Positions 1-64,000 of a stretch of 64,000 nucleotides of DNA are shown here, in pieces. Position numbers and translations under genes: made by a program. This stretch comes from Grifola frondosa (Eukaryota; Basidiomycota; Agaricomycetes; Polyporales; Grifolaceae): positions 124,001 through 188,000 of the forward strand of contig LUGG01000024.1 of NCBI GenBank assembly GCA_001683735.1, written 5' to 3'. Below the pieces are notes generated by a model. It did not search any database. It was not told where the DNA came from and worked only from the letters and a program-made list of their open reading frames with translations. Each line of letters opens with the position of its first letter. Position 1 is the first letter of the stretch.

Positions 1-3000
1 GTTTTCTATATCAAAAGGATGCGATCGCAGAGAAAGAGAAATGACGGACACGCTGACTGGGTATCATAGTCCAAAACTAAGCCAACTCTCCTTGATCGTA
101 ATCAAATCCTCGAGTTCGCTGTAAAATTTCGGTCATGGGTCTCGTGGTGTCGCAGTGGTTGCGATCGCCTTTTGAATCGCGGGGGTCCTCGTCGCAACGT
201 CGGGACTGTCACTGTCTGATAAGTATTCGGACAGCGTATCGTGATTGTTTGGTCTTCGTTCGCGAAGTTGCGAACGACACTCTCCGTTAAAACGTCGAAT
301 GGTCGCCCTAGTAAGATGTCATATGCAGCCTGTCGAATGACGTGAATCTGGAGGTAAAGGACGATATCGGAGACCTGGAAAGGGACGTTGCGAACAAGTC
401 CAAGAGACTGATCAACTTCGCCATTAGCTGACTGCATGTTAAGGCGTATGGTGGGGTCGTATATGAGTCCTAGCGCGTGACAGACTTCCTCCGACATTGA
501 GATGATTTGCGATCCTGGGTCTATAATCCCTTCGACGTCCTCCTTGTTGTCTACGAGACCATTGATGGATCGCAGGGCATGCGACTCTTTTGCGACCGTC
601 AACAACCTCGGTGTTTCGCCAGGTTTGAGGCCGCGCAAGTACGTCTCGTAGGGATCTGGTACGACCATGACACCTGGTCGAAGCGGTTGGCCATTAGAGA
701 CTAGTTGTGATGCAGGAGGAATATGCAATGAGGAATTTGCGATGTCTGGAAGCTCATCTGTATCGTCCTCTATTATATCTGCGTAGTTCGCGACTGGTTT
801 GTCAGTGGTTTGAACGCGACGAGGAGTTACTGCATCGCGATATTTCGCGCGGACTTCTGGAGAGATGGATAAAAGCTCCTCAGGTGTCAGCGTAAGTAGC
901 GGGGCTTTCATGGACCTATTGAAGACGTCCTCCGCTATTCTAGGATCTTGGACAGGCGCAGATGTTTTGTAAGCTGCATCTTTGTCCTTGGGAGGTTTGG
1001 GTAATACTCCCAGGTTGCGATCCTGAGGCGGAGCGTACGTCGCATCGCGAGCTTGCGAATATGGATGGATAGGTGCTGGAACCGTCGCAGGTGACGGTGT
1101 CGATGATGCCGCAGGAGCGGGTGCTGATACACTAGGAGGATTGGTAACCTGCGATGCCTCTGTGGGTTCGTGCGTAGGAGGGTTATCGACGCGATTGACT
1201 GCTGGCGGTATTGGAGGTCGCGCTGGAAGGTGCCTAGGAATTTCTACACCGTCAAAGGCCTCTTTGCCTTTTCTGAGTGCGAAGATTTCTCTTTCCAAGG
1301 CTGTGATGCGATCTTCTCTCGTGAGCTGGTATGATGATGCGACATTGGGATTAGAAGTGATCTCGAAAATCATTTGTCCTGCCGGCGGGTTCGTATTCGA
1401 ACTAAGTTGTCCTCGCGCGAGATTGTTTGGGTGTGTGCGATGCCATTCGAGGATGCGATCGCGCATGGTTGCACCAGTTACATTGCGAGGAACGAAGGCT
1501 CCCGAAGGTAGGACTACCTTGTTCTCGATGTTGCGGCGTATACGACCTATGTCAATATCTTCCTGAACTTTCGGACACCCTCCTATTACGTGCCCGAATT
1601 CTCCGCAGTAGTGACAACCTCCCGAAGTCGTGTTTGGATTCGCATTCGCAATATTGGAGACTCGCGACGTCTGTGGTTGCGCATTAGCAAAGGCCATGTT
1701 CGCTGACGTTGCGAAGGCTTGTGCGATGGTGCGAGTGACGGTTTCGATGAGGGAAGTGAAGTCTTCCGTCTTGATAGTACCTGGCGGTAATGCTGTGGAT
1801 GTGGTCGCAGCTGCGGGTGTACCCTGCGCTGGTGCATCGACTCGAGTACCATGTAGAACGTAGTGCACGGCATCTAAAATATGTCGCAACGGCCAGAAGT
1901 CGTCAGGATTGTGGTCAGGGTACTTGAGCTGGAGTCGCGAGTGTACAGACTGCCAAAGAGTTGGTGTGAAAGGCTTATAGAACGTCCTCGCGATTTACTT
2001 GTCGAAAGCCTCTGTCGACTACGAAGGAACTCTGTGATCTTGAAAAACTCCCTGTAATAGTCTCCCAGATCCGCTGCCGTAGAAATGCCCAATCGCGATC
2101 GTTCTCCTATAAGTAAATCAAGATCCTGCAACGTATATTTCCTGTTCGCATCGGCAGTAGGATAAAATGCTTTGACCTCCTCGCGCCATTCTTCGTACGT
2201 CTTTGTCGCATCCGCATACGAAGGTAATTGATCCCACATGTCTGCGACGTCGATGGGTGCATACCGTACAGCGTGCCTCTTCTTCAATTCGTTGGTTGGT
2301 GCGGTCGCAAGTGTGGTAAAGAGATATTCGAGATCTTCAAAGAATCGCAAAAGCGTTCGCGGTTCTTTTGGATCGAAAACTGGTGCGGTATGATGTCCGC
2401 GCGCGGGCATTGCTGTTGCCATGTTAGGAGCTGGTGGATTTACAAGAGGTGGCTGAGGAATAGGGGGCTGAGGCGGTATGTTCTGCGTTGTCGCAGGTGG
2501 AACTGGTCTAGGTGCTACTGGATGAGCGACGCTTGCTGGAATGGTCGCGCTACAGGAGTGTCTGGGTTTACAGAAGATGTTGATTGCGACCGACGCTGCT
2601 GTTGTCTCGCGTAATTGCGAGTGATAGGTCGCGGAAGACGCGAAGGTCCTGCCGTGGTTTGCGATTGAGATGGTTCCGGAATGATAGGCGATTCCTCTTC
2701 TAATTTCTCGTGCGGCTCTGTCGCGCGATCGAGAATAGAAGAATCTTCACCTAGTCTTAGGCCCGAACGAAGTGGAAGTGATGCACGAGTGTGTGTGGAA
2801 GCTGGAGTGGGAGATTCAGGCGATTGCGACCTGGCTGGAATATCGTCTGCTACTGGAGGTAGTTGTAATTCTGGTGGGGATGACTGCGACGTGATGGAAG
2901 ATGGAATTGATGTAAGTGGGCTAAGTTGTGATAGCGGTGTCTGGTAGACAGTTTCGTCCGCAATTGTGCCTAAACTCGAAGAGAGATTGATACAGAGATA

Positions 3001-4250
3001 TGAACGCGATCGCAAGTGTTTTCTCTGCTAGAACTCCAATAAGGACCTTGAGCGAAGGATACGAAAGAACCCCTCGCGGTGGGCTCCAGAAATGATACTC
3101 TCTTGCCGACTCTGACCTATAAAATAAAAAATATGTCTTCTATAGATCGTAAAGTCAGTAGCAACGAGATATAGCGCGAATGGGCTCCCGATTTCTCGCA
3201 GAGGTCCTTTGCACCGAGTTGTGTAACTAGCTATGCTCGCGAGTCGCACGTGAATCGTACTTCTCTGAGGTAGGGGAAATGCAGAAGAAGATACAAGTAA
3301 ATGCTTAGCAATATCGGCTCTTCGCGCACTCCACGCGTATCGCAACTAAAGAGTCTCCTTGATCGTAGGTTCGAAGTCGCAGCGTGTATGATGGTTTATC
3401 CGTATAGTCACAAGTATCGCGGTCGCAGTTTCGCAGTGAGAGGAGAGCTTTAGTGAAGAGCGGTCGTGATCGCAAGTGAAGCCGGCGATTTTGAACTCTG
3501 TACTTGTGGGGGAAACTCGTGTCTGATTCGTATCGTGCTATACATGAGTTTTTATGAATTATTCTCCGTATATGAAACGCAAAACGTCCTCGGTATAAAT
3601 CAAAAGCCGATCGCAAGTACCTTGCGACGAACATATCCTGTGAAATACGATAGCTAGTAAGGGAAAGGTCAATCGCTATAATGTCAAAAGTCTGGGATGA
3701 AACGCGATACGAGTAAGCTAAGATAAATCAAGAAAATGAAAATACCGAATGTATGGTGGCTGAACTGCTACACCTGCCACGTATAGCCATGCACTGCACC
3801 AGCGAGCGAAGCGCGCGAAGACACGCGTGAGTAAATGCGCGGTCTTCTCGGGGCGTTTATTGTAAAGGGGAACGTGTCGCACCGGTAGTACGGTCCGGAA
3901 TACACCGCAAACAATAGTGGCGATGTCGCATTGACGTGTGTAATCGCGTGGCGCAGCTAAATCAGCTATGGGAAGAATCTAAGGCTGGGTAGGAGTCGAG
4001 AGGACTGGGATCAGGGTTCGACGCGTGTGATCCGTCAGGTAGATGCATGTAGGACGCCGAACAATTGGGTCGCAAGTGTTTCGACCTATCGCACGTCTCC
4101 ATGTGGTGAATTTGAATGGTTAAATGACGTATCGCGTGAGTTTTGGGTGTACGAAGGGGTGGAGTCTTTGATAGTCTATGTTCGGCTGATCGCACGTCGC
4201 AACGAAGTCAGTTACTATTATGCAAGTGACCTGCGACGACGTAATCGCAA
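1..4250 (-). mobile_element. 5' part of a Ty3/gypsy-like LTR retroelement (gag region), cut by the window edge
   Basis: The gag/protease reading frames at 102-3015 run on the minus strand, so the 5' end of the element lies at higher coordinates and the pol part would lie left of base 1. Bases 3016-4250 hold no convincing gene and should contain the leader and 5' LTR, but I could not fix LTR borders, a primer-binding site or a target duplication. The block is unusually rich in TCGC/GCGA words. The right limit is set only by the start of the KDZ-lineage remnant at 4251, so it is approximate. Confidence 0.55.
102..3015 (-). pseudogene. Retrotransposon Gag with CCHC zinc knuckle and aspartyl protease, two frame breaks
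   Basis: Three minus-strand frames read as one Gag-protease polyprotein. The first (3015-2515) is a Ser/Pro-rich disordered leader. The second (2422-1874) is the capsid-like part, starting near FDPKEPRTLLRFFEDLEYLF. The third (1889-102) has the zinc knuckle CHYCGEFGHVIGGCP and, near its C-terminus, a retropepsin-like segment with DPGSQIISMS and ILLGRPFDVL. The DPGS replaces the usual D[ST]G, which is common in these fungal elements. The frame breaks lie near 2560 and near 2000; past the second, the other frame keeps reading good Gag sequence (KPFTPTLWQSVHSRLQLKYP). No reverse transcriptase is in the window. The element is either decaying or hit by the same indel errors seen in host genes here. 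Confidence 0.8.
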
Positions 4251-4255
4251 GTGCT
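3000..4255. repeat. Dispersed TCGCAAGT words upstream of gag
   Basis: The word TCGCAAGT, usually in ATCGCAAGTG form, occurs at about 3009, 3471, 3611, 4069 and 4245, all on the plus strand (antisense to gag). Related TCGCA/GCGATCGC words fill the gag region. The copies are not evenly spaced, so this is not a tandem array. It may be part of the leader or LTR. There is no gene in 3016-4250 that I can support. Confidence 0.4.
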
Positions 4256-5216
4256 ACTCGGTGTGCGACTTCTGCATGATCGTCAGATGCTTGAATGCGA
4301 AAATAGATTGATCCACGTAGCATGCGCCTTCGTATCACCGGAATATGAGACGATGGCCGCGGAGCTTCGTATGAGGGACTACAGGCTCGCTCTCGACAAC
4401 CTCGAGCGATTGGTTGTCCAGAGGATGTTCGAGCTCACGAAGCTCGGCATGAGTGGCCTAGGTAAGTTTAATTTTGTGTCCACTTCAGGCTTACCTATTC
4501 TTTATGCAGGGTATAAGCTCCGCGAGAAGATCGGCAAGGCTTTGAAGGCCACAGAAGCGATCAAGAATGCTCTCATCGAGTACAATCGCTGTGCAGCGGC
4601 CCTCTCGCCTCCTCGCCCTCAGATAGTGTGGGGCGACCTTATGGAAATGGCGTCGCTCGCGGAATTCGACATCTTACGCGACGCCCGTCATGATATTCGT
4701 ATGCTTCCCTGGGCGCAGCGCAAGAACCGTCTCGCCATGAATACGTACTTCAACGTGAAGCGGGCGCGGGAGGAGATACAGCGATTGAATGTCGAGATCT
4801 CTCGCTTGTTCACGGCGATGCTTGATGAACACGCTGACTTCCAGTGCGCCATTTCCGAATCGCGCGTCAACAATCCGGCCCTTTCTCATGAGCTCCTACG
4901 ACGTTGGCGATATCGCGATCGCCTCAACGGTAAGGTCGCTGAGTGGTTGTACAAGACGTCGCAACTTCCGGGGTTTACTGGGAATGTCCAGAACGGGCGC
5001 CGTGTCGGCCGCGGCGCTGCTCTCGCAGGCAACAGAATCCCTCTGCCGTCGTGGGCAGTCTCTCATGTTCGGGATGGTCGCAACGATGCCGAGGATGAAG
5101 CTGAAGATGCTCAGGTCATGATACAGGGCGTTGAGACAGAGGATGATGTGCAGCACCTCGTGGACTTCTTCGACGGCTTGGGCATTGAGGAGCCGCATTC
5201 TGAATCGTCGAACTGA
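4251..5216 (+). pseudogene. C-terminal remnant of a KDZ-lineage transposase or associated protein
   Basis: The frame stays open for 321 codons and has one clean 48-nt intron (4462-4509, GTAAGT...GCAG) that joins MSGLG to YKLREKIGKAL. The spliced text (VVQRMFELTKLGMSG, then SPPRPQIVW, FDILRDARHDI and RAREEIQRLNVEISRL) matches from memory the charged, coiled C-terminal tail of large transposase-type proteins expanded in Agaricomycetes. The catalytic part that should precede it is absent; the plus strand upstream is the leader region of the gag element, so the gene looks cut by that insertion or by deletion. The tail after about residue 240 is acidic. The link to KDZ rather than a related family is by recall only. 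Confidence 0.5.
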
Positions 5217-5761
5217 TAGCAATTGTATTCTGCCAGCAGTATGTAGTATGTTCATCTGATAGTTGTTGCAATATACTTGTCTTTGTGAATATCCAAACCT
5301 TGCGTGAATCTGTATTGACCAAATTCATAATGGACTCGAAAAATGGTAGTGTATTTCTGCTGGACAGTGCACAATTTCGTGACACTGGCAAGCACATGAA
5401 GAGGTACCCCCGGTGGATTGAGAGGCCAACGAGATAGCTACATTCAATACAAGTTCGGGCTTGTACTTTAACTGCGAGTGCACATACTTATAACACTAGC
5501 CAGCCTACATGCATAGCCACTCATGGCTTACTGCATTTATGCTTCGGTCAATCCAACGCTCGTTGAAGATGCATTTACTCATTTCCACTGAAGGTCTTCC
5601 TCAATGCACGCAACGTCTCAACACACGCAATGTCTCGATGCGCGCAACGTCTCAGCGCACATGTACAATGTCTCGATGCGGGCAATCATACGCAATATAT
5701 ATATATTCCATAGCTTCAAACAGAACGGACAAAATTGCTGCGAACAACATCACGAAGTACC
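5217..5761. other. Gene-free stretch with short degenerate tandem repeat
   Basis: No supported gene. At about 5600-5690 units of roughly 17-20 nt such as CGCAACGTCTCA and CGCAATGTCTCGATG repeat four to five times imperfectly, followed by a short TATATATATA run near 5696. Small open frames here only translate the repeat. Confidence 0.5.
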
Positions 5762-7339
5762 TCAAGAACCTGAAATGTACTTAGTGCAAGTAAAAGTGCG
5801 GGAAACATCAAAAGAGGTACATGATGAGGCCTGCTTCATTGACGATGAGCAGGACATGCTGTGAATCAAGAAGCGTAAGATGCGACCTCCGCAGTTGTTG
5901 CTTCCGGCGCGCGGTACGACGACGAGTACGACGGCTGCTAGCGTCATTCTCATCGTTGCGCTCGGTGCCCGCGCCATCACCATCGCCGTCGTCTGCGCCA
6001 TCGTCCGCGTTCCTCTTCCGTTTCGTGGCCGCCCGTTCTTTCCTGCATCCTTCCTTTTCTTCCGTGTGACCACTATTCCAGCACTAACGTCCTCGTCAAA
6101 CTTCTTCTTGCGCTCGGCATATTCAACCGCCGAAAGTTCAAACGAAACGACATGCGCCAGACTCAAGTGCCTCGAGGAGTTTCTCCAGTTGAGGGAGGCT
6201 GTTGCTGAGGTCGGACAGATTGCAGAACTTATCTGCTGTCCATCCGACCAGGTCGATGCGGTGCTGCATGACAATATCGCGCTCGAAGCTGGTATATTTC
6301 ATCACGGCGTGCTCATTGTTCGTGATATCAACTGCATGCAATGTCAGTACAATGAAAGTGAACCTATTCACTGCCTTACATACCCAGCATGACGTTTATC
6401 TTGTCCCGGATCTCCGCCTTCATATGTTCAGCCTTGCTCTTGGAAGTACGCATGAAAGCTAGAAGAATCTGAGCAGGTGTGAATAGATATGGAGATTAAC
6501 TTACCAGCCCAGTCACATCCTGCCACCGAAAAGGCCTCCGCTAACGCACATATCTTCTTGGGGTCGAAACCCTTCCGCACAGCACCGCGAAGGTATTTTT
6601 CGAGTTCGGGATTGGAGCAGAACCATCTCGGTTCCATCTGGTAGTCGGGCATGTTACGAACAACGCCATAGAAAAATTCAATGCCGACGCGATTGCCCAG
6701 GGCTGTTAACTACAAAATTGATTAGTAGGACATAATCAACCTAACGGCGACGCAAACGTACCATGTCTTCGACTTGTTCACAGACCTTTTTAACATCCTG
6801 CTTGCGGCGGCGCTGTGTCAGACGAACGCTGGCGCCGCACAAATCTCTCTCTTCCTCGAGTTCCTTCACATATGCAAGCTTCTCCACCTCAGAGAGTTTA
6901 TGATAGTCGTCTAGCGAGTCTTGCTGAATGTCGGCAAGCAACGTCGCCGACCGTATGCGGCATCTAGATCGCATTCAGCTTTCGCCTTGTTCAAGACAAA
7001 ATGAATACATACTTTCATTGACTTCCTTCGCCTTATGATGGACCCATGCATTGAATGCATTCGGCTTCCGCGAGGCCTGGAGTTTTGAACCGTTGGAGAA
7101 CATGAGACGAAGGTAATATTCAGGTTGCCTGCCGAATTTCTTCGATAGCTCTGTCGACAGATCCTTCGACATCTGGTACCTGCTTCGAGTTTGAGTTCGA
7201 GTTCCTTCTTTTTCACCTTCTTGTCGGACTCGATTGCGGCGCGCTTTTCCGGTGGAATGACCTGTGGTGGCTTCCGCCTAACAGAAGAGGCTGGCCGCGC
7301 GACTCCCGTGGTCGCCGGGAGATAACTCGAGGTGGACAT
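5762..7339 (-). pseudogene. Transposon-associated Agaricomycete protein with HMG-box-like N-terminus, frame-broken
   Basis: Exons read downwards from 7339. They encode a basic Lys/Glu-rich start, then LSKKFGRQPEYYLRLMF, then NAFNAWVHHKAKEVNE and DDYHKLSEVEKLAYVKELEE (HMG-box-like spacing). Next comes MPDYQMEPRWFCSNPELEKY, then YTSFERDIVMQHRIDLVGW and LLEALESGACRFV, then a Lys-rich tail. I recognise this order from a family of unnamed proteins that accompany DNA transposons in Agaricomycetes; its function is unknown. Introns with GTAAGT/GTATGT donors separate most blocks. At least two junctions cannot be spliced cleanly: near 7180 the frame shifts before MSKDLSTEL, and near 6150 one extra base separates CRFV from ELSAVEYAE. 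It is either degenerate or affected by sequence errors. Confidence 0.5.
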
Positions 7340-7540
7340 GCACTACCAGCCGTTGAAAGAAGACCGTCGATGGGTGGCACAGAATATTCCATGTCGAGCC
7401 CTATATATGTTGTCCTAATAGCACAAACAATTTCAATTCTTCTGAAGAATGTGTAAGACCTCTGATGAGTAAAAGCACATACAACTGTAATTGGACGCGG
7501 CAACATGTAGCAACGAATATATCAAACACCGATCATAGCA

Positions 7541-8971
7541 TCATGTAAGTAACTGCTGGCAATCTGCCAACATAGCGTCCGCTAGCTCCCGTGCAATTTC
7601 AGGCGAGACCTGCATGCGCAGCTCGATCTCGTCATCCCACGCACATGCGGCCGATGTTCGCATGACTTCCCACAAGCACTCATGTACAGCAAGGGGAAGT
7701 TGACAACGACGCCGGATGCGCTCGGTAGCCTTCCCAAAGCCGTCAGTCACAACATGCTTGTTCTTGAGCTGGGATTGAGGCACGGGGGGTCATACCCACT
7801 TGACATCAATGCGGGAATGGACGACACAGACGAGATAGAGGACAAGGAAGGTGAAGACGGAGGCGTGTGTGCACCAGAACCTTTTCCCGACATTGCCATA
7901 GTGATGGATGGGACAGCGGTAGCAATAGATGAGGGAGGTCCAGCCTTCCTGCTCAGCCGCAGACTGATGATCCGACGAGGAGAATGTGCTGCCATTGCAG
8001 CTGCTACGTAACCATTAGCAACGCGGGGCTCGAAATGGGAAAAGTACTCACATGAATGCAACTGCCGCACCTCTTCCTCCAGTTGCTTCACAGCTAGGTC
8101 CTTCTGCTCGATGACGTTTTCCAGCTCCTTGATGCGGCTTCGCGTGTGATCGATATCCGCCTCATGGATCACCTCTTCTAACTCGCGAACACGTCTCCTC
8201 AACATCTCGAGCTGATTCAGGTTTCTCACATCACCCAGAGGCTGTTCCGCTTCCAACCCACCCTCCGCCTCTAGAATCGCCTGGAACTCCTCAGGGGGAT
8301 GACCATGGAAGTGATAGCGAGCGCAATTCGGTCGGACGGGCGCCGGAACAAGTGGATGAGCGACAATCGGGAGGACAGCGGTAGTGCAGAAATCATACGA
8401 GTAACCGGCACTCTTGAAGGCGCGCTCCCATCGTGGAATGATGCGGAGCGCAATCTCCTCAGCAAATATCTGATTCATCCGCGCTAGGGCGGGACCCATG
8501 TCGGGCATTTCCTCCAGAAGACCGGGGTTGAAGTAGACTTGAGTCTTGACATGCGACGGCACTGGCTGCGCGCCAGGCGCTTGAGCGCCGCTGAACGTGA
8601 TGACGAGGGTAGCACCCCCCGTAACACGATCGTAGGCAGTCACCTGCGAGAAAATAATAAGTGTGATGCACGTAAAGAAATTGAATACATACCAGATCAA
8701 AAATGGTGTCCAATAAACCGTTGTAGAACGCAGTGCGCGCATCCCGACCTTCCTTGCCCGTAGGAAGGTTTGCGCGAGCGACTTTAAAAAGATCGTGGAA
8801 CTGCTTCGCATTCAGGCTGTGGTGCCCATCCTTGTGGAATCCACAAGATAGGAATGCATAGGCGGCAGCATGGAGTTGGCGTTGGTAGACGTCGGAGATG
8901 CCGCCTTGACCAAGCTGACTGCGAACAGATTCGATGCCAGCGGGATTGAACTGGCAGCGAGAAAGAGCCAT
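7541..8971 (-). CDS. Transposon-associated Agaricomycete protein with coiled coil, function unknown
   Basis: The likely start is the ATG at 8971 (MALSRCQFNPAGIESVRSQL). An intron at 8692-8644 (GTATGT...CGCAG) joins LLDTIFDL to VTAYDRVTGGATLV. The protein continues through VYFNPGLLEEMPDMGPALAR and AGYSYDFCTTAVLPIV to PNCARYHFHG. A coiled coil follows (about 8240-8080, heptad-like LEMLRRRVRELEEVI), then a Ser-rich linker. The C-terminal exon, 7783-7541, ends in VSPEIARELADAMLADC. This set of motifs is familiar from multi-copy unnamed Agaricomycete families found with DNA transposons. No catalytic motif is visible. A further 5' exon at about 9887-9748, ending at a GTAAGT donor, is possible; the minisatellite would then lie in its intron. 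The splicing between the linker and the last exon is unclear. Confidence 0.5.
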
Positions 8972-8999
8972 CTTCGTAGGGGAAGTCATACATAAAAAT

Positions 9000-9722
9000 G
9001 AGGGGGCGCAGACGGCAAAGGATGTGAGCACACGTCGTCAACGGCGTCGAGAAAAGTGCAATGAGAAACGAGAAAAACGGCAGAGAAGGTAAGGAAGGGG
9101 AGAGGCGCAGACGGTGACAGCTGTGGGCGCAGACGTCCAGGAAGAGGAGGAGGAGGGGAAACAACGATGAGGGTAAGGGGGAGGGGAGGCGCAGACGAAA
9201 TCAGCTGTAGGCGTGGGCGTCCAGGAACGGGAGCAGGAGGGAGGAAGAACGACGGGGAAGGCAATGGAGGGGAAAGGCGCAGACAGGAATCGCTGTGAGC
9301 GCACGTCGTCAACGACGTCGAGGAAGGGAAGGGTGAAAAACGAGAAGAACGACGGAGAAAGTAAGAGAGGAGAGAGGCGCAGACGTAAACAGCTGTGGGC
9401 GTGGCGTAGAGGACAGGAGGGGAAGAACACGAAGGACGACGAGGAAGAAGGTGAATGGACAGCTGTGGGTGTCGGCGTCGGCGTCGGCGTCAGCGTCGAG
9501 GAAACGAGAGTGGAGAACGCGAGAGACGACGGGTAAGGAGGTGGGCGCCGACGGACAGCTGTGGGCGTAGATGTTGAGGAAAGGAGGGTGGAGGACGTGG
9601 AGGACGACGGGCAAGGGAATGGTATAAGGCAAGGGGGCAGATGAACAGCTGTGGGCGTGGGCGTCGAGGAAAGGAGGCTGGAGAACGTGAAGGACGATGG
9701 GCAAGGGGATGATATAAGAGGG
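9000..9722. repeat. Minisatellite of about eight degenerate 85-100 bp units
   Basis: Units begin at about 9000, 9101, 9184, 9268, 9369, 9456, 9541 and 9631. Most share the core GAGGCGCAGACG, then CAGCTGTGGGCG, then GACGTCGAGGAAAGGAGG, then GAGAACGNGAAGGACGACGG. One strand is strongly purine-rich. Unit 6 also has a GGCGTC triplet-pair run (about 9472-9500). The open frames here are repeat translations (Pro/Ser/Arg-rich) and not genes. Confidence 0.85.
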
Positions 9723-10550
9723 AGGATCGTGTTGGAAAGTTGAACTTACCATGTGGATTCCATGGGAACAGATGCTGGAAAAGGCACCATTCCCATTGGT
9801 CAATCCGAATTGTTGGGTGATCGCAGCATGCGGGTCCGATCTCCGGAGCGTTATGGGTCCGTGTGCGTGAGATGATCCAGTTGTCATGCGATGGGTCGGG
9901 CATTACACGTGACTGGACCTACAAGCTCGCCCCCGGATCCCTCTCTAAGAAAGAGGCCCACCCATTTGAGAGCGCGGCACGCTGCAGGCGGGCAGTCGTA
10001 CTGCGTTGAGGCCGCCAGTTGTTTTTCCGCTCTCATCCGGGAGGCGCTGGGCAGAAATATTACATTTTCGACGGATTTGGCGTTGAGCGCTTGATGCAGA
10101 TTCGACGTGGGCGGCCGTCCAGGAATGGTAAGTAAGAAAGAAATAGAGTAAGTAAGTAAGTAAGTATGAGATCTATCTAGCGCACGATCTGGATTATCAG
10201 TAATTTAGCGAGAGGACGAAAATGGAAGCGCGGGTAGTAAGGGGAGCGCTGAAAGGAGGAGGGAAGCGCCGGCGGGAAAAGGACGCGCGTCGGTAGGGGA
10301 CGGTGGGCGGGAGGGCGCTTGGATGCACGTGCTGGGAAAGGTCTGGACGGGGTCGGTAGCCGTCGGGCGGTGGAGGCGGATAATGCGGTTGATGCCGAGC
10401 CTAGCGACGCATCGGCATCAGAGTTGCAGTCTCCACGGCTCTCCCTGATTCTCGCCCCATTTCTTGACAGGCAAGGGAAAGGCTGTAGACGGCTCTACCT
10501 AGAGGGGTCACGTGGGTGACTCGTGCCCTCTAATTAGACGGTAACTGCGG
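9723..10550. other. Gene-free flank left of the palindromic transposon
   Basis: On the minus strand a GTAAGT donor sits at about 9747-9742 after a short open stretch from 9887, a candidate first exon for the gene at 7541-8971. A (GTAA)n/(GTAAGAAA)n microsatellite lies at about 10129-10167. The rest is GC-rich with CT-tracts on the minus strand, and I see no supported gene. Confidence 0.45.
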
Positions 10551-10559
10551 GACGATTAG
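10551..10559. repeat. Left 9-bp target-site duplication
   Basis: GACGATTAG lies directly against the first base of the left arm (CAGGCTCC...). The same nine bases follow the last base of the right arm at 19020-19028. Confidence 0.9.
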
Positions 10560-13500
10560 CAGGCTCCTAAAACCAGCCGTCGCTAGCACGTTCACGTTGC
10601 TACATATGTTTTGCGAAAATTATGTAATATGTTTAATAAAAGAATTCTTTAAAAGGAAAATTACCGGATTAAGAAATTCGAACAAGAGCAAGTGAACGCG
10701 CTAGGACGGCTGGCCAGAAGTTTCGACCGAGCTCCCCGAGCGCTGAAGACAAATAACAACAATCCTCCAATTTATTGCCATTGGGCTTTGCGCCACAACA
10801 GTTTCTACAGGCGACTGTTCAAGCACGATTCGGGGTCCTCTCCTCGCTTCGTCGTGTGAATTGCACCTCGCTGCAGCAACATGTAGGTAGACATGCATCA
10901 TGTACTTGGGAATTGGGATGAGCACGCCGAGTAGCAACTTCACAATGTCCCTTACAACTAGTGATCTCGAAGCATTTCTTGCCGTGGTGGAACAATATGG
11001 CACAACAATTTCCGAATTAATCCTTTCACTTCTACGAAACGAGAATCTCACTCAGCATGTCGCAGTCCGTGACCTCTTGCATAACGTTGACGAGTTGCTT
11101 GGCGCGCTACACCAGCATCCACAACTAGGAGGACAAATGTCACAGTGGGCACGTCACCATACGGAGCAGACATGTGCGAAAGAGATTGTTGCACTTACAA
11201 GGAAAGAGAATGGTTTGCAGTTTAACGTCTCGAATGCAAAACATGATCAGCTCGAGAAGTTTGATATTTCCGATGTAGCAGACAAGATGAGAGGCGTTGC
11301 GCCAGTCCTTTGGGCTATGCTAGAGATCCTTTTGTCAGCCGATTCTAGCTTGGTTCAACTTCGTCACAGTATACGAGAAAAACGGCGCCGAGAAAATCAG
11401 GATACAGAGGATATAGAGATGGGTTCACCGAGACAACAAGGAACAGATGGGTGTAGCGAGGATGAGTACTGGAATATGGATGATGAAAACGGAGAGTGCT
11501 GGGAGGATTTGGAACCCGGAGAAGAAGACAATACAGAGAAAGAGGAGACAAAAGTTAAGGTACTCACAATGGTATGTCCTAATGAACCGAGCCAAAACGT
11601 TCCGAATCTGAAGGCATGTTCTATAGAAAAAGGTTGTCTGCATGAGCATCATGATGCAAAGCACAAATCAAACATGTAACGCACTGCAGAGCATGGTTGG
11701 CATATTCTTACACTCATGCAATGCACCGGAGGCTGTGGTGGAATTTCTTTCTCGCACTGGTGTATCAATTTCACGCACAAGTATTGATGACGCTATCACC
11801 AATCTCTCGAAGGAGGCCAGCGAGGAGATCAAACAGCTCGGACAAACCCTTCTTGCTTCCTATGCCTACGATAACTTCGATGTCGAGATCAAGGAGTCAA
11901 TACCAACTGTTGAAAAACCTCACGACAACTTACTTCATCTCATCTCCGGCACGATTTTCCCGCTTGACCATGGCGTAACCCGTGAGGACTTGGCATGCGC
12001 TGCAGAACTTTGGGAAAAGTCTCCTGACAATCCTCGAAACCATAAAATGCCACGAGGAGTGAATTGGAAGAAGCTTGTAGCCTTGCACCCCGAGACGTTG
12101 ACGAATCCCTCCGATTTGACCCGCCGACAACGATTTAACGCATGGAAATTCGTCGATGACCTCGTCTCGCATGGTCCCGAATACTTTCACCAATTCAAGG
12201 GAGATCTGGGTATGCCCGAAGTTATTGATGCAATACCAATTACGAAGTCAAAACAAGTGCCCGTGGAGGGCATGGACATCAATCAGTCAACAGTGCAAGG
12301 GAATGCAGACGCTTTGACGAACCTTTTCAAACAAGGTGGGATAGGTGACCCGAATGAGCAGCCAGGAGTCGTCGATGTTGGAGATCACGTCATCATTGTC
12401 CATGGTGACCTATCCACATGCGAACGAGTTCAGAGTGTGCAGATGTCACGGGCAGAGGAACGCACCCCATGGCGACGTTTTCAAAACGTGAAGTTCGGAA
12501 ATGGTCTGTTCCATTTGAAGATGGCGTGCGCAGACGCTATCTGGAAGGTCTTCATTTACCCGAAAAACTCGAGGGAGGATGATACGAGTCTAATGAGGAT
12601 GATCGCAGAAATACGGCCGAAGGAAACTATCAAAATTGGAAGCAAGCCTGGCTTCCGCCGTATGCACAAAGTCATACAGCATGTCGGGATTGTATCTCGG
12701 CTTGATTGTTGGAGGGAAGAGGTTAGCAAACAGAGCCAGACCCGCTACAAAAACCTCAATGAATGGGCCGCTTCGAAACCGACATTCGAAGAAATCCAAC
12801 ACCTTGCTCGGATCATAGTCCGAACATACCTTCCTGACGAAAAGTCCCCAGCTCCACAATTTCGTCCGGATGCACAGCGAGATGAGAAGTGGGAGAACAC
12901 GCAGCTTAGAGATAAGTATTTTCTTCTATACGAGGAGCTCACGCATGCAATGAACGCTGGCGATATCGGACACGTCGAGACATGTTTCATGCCTTGGGTC
13001 TTCATCTTCAAGGGATGCGGAAAACATAAATATGCAACGCAAATGATGAAGTTTCTACATGATCTGCATTTCGTTTATCCACCTGGCTTACGGTGAGTCA
13101 GCTACTTGCCAAAAGATGCAAACACTGACGTACAGTTATTTCGAAGACGTGCAATTCGGATGAACATATTGGTGAATCCGACTGGCAGGAAGAATCATTT
13201 TCGGGCAATTGACTGGGTTGTTGAGCATAACAACCTCTACACGAAGGTCAGTGTCTTTCACTTTGCTAAATATCTTGGCTAAATACAAATCCCGAGGATA
13301 TATGGTGGCCGCTTTTCCAATCGCACAAAAGCGCGCATTCTGAAGGAATCAGTGCTAATCCAAGTCTACAAGAACGTGCGGATCAGCTTTGAGAAAATGT
13401 TCGCTCTAAATCACCGAACATTCAAGCATTCAATCCCGAAGATGCGACAAACATTTAATAAGCTTGGAGTCTACATGATGAAAACGAAGACTCACGAGTT

Positions 13501-13898
13501 TGTCGCTGGCCGCAAGGCTCACTACAGAATTCCAGATGTGATGAAGGAGGGTATGCATAGGATTATTGCGACGAAAGGGCAAGGGATCGAGTCCAGCGGG
13601 AACGAAGAAGTCGACGAAACTCTAGATATCGAAGTGGACGGCGCAGATGGCGACCTCGATGTCTGATTGGCGGCTTAGGAGAGGTTGGTGGGAGTGTTGG
13701 AAGATGTGCTGGCATTGCTGTCGTGGATAGGCTGTAGTCGCATACGCGAGACGTGAAACGCAGGTTCTACATCGACGAACGTCAGAATCGGACTGAGACG
13801 AGAGCAGAAGACGCACCCAGCGCAGCTACGCGTGAAGTAGATGGACCTGCTATTGGTCCATGTGGTGCAATGTTCTCGTTGTTTACATTGATCGCTTG
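10560..13898 (+). repeat. Left arm of the long inverted repeat (3,339 bp)
   Basis: The outer border is at CAGGCTCC (10560) and the inner border is after ATCGCTTG (13898), where pairing with the right arm stops. Besides the transposase gene it carries an AT-rich terminal region (10610-10680) and a 232-bp non-coding tail after the transposase stop. The tail contains a 7-bp perfect hairpin, ATGGACC/GGTCCAT, at 13841-13861. Confidence 0.92.
10900..13666 (+). CDS. DUF6589-type DDE transposase, left-arm copy
   Basis: A gene with four apparent exons. An N-terminal helical, acidic-tailed region (10900-11571) is followed by an intron 11572-11626 (GTATGT...CTATAG). The next exon opens with KKVVCMSIMMQST and TCNALQSMVGIF, then LASYAYDNFDVEI and FPLDHGVTREDL. 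The presumed catalytic core has IVHGDLSTCERVQS (first acidic residue), RTPWRRFQNVKFGNGLFHLK, MACADAIWKVF and AGDIGHVETCFMPWVF. A 54-nt intron leads to RMNILVNPTGRKNHFRAID and EHNNLYTK. A last intron leads to RIYGGRFSNRTKARILKES and the basic end, with the stop at 13666. The NPTG...HF motif is the best mark of the family. No stop or frame break was found, so it looks functional. The upstream Met at 10900 is the first in frame. Confidence 0.82.
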
Positions 13899-13964
13899 AC
13901 GGTTGCGGCACTTTGAGCTGCGAGCTGGAAGTAGTTTGGCACCTTAGTATGACTTAATTACAAG

Positions 13965-15680
13965 TTAAGCGAAGGACGTACTTGTATGCCCCGTCATCCC
14001 ACAGCTGCTACACGTCGGTGGTCGCCTCTTTCGTGGTAGAGCAACTTCGGCTGTGGTCGACAGCTGTGCGCCCGCCATGTCAGCAGCACCGAGAACACGA
14101 GCAACATCGTCAACTACTGCTGGGGTAGCTAGAAGCGCTGCTTGGCTAGCAATTAGCTCGAGGAGTGATGCGCCGTACGAGTCGGTCCATTCCCCGTCCC
14201 AATCGAGCTCCCTTCGCAGACTCTCAAGATTGGAGAGCTTGCCCGCATGTGCGCAATCAATAACGCGCTGGATGGTAGAGACTGACATGAAGATATCGCT
14301 CCCATAGTCAATGAGGGTGGCTTGATCAAATTCCTGCAAAGCCTTTATGTCGCGCCAATCTAGAAGTGCCCTACGCAAGTCGCGGTCGGGCGTCGCAAGA
14401 TCATATGGTTTGATGTGAGATTTCTTCATGACACGGGTGGTCTGTGAAGCAGCAGGTGCAGCAAGATGTTCAAAAAGATGTGGAGTGCACATATCACAAG
14501 AGAGTAGAGGTCTTCGGCGCACATCGACAACAACCATGAAGGTTGCTAGTGTCGCACTCTCGGTAATCCCAAGCTGGACAAGGCGTGAGAATGAGTCACC
14601 AATTCAACAGTCAACGCACCTCGCTTATCATTTGAATACGCCAACATTATTGGAACTCGTCGACACCTGAACCCACGGGTCTTTGCGTTAACGAAGTCAT
14701 CGACAGCTGGCTGAAGTACGCGCGCTTCCTTCGCTGATACCATACTTCCACCATCCCGTTCACACTTGCTGTAGATGCCTCGGCGGTTCTCATTGAATGC
14801 GTCACCCTCAGTCGACGAATCCCGACCAGACATGGCTTCAGGAAGCACTTGTGTGGATTGCATGGTCGCGGTGAGTCCGGATTGCCATTCATCGCCGTCT
14901 ACTTCAGATGCGGAACCATGCTCGGTGTCGCTATCTTCGGGATCAATTTTGGCACGAGCGGTCGTTTGAGAAGGGAGAGGACGTGAACTCGAAGAAGGAT
15001 CTGCGGCGTACGCTGGACGTTTGCTTGTAGAGTCTCTCGTAATCTGACGATGAGCCTTTCTCTTCTTCACAGCCTCCCTTCGTTTTGCATTTCGTATTGC
15101 CTTTTTGTCTCGCTCATCATCAAAGTGCTGCTTCTCCGCAATGAGCAGAGCTGTACCCTCAATGCCATCCCCTCTAGCAGCCCGTCCAAATCGTTGCCAC
15201 AAGGTATTCATATTTGCTGGTACCTTCCATTGAATGATTAACTTGACATCAGGTAGATCAAGCCCCTAGCGGCATAGTACCTATCAGCGCATTGACCTTC
15301 ATATGGTAGAATATAGCTCGTACCATTCCGAATGAGTCAGTGACACATAGTCCATACAGATCACTTGTCCGTAGTGCCTCGTACTCATCACTCCGATACT
15401 CCGGGGTCATGATGGAATGAAAGTACTTGATTTTCTCGCGGAGATGCTCAGGTAGGCGATTCCTAAGATGTCTGACAGCTGCCTCAGTCTCCTTGATGCT
15501 GTCGAAAAATATGAGGAATTTCTGCGGGGGGTATCACCGTCCTTGAATCCATCCGGGATGAGGAAATCTAGGTCACCGAATGAGTTCGCGGCATGTTCCA
15601 TCTTACGAACAGCAAGATGAATATCAGGGCGGTCATTGGAGCGGAGAAAATATTCCGTGTGGCCTGCACGGAGGTGTAGA
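13965..15680 (-). pseudogene. RecQ-like helicase, C-terminal half only, truncated by the right arm
   Basis: Reading down from the arm border, the sequence starts abruptly at AGHTEYFLRSNDRPDIHLAV. It then shows motif-IV-like FLIFFDS (near 15515), TPEYRSDEYEALR, motif V CVTDSFGM|GLDLPDV across an intron, and motif VI WQRFGRAARG near 15190. A charged linker follows, then a second domain with RPLLSCDMCTPHLFEHL and a terminal CCHC-like knuckle CSSCGMTGHT ending at 13965. The N-terminal ATPase lobe (Walker A, DEAH box) is missing, because the sequence to the right of 15680 is the inverted copy of the left arm. Frames switch at three or four GT-AG introns. It should be inactive as a helicase. Confidence 0.8.
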
Positions 15681-18600
15681 CAAGCGATCAATGTAAACAA
15701 CGAGAACATTGCACCACATGGACCAATAGCAGGTCCATCTACTTCACGCGTAGCTGCGCTGGGTGCGTCTTCTGCTCTCGTCTCAGTCCGATTCTGACGT
15801 TCGTCGATGTAGAACCTGCGTTTCACGTCTCGCGTATGCGACTACAGCCTATCCACGACAGCAATGCCAGCACATCTTCCAACACTCCCACCAACCTCTC
15901 CTAAGCCGCCAATCAGACATCGAGGTCGCCATCTGCGCCGTCCACTTCGATATCTAGAGTTTCGTCGACTTCTTCGTTCCCGCTGGACTCGATCCCTTGC
16001 CCTTTCGTCGCAATAATCCTATGCATACCCTCCTTCATCACATCTGGAATTCTGTAGTGAGCCTTGCGGCCAGCGACAAACTCGTGAGTCTTCGTTTTCA
16101 TCATGTAGACTCCAAGCTTATTAAATGTTTGTCGCATCTTCGGGATTGAATGCTTGAATGTTCGGTGATTTAGAGCGAACATTTTCTCAAAGCTGATCCG
16201 CACGTTCTTGTAGACTTGGATTAGCACTGATTCCTTCAGAATGCGCGCTTTTGTGCGATTGGAAAAGCGGCCACCATATATCCTCGGGATTTGTATTTAG
16301 CCAAGATATTTAGCAAAGTGAAAGACACTGACCTTCGTGTAGAGGTTGTTATGCTCAACAACCCAGTCAATTGCCCGAAAATGATTCTTCCTGCCAGTCG
16401 GATTCACCAATATGTTCATCCGAATTGCACGTCTTCGAAATAACTGTACGTCAGTGTTTGCATCTTTTGGCAAGTAGCTGACTCACCGTAAGCCAGGTGG
16501 ATAAACGAAATGCAGATCATGTAGAAACTTCATCATTTGCGTTGCATATTTATGTTTTCCGCATCCCTTGAAGATGAAGACCCAAGGCATGAAACATGTC
16601 TCGACGTGTCCGATATCGCCAGCGTTCATTGCATGCGTGAGCTCCTCGTATAGAAGAAAATACTTATCTCTAAGCTGCGTGTTCTCCCACTTCTCATCTC
16701 GCTGTGCATCCGGACGAAATTGTGGAGCTGGGGACTTTTCGTCAGGAAGGTATGTTCGGACTATGATCCGAGCAAGGTGTTGGATTTCTTCGAATGTCGG
16801 TTTCGAAGCGGCCCATTCATTGAGGTTTTTGTAGCGGGTCTGGCTCTGTTTGCTAACCTCTTCCCTCCAACAATCAAGCCGAGATACAATCCCGACATGC
16901 TGTATGACTTTGTGCATACGGCGGAAGCCAGGCTTGCTTCCAATTTTGATAGTTTCCTTCGGCCGTATTTCTGCGATCATCCTCATTAGACTCGTATCAT
17001 CCTCCCTCGAGTTTTTCGGGTAAATGAAGACCTTCCAGATAGCGTCTGCGCACGCCATCTTCAAATGGAACAGACCATTTCCGAACTTCACGTTTTGAAA
17101 ACGTCGCCATGGGGTGCGTTCCTCTGCCCGTGACATCTGCACACTCTGAACTCGTTCGCATGTGGATAGGTCACCATGGACAATGATGACGTGATCTCCA
17201 ACATCGACGACTCCTGGCTGCTCATTCGGGTCACCTATCCCACCTTGTTTGAAAAGGTTCGTCAAAGCGTCTGCATTCCCTTGCACTGTTGACTGATTGA
17301 TGTCCATGCCCTCCACGGGCACTTGTTTTGACTTCGTAATTGGTATTGCATCAATAACTTCGGGCATACCCAGATCTCCCTTGAATTGGTGAAAGTATTC
17401 GGGACCATGCGAGACGAGGTCATCGACGAATTTCCATGCGTTAAATCGTTGTCGGCGGGTCAAATCGGAGGGATTCGTCAACGTCTCGGGGTGCAAGGCT
17501 ACAAGCTTCTTCCAATTCACTCCTCGTGGCATTTTATGGTTTCGAGGATTGTCAGGAGACTTTTCCCAAAGTTCTGCAGCGCATGCCAAGTCCTCACGGG
17601 TTACGCCATGGTCAAGCGGGAAAATCGTGCCGGAGATGAGATGAAGTAAGTTGTCGTGAGGTTTTTCAACAGTTGGTATTGACTCCTTGATCTCGACATC
17701 GAAGTTATCGTAGGCATAGGAAGCAAGAAGGGTTTGTCCGAGCTGTTTGATCTCCTCGCTGGCCTCCTTCGAGAGATTGGTGATAGCGTCATCAATACTT
17801 GTGCGTGAAATTGATACACCAGTGCGAGAAAGAAATTCCACCACAGCCTCCGGTGCATTGCATGAGTGTAAGAATATGCCAACCATGCTCTGCAGTGCGT
17901 TACATGTTTGATTTGTGCTTTGCATCATGATGCTCATGCAGACAACCTTTTTCTATAGAACATGCCTTCAGATTCGGAACGTTTTGGCTCGGTTCATTAG
18001 GACATACCATTGTGAGTACCTTAACTTTTGTCTCCTCTTTCTCTGTATTGTCTTCTTCTCCGGGTTCCAAATCCTCCCAGCACTCTCCGTTTTCATCATC
18101 CATATTCCAGTACTCATCCTCGCTACACCCATCTGTTCCTTGTTGTCTCGGTGAACCCATCTCTATATCCTCTGTATCCTGATTTTCTCGGCGCCGTTTT
18201 TCTCGTATACTGTGACGAAGTTGAACCAAGCTAGAATCGGCTGACAAAAGGATCTCTAGCATAGCCCAAAGGACTGGCGCAACGCCTCTCATCTTGTCTG
18301 CTACATCGGAAATATCAAACTTCTCGAGCTGATCATGTTTTGCATTCGAGACGTTAAACTGCAAACCATTCTCTTTCCTTGTAAGTGCAACAATCTCTTT
18401 CGCACATGTCTGCTCCGTATGGTGACGTGCCCACTGTGACATTTGTCCTCCTAGTTGTGGATGCTGGTGTAGCGCGCCAAGCAACTCGTCAACGTTATGC
18501 AAGAGGTCACGGACTGCGACATGCTGAGTGAGATTCTCGTTTCGTAGAAGTGAAAGGATTAATTCGGAAATTGTTGTGCCATATTGTTCCACCACGGCAA

Positions 18601-19019
18601 GAAATGCTTCGAGATCACTAGTTGTAAGGGACATTGTGAAGTTGCTACTCGGCGTGCTCATCCCAATTCCCAAGTACATGATGCATGTCTACCTACATGT
18701 TGCTGCAGCGAGGTGCAATTCACACGACGAAGCGAGGAGAGGACCCCGAATCGTGCTTGAACAGTCGCCTGTAGAAACTGTTGTGGCGCAAAGCCCAATG
18801 GCAATAAATTGGAGGATTGTTGTTATTTGTCTTCAGCGCTCGGGGAGCTCGGTCGAAACTTCTGGCCAGCCGTCCTAGCGCGTTCACTTGCTCTTGTTCG
18901 AATTTCTTAATCCGGTAATTTTCCTTTTAAAGAATTCTTTTATTAAACATATTACATAATTTTCGCAAAACATATGTAGCAACGTGAACGTGCTAGCGAC
19001 GGCTGGTTTTAGGAGCCTG
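15681..19019 (-). repeat. Right arm of the long inverted repeat (3,339 bp)
   Basis: This is the reverse complement of 10560-13898. The inner border starts at CAAGCGAT (15681) and the outer border ends at GGAGCCTG (19019). No mismatch to the left arm was seen in the stretches compared by eye (both ends, the transposase introns and the coding frames). An exact alignment would settle whether identity is complete. Confidence 0.92.
15913..18679 (-). CDS. DUF6589-type DDE transposase, right-arm copy
   Basis: Mirror image of the left-arm gene at 10900-13666, read inwards on the minus strand, with the same exons and the same translated frames. The exons map to 18679-18008, 17952-16485 and the two shorter 3' exons ending at 15913. 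It also looks intact. With the promoter region inside the arm, both copies could be expressed. Two convergent identical genes facing a 2-kb loop would also allow double-stranded RNA if transcription reads through; that is inference. Confidence 0.82.
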
Positions 19020-19028
19020 GACGATTAG
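19020..19028. repeat. Right 9-bp target-site duplication
   Basis: GACGATTAG follows the last base of the right arm (…GGAGCCTG) and matches 10551-10559. A 10-bp reading is possible only if the terminal C of the left arm is left unpaired, so 9 bp is the simpler reading. Confidence 0.9.
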
Positions 19029-19090
19029 GTGGTCCTCGCGAGAAGTAAGCGTTTCTTCGTCTGCAGTGTATGAACGTGGGTGCATGAGAC

Positions 19091-19507
19091 TTAGGTCGCG
19101 GCGTTATGGTGTCCATCATAGCACGGATAACAGGACGCACCGGTGGTGGATAATTTGGAAAAGACAAAGGATCTGGTTGTATTTGGACTAGTACTCAAGT
19201 TCTCGATTAACTTAGAAGTTCCAGGAGCCGCTGGTTTGCGTGAGTACTTATCAAGACGATGTCCATCCATGAAGAGTTCAACTCCAAACAACTGTTCAGA
19301 TTCGTTGACACAGTCTATCACGAATTCCTGCGAGGAAGATTTAGTACAAGCATGACAAACAGCAAGAATTTCTGCCATCTGAACCTTTCCAGCTTCACTG
19401 GGAATGTAGCAACTGACAGTTCTTTCGCCTTCTTCAACCATCTCCGCGTATTCTTCAATGCTATGATTTTCGCAAGAAATCCCAAACTCGTGATTGCGAT
19501 ATTTCAT
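19091..19507 (-). pseudogene. 5' fragment of a DUF7918-like gene
   Basis: From the ATG at 19507 the product starts MKYRNHEFGISCENHSIEEY and ERTVSCYIPSEAGK. After an intron (GTTCAG...TCGCAG) it reads EFVIDCVNES, FMDGHRLDKY and NTTRSFVFSKL. This order (short beta-rich start, CWIPSEAGK-type motif, VDG motif, RPF.F motif) fits DUF7918, an uncharacterised domain common in Agaricomycetes. Only about 120 residues remain, and the frame ends 62 bp from the transposon insertion. The sequence left of the transposon does not obviously continue it, so the gene was probably already truncated. Confidence 0.5.
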
Positions 19508-19657
19508 GGCTCAAGAGGTCTGGAGGAGGGGTGTAGCCACAGACTGGAAACCCAAGGTTGATTAGAGATACTAGTGGTATGGTGGTGGATGCAATAAGAA
19601 TTCGGTCTTGTGCCGATTGAAGGTCCGCAAGGTCCAATAATCGTCTACATAGCTTTT

Positions 19658-21326
19658 TCAATTACTGGCATCGAGTGCATCCCAGCTGAGGAACTGAACA
19701 GGCCCTTCCTCACTCATTCTCATCTCAGGCCTGACTCCATTCCACCACTCCTTAGCCTTCAACAATGCACGATCCTGCTGTTTGACCTAATCATCGCGTT
19801 AGCTCAAGATCTAGGTGACGACCAGCTTATCGCACCTGCGGAACACTGAGGACGGTATCGGCCGCACAGCGAATAAGTAGGGAAGACTTAGGCAGGTGGT
19901 ACACAGCTAATCCCGGTCGGGGGATCAGCTCCAATGTGTCTGTCGAGCGCTCGGCGAGAACGGAAGGCGAATGCAACTGCAGAGTTCTTTTCGTTTTCAG
20001 CAGCGCCACGATGGGTTTCTGTCGAGGTAACATATGGGATGTTGCACGATAATGAGAATGCATATAGCTTATTCACCTGGTGGGAGATGGCACGGTATCT
20101 TCTGACAATGTGCTCCGCTGTCATGGTCGGAAAGTCAATCAGGGAATCCTCTGCGGTAATGAGAGGTGCACGAGGGGCGGAGGGATCTGTGACTTGAGGG
20201 GTTGATTTTGCCTACCACAGCTCAGTAGTCATTCAAATTGAAACACGAGTGTAAATAGACGCACTTTACCCGCCAGCATGTCGCGGAGAACAGACACGAG
20301 CAGTTTACCACCCTCTAGAGCCAGAGATTCTCTCAGAGTAGTAAACATGGACCCCTCGGGAATTTTCTGTCCGTGGCGTCAGTACCTTTCTGGAATGTGG
20401 CCTATAATGATGTACCAATTTTGTACACCCCCAGATATCACCAGAATCGATGCCCTTTTTGCGTTCGGTCATGCCAATAACGCAAACGCCTGTCTCTTCT
20501 CGGCCGTCGAGCAGCGCATATTGAATGGGTGCTGCTCCGCGGTACGCGGGCAATAACGATGGATGGACATTGAGTCGGCGAGGCGGCGCAAAGATGTTGA
20601 GCAGAGAATTCGGGAGGATCCGACCGAACGAGGCGGTCACGAGAAGATATTGCGAGCTTGGCTGTTGAAGGGTCTCAGAAGTATAGAACGATTCTGGTGG
20701 CTGACAGATTGTTGAGACGGAGAAAGGGGAGGCTCAGTGGAAGACTCACCTGCCAGTTCTTAAATGAAGTCTTCTCATGCGGGATCGTATGGACGGTAAG
20801 GTCGAGTTGTTGACCAAGAATTTTCAGCGGTGCTAAAATGGTTATGGACCATCAGATGGTCAAGATTCAATCGAAGGAGCAGTTGGAAATGTAACAATGT
20901 AGAAGCTGCGAAGTTGCACTTCTAGTTGTCATGTCTTACTACAACAAGGCGGATCGTTTGGCACGATATGTATTTCTGGAAGACACCTTTGTGATAATAT
21001 GAGAAGCAGGGACTTACAAATGGAGAGCTGTGAGCCACGTCTGCCTGTCTTCACGTCGGGATTTGTTACAATATGGATATCACTCCAAACATCTGACAAC
21101 CTGGTCGTATCAAAATCCTCAAAAACGCACTGGAATACTGTTGGAGCTTGAACTGACCTTTCGCGGCATGCAATTGCTCAAGGACCACACAAGAGAATTC
21201 ATCGCGTCCAAAGAATAGCACTCTGAATGGAGTATGGTCGGACGAAGTGGTTTGATAGAACCTCCTGCATCTGCGTAAAAGAAAATTGTATGTCCAGGAT
21301 GCTCTATGGGATCCCCCAATCGGCAA
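19658..21326 (-). CDS. FMT1: Methionyl-tRNA formyltransferase, mitochondrial
   Basis: The enzyme formylates initiator Met-tRNA with 10-formyl-THF in mitochondria. The first exon (ATG 21326) is Arg-rich and import-signal-like (SWTYNFLLRRCRRFYQTT), then FRVLFFGRDEFSCVVL, the start of the formyltransferase fold. The catalytic block is VTASFGRILP, then RRLNVHPSLLPAYRGAAPIQ and ETGVCVI (20640-20450). It includes the conserved N.HPSLLP, which carries the formyl-folate site. The C-terminal domain has HIVRRYRAISHQ and PRPGLAVYHLP. A last intron joins to VKQQDRALLKAKEWWNGV and the stop TGA at 19658-19660. Several introns lie between. The gene is divergent from the nitronate monooxygenase, with 309 bp between starts. 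Confidence 0.88.
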
Positions 21327-21635
21327 GTAGAACGCAGTGACGACATCGCAAGCACGACTGTAGTCGGATCATCATACGGGTTTACGCTGAGCGCTTAAAC
21401 GCGTCCAAAGCGATCATGTGATCTATACGCGTTTGACGCGGGGCACGGTTCGAGAGCTTGACCGGCGGCCATAACACATGCACCTGGATTGCAGTTGACG
21501 GCGATTGAACTTGAGCGGTGATTGACGCTTTTGCTTCCTATAACAGCCGTGGCATCTCTCAGAGCATTGCGGTCTCCTTCTCTCTTGAGTGCGAGGATCT
21601 CCCTGCGGGCGTTCTCTACATCTCCACCTACCAGG
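21327..21635. promoter_or_regulatory. Bidirectional promoter, FMT1 / nitronate monooxygenase
   Basis: A 309-bp gap between divergent start codons must hold both promoters. It contains two ACGCGT hexamers (21399-21404 and 21427-21432) and no TATA box that I can see. Open minus-strand frames across 21395-21755 exist but show no recognisable product. Confidence 0.45.
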
Positions 21636-23242
21636 ATGCTTGTTACACCGCTCACGAAGCTGCTCAATATCCGTGTGTGAGTACGTTATTGCAAAAGTGC
21701 TGGAGAATCGGCATCTGAGAGTACACGTAGGCCTGTAGTCCAGGGTGGGATGCAATGGTATGCTGGCCGATCATCAGCAAGTTCTTCATTCAGAGTAGTT
21801 GCACAGGGTCGGCGTGCCTCAGCTTGCGGCAGCTGTATCTAATGCCGGAGGCTTGGGTATATTATTCGCTAATACTGCGTCTATGCTCTCCTCATTGGTC
21901 TCTTTATTCTCGCAGGCATTCTGACCGCTTTAACTCAGCCAAGTCCGGAAGCGTTGCGGCATGCAATTCGTGAGACTCGCAAACTTACCAATAAGAGTTT
22001 CGGAGTCAACATCACGCTGCTGCCGAGTATCGTGCCTCCAGATTACGAGGGTTATGCACGCGCTGCTATTGAAGAGGGTGTCAGAATCTTCGAAACGGCT
22101 GGCAACAATCGTAAGCTCACACACCTTGGGGGAACCCTGGATACTGATTTTTCACAAGCCGGACCGTTGATCAAGTTCTTCAAGTCAAACGGTTGCATAG
22201 TCATCCACAAATGCACGACCATTCGGCATGGAAAGGTACGATATCCCGCCACTGCCTTTCACTCTCTTGAAGTTTCGACTGCGAGGTTGCATCTGCTCAA
22301 ACGTCGTCGAATCCATCATCTGCACTGACTTACAACGATGATTCTAGTCAGCTGCCCGGCTCGGCGTGGATTGTCTGAGCATCGACGGGTTCGAGTGTAG
22401 GTGTAGCTCAAAATATAAGCGGTAAAAATTCAAATCCTTTTTCAAAGGTGCTGGACACCCTGGGGAACAAGACATAGGCGGATTGGTGCTGGTATGTCAT
22501 CATTCGATTATCCACACGTTTCCATGGATTAGACTCAATACTTATCGTCAATCAGCTTGCACGAGCTGCACAAGAGTTGGATATTCCGTTTATCGCCTCC
22601 GGTGGAATTGCTGATGGACGGGGCCTCGCCGCTGCGCTAGCCTTGGGAGCCTGCGTATGTTTACACATCCTCAGGCTTAAAGCATCTGCTCATGTTATAA
22701 ACATGTCTCTGTGTTCAGGGAGCTAATATGGGTGAGTAGTTGCATATTGCGGTCAAAAAATCATGCTGAGCAATATCCGGATATCTACAGGAACGCGATT
22801 CATGTGCACGGTCGAAAGGTAGGTTATCCTTGCTTAATGTGAGAGCAAAACTAACAGTTTGTGGCAGCCCGATTCACCAGAATATTAAAGACAAGATCGT
22901 CGCGGCCACAGAACAAGACACAGTACACATTTTCCGCACACTGCACAACACCGCGCGAGTTTTCAAGAACAAGGTCTCGGAAGAGGTGGTCGCAATCGAA
23001 CGGCGTCCGGGCGGCGCGAAGTTCGAGGATGTGCGCGAGCTTGTATCCGGCCAGCGGGGGCGGCTCGTTTACGAGATAGGCGATCCAGACTATGGTATTT
23101 GGAGCGCGGGTATATGCAGGGGCTGATTCATGACTGTCCAACGTGCGACGATCTTGTGGCGAGAATTGAACGCGAGGCCGAGGAAGTCATCGAGGGGTTG
23201 GGTAAGCTCAGGGTGGAAGTGAAGGATAAAGCGAAACTGTAA
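21636..23242 (+). CDS. Nitronate monooxygenase (2-nitropropane dioxygenase family)
   Basis: An FMN-dependent TIM-barrel enzyme that oxidises nitronates, guarding against nitroalkanes such as 3-nitropropionate. The start is the ATG at 21636. Exon 1 reads MLVTPLTKLLNIR, and splicing (GTGAGT...CGTAG) gives RVPVVQGGMQWVGVPQLAAA and then AVSNAGGLGIL. Later exons give GVNITLLPSIVPPDYEGYAR, IFETAGNN, FFKSNGCIVIHKCTTIRH, CLSIDGFE, and IPFIASGGIADGRGLAAALA with the FMN-phosphate GG motif. After that come MGTRFMCTVE and HQNIKDKIVAATEQDT. The C-terminus ends RIEREAEEVIEGLGKLR and the stop is at 23240-23242. Many short introns separate the exons, one exon being only a few codons. No N-terminal signal is seen, so it is probably cytosolic. 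Confidence 0.88.
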
Positions 23243-23294
23243 TTATAATACCCATAAGTTATTAGATTCTACAATTTCCAAATAAGCCAAAATA

Positions 23295-23300
23295 ACGCGT
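23295..23300. promoter_or_regulatory. ACGCGT (MCB-type) hexamer upstream of MSH6
   Basis: The palindrome lies 103 bp before the MSH6 start. In yeasts MCB elements bind MBF and drive G1/S transcription, and MSH6 is a known target in budding yeast. ACGCGT is not rare in this window (about 20 by eye), so this single site is only suggestive. Confidence 0.4.
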
Positions 23301-23402
23301 ACTAATGAGCGTCTACTGAGGCGGTCGCGAACGCTCAACAATATCTGATCAGACTCTATTCGACCTCTTTATTGCTACATCCTCATTGTTTTCACGTCAA
23401 TT

Positions 23403-26400
23403 ATGGCACCGCAGAAGGCTACTGTCAATTCTACGGACAAAATGAAACAGAAGAGCCTGATGTCGTTTTTCGCAAAACCTAAAGTTCCCGCCGCAGGCAC
23501 GCAGGAAACCAAGGTTAAGCCAGACACGACACCAAAACCAAAGGACGCGTCGATTCTGGCAGCCTGCGCGCCAGAAACTTTACCTGAAGTCCACACACCT
23601 TTGTCCAAGGGCAATCCTCAGTCTTCAGGCATCACAAGTGCAACATTCACTCGAAGCTCCGCAGGCGGAAGTAGCGCGAGAGACACGCCTCCCACAAGTG
23701 ATCCTGTGGATATTGGTATGATGTCTGATGAGGACGACAATGCCCATAAGAAGGAGGTGAGACCGGTGAGTACACTTCATACAAGAAGCACAAAATGTAT
23801 CCCTTGCCTCCACATGCTTTGGGCATGTTCCTCTCGATATGTCGTCGAGAAATATGGTCCAAATCACTGTTCCTATCGTTTTGCTTCTCATATGCGTCTG
23901 GCATGGCTAGTCAGAAGTGTTGTTATGTTAAAATGCATAATGCTGGTTATTTCTATCTTCACGACGTATCGAAGGCGCCTTTGTTTTTTTGCAAGTAGGC
24001 TCATCGCGATTCTTTTTATTACCAAGGCAAATACGCGACAAAAACGCAAGATTGTCATCGAAGATTCTGATGAAGACTGGTTCGACGTTGACGCAGCCGC
24101 ATACAAAAAGGGGTTGTCTGCCTATCAGCCCTCTCCGGGACTGGCGAAGAAGTCTCGCTCTTCGTTAAATGGTCAGTTATCTTACTTCTAGTGTCGTTCT
24201 TTGGCTGAGCCTGTCTTTCGTATAGGCCCTGCGAAGAAACCTCGTATAACGACTCTTGTCTCTGATGACGAAGAGGAGCGCGAAGAGGATGAGCCGAAGC
24301 TCAATTCATTTACGAAGAGACTCATTCAGTATAAGAAATCCCCCGTGAAAGCCAAGTCTACAAGTATGAGCGTCAGTTTATGAGGTGTTTCCCAAACTCA
24401 AATTTATCCGCAGAACGTAGAGCTACTAGTGACGACGACGACTTCATTGTACCAGACGATGAGGAAGAAGATGATAATGAACATGAGATGCGTGCCTCTT
24501 CTCGTCATTCCTCTCATTCATCGGATGCATCATCCTCTCGTCCTTCCTCGCGACTCTCCGCGTACGCCCTTTCGGCCTCGTCTGAGGCTGAGACTGAGGC
24601 TGAATCCGATATTCAACCTAAACCTAAGAAGGCGTCTGCCCGGCTACCTTTGAAAAAGGATGCTAGTTCGAAGAGCGTGGGCGGCGGTGGTTCTTTTCTG
24701 ACGACGGCAGAACAGCGTGCGCAGCAGCAGAAAGCGGACAAGAAAGGGCAGAAGATCCATTCAGCTTCCTCATCGACCCTAAGGACAAAGATGGTGTGCG
24801 TCCTGGCGAGCCGGGGTATGATCCGCGAACACTATATATCCCTGCAAAAGCATGGAAGGCGTTCACGCCATTCGAGAAGCAGGTCAGTGCATACATCAAA
24901 TGTTTTCCGACAGAGCTAACTGGGATGATAGTTCTGGGAGATTAAGCAAAGTCACTTCGACACGATCTTGTTTTTCCAAAAGGGGAAATTCCTGGAGCTA
25001 TACGAGGAAGATGCTCGAGTAGGCCATCGGGAATTCGACTTGAAGTTGACTCAGCGCGTGAAGATGAGCATGGTTCGTTACTTAGATGTTCTATTCTGCT
25101 GCGAATTGATGACTTTTTTGCAGGTGGGCGTTCCCGAGATGGCTTTCAACTTCTGGGCTGCTAAGTTCCTCGCGAAAGGTATGATATTGAATTCTCCAGA
25201 CCTATAGCTTCGCTCATCCGAGCATTTGAATAGGCTATAAGGTCGGGCGTGTCGATCAAGCAGAGACTGCCCTCGGCGCGGAGATGCGACTTGCTGCTGA
25301 CAAGAAGAGTAAGGGCAAAACCGCACCTGAAGATAAAGGTAAGGATAAGATCGTGCGCCGGGAACTGAACAAAGTCTACACCAACGGCACGCTTGTCGAC
25401 GAAGAGCTTTTGACGGATGAACAGGCGGGACACTGCGTATCAATCCGCGAGGATGAAAGCGAGGATGACGGGAAAGATGGCAAGCAAACATTCGGGATCT
25501 GCGTGCTTGACAGTGCAACGAGCGAATTCAATTTGAGTGCATTCCAAGATGATGTATGTAGAACGAAATTGGAGACGTTGATGCGGCAGCTGCGCCCAAA
25601 GGAACTTGTTTTCACCAAGGTGCGCACAGTGCCATTCTGAGATGCACGGTCTGTGGTCTGAAGGAGTGGTGTGGAAATAGGGTAACTTATCGGTGTCGAC
25701 AACTCGTCTTCTCAAGACCATCCTTCCTGGAAGTTGCCTGTGGACCAGCTTGCGCGAGAGCGAGGGCCTTTCCTACGAGAAGACTTTGAAAGAGCTTAGA
25801 CAGCTCTATCCTGCTTCCGATGATGATGATATGGATGACAACGTGCATGGGTTGAGTAATGCCGTTCCCGAGGCTATCAGGCGGATGGTCGGACACAAGG
25901 GCGCAGTAGAAGCTTTGGGTTCAATGATCTGGTATGCGTCATTGATAAGGTTGCTGGAAGGGTGCTGATCTATATTTTCTCAGGTATTTGCAGACACTCA
26001 ACATCGACAAGGACATTTTGAGCATGAAAAACTTCAACATCTACGACCCAATGAAACGCGGACAAGGTCTGGTCCTGGATGGGCAGACTTTGGCTCATCT
26101 CGAAGTATGCATCGTCCTCACTATGCGCAAATATGCTTATATCCATCATAGGTTCTCGTGAATAACGAAGGGACGGAAGAAGGGTCTCTGCTCAAACTCT
26201 TGGGAAGATGTATTACACCTTCTGGTGAGTCCCTTGTCAATTTGTTTGGCCTTCATTTCATGCTCTGCAGGCAAGCGACTATTCCGAATTTGGCTTTGTA
26301 TGCCATTGCGAGAGGTAGCGGACATCAACGCAAGGTGTGTAGATAAGCGGGGGTAAAACCTTTGCTCTTCGTTCGCTCATCATCTCGTCTATATAGACTT

Positions 26401-28878
26401 GATGCAGTGCAGGATATAATGGATCACCCCACCTTTGAAGCTGAGTTCACGGCAGTCGCCAAAGGACTCCCTGATCTCGAGCGCATTGTCTCTCGTATCC
26501 ACGCCAAGAACTGCAAGGTCAAGGATTTTCTGAGGGTTCTGGAAGTGCGCGACAGTTCAAGATTGTATTGGATTTTTCACTAACGAAGAGCTGTGGCCCA
26601 CTGCTATAGGCATTCAAGAAGTTGAGCAATGGACTGGAGCAATTAGCCACCACCGCAGAATCCTTCGATTCTACTACTATTCCTGGGCTCCTTCGTTCCG
26701 CGCCGAACCTGACTCCCAATATTAAACATGTCAAGGCAATGTTTAAATCCCCCGAACGTGAGTTTCATCACGTACCCTTACGGCCTTATTACTGAATTTA
26801 GGCATAGACGCGGACAAGCTCGAACCTCAAGATGGCAAAGATGAAGTATACGATGGGATCACGGAAGAAATCAAGGAACTAGAAGCGGAACTGGACGACA
26901 AGCTGAGGAAGCTTGAGAAAAAGATTGGGTACGTGGGTATCTGTAAGGCCATCGCAGTCGTGGAATCCTCACATCGTTGCACAGGTGTAGTTTGACGTAT
27001 TGGCATAGCGCTCAAGGCACAAAAGTGCGATCTAATGCAAGTCTTGCTCAGCTGCTCGCTCATATACCCACTACACAGGAAATATACTTGATTCAAACAA
27101 AGCCACACAGGAAAATATCCCCAATGATTGGACCAAGAGCGGGTCCACCAAGGTCTGTCCATTACGCCACTATCTCACACAATACTCTCATCTCATGTTA
27201 AACCGCAGAGCGCCGTCCGATGGCTCGTTCCTGCCTTGACACCAACCATTCGCCAGCTCAAGGAGGCCCGCGAGAACCTAAACACAGCAACCAAAGATTT
27301 CAAAAATCGCCTCTATGCTGAATTCGACGCTGACCGCAGCGTGTGGCTGCGCACAATCAGGGTGCTCTCAGAGCTGGATTGTCTGTTCAGCTTGGCGAAG
27401 GCATCTAGTGCTCTCGGTGAGCCCGCATGCAGGCCCGAACTGGTTGAGGGCGATTCGGCATGGGTGGAGTTTGAACAGCTCAGACATCCAGCTTTGTGTG
27501 CAAGCACTGGGCTGAAGGGCGACTTCATCCCGAATGATGTCAAGCTGGGAGGAGATGTGGGAAGGATCGCACTACTGACTGGTACGTATATCCGTTTGTT
27601 TAGGCGAAGCCCCAACTTACTATGCTCGTTCATAGGGCCGAACATGGGGTGAGTCCTCGATGTTTATGGTCATTCATGTGCGCTAACTTAGTGCAATGCT
27701 CTTAGAGGGAAATCTACAGTAGGTGTTCTGGCTACTTTGGACCACATCAATGATGCTGAATTTCTGAATAGGCGATGCGAATGACGGGCGCTGGCGTGGT
27801 AACGCCTCAGATTGTAGCTGGTAGCACTCGAGTCTTCATGTTATTGTTCACAGATAATGGCACAGCTCGGTATGCTGGTTCCTGCGAAGAAAGCCCGGTA
27901 GGTTTCCTTGTCTCGAATGCAGAATGTTCGTTGATGATTCATGATTGTTAGGTTGTGTCCGGTCGATGCTATCTTGACCCGCATGGGCGCATACGACAAC
28001 ATGTTCTCGAATGCCAGCACGTTCAAGGTTGAATTGGACGAATGGTATGTTTCTTGTATGCTTCTTTCACGTTCGAAAGCTGATGTTCCCAAAGTTGTAA
28101 GATTCTGCGCGACGCGACCCCCAAGTCTCTCGTAATTCTTGATGGTGAGCGTCTCTTCGTCTGCCCTGTTGAACGAAAATTCACTCTATGATCCCAGAAC
28201 TTGGAAGAGGCACTTCAACATACGTGAGTACATCCGAGGATCTAATTGGATATTCCTGTTGATCCGACACTTTTTGCAGGACGGGATGGCAATCGCAGGG
28301 GTACGTGCAGACTCTAATGCACTTGCACTCTGCTCATCTGATCTGTCCTCCAGGCTGTTTTGCATCAGTTGGCTACGCATACGCTCGCCCTGTCCTTCTT
28401 CGCGACCCACTACGGTTCACTGACCGATGACTTCGCGTACCATCCGAACATCCGGAACATGCACATGGACACCCTAGTGGACGACGAGAAGCGAGAGGTG
28501 CGTATCTACCGCATCCAGCCCACCGTCGCTGACTCCGCCTCTGCCTCTCCAGCTCGTCTTCTTGTACAAACTCGTCGAGGGCGTCGCCTCGTCCTCGTTC
28601 GGCACGCACGTCGCGAACCTCGCGGGGTGCCACTGGAGGTCGTCGAGCGCGCGGAGGTCGTCTCGAAGGACTTCGCACGCCAGTTTAGGGAGAAAATCGA
28701 GGGGAAGAAGCACAAGTCCGCCGGGGCGCGGCTCCCGCTTGTCGCGCAGGCAGACTTTGCGTACCTGTACGGGCTGGCTATGGGCAAGATTGAGATGCCC
28801 GTGGATAATGTGAGGCAGCGGGAGGTGCTCACAGGCTTGAAGGGTGCAGTGCTGGGGTGCCTCGCTGCCGCTGCTTAG
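23403..28878 (+). CDS. MSH6: DNA mismatch repair ATPase MSH6
   Basis: MutS homologue that pairs with MSH2 to recognise mismatches. The N-terminus has a PCNA-binding motif (QKSLMSFFAKP, residues about 16-26) and long acidic disordered parts (23600-24700). The mismatch-binding domain has FTPFEKQ|FWEIKQSHFDTIL and FFQKGKFLELYEEDA, carrying the F-x-E-type signature (KFLELYE). Connector, lever and clamp follow, then the ATPase: TGPNM|GGKST (Walker A) across introns near 27650-27710, ILDELGRGTSTYDGMAIA (Walker B) and FFATHYGSLT. About 16 introns. Two single-base deletions break the frame: near 24750, before DPFSFLIDPKDKDG, and at the G run 28624-28627, between THVANLAG and VPLEVVERAEVV. Both flanks are well conserved, so sequence error is more likely than gene death. 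The end is TGLKGAVLGCLAAAA. Confidence 0.93.
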
Positions 28879-29376
28879 ATGGTGGCGTTCGAACGTCGTG
28901 CTCCATTATACCTGCTTATTGTATCATAGATGTTTGCTGCTTTGCTTCTGCTCTGTTCATAGATCTGTATTCTGTGCTATCCTTTTCTCACTGCTCTATA
29001 TGGTCGATTGTAATGCCAGTCCGGCCATACACGTACATACTTGCTATGCGTAATCTGCAAACTTTGGTCCACTGTTGAATCTCCATGGGATTACGGTGCT
29101 CTGAATCAACGATTCATCCTTTGGTCAAAGTCTGATTAATTATCTGTTTTGATGTTGCATTAAGAGCCATCGAAGCATCCTAGAGCAGACAATAACGGGC
29201 GGGCTCCAAATTATATTTACGAGTCTTTCATGCGCGAAGTAATACTATGCACTCGATGCTGATGAGACATTTTAAGAAACAACGCGAATCACAACAGCTT
29301 AGCAAATACATGACGAGTTCAAAGCAGCAATATACCGGGATGCGTACATAGCCGATACAGCAGCAGTAGACAGCAT
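28879..29376. other. Convergent intergenic region, MSH6 / CFA20 protein
   Basis: About 500 bp, AT-richer than the genes, holding both 3' untranslated regions. No gene or RNA was recognised. Confidence 0.5.
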
Positions 29377-30297
29377 TCAGTCCGCAGCATACAGCAAGAA
29401 CTCCCGAGGGAGGGTTTGGCGCGGCCCGCTCTCGCTAAACCAGATGCGCCGAAGACGGCACGTCGCATACACCTTCACGAACGAGACGTGCGCGAAGGAC
29501 CCACTGGGGACCGGCGCACTACCGACATTTGTGCCCTCCTCCGAGTCGGCTTCCGTGAGGGCGGCGGAGGAAAAGTGCGGCAGCAGAGAGGGGAGGTGAA
29601 GCGCGAGTGTGCACCACGCCGTGAGCGGGTGTGATGAGGACGAGGGGAATGCGAGGGGGAGGTGGAGGAGCGGGGGGCTAGTAAGTTTCAGGCGAGGTTG
29701 TTTCTGGAGATAGTATGTCAGAATGTAGACATCGAGGGAGGCAGTCAGGAAATTATTTCCTCAAATTTCACGCTTCGTTCGACAGACTCAATGGCACACG
29801 GAATCATACCAGGACGAGATATATTTCGACGCGAAGAGAGGAGACAGCACCTGGAACGTGGAGCACCGCACGATGCCTTCCCGGCCCGAATGGTCCACTA
29901 TGCCGACCTCGAAGGACCACTCCCTGCCCATGTTACGGACCTGGAGGTGAATCCAGGGATGCTTCATGGCGAGACCCATGCGCCGATCCGCGCTCTGGAA
30001 CGATGCGGGTGGAGAGCGGATGAAGGTAGAACGCAGAGTTGGTGACTGGATATGTAGCACTGTCTGGTCAAGAGTGCGACTAGGACTGGTTTCCTCATCT
30101 TCTGGCTCCTGCTCAGGAGGAGATATGAGCGTTGCTGGCGGTGACGGGTATGGGAGGCAGGTTGTATCGTGTAGCAGACAGATGAAGGAATCCGAGGGCA
30201 GCGAGCTATCTGAGTGGGAGGAGAAGAGGCTGAGAGGGTCGCTGCCAGTCGAGGAGAACAGCGACACGATGCCTGGCTGAATGGCAGATGAGAACAT
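29377..30297 (-). CDS. CFA20/DUF667-domain protein
   Basis: The start is ATG 30297 and the first exon is Ser-rich, then VLHIQSPTLRSTFI, KHPWIHLQVRNMGREWSF and GIVDHSGREGIVRCSTFQ. An intron of about 100 nt (GTGCTG...CTCCAG) follows, then KQPRLKLTSPPLLHLPLAFP and a variable linker. The hallmark C-terminus is HVSFVKVYATCRLRRIWFSE and the stop is at 29377-29379. This is the CFA20 fold (DUF667). In ciliates and animals it is the ciliary inner-junction protein CFAP20. Agaricomycetes have no cilia but keep a divergent member, whose job is unknown to me. It is divergent from the hydrolase with only 238 bp between starts. Confidence 0.78.
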
Positions 30298-30535
30298 GAA
30301 ACTAGTCAGGAAGGACTTTAAACTTAAGGTTCGGCAAATTTGGCAGGTGGGTCACGTGTTATGCGCCACAAGCGCGTTATTTGGTTATGATTGGCGATCA
30401 GAAAGTGACGTCAGATAGAAATTTGTGGGCGTTGCGCAGTCTCCCTCCGGGCAGATCTTGGGCAGATTCCTTCAAAATGGTGTTTCCTTCCTCCGTCTGC
30501 GCAGCCCGACTTTCGTCTCTTTCTCCTCCTATACC

Positions 30536-32361
30536 ATGCCACCGAAGACAAACTATGAATACCAGCAGGACATGCCCTTTTCTCGCGAACCTCTCAAGAC
30601 CCTTTATGTCTGGCAGCGACTCTTCACCACCATAGTCATGGTCCCAGGCTGGGTCCTTTACTACGCCGTCCAGCCTCGCAGCTCTCGTCCTCGGGCTTCT
30701 TGGTCTCTCAAGCAAATCGTTGCTGTCAATTTCATGCGGCGCATATTCAAGGTTACTGAGCTCGCTGGCGTGACCTGGTGCACTCGGGATCCAAGCGTGG
30801 AATGCGACAACCGTAAGCTCAAATACACTCGCTTCGAGTGGGTTGACCCGCTGCCAATCGAGTTGCGCACGGGCATTGTTGCCGATCCGCAAGTGCCGTT
30901 CAAGAGAGTTGGCACATTTGTTTGGCCGAAAGAGAGCCCTCCAAGTGCGTAGACTTGCTTGACATGCGATTGGCCCGACTAACACTGCTTTGACAGCAAT
31001 ACCGCATTCTTCTGGTGATTCTCAAGATGTACTTGTGAATCAGGGCGATGAGGAGTCAGAGGCTGGCAAAGTTCCTCTCATTGGTATATTTTTGCACGGC
31101 GGCGGGTACTGCCACATGTCTGCACACGAAAAAGCATCGACGTCGAAGATACCCCATCGACTAATCAAGGTCCGCTACCAGGCACTTTCTTTGGTTTCAT
31201 TTACTCATCTGAATCATCTAGGACAAGACATTCACAGAGATACATGGTGAGCATCTGTTTTCTAGTGTGTATGTTCTTCTCATGATTTTCCATCAGCTGT
31301 GGAATACCGTCTACTTCAACATGCACCATTTCCTGCTGCCGTACAAGACGCTGCGACGGTGTATGCTCACATTGTGCGCCGCTATCAACGCCGGCCCGCA
31401 AATAGTTCATCTTTGTCCCAGCAATCCTCTACGACTGATACCCTCCACAACAGCGCGGAGAAGCCCAGTTATCTGACCGCGAACTGCACCGAACAGACCA
31501 AGTTGAAGAAGGAGAACGATGCCATCAGGCATAGAGTGATGGAGGCTGCGAGGAACATGCGCTGCAAGATCATTTTGATCGGAGACAGCGCAGGGGGAAA
31601 CCTGGTGCTCGCACTTGCGCGGTGGATCAGAGACGAAGGGCTCCTCCCACCGCCCGAGGGACTACTCCTGCTATCGCCGTCTTGTGATCCATGTGAGTTG
31701 GCTGATTGCTCCAATGCGACCTCCGCTCATACCCGCCCAGCGCACGCGTTCCCCGAACCACCGTCGTCGTACATCCCGCGCCCACATGGGGGCACTGATT
31801 ACCTTGTCGACACACCCGAACCCGCGCGCTGCTGCAGCGCACCTTCCTGGGGCACAACCCGCTCGAGACGATGCACAGCCCGTACGTGAGCCCCGCATCG
31901 CGCCAGGTGCTCACCGCATTCTACACGGCGAAGCATTCGCGCAGACCGTTGCGGACCTCACAATCGCGCGGCTCGACACCGCCGTCATCCGCCACCTACG
32001 GTCACTCGAGTCCGTGCCCATTACACCACCCATCATGCCCTCCGCTGAGCTTGACCCGCCGAGCACGGCGAACGTGGACCTCGAGCGCAGTCCTACGTCG
32101 TTAGCGCATCCGGTCATCGCATCTCCGCGCGGTCTGAGCCTCTTCAGCGAGTTCCCACGTGTATGCGTCGTGCTCGGTGACGCCGAGCGCCTCGAGCGCG
32201 AGGTGATGAAGCTTGTGGGTGCGATGGAGCGCGACGGTGTCGTCGTACGCACGGTGTGGGTCGAGGACGGCGTGCACGATGTGCTGATGATGGGCTGGTG
32301 GGACGAGCGCGTGCGCGATCGCGTGTGGGCGAGTGTGCAGGACTGGGTGAGGGGTGTTTGA
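30536..32361 (+). CDS. Alpha/beta-hydrolase fold-3 (HSL-type) esterase
   Basis: The start is ATG 30536 (MPPKTNYEYQQDMPFSREPL). A hydrophobic stretch, TIVMVPGWVLYYAV, suggests a membrane anchor or signal near residues 25-40. The oxyanion motif is IFLHGGGYCHMSAHE (near 31090). The nucleophile elbow is ILIGDSAGGNLVLALARW (near 31575), and the C-terminal acid/His region is VWVEDGVHDVLMMGW (near 32265). This matches the hormone-sensitive-lipase/sterol-acetyl-hydrolase group, which cleaves esters of small or lipid acids; the substrate is unknown. Introns lie near 30951-30996, 31230-31296 and 31691-31740. The last exon, from about 31740, is unusually GC-rich. The reading frame from the elbow to the catalytic His needs one splice that I could not fully fix. 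Confidence 0.75.
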
Positions 32362-32531
32362 CCACCATCTGGACTCGTATAGTTTTCAGGCTAGTGTAAA
32401 TTGTACGCTAGAGACGGACTGCCAATGTATTTCTTGTAATATATACCTATGCATTGTAAATAGCGGTCCGCTTCGCATCCGCCTTCGACCAACGATGTTC
32501 GACTGCGGCAACAAAATACACTGCTACCTGA

Positions 32532-32621
32532 TGCATTAAGGGGAATCGAACCCCCGGCGGGTCGAAGTCACACCTTCCTGACTTGTGGCAACGACCCAGG
32601 TTACCACTACCCCATTAATGC
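32532..32621 (-). tRNA. tRNA-Gly(GCC) with a ~20-nt intron
   Basis: Read on the minus strand from 32621. The acceptor stem GCATTAA pairs with TTAATGC, with discriminator A. The D-arm is GGGT-AGTGGTA-ACCT. The anticodon stem GGTCG/CGACC encloses TTGCCA, with anticodon GCC at 32589-32587. The T-arm has GGTTCGATTCC. A ~20-nt insert right after anticodon base +1 (about 32585-32566) itself forms a small hairpin (AGTCA/TGACT), as nuclear tRNA introns do. The T-stem seems one base short on its 3' side, a minor oddity. Confidence 0.78.
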
Positions 32622-32716
32622 GACGGCATTCTCTCATTTCTCAAATACTAATTATGGTGAATCCCAACAATCTTTAATTCTACACCAACAGCCAACTTCA
32701 CAAAGAACTAACAGAT

Positions 32717-34007
32717 TCAGACCTGCGGCATATTTATCCACGCCCAGTGTCTCCGAGTCAGCTCCGCCACGATGTCCTCTTCGATCTCCTTCCTGGCGTC
32801 TGCGCGGCCATCGATTCGGAGCCACGACTCCTCGTATGCGTCGTCCGTCTCCGCGTCCTCGGGCGGTGGTGCGGGCCTCGACGCCAACACCAGCTTGGGA
32901 GAGACGAAGACGACCTCGTGCTTCCGGCGGTGCAAGTCGTTCCCGATCACGACCTGGTGGCCGTACCGGGCAAGCGCCGTGCGCGCTTTCGGGATCAGCA
33001 GGGAGGGGTCCGTCTCGAGCTGCGAGGGGTATGGAGTGTGCGCAGCATGATAGTCAGTGCGGAGCACGGACCTTGAATGAGACAATATAGCCTTCGCGCG
33101 TCCACTCGTCCACCAGTGGCTTGAGGATCTTCGGCACCTGGTCCATCTCGATGTGCAGACTGCCCTTCCCGGATTGTATTTTATGCACCGACTGCGGCTC
33201 TCTGAGTATCACTGTTTCAGCACAGTATACGGGCGACTCACCATCTTCTGACGTGGGAGGAAAAAGTCGCTAACGGCCGCGGCGAGGTAGTAGAGCGAGC
33301 TGCGGCCGAGCACGGACAGCTCCTGGCTGACCGCGCGGAGAAGCCAGAGATAGTCGTTAACGGTGACGAACGTGAGCGTGTGTAGCGTGCCCGCGCGCTG
33401 CACGGCCTTGTATGAGGCGAGCACCGTGCGCAGCGGCGCGCGTTCTGCGGGGGTGACCGTGATATGCGCGCCGTCCGGGTCCAGGTCGAGGAAGTCGAGG
33501 AACGGGTGCGTCGAGTGCGAGTAGTGGCGGCTGAACGGCTGCAGGCTGAACTGCCGGTGCATGAAGATCACCGCGTAGCCTGCCTTGAGGAAGTACTCTG
33601 CGGACGTTGCACCGCGTGTGCCTGCGGCGCGTGAGCCCCCGACGCGAGCGAAGGCAGGCGGGAGACGTACCGGCGCTGAAGTTGTCTAAGAAGCGGACAC
33701 TGGCAGAGGTCCTGTGAGCCGGGAAGCATAGACGGGCGATGATGCTCACACGTTGAGCTCGAGGGAACGGTGGTCCCGCCGCTCTGCACAAGCAGAGTGT
33801 GCTCGTCAGCACGGGACACGGGAGAGAGGATAAGCTGCTCACCGTCACCAAAACCACCTTCCGCCCCGCATGCAGCTGCCTCTGCACGAACTCGCGCACC
33901 TTGGCTATGTCATGTTCGAGCGAGGGGGGCGGCGGCTGGGTTGCGAAGTAGGACTCGGCAGAGAAGGTACCGTCGGGCTGGGTCTCCGATTGTGCGAATG
34001 CAGACAT
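32717..34007 (-). CDS. CAB2: Phosphopantothenate-cysteine ligase
   Basis: Second step of CoA synthesis from 4'-phosphopantothenate (CoaB-like, stand-alone as in eukaryotes). The start is ATG 34007. The first exon ends RKVVLVT; splicing gives SGGTTVPLELNV (nucleotide-binding loop), then [11 protein letters not shown] (the conserved R.ldNFS.G motif) and [20 protein letters not shown]. Then come [20 protein letters not shown] with the A-A-V-S-D-F motif, [37 protein letters not shown], and the C-terminal helix [13 protein letters not shown]. The introns are short and typical. No frame break was seen. The eukaryotic enzyme works as a dimer in the cytosol. Confidence 0.9.
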
Positions 34008-34992
34008 GGCTGGCTTGCGGTGGTATCTCGAGATTGGAAGTCACAGAGGTTAATTCACGAGAACGTATATATAATGAAGACTCCGGGCTAGCTATGTGCT
34101 GCGATTTTGTAGATAAAGTTTGGGTAAAGCTTGAAGAGAGTGGTCGTGCGACTATCTGCTTTGTCTTTGTTCGAACGGTCCACCTGTCATTCACAAAAAC
34201 ATTGTCGTACTACCTCGTTCGCCGCGCTGTCTTTGCACAAATTCGTGAAAGAGATGCGGTAGCATAGCCGAAGCGCAATTGTATCGGATGCTATCATTTT
34301 CTACCATCTTCATCATACCACTGATTGTGCCACCATCCCATTCGGCGAGTGGCCACGCCTCGTTGAACTTCCGATGGCAGTTACCATGCCAGATTTCAAA
34401 CCATCTTAGAAATTCTGCGACGACTCCGATGGTGGTTATTGGTTGGAGGTAAGCTGAGAACCAATTGGATGTGGGGGATTTTGGAACCGCAGGAGGTGCC
34501 TGTGAGTCCTTGACGACTCCTCACAATGTTCTCGTAAATTCATTTTCCCTCGCGATGGTCTGTATAGCTATTTGTGCTCAAAGAAGTTCAACATTCATTA
34601 TTGGTTGACCGTACAAAGCGTACAATTGCGCGCCTGCCAAGGTTACACAAGGTGCGTACATATGTCTTTGTCCCACTCACCTGATTCAGCGACGCTGATG
34701 CTCCAATTTAACACATTCAGCATGACAACGGATGCGCCGGTTTATCTACTTGAATGTCGGACAATATCCGTTTCAGGAACGAGCGGCAGTCACATCCACA
34801 GCTTTTGTTCGCCAAGTATAAAGTCTCGTATGTGGCCGTAGGATGTCCTCCGTCTCCCACTCCTTCCAACGTACCGAGGCCGGATCCTCTTCACAGTCAA
34901 GTCTGCTGGGTTTCATTCCATAGCTTCATCTACACACTCCTTCTTCAATCTTCAACGCATCCCCGTTTTAATCCATTCATTCAACCGTCGTC
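34008..34992. other. Intergenic and promoter region of Egh16-like copy A
   Basis: From about 34255 the sequence is similar to 36800-37456, the start of a tandem duplication. TATAAAG at 34817-34823 lies 170 bp before the ATG, and the same spacing is kept in copy B. No other gene is seen. Confidence 0.55.
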
Positions 34993-36460
34993 ATGTTCTC
35001 GAGGAACCTCGTCGCCTGTGTTGTTGTATTCTTTAGCCTGTCTCTGCAGGCCCACGCACATGCGGCCATCGCCCCTGCTTTGGGAGTGAGCGGAACGCCC
35101 GCACGCAGTGATGTTCAACGTCCAGCAAGAACGCCGAGTGCGGTAACATCAACATCGCCAAGAACATTGATACGTCGACGCCGGTCACTGCCGCTGCAAA
35201 TGGCTCGTTTTCTGCGACAGTCACTAACTTCAACGCGTGAGCATTCCGTATACGAATTTTGGACAACGATTTATTCATCTCTCTTCAGCGGCACCGACGG
35301 TTCTCGGCAGGTGACCGCGCTCGTCGATCCGACCGGCACCGGAAACTCCTTTGTTGCCGCAACGGTCACCCAGAATGGCGACAAAGTCAGTTTGCCCCAC
35401 GGCTCGTGCTCCGATCGGCGCTGATAGGATCTCTTCTCAGTCCCCTACAGACGTCGGCTCGCAGCCACTGACCATCCAATTGCCCGCGGGCACAACTTGC
35501 TCGGGCGGCAAGGCCGGAAACCTTTGCCTCGCATCCTTCACCACTGCGGGCGGATTCGGCAACTGTGTGGTCGTCCAGCAGGGCGCGGCCGCGTCCGGGA
35601 CGACAGGCAGTGTCAACGCTGGGAACTCGACCACCATTGGAAACTCGACCACCACTGGAAACTCGACCACCTCCGCTGGAGGTTCGACTACCACTGGAAA
35701 CTCGACTACCACCACTGGAAGCTCGACTACCTCTGCAAACTCGACCACCACCACTGGAAGCTCGACCACCACCACTGGAAGCTCGACCACCACTGGAAAC
35801 TCGGCCACCACCGCAAACTCGACTACCACTGCAAACTCGACCACCACCACTGGAAGCTCGACTACCTCTGCAAACTCGACCACCACCACTGGAAGCTCGA
35901 CCACCACCACTGGAAACTCGGCCACCACCGCAAACTCGACCACCACTGGAAACTCGACCACCACCGCTGGAGGTTCGACTACCACTGGAAACTCGACCAC
36001 CACCACTGGAAGCTCGACTACCTCTGCAAACTCGACCACCACCGCAAACTCGACCACCGCTGCAACTGGCTCCACTTCGACCAACTCCACTGCGTCGAAT
36101 AACTCGACGACGTCTGCGAACTCGACTACCGGCACGACGACTACGACGGGCAAACACCACCACCACCACCACCATGCGCAAGCTCAAGCAGCAAAGGCAC
36201 AGGCCGCGAACGCCCAGCGGGACTTCCGTGCTGTTGTGCGTGTTCATTGGACTGCTCTTCGCACCTACCCACTGAAGTTATTTGTTTATTCATTAGGGCT
36301 CTCGGGCCGCGCGCGCGCTTCGCGCCTCGCTCGCAGAGTGGATGTAAGGGGGGTGCGCTTGAGTGTTATGCGAAAGATCATATGGATGGGATGGCCCATT
36401 CACAAAAGACTTGATTGTGTACGTTCCTTACCGTGTCTCGATTGGGAGATAAAGACTTGA
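34993..36460 (+). pseudogene. Egh16-like secreted Thr/Ser-rich protein, copy A (frameshift, stop lost)
   Basis: The start MFSRNLVACVVVFFSLSLQA is a secretion signal, followed by PALGVSGTPARSDVQRP. Compared with copy B, one base is missing at about 35122-35130, which shifts the frame before NAECGNINIAKNIDTSTP. The rest of the domain (TDGSRQVTALVDPTGTGNSF, SQPLTIQLPAGTTC, CLASFTTAGGFGNCVVVQQG) is conserved. Two introns sit where copy B has them (35238-35289 and about 35385-35440). The Thr/Ser repeat is longer than in copy B and is followed by seven His codons (36155-36175). The TGA that ends copy B is TGG here (36248-36250), adding about 70 residues up to 36460. Both changes argue for decay, though the indel may be a sequence error. 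Confidence 0.7.
35620..36130 (+). repeat. Coding minisatellite in copy A (TCGACCACCACTGGAAAC units)
   Basis: About 30 units of 15 or 18 bp encode STTTGN, STTTTGS, STTSAN and similar Ser/Thr/Gly/Asn peptides. Copy B has a different, less regular Thr/Ser/Asp repeat (38080-38530). Such tracts are likely O-mannosylated stalks and are prone to length change. Confidence 0.85.
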
Positions 36461-37456
36461 TGTCTTTGACCTGACGAAAATTGGCGGGCGTGGTTGATCT
36501 AAACGAGCTCCGTGCAACATCAGCTACTGATACTTCATGAAATCAATGTGTTGTCTGCATCCAAAAAGGATTATCCGAGGTAAGTACTTCACCTGCACGT
36601 TCTATTCGCTTTCTTCGTCCACTTCTCCATAGCTGTCTCCGTCGCAAAACCGTTTCGAAAGATTGGTGGCCGCATGAAGAAGCATCGGTACTTGGTGTTC
36701 ATTGCACTGTCTTTTCGTATTACTTGTTCGAAACGGTATGTCATGACCTAGGCCCGTTTATTCTATGCATGAGATAGTCTTTGCTTTGTATAGAGTCACG
36801 GCCGTGGCATCGTGGAGCATAACTGTATCGGATGCATGCTAGCATTTTCTGACATCCACTGGTTATGCTATGTATTCCCCTGCAACGATGCTTCGTTGAG
36901 CTTCCGATTGTAGTTACCATGCCAAGTTTAATTCCGCAACCACCGACGGTGACTGGAGGTCTGGAACCCATTTGGATCGAAGGGCTTTCGCGCCACACCG
37001 TGAGGTGAGTGATCGTGAGTATATGGCGAGCCCCCATGGTGTTCTCACAAGTTCAGTTTCCCTCGCGATGTTACGTATATCTTTGTGCACAACAAAGACT
37101 CATCATTGGTTCAGCGCCCGCTTCTAGTAGCATATCGTACGCCTGCTGAGGTTACAGAAGGTGCGAACACACCTTTCTACAAGTCACCTGATCTAGGAAT
37201 ACTGATGCTCCAATTCAACTGAATGTTCAGCATGACAACGTCTCCGGGCACGAGCGGCAGTATCCACAGTTTTTGTCCGCCAAGCGAGGCAAGTAGTATA
37301 AAATCTCGTATGTGCCCGTAGGACGTCCTCCGTCTTCCACCCTTCCAACATACCGAGGCCGGACCCTCTTCACAGCCAAGTCTGCTGGTTTTCATTCCAT
37401 AGCTTCATTCACGTTCTTTCTTCTTCAACGCGTCCTCTTTTTTTTCAGCCACTGCC
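36461..37456. promoter_or_regulatory. Intergenic and promoter region of Egh16-like copy B
   Basis: This holds the 3' flank of unit A and the 5' flank of unit B. TATAAAA at 37297-37303 is 160 bp before the ATG of copy B, matching the site in copy A. No independent gene is seen. Confidence 0.5.
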
Positions 37457-38623
37457 ATGTTCTCGAGGAACCTCATCGCCTGCGTTTTCGTGTTCTTTAG
37501 CCTGTCTCTGCAGGTCCGCGCACACGCTGCCATCGCCCCTGCTTTGGGTGTGAGCGGAACGCCTGTGCGTAGCGACGTTCAACGCCCCCGCAACAACGCC
37601 GAGTGCGGTAAAGTCAACGTCGCTGAGAACATCGACACCTCGACTCCGATTGCTGCTGCTGCGGATGGCTCGGTCGCCGCCACTATCACTAACTTCAACC
37701 GGTAAGCGTCCTCTACAAGCAAACTTTGACTGGCATCTTACTCGCCCATTTCTAGTGGTGTCGATGGCTCTCGGGAGGTGGCGACCGCCCTCGTCGACCC
37801 GACCGGCACTGGAAATTCTTTCGTCGCTGCAACCGTCACCCAAAATGGTGACAGGGTGAGTTCGCATCATTATGCGATCTTGCTCGCGCTCACGGGATGT
37901 TCATTTCAGTCGCCAACGGACGTTGGTTCGCAACCACTCACCGTCCAATTACCCGCGGGCACGACGTGCACGGGCGGCACAGCCGGGAACCTTTGCCTCA
38001 TGTCGCTCACCACCGCGGGCAAGTTCGGTAACTGCGTTGTCGTTCAGCAGGGTGCGACCACAGCCGCATCGACGGGCAGCGCCAATGCTACCTCTACCGA
38101 CAGTGCTACCTCGACCAATTCCACTACCTCGACTGACTCGACGGCGGGCAGCGTTAATGCTGGGAACTCAACCACTACCGCCATTAACTCCACTTCGACC
38201 GATGGCACCACATCGACCGACTCCACGGCGGGTAGCGTTGATGCCGGAAACTCGACTACCACTGCTACTAACTCCACGTCGACTGATTCAACGACCGGTA
38301 GCGTTAATGTAGGGAACTCGACTACCACTGCTATTAACTCTACTTCAACCGACGGCACCACGTCGTCCGACTCAACGGCGGGTAGCGTGAATGCAGGGAA
38401 CTCGAGCACCACCGCTACAGACCCTACTTCGACCGACGGCACTACGTCGACAGACTCGTCGGCTACGGACTCGACGGCTACGGACTCGACGGCTGCGGAC
38501 TCGACGGCTACGGACTCGACCACCGGCACGACGACCACGAAGACTGGCGGTAAAAAGGCTAAGGCAGCATCGGCGAAGGCCAAGGCACTGTTGGACGTCC
38601 GCGCTGTTGTCCGTATTCGTTGA
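37457..38623 (+). CDS. Egh16-like secreted Thr/Ser-rich protein, copy B
   Basis: Intact three-exon gene. The signal peptide MFSRNLIACVFVFFSLSLQV is followed by APALGVSGTPVRSDVQRPR and AECGKVNVAENIDTSTP. An intron with GTAAGC donor ends at CATTTCTAG, then DGSREVATALVDPTGTGNSF. A second intron (GTGAGT...TTTCAG) leads to SPTDVGSQPLTVQLPAGTTC, GNLCLMSLTTAGKFGNCVVV, then a Thr/Ser/Asp-rich repeat and a basic tail GGKKAKAASAKAKALLDVRA, with the stop at 38621-38623. The core resembles gEgh16/MAS3-type proteins, first described as expressed during plant infection by mildews and Magnaporthe. The family is widespread in saprotrophs too, and its biochemical role is unknown. Probably secreted or wall-bound. 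Confidence 0.75.
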
Positions 38624-39471
38624 ATTGCTCATTGCGCCATACACTAAATATTCTCGTCTATTGAATAGGGATCCCGTGCAGCTCGTGCTCTTCGCGCCTC
38701 CCTCGAGGAGTGGATGTAAGGGAGTACGTTTGAGTGGGATGTGAGAAAGATCATATGGACTGGATCGCCTGTTCAAGGACTTGATTGTGTACGTTCCTTA
38801 CTGCGTCTCGTTTGGGAGACAAGGACTTGATGTCTTTGACGTGACGATAAATGTGCGGGCATGACGAGTGAGTTCCATCCAACATTGGCCACTTCCACTC
38901 ACCATCTGGTGAAAGCAAAGTATTCGACAACCTACGTATATCGAGCGTGTATCTGAGGCAAGTACTTGCTATTAGCTGTCTTCGCCAACTTAGCGTCTGT
39001 CGTGAAACTTTCTCAGGAGAATTGTGATCACATGAAGAAATGTTCTATACTTGCTCTTGAACTCATGCTTGTGGCTTACTACGATAACTCACACGCAGGT
39101 GCTATTTTACGCTCTGCTCTTGTCAAGTGCACTTGGTTCGATTTCTCAACGCACCACCATCATGATTGGCATCGCAATGTCCACAACCTCGGAAGGTGAT
39201 TTCAGACGTTTTCAATCCGTCTTTGGTTGTGTTGATTATTTCAGTGGAGTCTCAAGAGCACTCTCCCGTTTATCAATTATTTTGGATTTTATCTCGGTTG
39301 TTGTATTGTTGCAATTGATGAGCAGTGGACGAGTGGGCCGTTACGTGCTCAGATGGGTTTCACAACCGACGTACTTCCATATTCTCACCTAATCTTGCGA
39401 TCGACCTTGAGCTTGAGGACGAAAGCGAGTATGTTAGATGCATGCGCTAACTAACCACATTTTCAATAGGT
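38624..39471. other. Intergenic region with possible upstream exon of the epoxide hydrolase
   Basis: The 3' flank of duplication unit B reaches about 39070. At 39353 an ATG opens an in-frame stretch of 26 codons that could splice at 39431 (GTATGT) to the acceptor ending 39469 (AATAG), adding an N-terminus to the hydrolase. No other gene is seen. Confidence 0.4.
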
Positions 39472-40692
39472 ATGCAGCCTGAGAGCCGTTCGCATGGTTT
39501 GCCCAGTGGAATCTCTTCTAGAATGTTACCTATCCGTGATCTTGTCATGCATATCCTGGAAGCCGGCGAGCCTTCCTCCCCACTCCTCATTCTCCTCCAT
39601 GGCTTCCCAGAACTGGCTATTTCATGGCGCAAGATTATTCTCCCCCTCGCACAATCTGGATACCATGTCGTCGCCCCTGATCAGAGAGGATACGGCCGGA
39701 CTACTAGCATTCTAACTCCTACAGGCCCAATCCGCTACGAGGACGACTTGCGCCCGTTTCGAATGCTTAACCTGGTTAACGACATCGTCGCGCTTGCGTA
39801 TGCGTTGGGGTACAAGTCTGTTGCAGCAGTGATCGGACACGACTTCGGCTCTGCGGTAGCTGCGCACTGCGCACTCATCCGTCCAGATTTATTTAAGTCT
39901 GTCGTCCTCATGAGTGGCCCCTTCGCTGGACCCCCTTCGTTACCTTTTGATGTCGAAAAATCCGATCGTGGGCAGCATGAGTGGACGGCATCCTTCGAGC
40001 TCAGGATGGATGATGCACTTGCAGCCCTGGACCCTCCGCGTAAGCATTACAGGACGTACTTTTCTACCCCAGAGGCCAACATGCACATATGGCACGCGCC
40101 GCAGGGCCTTCACTCCTTTTTACGCGGATACTTCCATGTCAAGAGCGCAGACTGGGGCATCAATGACCCTCATCCGCTCACTGCATGCGCAGCAGCGCTC
40201 GCGACCATGCCACATTACTATATCATGCCCCTCCATGCGACAATGACGGAGGTTGCGCAACAGAATGCCCCCACGCCTGAGGAAGTCTCGCGTAATGCTT
40301 GGCTCCCTGACGAAGAGCTCGCTGTATACGTAGCGGAATTCGCCCGCACGGGCTTCCAGGGCGGGCTGAACCGGTACCGCTGCTTGTTCGATAAGCAGGT
40401 ATCCGAGGACCTAACCGCTTTCGCTGGGAAGCGGATCGACGTGCCTGCGATGTTTCTGGCTGGGCGCAAGGATTGGGGTGTATATCACAGTCCTGGCGCT
40501 TTGGACAAGATGCAGCTTGAAGCGTGCAGCAGGATGATCGCAGAAGATGTTGTACTGATTGAAGGGGCGGGGCACTGGGTACAGCAGGAACAACCGGAGC
40601 AGGTTATCTATCACCTCAAACGTTTCTTGGACAGAGTGAGTTTGGAATTTTCTCATTTAGGTTTCGGACTAACGATTTCACAGATGAATTGA
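39472..40692 (+). CDS. Epoxide hydrolase (alpha/beta hydrolase)
   Basis: Uninterrupted frame of 406 codons. It has the oxyanion motif ILLHGFPELAISWR (H-G-F-P), the strand/turn VVAPDQRGYGRT, and the nucleophile elbow AVIGHDFGSAVAAHCAL, where Asp replaces Ser as in true epoxide hydrolases. Late motifs are FLAGRKDWGVYHSPGAL, which holds the charge-relay acid, and EGAGHWVQQEQPEQV with the catalytic His. The product should be a soluble enzyme that opens epoxides to diols. A 48-nt GT-AG intron with a CTAAC branch site lies in frame just before the last two codons (40636-40683); spliced or not, the protein ends MN. The true start could be the Met here or an upstream exon at 39353. Confidence 0.87.
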   Translation: MQPESRSHGLPSGISSRMLPIRDLVMHILEAGEPSSPLLILLHGFPELAISWRKIILPLAQSGYHVVAPDQRGYGRTTSILTPTGPIRYEDDLRPFRMLNLVNDIVALAYALGYKSVAAVIGHDFGSAVAAHCALIRPDLFKSVVLMSGPFAGPPSLPFDVEKSDRGQHEWTASFELRMDDALAALDPPRKHYRTYFSTPEANMHIWHAPQGLHSFLRGYFHVKSADWGINDPHPLTACAAALATMPHYYIMPLHATMTEVAQQNAPTPEEVSRNAWLPDEELAVYVAEFARTGFQGGLNRYRCLFDKQVSEDLTAFAGKRIDVPAMFLAGRKDWGVYHSPGALDKMQLEACSRMIAEDVVLIEGAGHWVQQEQPEQVIYHLKRFLDRVSLEFSHLGFGLTISQMN

Positions 40693-41245
40693 AACAGCCC
40701 GATCTTCTCGCACGACAAATATCACTTTGTTGAGACGGTCTACCATACATCATCAACTAAAGTTGGTACATAGCAGAGGTCAAACATAACTTGAAAATAG
40801 GTTTCGTCACCACAACAGTTTGACTGACTCTTATCGTATAGTCACGTCTTATCAGTGTACTGGCTATGTAGTCCGTTAATAAAAGTATGGGAATCGCAAC
40901 CACTTTGGACATAGTGCATGGCGGCCTAAACTCTCTTGAGTCTCTTTCTTGCTGCTGGCCATTTTTTTATCCCCGCAGTCCCACCACTCGACGACAGCCT
41001 GTGGTGAGAGCCCATCTTTGATGTACTCTTTTTCATCTAACTTGTGGCTGTCGGCGTATTTTCCAGGAGACATTTGTGGAACTCGAACGAGTCATTCAGG
41101 GAGATCATATTTCGGCTGGAGCTGACATCGCAGTCCGACCCATCTATGTAAGCATCCTTATACTATACTCAGCATGAATAACTCGTTCAAGTATTCCCGG
41201 TGGTTGTCCTTGTCTTCAGATCTATCGTCGAGGCCCGCGGATATA
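40693..41245. other. Intergenic region, epoxide hydrolase / HET gene
   Basis: About 550 bp. A short minus-strand frame (41073-40876) has no recognisable product. Promoter signals of the HET gene must lie here, but I cannot point to them. Confidence 0.4.
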
Positions 41246-42907
41246 ATGCGATTGCTCAATACGAGGACGATCACGCTTGATGAATTTGTAAACCCACCTT
41301 CGTATGCCATTTTGTCTCACAGATGGCGCGATGAGGAAGTGTTGTTCCATCAAATCCAAGATTTGTCCCGAGCGGAAATGATGAAAGGCTATGCCAAGAT
41401 ATCGCGGTGCTGCACCCAGGCGCTCCAGGATGGGTACGAATGGGTCTGGATAGATACATGTTGCATTGACAAAACAAGCAGCTCGGAGCTGTCGGAGACG
41501 ATCAACTCGATGTATGCCTGGTACCGTGACGCGAGGTTGTGTTACGCATACCTGGATGATGTCCGCGGCGATGAGGATCCGGATGCAGACAGTGATTCAT
41601 CCTTCAGGCGGAGCGAGTGGTTTACTAGGGGATGGACCTTACAAGAGCTCATCGCGCCTACCACTGTGGTCTTCTTTTCGTTGGACTGGAAAGACATCGG
41701 GACGAGACAAGGTCTGGCGGACACCATACAGGACATCACAGGCGTGAATCGTGATGTTCTCGTGCGTTTACCTGTGAGACTCAGCGTGGCGACCCGGATG
41801 TCTTGGGCTTCAAATCGGAAAACGACCAGAGTGGAAGACAGAGCATACTCCTTGATGGGTTTGTTCGGAGTTCATATGCCCACATTATACGGGGAAGGCA
41901 GCCAGGCCTTCTTTCGTCTCCAGTACGAGATCATGAAACATTCCAACGACCACAGCATTTTTGCTTGGATGGGATGCGGGGGCGAGATTACCACACTCTC
42001 ACGCTTCAAATTTCAGCAGAAGACCGTTCATTCTACCACAAATTATGGATTCCTTGCATACTCTCCCGATTCTTTCGCTCACGCCAATGTCGTCGACGTC
42101 CCATACACAGAATACGCAGAAAGCCTCGTGATTACGGAACCTTTACTTGAATATTCCGTAACCAATCATGGAATTCGAATGCGTTTGCCGGTCGTCCCTA
42201 CGAAATCGTGCGGTTATTGGGCAGTATTGTCATGCGCGCTTGATAATGGGACCAATGCAAGAGGCAGGGGGCGCTCGTACATTTGCGTCTGGCTCCAGCC
42301 GTTCGCTGGCATGATCAACCAGTACTACAGAGCAAACAAAGATCTTATCCTTGTGGATGAAGACTTGACGCGGTTCGCCAGCAAGGACGTATACATCCTG
42401 CAGACAAGTGGAGGAACGCTGTCTGATATTTTCAATATCGATCTTTACCTGAATCCTCAGTACGGAGATTCTCACTTCCAATTCACTATCGAGGGACCAC
42501 ATGACAATTGCTTCGAACTGTTGACATCCACCACTGAAAAGGAGTGGCGGAAAACCGAAACGGGACTAGCTGTTGCGATGTCGCTTCCGTTGCATATTTT
42601 TGGGGAATCGAAATTTCGCAGCGCAGTGTTCCGAGAGCGAACCACAGGACGAGTATTTGCGACCATTATTGGAGTCGACAGGGTACCTGCAATACGTCAT
42701 TGTGATGGACGTATCTGGTTGGACATACTCGTTGAGGACAGAGACAATTGGCTATCGACCAGCACTGCCGATGAAAGGAAACAGAAGTTAGAGGGCATGT
42801 ATATTGAAGGATCAGTGCTTATGTTGGATCCTGATCACCCTCGTCGACGATGCTCCGACAAAATCGCAAAGCGATTTGGGCGAGGATGGCTGAAAAATGA
42901 CTGTTAG
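41246..42907 (+). CDS. HET-domain protein
   Basis: Intronless frame, unusual beside its neighbours. The start MRLLNTRTITLDEF is the classic HET opening, so I prefer 41246 over an in-frame Met 72 bp upstream. HET blocks follow in order: YAILSHRWRDEEVLFHQI, YAKISRCCTQALQDGYEW, VWIDTCCIDKTSSSELSE, INSMYAWYRDARLCYAYLDD, then EWFTRGWTLQELIAPTTVV and EDRAYSLMGLFGVHMPTLYG. The C-terminal half (after residue about 290) has beta-rich text and no NACHT, WD40 or ankyrin part that I can see. HET domains trigger cell death in vegetative incompatibility in ascomycetes. In basidiomycetes they are expanded and mostly untested. Confidence 0.88.
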   Translation: MRLLNTRTITLDEFVNPPSYAILSHRWRDEEVLFHQIQDLSRAEMMKGYAKISRCCTQALQDGYEWVWIDTCCIDKTSSSELSETINSMYAWYRDARLCYAYLDDVRGDEDPDADSDSSFRRSEWFTRGWTLQELIAPTTVVFFSLDWKDIGTRQGLADTIQDITGVNRDVLVRLPVRLSVATRMSWASNRKTTRVEDRAYSLMGLFGVHMPTLYGEGSQAFFRLQYEIMKHSNDHSIFAWMGCGGEITTLSRFKFQQKTVHSTTNYGFLAYSPDSFAHANVVDVPYTEYAESLVITEPLLEYSVTNHGIRMRLPVVPTKSCGYWAVLSCALDNGTNARGRGRSYICVWLQPFAGMINQYYRANKDLILVDEDLTRFASKDVYILQTSGGTLSDIFNIDLYLNPQYGDSHFQFTIEGPHDNCFELLTSTTEKEWRKTETGLAVAMSLPLHIFGESKFRSAVFRERTTGRVFATIIGVDRVPAIRHCDGRIWLDILVEDRDNWLSTSTADERKQKLEGMYIEGSVLMLDPDHPRRRCSDKIAKRFGRGWLKNDC

Positions 42908-43717
42908 AGAACAAGCACAGAAAGGTCACTATGTGGTGCGCCTACAAATGGTCGAAGATAATGAGCACTAAAATCAGAGTTTCCGCTTCCCGGCAGTGAG
43001 AGTAGTGTGGACCTGCTTGCCATGTCTGGACTCTGAAATAGGAGGATTCAACTTGTCGATTCGGCTCATAAAAATTAATTATCAATGTCAGATTTTACAC
43101 AAATCGGACATCGCAAGAAAGTACTTTGATGGTGGCAGAGTTATAGAACTTCCTATGTCGAATCGTATTCAGCTAATTTCGAGCGACAGTTCTCGGTAGT
43201 AGCGGGGAAGGTTGACCTCCTTCGAGTATTTAAAATTCCTGTAAACAGGGACAATCGTAGATGCATATGGTTGTGACAGTGTCATTCGGCGGTTGGTTAA
43301 CACGGGATCTTGACATTGGTAAACGCTGGAAGCCGTTGTCAGAATGCGCAAAAATACAGTAATCAGCTCGGGCCGCGACGTGGCTGTCAGCTCCTTCAAT
43401 TGTCTGACGTTGATTGAAATGATTCGTGGGTAGCCACATACTTCGCCGAAAGAACACGGACAATGGCATTGACAGGTAAGCGTCTTCCTCCATTTAGATA
43501 TGAGCTGGCAGTGATTATGATAATCAGGAGGAGCGTTATCTGCTGGAGCAACAGCTGACCAATTGCTTTGAAAACATAGCGGCTAACCTCTAACCTTCTT
43601 TTAGACGGCCGCCTCAACTGGCGACTAGCGATAGCTGAATCGACATAAGTAGCGCATCGAACGGCCATATTTGAAACGTCACTTACTACCTGACTTCCAC
43701 TCCTCGCATCGAAAAAT
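42908..43717. other. Gene-free intergenic region
   Basis: About 810 bp, relatively AT-rich, with no supported gene or RNA. Short frames on either strand show no family features. Confidence 0.45.
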
Positions 43718-45043
43718 ATGGACCACAATGTTGAAGGGAAGGCAGTTTCAAACGGCATCTCCCCGCCTGACTTCGAATTGCCGGTAGGCCTTCCATACGG
43801 ATTATGGTTTTGGAAGTCTCATGCTGATCGATTAATACATGGCAGTTTCCAGATGGACCGGAGACTGTTACCGAGAACACGCTGAAGCTGGTTGAATTGA
43901 CCCCGGACCCGTAAGTACCCGACGACGAACATGCTCGTGGTGTCGCTAACCTTTTAACTTCGTACTGCAGACGTCATAAATTTATCGCCAAGAATCTCAT
44001 CACGCACCTGCACCAGTTCATCAGCGAAATGAGGTAAGCGTGTGTTTGCTGTCTAGTGCATATCGATCGAACTAACCACATGAAGTATCACAACTGAGGA
44101 ATGGATGTATGCGATCCAATTTTTGACTCGTGTTGGTCAGAAGAGCACTCCGCTGCGTCAAGAGTTCATCCTGCTCTCGGACACCCTCGGAGTGTCTGCG
44201 CTCGTTGACGCCATCAATAATCCTCCCGCGAATGGGGCACTGAGAGCAGTGTGCTTGGGCCCTTCTTCACTGAAGATGCACCCGATGGTCGGAATTATGT
44301 TCCTGTCTGAGCAGCTCAGCACGGCTAAATCATGTTCCCGATATCAGTTGAGAACGGTGATTCGATCGCCTCGGAGGGGGGGGGATTATATGTACGTTGA
44401 AGGACGTGTGTTGAGCATGGATGGAACACCTATCGCTGGTGCGCGCATTGAGACATGGGAGACGGATTCGCATGGTATTTTCTTCTGTCCTTTGGGTCAC
44501 TTACGAGCATCTCCACACTGACCTCTCGTTCAGGATTATACGACAATCAGTACGCGGTTCGCGACAAGCCCGATTGTCGAGGACGACTGCACTCTGACGA
44601 AGACGGACGCTATGGATATCGAGCTGTGGTGCCAGTGGCTTACCCGGTTCCTAGTGATGTGCGTCAACTGATGGCAAGATTATTCAATTCGATACTGACC
44701 TACACATAGGGTCCTGTAGGCGAGATGCTCTTGACTCTTGGCCGCCACAATATGCGCCCGAACCATCTGCATCTGTCAATTGAAGCTCCTGGGTTCAAAA
44801 AACTTGTGACCGCTCTTTACCCCGAAGGGGACAAGTACCTGCGTAGTGATGCGGTATTCGGTGTGAAGGAATCCCTAGTTGTGGTATGTCCGGTCCCACC
44901 CTCCATGTCGATCTCAAACATAGCTTTGACGGCAGAAATTGCAAGATGTCGACGACGACGCCGAAGCACGTAGGCGGGGCTTCCCGAGAGGTGGCCCTTT
45001 TAAATTGCTTCAGTTTGATATCATCATGGTGCCCAAGGCATGA
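43718..45043 (+). CDS. Intradiol ring-cleavage dioxygenase (hydroxyquinol 1,2-dioxygenase type)
   Basis: Non-haem Fe(III) enzyme that cleaves hydroxyquinol or catechol between the hydroxyls, a step in lignin-aromatic breakdown. Exons: MDHNVEGKAVSNGISPPDFE, VTENTLKLVELTPDP, KFIAKNLITHLHQFISEM, EEWMYAIQFLTRVGQ and FILLSDTLGVSALVDAINN. Then TESSVLGPFFTEDAPD, an intron, and VENGDSIASEG. Then DYMYVEGRVLSMDGTPIAGA, TWETDSHG|LYDNQY (first Tyr ligand), DGRYGYRAVVPVAYPVP (second Tyr) and RPNHLHLSIEAPGFKKLVTA (His ligands). The last intron leads to KLQDVDDDAEARRRGFPRGG and VPKA, with the stop at 45041-45043. The TESSV...IASEG segment is one base out of frame: one base is missing at about 44239 and one is extra in the G9 run 44376-44384. 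Confidence 0.88.
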
Positions 45044-45486
45044 TACAAAGCAGCTGTGGCTAAAGAACACGGTGTCGGCGACGACGCTGCGAACGTGTAG
45101 TACTGTCTGGTCGTGATGACCTTGCTACAGTATTTGCGGTGGTGGTCCCTTCTGTAATATATTTGCTCCCGGAATAGAAACTAGTGCTCTGATAGTCTGA
45201 GAATATATGTAGTTGGCGAGTCTTGGGGATAAGTCAGACGTACCAAAGACAAGCTGCTTGGAACTTAAACGCGAACTCTAACTTTTTCTGTCATCGATCA
45301 CATTGTGACAGTCACCCGATTTTGCTTCCGTGCGGACCGTCGGGTGACGTAACGCGACCCTGACGCGACGCGACGCGTTGTTTGTGCACATTTATTCCAC
45401 GACCATTGGTCTCTACAATATTCTCGCTTTCAACGTAGACTTTGCATGTGCGCCGTTTCACTTGTTTCATTTCAGATACCTGGGAC
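45044..45486. promoter_or_regulatory. Promoter region of EXO1 with ACGCGA/ACGCGT cluster
   Basis: The stretch GACGTAACGCGACC, then TGACGCGACGCGACGCGTTG (about 45346-45380), holds four ACGCG cores, ending in a perfect ACGCGT at 45373-45378, 109 bp before the EXO1 ATG. This is the densest MCB-like cluster in the window. Confidence 0.5.
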
Positions 45487-48451
45487 ATGGGAATATCTGG
45501 CCTGCTTCCTTTGTTGAAGGATATCCAGGTCAACAAGCATTTATCTGAATTCCGTGGACAAACGATGGCCGTGGACGGTTATGTTTGGTTACATAGAGGA
45601 ACCTATGGCTGTGCCGCAGAGTTAGCTACGGGAAAGAAGACAACGAGGTGAGTTTGAATGCACGTATATATGCGTCATCATTGCTAGCGAGAGCGACGTG
45701 TGTCAGCCACAGAGAAAGACTCGGGCTCTTGAGACAACGTTGCGAGAATGCGAAGCATGCTTCATCAATTCAAGCAATGGTTGAGGGTGTAATTTACGGT
45801 GGACATATTGAAAGTAAATGTTAAGACGATTGTTTTTGAATCAATCGACTTACACGTTATTCAATGCCGGATAGTATCCTGCGTCTAATTTTCTCAAGCG
45901 CGGCACCTATATGTGCTAATATCCATTATCCATTTTACAGATATGTGGACTACGCAATGCATCGAGTGCGTCTATTACGACATCATGGCATACAGCCATA
46001 TGTCGTGTTCGATGGTGGTCCACTCCCAGCGAAAAAGGGGACGGAAGTCGAACGGAAGAAGAGACGCGACGAGAACCTTTCTCGAGCAAACGCGTTTGCC
46101 GCGCAAGGGAAGCACAGCCAAGCGCGAGAGTTCTACGTCAAATGTATCGACGTTACCCCGCAAATGGCATATCAGCTGATAAAGGTGCGTTCTTAGTGTT
46201 CATCATTACGCTCTGGACACTTATTCGTTGAGTAGGCATTGAAGGCAGAGTCCGTGCCATATGTCGTTGCGCCTTACGAAGCAGATGCGCAACTGGCATA
46301 TTTGGAAAAGATCGGTCTGGTTGACGGCATCATCACCGAAGACTCTGATCTGCTTGTATTCGGCTGCAAGACGGTTCTTTTCAAGATGGAACCTGCGACG
46401 TGTACCGTAACTTGCATTTCACGTGCCGATTTCGCATCCATTACGTCTTCCTCCTCCAGCGGTATCTCTTTGTCAGGCTGGTCAGACGTGCAATTCCGTA
46501 CTATGGCGATTCTCAGCGGATGCGACTACTTCCGAGCATACCAGGTATTGGTCTGAAGACGGCGTGGGCCCTGTTACGGAAGTATAAGACTGTTGAGAAT
46601 ATGGTGGGTGCGTTGAAATTGGAAGGTAAGAAAAAGGTACCGAAGGGATACTTGGACTCGTTCAGGCTTGCGGAGAAGGTGTTCCCTACACCAGCGAGTG
46701 TACGACCCTATGCAAGAAAAGCTAGTCAATTTGACCGACCTTCCAGACGACGAAGACTGGGATGATGAGAAAGAGGCGTATATCGGATCGTGAGTCTGTC
46801 TAGGACCAATTTAGTGACATTGAATGATATGTTGCCTTCGCTGCTTTAGGCATATCGAGCCATCATTAGCCAAGCAGGTGGCTGACGGCGACGCATGCCC
46901 CATTAGCCTCCTCCCAATGCAGGATATTAATCCTACCTATATCCCTCGGGCAATCAAAACAATTCCAATGAACTCGACATGTTTGAGCCGACCAGATAAA
47001 GACAATGGGAAGGCTAAACTGAAACATTCGGAGAAACCTAGTGGTATTGGTCTGCTCAAGTTCTTCAGTACGTCCGATCTGAGCGAGCGATATTACTGCG
47101 AATTATGTTCTGATTACGTGCACGGCGTCGTACTCATAGCTCCGAAGTCTAAAGAGGGAGCCGTAAAGGATTGCCCACAGAATTCGGCCAAAGCCGTGAA
47201 GACGGCTCCGGCGGTTGGCCGGTCAAGTGGGAAGAGAACACTTGCAGAGGTCATGGATCAGGATATCGCGGCAAAACGAAAGAAACAGGAGATACCCTAT
47301 TCAAACAATGTGGCGATAATCACGTCTTCGAAGTTCTTCTGTGAGGTGTCGGCGCCGAGTCCTCGAGGTGGCGTAGAGCGAACCAGCGTTATATCTGCTG
47401 TGGCGGGTCCATCACACCTATCTCGAGAGGAGGAGAAAGAAAATATTCCTTGCTTAAGTGAAGAAGATATTCACAGGGAAGCGCCTGACCCAGTCGTGCA
47501 GGAAGATGGATACATTTCTCCCTCCCCTTCCTTGACGAGATGCGGCACGCCTGACGTTTCTTCGCCAGTGCGACCTGACACTGGGCCATCGAAGGCAGGT
47601 GGAGACGACTGGAACGACGACCGTGGAGCAGATGTCCTATCCAACCCACCCATTGAGAGGAAGCGCTCGCGATTCGGACAAGACGAGTTCCCACGTGCCT
47701 TGTCTAGACGAAGAACTTGGGATTCAGCTGGAGTCGGAATGGTCTTGGTCCGCGGCACACCCTCACAGTCGGAGCATGAGCAGGACGAGCTTGGGTCTGC
47801 AGAGAGCGGTCCCGATCTCCGGGACGTGTTTGATGAATGGGATGAGGTGATGAGCGAAATTGAGGGCTTCGACGAGTTTCAGCAGTCGGCTCGAAGTGCG
47901 GCTTGCACCTCGGAATCTGTCACACCAGACGAATGGAGCCAGGAACGGGGTAATTTAGTAATACATGACAGTGGAGAAGAGGGTGACGCCGAGGAGTTTG
48001 GGAGGAGACCCAACATGCTATTGCAGCTCGCAATGCGAAGGTCGCCAACGGATGGTGGGAGAAGTGGGCGCGCAGTGGGACGAATGGAAACGACAACCAT
48101 CGGGTGTGTTTTCATTACCGACTTTCTTCCTGGTCCTCGGCGTTAATTAATGATATTGTCGACGTCGCGCAGAAACGTGCACCACTGAGACGCAGAGAGA
48201 CCACGATGACACCAGAAGGTCGACAGCGACCCGTGGTTCAACGACCGCATTCTGCTCAATCTGTCTCAAAGCAGAAAGGGCAGCAGGATCTACGCGTAGC
48301 GCGTAGGAGAAGCCTTGTGTTTTTGAAGGAGGACATGGCATCTCCCAAGGACAGTCTCCTTCGTGACACCAGTTCTGTGCGGCCCGGCTCTGCTGGTTCA
48401 GAGGATGGCATTGCCGCGAGTGCCAAGAATAGGTTTGCTGAGTTCAGGTGA
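45487..48451 (+). CDS. EXO1: Exonuclease 1 (XPG/RAD2 family)
   Basis: 5'-3' exonuclease and flap nuclease of mismatch repair and end resection. The start MGISGLLPLLKDIQVNKHLS is fixed, since family members keep the Gly after Met. VAVDGYVWLHR-type text (MAVDGYVWLHRGTYGCA) carries the first metal Asp. After a 293-nt intron: YVVFDGGPLPAKKGTE, VPYVVAPYEADAQLAYLEKI (acidic site), GIITEDSDLLVFGC, and the helix-two-turn region MAILSGCDY|LPSIPGIGLKTAWALL. GCDY and LPSIPG are in different frames (one base missing at 46529/46530). The original frame returns through one extra C in 46684-46686, before HQRVYDPMQEKLVNLTDLPD. The C-terminal half is long and disordered, as usual for the family. A last intron (about 48102-48172) precedes KRAPLRRRETT, and the end is NRFAEFR. 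Confidence 0.92.
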
Positions 48452-49516
48452 GAAAGATCTCTCAATGAAGATCGCACACACTCAGGGTGACCTCACTGGA
48501 CATGCAGGTGGATGGCTGCATGACGATGAAGATCTGATCCAGGGTCGTAGGTGATCGAGGGAGACATGCTGGAGGCGCACTCTCGTTGAGTCTATCGCAA
48601 ACATTGCGCCATTGATTGATTTGTTCTGCAGTTGGTGTTCTTGCATATCCATATTTGCATCTCATGTTCTACATCTTCTGAGCGCAGTGCGGGGCCTTGA
48701 GCTGACGGAATCATGAGGTTTTTGAAGGTAACGTGTTCTTGTAAATGGTTAGGCTATGGCCGTGGAAGTTTTTCGGGGGAGCGAAGGAGAACGATCTGGA
48801 CCGCGTACGCACGATCAAAAAAATATTGGCCGCGGAGTCTGAATGACCCGAGAGCTTCTTACTGGCATCTGTGAGCTGCATAGCTTGCGAATGTGGTAAA
48901 AGTGATTCCGCAAATTCTCAATGTGCCATTGCTGACTCAAACAGCCGCCGAACAACCTCCCTTTCGCTCGCTCCATCGAGAGCCTCCGAACTTAATCAGC
49001 TCAGCACAGACGCGGCGTCTCATACAACAGATTCCCCTGGCCCTTACTGATGGTTGCCGGATTCAATAGATCACTCGGTATGCGAGCTTTGGCCGAATTC
49101 GCGTGGGGATTCGCAAATATGGTCAGGTGTTGATTGTCCAAGATAGCATGGCAGATGGGAACAGGGTTGGAAGATGACAGCTCTCAGATTAGGACAAGGC
49201 GAGTAGGAGTTCCCAATCTCACGAGTTTTCCATGGCGGGTGCGGCCGGCTGTGCCATGGCAGGCCAAGGCACACTCCTGTCTCGTGTCTGTCCTTCTAGT
49301 CCTATGAATTCAACGCGTTGCTAATGATGACTTGTCCATGTTCGAACCCAGAGATGATTGCATCCCTCCTCCGAGTTTAAACTCTGCCTCCTTATAAGCC
49401 CGACCATCCCTCGCTCCAATCTCTCGCTCCTCCCCTCAGTTCCAATCTTTCGGTAGGTCCAATCGTGCCGTAAGTGTACCCGTTCGCTCATTCCTCGGAC
49501 AACAGTATAGCGTTCC
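48452..49516. promoter_or_regulatory. Intergenic and promoter region of the C2H2 regulator
   Basis: About 1.07 kb. TATAAGC at about 49394, followed by C/T-rich tracts (49410-49470), looks like a core promoter for the downstream gene. No gene or RNA is recognised in the rest. Confidence 0.4.
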
Positions 49517-51341
49517 ATGTTTAAGACGCCCTTCATGCGAGGAATCTGGCACAGAGACGCTCCCACCTCGCGACCTTCGCCGCCGATGTCGACAGACTCT
49601 TCACAGCTTGAAGACCACTTCCAGCAATTCGAACCCCAGTCCCGCAGAGATATCAGCAGATTCCCTACTATCTACAACCGCAGTCGTCCACTATTGACCC
49701 CTTGACCACGCCCGCTCACCACGTTCCATTTTCGCACCGTCAGCCGTGGATGCTCGACCTGCAGCATGGCTTCTCCGACCAACATCCCGACGTTCAGCGC
49801 GTCGACCCCTCTCCTGCCCACTCCAACTACTACTCAGGTTCGCCCGAATCGCAGGTGGTTGGGTACCCTGAGTCCTCGCAGAGGACGCATCTTCCTGACG
49901 CAGCCTATGCCAACGTCTATGGAGTCTCCTACCATGGGGGGTCGATGCCGTTCCGCAGCGACCACATGTCGATGGTGGAGACAGTGGACGAGGCGCACGT
50001 CACGTCTGAATTATCGGCGCCCTACGAAACCACAATCTTCACGCCGGGGAAGGAGGCATGGAGCGCAGGACAGGTTTTGGCCTTGCTGACCAATACCTGG
50101 ATGGCCGCGTTGACTTGGAGACGCCGGTGTCCGCCCATCGCTTCCTGGCGCATTCGGCGTCTGGGTTTCTTCCTCAGAGTGGTGGGTCTCCATCTTCCTA
50201 TCCTACGCATGGCTACCACATTGCGACCCCCACATCCCCATATCCACCCATGAGCTCCGAGACTTCTTCCCTCGGGGATTACCAGTCTCCGAGACTGGGT
50301 CCCTATGCCCTGCCGTTGCGTCGCGACTCTATGGACTCGGTCCCTGACCCCATTAGTCCCTCCGCCGTCCCTCCACTGGTCTTCGATGGAGACATTGGTG
50401 ACGATTACGACGATGACTCCGAGAGTAGCCTTCCATCTGCGGCTTCTGAGGCGTCGCGTACGCCCTATCACGCCGCGAACCTTCGAGAGGCAAACACGCA
50501 AAAGGACTGGTCGCGGTCCTCTTTCGACAGTACTTACAGCACTGCTAGCGTTCAGGAATCAGATGCTTCTACTCCTCAGCACCATACGCGGAGCTCCGAC
50601 TTTTCAAGGGATGTCGATCAGGATACCGCTGTTCTCTCCTCCGACACCTCACAATCGGAGCGACAAAAGCCATCGCAGAAGAAGTCCAAGATGCACCAGT
50701 GCAACGTTTGTTTCAAGATGTTTCCTCGGCCTAGCGGGCTGGCGACCCATATGAACTCCCACTCAGGCGCAAAGCGTACGTTGTTATATTTTTAACCTCA
50801 GAGAGGGCGTTTCTGACTTATCAAACTAACACAGCTTATAAATGCCCTATACCCACCTGCACGAAGAGCTTCGCTGTTCGCTCAAACGCGAAACGTCATT
50901 TACGAACTCATGGGATATTTCCCACTTCGGAACACGCGAATGCGTCACCCTCGCAGTTCACAGTCGGCTTCGAGACGCCGCTAGTCTCCGAGGTACACGA
51001 TGTCGGCAAGCTCCCCTCCAAGCTGAGGTGGGTGCCACAGAGCCTCTCGACGAGGACGAACGTCGACTACCTCAGGGAGGCCGCGTCAGACTCGGAAGAC
51101 GAATATTTCCACCCTTCCTGTCCCTTGCTGTCTGTTCCATTACCGCCTGTCACGCCTTCGTCTCCGACTTGGAACCCTGACGACCGTTATGAAGAACGTA
51201 ATTCTTATGAGGTGATGGACGCAATGCCGTACATCTCGAGCCAGGTAAATTATCCCAATGCTTCGCACGAGCTTTTCTGATTGTGATTTACAGTGGAGAG
51301 CGCTCCCTGGCCCGGCTATTGCGTCGCCAACGAGCTTCTGA
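49517..51341 (+). CDS. C2H2 zinc-finger transcription factor
   Basis: Two adjacent classical fingers: HQCNVCFKMFPRPSGLATHM followed by NSHSGAK|PYKCPIPTCTKSF and SNAKRHLRTH, with an intron (GTACGT...CACAG, 50776-50831) inside the linker. The long N-terminal part is Ser/Pro/Tyr-rich with no domain. After the fingers come WVPQSLSTRTNVDYLREAAS and acidic text, then a final intron (GTAAAT...TTACAG) to WRALPGPAIASPTSF with the stop at 51339-51341. The start is uncertain: ATG 49517 or 49586 opens a frame that must switch near 49657 to reach IPYYLQPQSSTIDPLTTPAH. A second switch near 50077-50177 fits either a phase-0 intron or a one-base error. Likely a nuclear regulator; its targets are unknown. Confidence 0.75.
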
Positions 51342-51752
51342 ACAGATTCCTGGATCATTTCTTGTCTAATTCTTGGAAGCTTCGCTCGATCTGTTCCCAG
51401 CGCGACTTGATTTAGCGGCAGATATCTCTTGCTCAGCCTCTTCATATGATATGTCTACAACATGCCTGGCGCGTTGAGATCTGGGTTTGGGGCTTGGTCC
51501 GAATGTAACCATAGTGCAACTGCTTGGCTTGTGTATACCACCTAGATAATCCGCTAATTACTGTATCTGCACCGCCCGTCTGTTTCGGAAATGTATTCTT
51601 GTGAATCAATGTGATTATCAGCTATGAATACACCGGATGCCTCGGGACGGCGGAATTCCTCGGGCTAGATTAGCCTGTGCGCCACAAGAATCCGAGAAGG
51701 TCGAAGCAATTGGATGGAATGCCTTGTGCCAGTGGACACGTCATACAGAGTA
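51342..51752. other. Convergent intergenic region, C2H2 factor / GPI19
   Basis: 411 bp holding both 3' ends; nothing else is recognised. Confidence 0.5.
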
Positions 51753-52449
51753 TCAAACCCTATCACTAAGAAGCCGCCGGCTGCGCTCGTTATCGAATAG
51801 CACAATCTGCGGACCCCTGTTATGTATGCGGGCAGTGCGTCTGCGGTCTCCATATACGACACGGTTGACCATGCCAAGGGGAATGTCGTACATTTCTGGT
51901 ATCGCGTTGGGCTGAGCGTGAGCAAGGTACGGGTTGGGAGCATCAGCATCAGGAAGGTGGGCCTTGGAATCTGTGGCGCAGAAGCGTTCTCACAGAATGC
52001 ACCCCTCGTTGCTGAGTGGCGGACTCACCTGTTATCGTGCTCATATCAGAGAGTGATGGTGTGCCAGCAAACGTCAGTGCAAAGTAGGTGAAGTAGGTCA
52101 GGAGTATGACCACCATTCCGTATGCTGGAAGAAGAAGGGCCCATTCTCTGGGAATGGAAATGTCGAGGCAGACGCAGCCAACGGCAGCCGACGGAGATTA
52201 ACGGATAAGCAAGACATGAGGCGGAAGAGGAGAGCGTGCGTACCGGCTCGGATACCAGGAGACACCCAGAGCGATGATGTACTCGTCTGGCAGAAATGCC
52301 CAGACCAGGAAGAGGCAGAACAAGAGATAGGTGGATGTCCACGCAACGAATCCATAGAACTCTGCTGCGCGGCTGCGGGATTCCGTCGGCAGGAGTGGTG
52401 GGTATGGCGCCAGAGGAGTAATAGGGGACGTTGGGTTTTTCTCGGCCAT
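51753..52449 (-). CDS. GPI19: PIG-P / GPI19 subunit of GPI-GlcNAc transferase
   Basis: Small ER-membrane subunit of the enzyme that starts GPI-anchor synthesis. The start MAEKNPTSPITPLAPYPP (52449) precedes AAEFYGFVAWTSTYLLFCLF (first membrane helix; the FYGFV motif is the family mark) and FLPDEYIIALGVSWYPSR. An intron follows, then EWALLLPAYGMVVILLTYFT (second helix) and GTPSLSDMSTIT. A second intron (GTGAGT...CCACAG) follows, then DSKAHLPDADAPNPY and IPEMYDIPLGMVNRVVY, the conserved fungal C-terminus, with the stop at 51753-51755. Another Met ten residues upstream is possible. Divergent from the folate gene. Confidence 0.85.
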
Positions 52450-52897
52450 GTCAGCGTCCTGCCCAGGGCAATCAGTCATCAGGACGAACAAAATAAACGA
52501 CAAGCCTCGAACAGCTTACCATTGTTGCTGCAAGCTCGCATTCTTTAAACCCAAATTTGGTAACCCAAGTCCAGTGATGCGGGGAAAAGGCTAAACTCAC
52601 TATGGGGAATTCCAAGGAACTCGAAGGAATTCTAGTCACCAAGAACCTGTGAGAGCACAAGGCTCCTTCAGTCTATCAGATGTACAGCTCGTGGTGCGGG
52701 GGATGTTCCGACCGCAATGTCTCCAACAGCACACTGGGGAGAAAAATCGCCTACAAACGCCGAACTTGGGAACGACGCCGCACCACAGCCGCGGCTACGA
52801 TCATCCGATCACCGTGAACTTGGAATCTCACCACCTCGCTTAAATCGAAAGTCTTCATTGCTATCGATACCCTTCGAGATAGTTCACAAATCTCAGC
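52450..52897. promoter_or_regulatory. Bidirectional promoter, GPI19 / formyl-THF cyclo-ligase
   Basis: 448 bp between divergent starts. No TATA box or clear binding site was recognised. A CCAAT-like element on the minus strand is not convincing. Confidence 0.35.
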
Positions 52898-53868
52898 ATG
52901 GCGACACTGCAGAGCCAGAAACAAGCATTACGGTTAGTCATGGCGGCCTCTCTTCGCGCATTGTCTTCGGCCGAAATTGCGACACAGTGTAAAATTTTCA
53001 GTGCAACTACCTCTAAGATAAGGACTGAACATCGGTTCACAGCGCAGGAGATAACACGGCGAGTGCTATCTTCGCCCTTCTTCCTACGTAGCAAGAACGT
53101 AAGCTGTTATCTAAACATGCCGTCCGGAGAAGTGGATACTTCGGAATTGGTGTCTGAAATTTTACGAGCGGGTGTGACGTATCCAGACTTTCCAACTCCA
53201 TCCGGCATCTGACATATTGAAAAGGAAAGACCCTTTTTGTGCCCAAAATGAACACGAAAGGCGATGGCACGATGGACTTTTTCCAGGTTCACGGGGAGGA
53301 AGATTTGCGTTCGTTTCCTAGCGGATTATGGGGGATCAAGGAACCTAATTATGAGCGAGGCGGGAAGCGACGTGCCAGCGGTCTGTTGCTCGCATTCCGC
53401 TTTTACCGGAATTGTCGCTGAATATGACATATTCCAATTTCTCTTTTCAGCTTTAGAATCTGCGGCCTCCGACCAACTTGACCTGATTTTGCTCCCAGGT
53501 GCGTGCGCCCCTCGTTTTTACGATGAAGAATGCGTCAGCCGCAGATCCTGCTATCATACTGACTCATGTTCAGGTGTTGCGTTTGACAAATCCCTATCGC
53601 GACTAGGGCATGGCAAAGGATACTACGATCGCTTCATATCTGAATATACATCCCCAACCATAGGAAACAAGGGAAAACCATTACTAGGTACACCACAAAG
53701 CTTCTATGTCTCAGTGATTTCTCCTGACTGCGACTTCTATCAGTGGCCCTTGCCTTACGCGAGCAAATCCTCGAGGCTGGACAGGTACCGACCGTGTTGC
53801 ATGACTGGAAGATGGACGTAATAGTCGGTCCAGATGGGATACTCTGTAGGGAGGAATTTGCTGAATGA
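52898..53868 (+). CDS. 5-formyltetrahydrofolate cyclo-ligase
   Basis: Converts 5-formyl-THF to 5,10-methenyl-THF with ATP. The start is MATLQSQKQALRLVMAASLR, then SKNVSCYLNMPSGEVDTSEL. An intron (GTGTGA...AAAAG) splits LRAG from KTLFVPKMNTKGDGTMDFF, then EEDLRSFPSGLWGIKEPNYE. Further introns lead to SDQLDLILLP|GVAFDKSL and SRLGHGKGYYDRF, the ATP/folate-binding motif of the family. Then KPLL|VALALREQILEAGQVPT and WKMDVIVGPDGILCREEFAE, with the stop at 53866-53868. The length of about 230 residues is normal. It is convergent with the RAD51 paralog, with 138 bp between the stops. Confidence 0.9.
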
Positions 53869-54006
53869 AGCTGTTCGTAGCAAAGTTGGCGACAGTCGGA
53901 ACAGCTGGCCTCCCGACAATCTTCCGGCAATGACACATCGATCATGGCATGCTGCATTGCGGCCGACGAGTACTGCGATCTAAGTCTTGCTGGGAAGACG
54001 TACACG

Positions 54007-55459
54007 CTACTGCATCATGCCCCGGATCTTTATGAACATGATGAGCCATACGCAAGATGCATCGACTGGAGCTCGGAAAGTTGCGCTTACCGTATCATAA
54101 CTTTCTTCCTGCACAGGGTGCTGACCTTGCACGTGTGTTGGAGAAGAGAGCAGACGCACAACGCTGGATAGCCAATGCAAAATTAGCCTCACCCACGCCA
54201 TGCACTATGCAGAGAGAACTCAATTGACCCCGTCGTTCGCGTCTGTGGGATAAGGATGACCCTGTGTGTTTTGCCAGAAGGAAGGTATGTGATTCCTGCA
54301 CATCGCATACACGTTCAATGTCAGTTCGTGCCCGGTCCTCCGAAGGCCCTCTGATTCGACACACCTAGATTGGGCGTCATGACCGCCTTGGAGCCCGTAT
54401 CAAAGTTTCCCGCCGAACCGTCGGGTTTCAGCATCTTCGTTGCGAGATGGCTTGTGATTACGACCTAGATCCCAGGTCGACCGGATATTTCAGAAGCTTA
54501 TGGTTTAGTCCAGTTCTTCCGTGGGGAATGCACTTTATTACGTACAGTAAGGTTCGTGGACGCGCACGCCTTAGTGAGCGTTTGTTTGACGCGTTCCAGA
54601 ACCGTATGTCGTATGCCGTCGTTCCGGCCGACGGAACGCTGAAAGGGGAAGGAAAGCGAGTTCAGAACAAGGAGCGCTGTCTAATGAAGCAATTTCAGCA
54701 GCGAAATTTACTTCAAATTGTCATCATCTTTACCGTCGGATGCGCTGTCAAATATGAGGGAAGATTTCGCAGAAAAATCATGAGGTCTGGGAGGGTATAC
54801 AAATTCAGGTGGTATAGGAAGCTTTGATAATCCGTCGGCATTGACGTAGACTCTGCGATGCAAAATGCGTTACTATTGCGAGAACGAATAAGATCAGCGG
54901 TGCATTTACTCTGCAATATTTTGTTGAGAGCAGCCGGAGGGACCATATTCTGCATATCTATAGCATCGTCAGTAAAGTGTCTCCAAAAGTATGTACGCGG
55001 ATAAAAATTCTCACCTACGAAAATTACTTTTTCTCCGAGCGCGATGAAGCTTTTGACCGTGTTTGCGGCGAGAATTTCCTTGCCTGATCCCGGAGGGCCG
55101 GAAATTTCGAGGATATGACCGCGCTTCAAGCCACCGTCCAATAGCCTATCGACCGGACCGCAGCCAGTAGAATACTTCCTAGTAGCACCGACCATCGAGG
55201 CCGCAGACTGAGTCATCGGAAGTGCCCTCCCTCCTCGTGTGGCCGAGAAGACGGCCTGAGAAGAGGGCAGTGATATGTTCAAATCTAAATCAATGTGGCA
55301 GGTCATTTGCTGAGTATATATTTTTCGTAATTACTGACCTTCTGCCAATGATTCTGCCGTGGAAGCTGCCAGGTCTTGCACTGTTTCGTAACCCCCTCGC
55401 GTAAGGGCAGAAAGAGTGGAAGAGGGCAAAGATAAGGTTGATAGCGGCCTGTTAGACAT
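54007..55459 (-). CDS. RAD51 paralog (RAD51C/RAD55-like recombination mediator)
   Basis: RecA-fold protein expected to help load RAD51. The start is ATG 55459 (MSNRPLSTLSLPSSTLSALT). A first intron leads to AVFSATRGGRALPM and STGCGPVDRLLDGGLKRGHI. Walker A is EISGPPGSGKEILAAN, with Glu where Thr or Ser is expected. GEKVIFV|DMQNM follows across an intron. Walker-B-side text is SLSFPFQRSVGRND, then LERVKQTLTKACASTNLT. Then LATKMLKPDGSAGNFDTGSK, a further exon YLPSGKTHRVILIPQTRTTG, and VVRLLSSPTHVQGQHPVQEE with the end near 54007. Seven or so introns. Whether the last residues are spliced (GTAAGC at about 54092) or read through does not move the stop. Which paralog this is needs a tree. Confidence 0.85.
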
Positions 55460-55791
55460 TCTGACAGTGTAAAACTTTGACTAAAATCAGATCAGGATAG
55501 GCGTGTCGTTGGCCTCCTCGAAAGCAGTGGTATAACCCGTACGCAGACGCACAGGAATGATGACTGAACGTTGAGAATCAAACGCGCGGTCCGACGCGTC
55601 TGTGGCGTGGGAATGTGGCCTATAATAAAGCGCGTCTTAAAACCTGCGGAAGCCGCCGGACTTTCTTGTTTCTCAACTTCGTTCTTGCTCTCCTCTTGTT
55701 GCTTCTTGCTCTCATTCCTTTATATCAGTTGTTTTCTTGCTCATAGACGTAGCACTCGCTCAATAATATTCCAGCTCCAAATAGCGTCACA
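55460..55791. promoter_or_regulatory. Bidirectional promoter, RAD51 paralog / RRM protein, with ACGCGT
   Basis: 332 bp between divergent starts. ACGCGT at 55594-55599 lies 135 bp from the RAD51-paralog ATG, inside ACGCGCGGTCCGACGCGTC. C/T-rich tracts at 55660-55720 precede the plus-strand gene. Confidence 0.45.
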
Positions 55792-57672
55792 ATGACCTCG
55801 TCGTTAAGCCCAGTTTTCAAGTTCAAACGAGAAGCTTATGCCGTGCGGGTCGAGAACGTCGCAGAATCCGGTCCGTTCTATTGTTTCTGCGGAACACATG
55901 CCATAGATCTTGCTGACGAGACATTCATTCATTTTTATTAGTATCCCGCCGTGAGATTGTAGAATTGTTCAATAGTCTGATTGGTATCTTCGACGAACTT
56001 TCTCCTTCGATTCTTCGCTTATCTTTAATACTTGATGCATTCTACCAGGCGATGTACGCAAATGCGAGGAGGCTTTTGATGATAATCGAAGGATTTTGAC
56101 CTTGTCGTTCTCTACGCAAGACGCCGCCAAGTACGTGACCTGACTATATGCGCGTTGTTATGCCCTGAGGCCATTACTCCGTCATGTAGGAAAGCTCTGT
56201 GCATGTCTGGTTATACTGTTGCCGGGGTGCCGTTGTAAGTGGAACCATAGCACGCGTTTTGACGTCATTTCCTCAATACTTTACCGCATTCACCTTCTCC
56301 ATGCTCAGGACGGTCAAAGTCCCTCTGCCATCCGAAGGTCATCGAATCATCAAACAAGGCAAGCAGTTGGACGTTCGCCGGAATCTTTACGTTCTTGGCC
56401 TTCCTTTCGACCTCACGAAGTGCGCACTTCCGCCTTATCATCACTCACTGGTATGCTGGAGGTAATATTCATTTCTAGATCTGAATTTGCGGAGATATTC
56501 TCCCATTATGGGTCGTAGTAGCGCATGCCGTCATTCTCGCCACCGTGGACAACGCTTCGCGGCGACGTGGCTTTGTGGTGATGAGTCGACACGGTGAAGC
56601 CAAGCTAGCCATGGATGCGTTGAACCGCAAGGAAATCAAGTACGTCATCTCTCGAAGCCTTGCTCAGTGATATTTTTATACTTTGTCTCGAAGTGGCCAT
56701 GTTATAGATGTTTCCTGGGCTGTCGTCCAACGTTCAGAAGGTACATTGAATGCTCTTCATATGTCAATTGACGGTGTTTTAGTCCGATTCTCGTCTGAAA
56801 GGCTTTCTCGATGGTGGCGACCGTACAACAATGCTGGCCAATCAATCTCCTTCTCCTTCACCTGCACAGTTTGAGCTGGGGTGTACCAACACTGCTGTCT
56901 CTCTGCCTCATACGCCGATTACTGTGACTCCTCCTGCGGAAGCACACCCGTCTCGCTACTCTGTCCAAACTGCTAGTCTCTTGGTGAAAAATCTACCTGC
57001 TGTTCTCTTTTCTCAGCCCGCGGACTTGCATCCTCTGTTTGGTCCCTTTGGTGAGGTCAAAAGGCTGGATATATTGCCATCTGGCTCTGCAGGTGTCCTT
57101 CAAAACAATATCTCGGTCGTTGTGGAATATGCTACGATGACACAAGCAATGGAAGCTCTTCAAGTTCTGCATGGTCAAGCATACTCAAGCGATCCTGTTA
57201 CGGCCGAGTTCTTGCAACCTATTGCTCCCGAAGGCGATGCGGCAGTCCTTATGTCGCCGGGAGATGACATGAAAGCCGGGCTTAATCCTCTTGCAACCCC
57301 TTTCATTATTCCGGCAGGTTTCCCACCGAATACCTTGCTTGCTCCTCTGGCGTCTATCTACCCCGAGGCGAAGGTTCACCGAACCGACCTTACTGCAGCT
57401 TCGAATGGTCTTCTTGCTGTCAACCCTCAACACCTCACTCCATACGCGACACCATCCTCACTTATGTATTTGCCGGTTACTGGAACGACTAGACCCAATT
57501 CTGCTCCTTCAGAGTAAGTTTTTCTTCGTGTATGATTATCCATCCCGTGACGCTTGGCTTCAGTTGGGCTGGCCAACCGTATCACTTGGTGCCGGGACGG
57601 TGGGCTTGCTCTCAAATGCACCGCTTTTCCAACCTATCCACGCCTTCTCTTCAGTCGACCTATACTGCTTGA
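55792..57672 (+). CDS. RNA-binding protein with RRM domains
   Basis: The start is MTSSLSPVFKFKREAYAVRV. Short exons give a first, weak RRM-like part (EEAFDDNRRILTLSFSTQDA, then NKALCMSGYTVAGVPL). The second RRM is RRNLYVLGLPFDLTK (RNP2), SEFAEIFSHYG, then RRRGFVVMSRHGEAKLAMDA (RNP1-like GFVVM) and HVIDVSWAVVQRSEG. The third is TASLLVKNLPAVLFSQPADL, HPLFGPFGEVKRLDIL and ISVVVEYATMTQAMEALQVL. The C-terminal part is Pro/Ala/Leu-rich. An intron with GTAAGT donor at 57515 leads to DWAGQPYHLVPGRWACSQMH and a stop at 57670-57672. The end is less certain, as more exons could follow to about 57780. The RNA targets are unknown. Confidence 0.75.
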
Positions 57673-58209
57673 CACCTTGCAGCTGCGATTCCATTCAATC
57701 ACATCAAGTACGCGAAACAAACCTCCCCGCTTCTTCATAACGACAAAAATCGTTTCAGCTTTGTATACCCGCTTCAGGTATGTTCGTCAACTACGCTAGT
57801 TAACTTTAATATTCACGAGACATACAAGACATGGTTTCATTGAGAGATATCGGGCGTGAGGAAAATTGTCAGTCTCGCTTTAATTGTTCTCGAGATCCTT
57901 GTTGCACGAAAAGAATAGCTTCCTGTAACGCCTGCTAGGCGATGAGCTCCTCGAGATGATGTCACAATGCATAGAATTTTCTCCCGCAGTATACGTAGTG
58001 TCTCAGACGCGCAGCGCTTATGACGTTCCGACAGCTCAGAATACAGTGTACCAATTGTTACCTTGCGTCGACCTCCATGTTATTCTATTGCAGGACATAC
58101 AAAACACGAAATCTCTAAGAGGACTCTACGCTGGGTCATTGGCAGCCATTCCTTGTGCATAATCTCCGTTCTTTGACCAGATCACAGACCAGAACGGCAG
58201 TCTGGTGCA
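57673..58209. other. Intergenic region, RRM gene / HEAT-type gene
   Basis: About 540 bp. Several splice-like sites remain (for example GTATGT at 57778), so a 3' extension of the RRM gene or a 5' exon of the next gene cannot be excluded. Nothing else is recognised. Confidence 0.4.
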
Positions 58210-61200
58210 ATGTCCTCCCGAAACGCAAAACCTTCTGGAGACAGACCTGTCAAACGCCGTCTGTTTTCCTTCGACTCTCTCAGAAGAGAGAAATCCGGCT
58301 CGGACTCTGAAACTACATCAATTGTGAGCGCGAATTATCGCAGGAGGCCATCCAATGATTCCTCCACTCTATTGACTCTCGCGGAGATGCACAACGATGA
58401 GAACGACCCGTTCTCAGACACGGGTCCATGGACGGAGAAAGGTGTTGTAGGTTCTCCAGAGGAGCAGAGTGAGCAGCACTTTGCTGCGGTGGATACCGAG
58501 GTCAATGTCCAGCTCCACGCCCCCAAGGCAGTCCCTACGCTTGATCTCAGTGATGTCAAGACAATGCTGGGAGCTTCGGAGAATGAAGTACTTGTCCCAC
58601 CACCCTCGCCTTCTCGACGACGCTGGAATACACTCCGCTCACACGTTCTTCCGTCCCTGACTGAGAGCGAAACACCCTCTCTACCTCCCGAACCCACAGA
58701 AATCCAACGTCCGGGCACACCTACTTCCCGTCCACAGACACCCCGCATGTATCGCTTTGGTCAAAAGAAGTCTATGCGTCATGTTGTGGACCAAGCCCGT
58801 GAGGTGGCGGTCGACGAGACACGGAGACTAACGGACAACATACGGAGGGCATGTTGGGCCGTACGCTACGGTGAGGTGTCGGTGCGGCAGAAGGCGGAAC
58901 GAGAAGGTACGCTGGGCACCGTAGGCTCTACCCTGCACCTCCCCTTCATGACGTCGACACCGTCATTGGCGGCGGCATACGGCGCGTCCACAGTCCAGAG
59001 GCCGCCATCCATGCAGTCTCTCGCCTTTTCTCCTGTTACTGTCCCTTCGGTCACCCATATCGCGCGGGCGCTCACATCTTCCAGCTCTATCAACCGACCG
59101 AGAGTACTTCCTCTTGAAACGCAAGTTCTCTCCGCCCTGCTGGTACCATTTTTGGGTCCTTACACAAACGAACATGCAGAAGTAGAACAACAGACTGCTG
59201 TGGAAACATTTGAATATGCAGTTAGGACATGGAAAGCGCCATCGAGCGAGGTTAGCTCTCTCTTTCCCATCTTACTTCGGTGGGGACTTAACGAAACCGC
59301 TATCAGGAAGAGCTGGAGCGGTGTCTATGGTGCTGTCAAGCAGCTTCGGTTCCGTCGCGATCGCGTATACGGATCCTAGGTGCACTTTCTGCATTACTTT
59401 TCTCTCGCGAGAAGACCTTCCGCACAGATACGCCCATTATACTGCAAACTCTGCTTCAGGCTATGTTCTCGCTTCTCTCCTCCCTTGCATCGTCAAATGC
59501 GTCTTCCGAAGCCGAGTCCCTGAAAGCCTATATTTTTGCTATCAAAGATGGACAATGCGGGACTCCCACTCCCCCCGCCCTTGAGAAGGAATATGGGGTG
59601 AGATTCTCTGGCGCCGACCGAAATGAGAAAGTACGAGACATCATCACTACGGAAAGTGTCATTGGTTGTCTTGAGGTTGGCTCAGAAGCCTGTCGTCGAT
59701 GGTCCTTGCGACATTTATTAGAAGTATGTGGTCTATGACTTTGAACCCGTGAATGTACCCTCTAACAGGTTTTCTAAATAGGAATATTGGACACTGCCTG
59801 AACCCGCCATGAAACAGACGCCCCTCCTGTCCTGTATGAACTGGCGAAAGCTCAAGACTTTCATCAGTTCTGCCATTGCGCTACTATCTTCTTCCCTAGC
59901 TGATGCGCAAACCTTGATAATGGATTGTGATGCTATCGTCGGAGTGTTGCGTAGTCGCGTTCTTCCTGAAGTTGAAGCGATGCAAAATGACGACTTTGCG
60001 GCAGAGATCCAAAACAGAGTGGTTCGACTTACCCTCGAGCTACTGTGCATCCGTGGCAGCAGCGAAAGGGAGTACGTGATGAGGCAATTCTGCCGATGGT
60101 TCCGTGACGATATGAGGTGGAAACTGAGCATCGAAAAGACGATACAAGAGTTCGTAAGTTTGATGGTGTAGCGTTACTGCTGTTGTCCCGGGCATTCATA
60201 CCTTTATTTCTCAATAGATTGCCGAAATTGAGTGGCCAGTCATTTTCCGGTTGCTGCCGACTGTTGTCGAGGAACTCCCTGAGGAGATCCGCATGCTCAT
60301 GGTTTCGAGTATATTGCCACGGTTGAACGACGTGAGTTTTGGCCTTTTGCTTGTATCTTTCGCTGTCTGATGATTTCATTTCTGAATTTCAGCGGCTAAT
60401 GGCAGATCCTCCTGAGTACCCATGCACGCCACTCTCAGTGTTCTTGGAGACTGTGTCGCGCATGTGTCCGAAAGCGTTCTTCAAACCTATCTTCACGTGC
60501 GCCGTCTCTTCGAAGGATCTGACAATTGCCAATCAACTCTGTGTCTTCCGCATCATTGCGAAGTATATGCCGGATTTCTGGACTTTTGATGCTGAAATGA
60601 TGTCTGTTGCGCTTATGAGTGAAACAAGCAATACCAAATCTAGAGGAAAGGGTGCAGCTCCTACGTGGGGCAAAGTTCGTCTTGGCCAGTTAGTACTGCT
60701 GTTCGAGTTGATAGAGCACTTGCGAACAGTGCGAGATTCCAAGGATCTTTCGGCTGTGAGCGTCACACATTATTTGATTTGATTTGATTTTTTCATAGAT
60801 ATTGTATAGCTTTCTGCTGCTGCGAAGTTCTTCACTGCTCTTGAAGCACGTCTTGGTCTTATGCTTGAGACGAAGGTAAATATAGGCGAATCTATTCCAG
60901 TCGCTCTTCACTGACATATTTGCAGGAACAAAGCACACTTATTCCCGTTTCGCAGCGTTTTCTGTTTTGCTCTTTGTTCCGTGAGATTAGACTTCTGACT
61001 CGTTCGTTGAAACCGTACGTCATATAATCTCAACACCTTCAAGAAAACATTTGAGCTTAAAATTTCTTCGTTCAGTGCATCTTGGCTTCCGTCCGTTGTG
61101 TCATGGGCTCTATATGATCCAACGCAAGATGCAGATCAGGCATTCAACATAGATGATGATGATGAGGAAACCATGGCTACTTTTGATAAGCTGCAAGCTC

Positions 61201-64000
61201 TGTACGCACAAGCTCAGGCGGGCGCCAGCGGATCAGGTAAGGTACGTGAAGCAGATCTGGATAAATCTTTCGAACCGCTCATCCACGATCAGCGCAGGAC
61301 GACAGTGATCCTACCGTCGAATCCCGACATTCAAGCTACGAAGAAGGCACAGAACGATGACTCAACCCCCGATGTTTTGGCCGACAGGCTTGAGAAGTTA
61401 AAGTCGCTCCACCATGCGCTCAGATCGACCATCCTCGAACTTCTCGTCACGATCTCTGGACTGCTCACACCCGAAGATTATTTACGTCTAACATCGACAT
61501 TGTGGCATCGGCATCTCGATGACACTTCTATCAATGTGGTTGCACCGGTGCGTCATACGATTGTCTCTGTAATACGATTATTTACTTCCGACATATCAAG
61601 ACTTGTTTTCTCGTTATGCAGTGTGCTGAGAAGAACGCTGATGACTTTGTGCGGATAATCGAGGATGATTTGTCAAGGTGAGCTCCACAACACAGTCACT
61701 TATAGTACCCGCTGAGTGATTGGCATTAGCACGGACTCCGGCGTACGCTGTGAAGCGATACAGAAAGTCTCGACTATCCTCAGTTGGCGATTCCAAATAC
61801 TCTCACAAGAAGTCATCCTTGACAGGACATATCGTCGTCCTTTCAAACTCTCACGTCCGCCAATTCTCTTCGTACCTACAGACATCGGGACCAACTTATT
61901 TATCCTCGAAGAAGATCCGGATGATTTCAAGGACAGCAACGGACTTGCTCTTCCTCTGGAACTAAGGAGACGTCTCTCAGAGATTGGATGGACAGAGGAG
62001 CGTGGAGAGATTGATCCACGAACCGAAAAGATCAAAACGCCTATGACCCTGTTACCCACTCAGCAACTCGACGCGTTCAGCATTGGAGCTGATACTCCTC
62101 CGCCGCAAGACGAGTCGCGGAGCGCGAGCCCAAGTCCTGAGCCATCGCCTACGAAGTCGTCCGCTGGAGACATGTCAGTCATAAGGAGAGACTCCAGCAG
62201 CACCGGTCGATCACCTGGGGCCAGGCGTCGGCCAGTCTTCGTTTCAACACTGGTAGCTCTGTTTCCTCGATTGGCCTCCATGATGAACGACGACGACTTC
62301 TTGGTATCTAGTATCGCAAAAAACCTTGTAGTGGACCTCATGCGCGATGATCCGGCATTGCTATCTCGTACCGTATTCCACCAACTCTCTGGAGATCCTA
62401 GCAGTGTTCTTTCCGCCATTTCCACACTGAGGACATTCTTGCATGTACAGCATACACTGCCACCCGGAATGGCACATCATGTTCTAAATCACCTCGCTGG
62501 CTTCTTGAAGTCATCCGTGCGCCACACAGAGCTGACACATCCTCTCCAAAGCTACGCATACTGTGTCCCGGTCATAGCTAAACTCGTCGTTCAAGTCGGC
62601 AAATTGTCCATACGTGAGATCCGCCGGGCCAAGGTGGATATGTTCCTTATTCCCTCCGGATCCCTCTGGTTCCCTCCCTCTGCCCCCACTGGTCCAATGT
62701 TTCCCAGAGCGCTAGGAACGGATAACAATCCTTTCGAACCTTTACCGTCCACTCTCGTTTGGATCACTTTGATTCGTACATCCCAGAACATGCTATTTTT
62801 GAGCATGCTCAAGCGCAATCCGCAGGATATCAAGGCTATCCGGAAGCATATGACGAGATTAGTTTTACCTTCCCGCGGTGATAATTCAGATCAGTCCCCC
62901 ATACCCCTCGTAACCTTCGCACCTCGGAAGAGACACGAAGGCGCATTGTCTAATGATCTTGATGTTATGGCTCTATCTTTGACTCTCGCGCGGAGCTATT
63001 TGTTACTTCTCAATCAGGCTTTTCGGTCAATGTCACGGCACCTGAACGACCGCAATGAACTTGCCATTCATTTGGACGGTCTCAACCGCATTTTGCTTGC
63101 TCATGGCGATGACATCGGAATAGTAGCCCAGACGATGCTGGGTACGTTGTAAAACATGCATCTAAATACGTTGTGTTCTAACACCAGATGTGGTATAGCT
63201 CTTCTCGTAGCAAGCACTCGCTTCAGACGTTTGTTCACTTCGGGCGGTGGATACACGCTCTTCATGCCTGCAGTCATCAAGACTTATTGCGAAGCGGAGT
63301 CGCATCCTGGAATCAGAGCTGCCATCGAGTTTGCAATCAACCGCTTTTATGCTTTACACCAAGAGTCATTCGTCTTCCAAACCTTTGACATCATGTCTCA
63401 CATCATAACCCTTCCGGACGTCGATAGCGGCTGGATAGCCAAGAATGTCTATACTCTCTTCGCCACTTTGAAGAATAGCTCGCCTGCAAATGACTACGAT
63501 GCTGCGGGTATTTGTAATCTGACGAAGGCGGAGGAACAAGAGGCTTTGATGGTCAGAATAGCGGAGGAGGTGCCGCAAGCATTCTTCGCCTCGATTAGGC
63601 TGGGCGGCCAGGGCCAAAATCAGGTCACAATGGAAGTTCCTGAACAGCATGAAGGGAAACACCTTGGGCTTGACGACCTCGTTCGCCTCTTCCTTACGGT
63701 GATCGCTCATAATCCCGGGATTCAGCGTGCACAGCACTTTCTCCGATTTTTGTTGTTGCTCGCACCTTATCTTTATCATGCATCTGGTCCGGCCCGGTCT
63801 GTACTCAGGGATGGGGTAGATGCACTTGGAGTCATCCTCGTTAACAGGGGTGCAGGAAAGGCGAAGGTTCCCGAGAGCGCACAAATCCGCCCTCCAGAAG
63901 ACTACAGTTACCTCCCAGACGCCAGCAGTCAAGGGAACAGTTCACAGGTCTATTCGTCATCGTCGTCATCGTCTACCAGCGATCTGTTGGCAATGCGGCT
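58210..64000 (+). CDS. Large HEAT-type protein, UNC80-like; continues past the window
   Basis: The start is MSSRNAKPSGDRPVKRRLFS, followed by about 180 disordered residues. Then repeated helical, HEAT/ARM-like text: ETQVLSALLVPFLGPYTNEH, then LVALFPRLASMMNDDDFLVS, FHQLSGDPSSVLSAISTLRT and VFQTFDIMSHIITLPDVDSG. The segments KVDMFLIPSGSLWFPPSAPT and LVWITLIRTSQNMLFLSMLK recall fungal homologues of UNC80, the scaffold of NALCN-type channels. In fungi such proteins may go with Cch1-type channels; both points are recall and inference. About ten short introns. The apparent stop after DRVYGS (59377) is removed by a 56-nt intron, 59250-59305 (GTTAGC, branch CTTAAC, TATCAG), which continues as EELERCLWCCQAASV. 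No frame break was found. The 3' end lies outside the window. Confidence 0.72.

Follow-up and report, generated by a model that had tools for sequence, protein, structure and literature searches.

Here we describe an 8,460-bp palindromic element from Grifola frondosa in which each arm holds an entire gene for a presumed transposase. With a probability of about 0.8, it is a rearranged copy of a DNA transposon built as terminal inverted repeat (TIR), DUF6589 gene, RecQ-like helicase gene and TIR. The locus offers a fully assembled example of an element with its transposase-gene end duplicated in place of the other end. It lies within a 64,000-nucleotide window (C21:124001-188000; zero N bases), the whole stretch of DNA that was analysed, and searches for further copies covered the 39.06-Mb, 64-contig assembly. 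The element proper occupies positions 10560-19019 of the window; the interval 10551-19028 also includes the 9-bp repeat on either side. Its features and those of the adjoining DNA, in window coordinates, are as follows.

9275-10559, plus strand: segment of an invaded older element, within its right terminal repeat, which resumes at 19029-19031 (GTG)
10551-10559, plus strand: left copy of the 9-bp target-site duplication GACGATTAG, single in five of five unoccupied related ends (L045-L049)
10560-13898, plus strand: left arm, 3339 bp, with 0 mismatches to the right arm
10560-10841, plus strand: putative original left TIR, at least 282 bp, matching the ends of L037 and L035/L036
10936-13666, plus strand: left copy of the DUF6589 gene (presumed transposase), with introns, from the Pfam PF20231 match and homolog alignment
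13899-15680, no strand: unique loop, continuing the ancestral element collinearly from the left arm, by translated matches to L032 and L033 in order
13965-15680, minus strand: RecQ-like helicase gene, C-terminal part only, truncated towards the N terminus by the right arm, from comparison with the helicase genes of L031, L032 and L033
15680-15681, no strand: rearrangement junction where helicase codons meet the inverted arm, from comparison with relic L043
15681-19019, minus strand: right arm, repeating the left arm in inverted orientation
15913-18643, minus strand: right copy of the DUF6589 gene, mirror of the left gene
18738-19019, minus strand: right TIR, identical to the left by arm comparison
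19020-19028, plus strand: right copy of the 9-bp target-site duplication, from comparison of the arm ends

Pairwise comparison within the window showed that 10560-13898 is the reverse complement of 15681-19019 at 3339 of 3339 bases, an identity for which chance is ruled out by length alone. Pairing ends exactly, outward at 10559/19020 and inward at 13899/15680, and the loop between the arms measures 1,782 bp. The sequence GACGATTAG abuts both outer ends. An earlier note on this DNA had described identical 3,339-bp arms, a 1,782-bp loop and a 9-bp direct repeat, and its geometry was accurate throughout. It called the arms far longer than ordinary terminal repeats; the inverted ends of other family members in this genome are 126-283 bp. 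Only two of the 17 matches to the arm in the assembly are full length, both within the palindrome; the remaining 15 represent fragments of the ends or pieces that have diverged (repeat counts are lower bounds). The loop was found in full once, the second of its two assembly matches being 175 bp long at 89% identity. Arm and loop searches of the 39.06-Mb assembly therefore gave no second palindrome copy. Nor was a family of palindromes seen there: the palindrome is one rearranged copy.

The palindrome sits inside an older transposon. Its left flank corresponds to the right terminal repeat (~1.28 kb) of an element of ~21.9 kb, which, as judged from its paired ends, read up to C21:115416 on the left and within the window on the right, would occupy C21:112626-143031 minus the palindrome and one 9-bp repeat. 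The left and right repeats of this older element are 99.07% identical, and two further elements of the same type on C6 supply four more ends. In all five related unoccupied ends (L045-L049, from three elements), GACGATTAG-GTG is uninterrupted and GACGATTAG is present once. The 9-bp repeat is thus a genuine target-site duplication, and a chance repeat is ruled out. The insertion point lies 3 bp in from the right end of the older element, whose own 8-bp duplication, GTCCTCGC, is found outside its left end (L045) and at 19032-19039. With GTCCTCGC on both outer sides and one duplication nested within the other, the assembly joins the correct flanks across the palindrome. This check applies to the flanks only, the palindrome interior being outside its reach.

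The nested duplications bear on an assembly artefact, in which a normal element would stand at this locus and an inverted chimeric read would have been built in through its near-identical TIRs. Amplified DNA is known to yield inverted chimeras with kilobase loops, and arms identical to the last base also fit a faulty interior assembly. However, the duplications of the two elements agree across the palindrome, so that the flanks are correct, and a 600-kb contig in a 64-contig assembly suggests long reads. We consider an artefact improbable.

Each arm carries an apparently complete gene for a presumed transposase, in line with the earlier note. The segment 11642-13093 matches PF20231 (DUF6589) at E 3e-83, with 280.2 bits against a curated cut-off of 27, and no other of the 24736 Pfam models matched at E 0.01. 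When six ORFs were searched, Pfam returned DUF6589 for one and nothing for five, including three loop ORFs. Six DUF6589 homologs (742-847 aa) can be aligned through the successive exons, from ~10936 to the stop at 13664-13666. In-frame stops within the aligned stretch fall in putative introns, and a GDLDV-type C-terminus is common to the palindrome protein and two of the six homologs (P0020 and P0056). The exon borders and start codon were placed by protein alignment, and an alternative in-frame ATG is present at 10900. Among the matches listed, the named homologs with the best match come from Amylocystis, Lenzites, Trametes, Ganoderma and others, at 60-65% identity; together with the assembly size and the introns, they fit a mushroom-forming fungus.

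Structural models of DUF6589 match RNase-H-fold transposases with moderate scores, which may point to a transposase of this fold; structure matches at rank 36 and lower, outside transposases and integrases (for example, Utp23 and condensin), were treated as background. Residues D343, D523 and E697 of P0002 are invariant in the homolog alignment and occupy plausible positions in the model, where they may form a candidate acidic triad. Alignment A1 was made from 36 long, named sequences of the 120 listed homologs, out of 825 found. Its profile retrieved only seven GabR chains from the PDB sequences (E 0.23-0.35), which we took as chance, and a search of IMG/VR for elements in other genomes with the DUF6589 alignment gave 19 pattern hits and 0 confirmed. 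DUF6589 is very probably the transposase of an agaricomycete element group paired with a RecQ-like helicase. In the open-licence PMC literature, DUF6589 as a word retrieved no paper and PF20231 one unrelated match. No description of a DUF6589-RecQ element group was found in the same papers; a named Repbase group may exist.

The partner gene is represented by the loop. Translated matches to L031, L032 and L033 identify the minus strand of the loop as coding for the C-terminal part of a RecQ-like helicase. DUF6589 and helicase are arranged in L032 and L033 in the same order and orientation as in the palindrome, and L031 has both. Since all three loci have a related helicase beside DUF6589, the loop is not a captured host gene. 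In sequence searches, the helicase of L032 matched chains of RecQ, WRN and BLM (best E 2e-14), and it also matched the Pfam DEAD and Helicase_C models. Pfam gave no match for three of the seven helicase pieces (L031 818-1306, L033 and L043), and the identification as a helicase draws on L032, on a single piece of L031 and on homology.

Two separate elements, inserted in opposite orientation on either side of host DNA, could also account for the two identical, inverted DUF6589 genes. However, a TIR query matched only the two outer ends in the window, leaving the inner arm ends without a TIR. Moreover, the loop is the helicase part of such an element, collinear with the left arm, and a single 9-bp duplication brackets the whole palindrome. 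The missing inner TIRs and the origin of the loop in element DNA rule out two independent insertions, to which we attach a negligible likelihood.

Relatives of the palindrome occur elsewhere in the same genome, and we group them here as DUF6589-RecQ two-gene elements. In L032 and L031, a DUF6589 gene and a RecQ-like helicase gene converge between two TIRs, and the ends of the family begin CAGNCTCCT with small variations. L032 (on C2) is 5656 bp long and has TIRs of 150 bp that are 97% identical to each other, a 9-bp duplication (ACCTCAGTC) and a DUF6589 gene without stops. L031 (on C9; 6558 bp) holds both genes, with two stops in DUF6589, and has a duplication (GGTTGACCA) at its outer inverted repeat. 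A 1.06-kb deletion derivative with the 9-bp duplication CTTGGATAG is represented by L035 and L036, counted once because the surrounding 9.5-kb stretches are 99.4% identical. A 9-bp duplication is present in four of the five distinct elements tested at both ends (the palindrome, L031, L032 and L035/L036), all four with CAGNCTCCT-type termini; L038, for which the right end was guessed, showed no duplication. Neither the inverted repeats tried in L034 nor the inner pair in L031 showed one, and we did not treat them as element ends. L034 (on C26) consists of three DUF6589 pieces with 8 stops in total and was left out of the comparison. The DUF6589 gene of L032 is open, and decay has thus not affected every relative. 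A complete unrearranged element of the palindrome's close subfamily was not found in the assembly.

The arm and loop are collinear with a normal element as far as the middle of the helicase gene. Their translated pieces match L032 3990-7850 in one order and orientation, and L033 likewise. In L032, the region beyond 7850 contains the helicase N terminus (ORF to 8455) and then the TIR (8566-8715). Past 15680/15681 in the palindrome, the N-terminal helicase and the original right end are absent and the inverted left 3339 bp is found instead. The palindrome no longer has a complete convergent RecQ-like gene next to the right TIR; only the C-terminal part of the gene is left, in the loop.

A decayed right end of the palindrome's own subfamily survives as a relic at C2:3173497-3179566 (L037/L043). 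Two segments of L037 (3498-3641 and 4190-4330), separated by a later insertion, match the arm TIR (its first 282 bp) at 91%; both ends of L035/L036 match it over their first 187 bp. The helicase ATP-binding region lies at L037 4451-4621 (tblastn with the L032 N-terminal piece, E 1.8e-10). The remaining helicase of the relic, its middle part, is found only at L037 9113-9475, ~4.5 kb further, and the gap is presumably another insertion. The relic and arm TIRs differ at 26 positions, of which 21 are C>T or G>A. Decay of this kind is typical of methylated or RIP-like mutated repeats. Given this bias, the two TIRs of the young family, not yet decayed, probably differed very little over at least ~282 bp. 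Near-identical TIRs would allow the palindrome to be explained by a repair switch between them. At the junction, ATCG (arm 13891-13894) is common to the arm and relic L043 in exact register, which, from this single diverged relic, hints at a 4-bp microhomology.

We propose that the normal ancestor had near-identical TIRs of ~280 bp, with the DUF6589 gene reading inward from the left and the RecQ-like helicase gene inward from the right. A TIR-ended element inserted into the older transposon and duplicated GACGATTAG. A double-strand break in the ancestral element, caused perhaps by excision, would have been repaired by copying. Because the TIRs were nearly alike, the right side could have taken the left TIR as template, and copying would have run inward through the entire DUF6589 gene before the copied strand was joined to the broken helicase gene. 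The ancestor is reconstructed from relatives that share 36-57% protein identity with the palindrome and from one decayed right end.

Where this repair occurred is a separate question. The earlier note had taken the 9-bp duplication to show that the palindromic form itself was inserted. That step is unsound, because in-place conversion would leave identical ends and the same duplication. Of its palindromic transposon, a TIR-ended derivative with whole-gene arms stands, and movement as a unit is left without positive evidence. Within the rearranged-copy reading, the palindrome could have formed elsewhere and moved in as one 8.46-kb unit. Perfect TIRs, two intact-looking transposase genes and a perfect 9-bp duplication are consistent with this course, and cut-and-paste movement leaves no donor copy, so that a single copy is no contradiction. 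Nothing in the sequence demands such a move, however, the duplication being equally expected after conversion in place, and with one copy found it needs one extra event; we regard it as possible but somewhat doubtful. Conversion in place involves one event fewer, given one copy and no donor, and we therefore lean toward repair at the present site, with modest confidence. Both ends persist in the palindrome, as do two transposase genes that look intact, so that it may still be mobile.

A read-through transcript spanning the loop would form a 3.3-kb double strand. At exon level, 17 Piwi-domain matches occur in the genome, 16 of which exceed the cut-off, along with three Dicer-dimer matches that all exceed it, and silencing machinery is probably present. 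By analogy, the palindrome could be a fungal counterpart of maize Mu killer (Muk), with host RNAi silencing DUF6589-RecQ transposons, which would then form an undescribed superfamily, through read-through double-stranded RNA. This would fit two observations, namely that no other complete member of the close subfamily was found and that several relics show C>T decay, and we put it forward as a speculative and rather unlikely reading. If hairpin RNA is made, the locus would be another case of transposon silencing via a self-inverted copy. The analysis also suggests a function for DUF6589, a family called unknown, and one genome holds ancestor-like relatives, a lost-end relic and unoccupied sites together.

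Among known transposon groups, the 9-bp duplication and a TIR of at least 282 bp resemble those of Mutator-like elements, in which the portions consulted of PMC3440606 and PMC5225508 describe long TIRs, duplications of 8-10 bp and, in MuDR, two convergent genes. In contrast, the partner gene here is a RecQ-like helicase, and membership is rejected on the Pfam search, which shows no MULE transposase domain, PF20231 being its only match. The A1 profile found no detectable match to P element or hAT (Hermes) transposases in the PDB sequences. P elements have an 8-bp duplication, as against 9 bp in the palindrome. The hAT duplication also differs, being usually 8 bp according to the part of PMC12730594 consulted. 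In the open-licence PMC literature, as far as the extracts go, RecQ and transposons together lead to KolobokH and telomeric RecQ genes. KolobokH is described in the excerpt of PMC9587614 as a fungal Kolobok DNA transposon with a RecQ helicase. Unlike KolobokH as described there, the present family has varied 9-bp duplications and a separate convergent helicase gene; with duplications of 9 bp, none of them the 4-bp TTAA, Kolobok and KolobokH are ruled out.

The nearest known case is Muk, a derivative of MuDR, followed by the extended TIRs of Galileo. In the sections of PMC3573991 consulted, Galileo '2RT' copies owe their longer TIRs to internal sequence recruited in inverted orientation; the authors suggest recombination drawn to nearby inverted repeats, for instance where excision has left a break. 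The longest TIRs reported there are ~1.26 kb and 95.2% identical, and a transposase ORF is never found in the longest-TIR copies; in the palindrome, by comparison, a whole presumed transposase gene lies within a perfect 3.34-kb TIR. According to the sections of PMC3440606 consulted, Muk is an internally deleted inverted duplication with both TIRs from the mudrA end, extending ~1.3 kb into mudrA and including partial genes. It silences its whole transposon family in maize, the correlate being short antisense transcripts rather than a long hairpin, and its centre could not be sequenced there. As in Muk so described, the transposase-gene end of a convergent two-gene TIR element has been duplicated in inverted orientation in the palindrome, and both TIRs derive from it. 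Unlike Muk, the palindrome has 3.34-kb arms with a whole gene, a loop that retains part of the second gene, and a transposase without a MULE Pfam match. The type of rearrangement is thus already known from Muk and Galileo, and the present case is longer, perfect and inclusive of an entire gene.

The transposon that the palindrome invaded near its right end belongs to a family with copies on two contigs of the assembly:

Window 1-10559 with L045 (C21:112626-143031): older element
C6:1041045-1050695: family member
C6:1274522-1284178: family member (the two C6 copies contribute the ends L046-L049)

Family termini read CACCTAATCGTC...GACGATTAGGTG, the terminal repeats match over spans of approximately 0.9-1.3 kb, and the copies are flanked by duplications of 7-8 bp (GTCCTCGC, ATCCACA and TACGGCC). 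The C21 copy measures approximately 21.9 kb and those on C6 approximately 9.65 kb. Seven ORFs were tested in window 1-8811, and Pfam recognised nothing in them but gag-type aspartyl proteases (window 105-1994), which perhaps belong to a nested retroelement. Within the terminal repeat, window 9005-9745 is internally repeated and aligns to relatives at 66-80% in several registers; GC and AT skew are both strong at window 9001-10000.

Differences between the palindrome arm and the end fragments of four DUF6589-family relics (L037, L038, L041 and L042) are mostly C>T and G>A. In the same comparison, this bias was absent from L039, L040 and one end of the 1.06-kb deletion derivative (L035/L036). 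The dominance of these two changes suggests that the four relic ends decayed through repeat-directed mutation or methylation.

The relic terminal inverted repeat of L037 is interrupted at 3641-4190 by an insertion of approximately 550 bp, which is a separate small transposon with inverted ends of 81 bp (86%) and, on visual inspection, a TA duplication. The two loci carrying the deletion derivative, C31:9000-18500 (L035) and C2:3266500-3276400 (L036), are 99.4% identical across 9.5-kb stretches; as C31 is only 41.7 kb long, it may represent an alternative haplotype that the assembly retained, or else have arisen by recent duplication.
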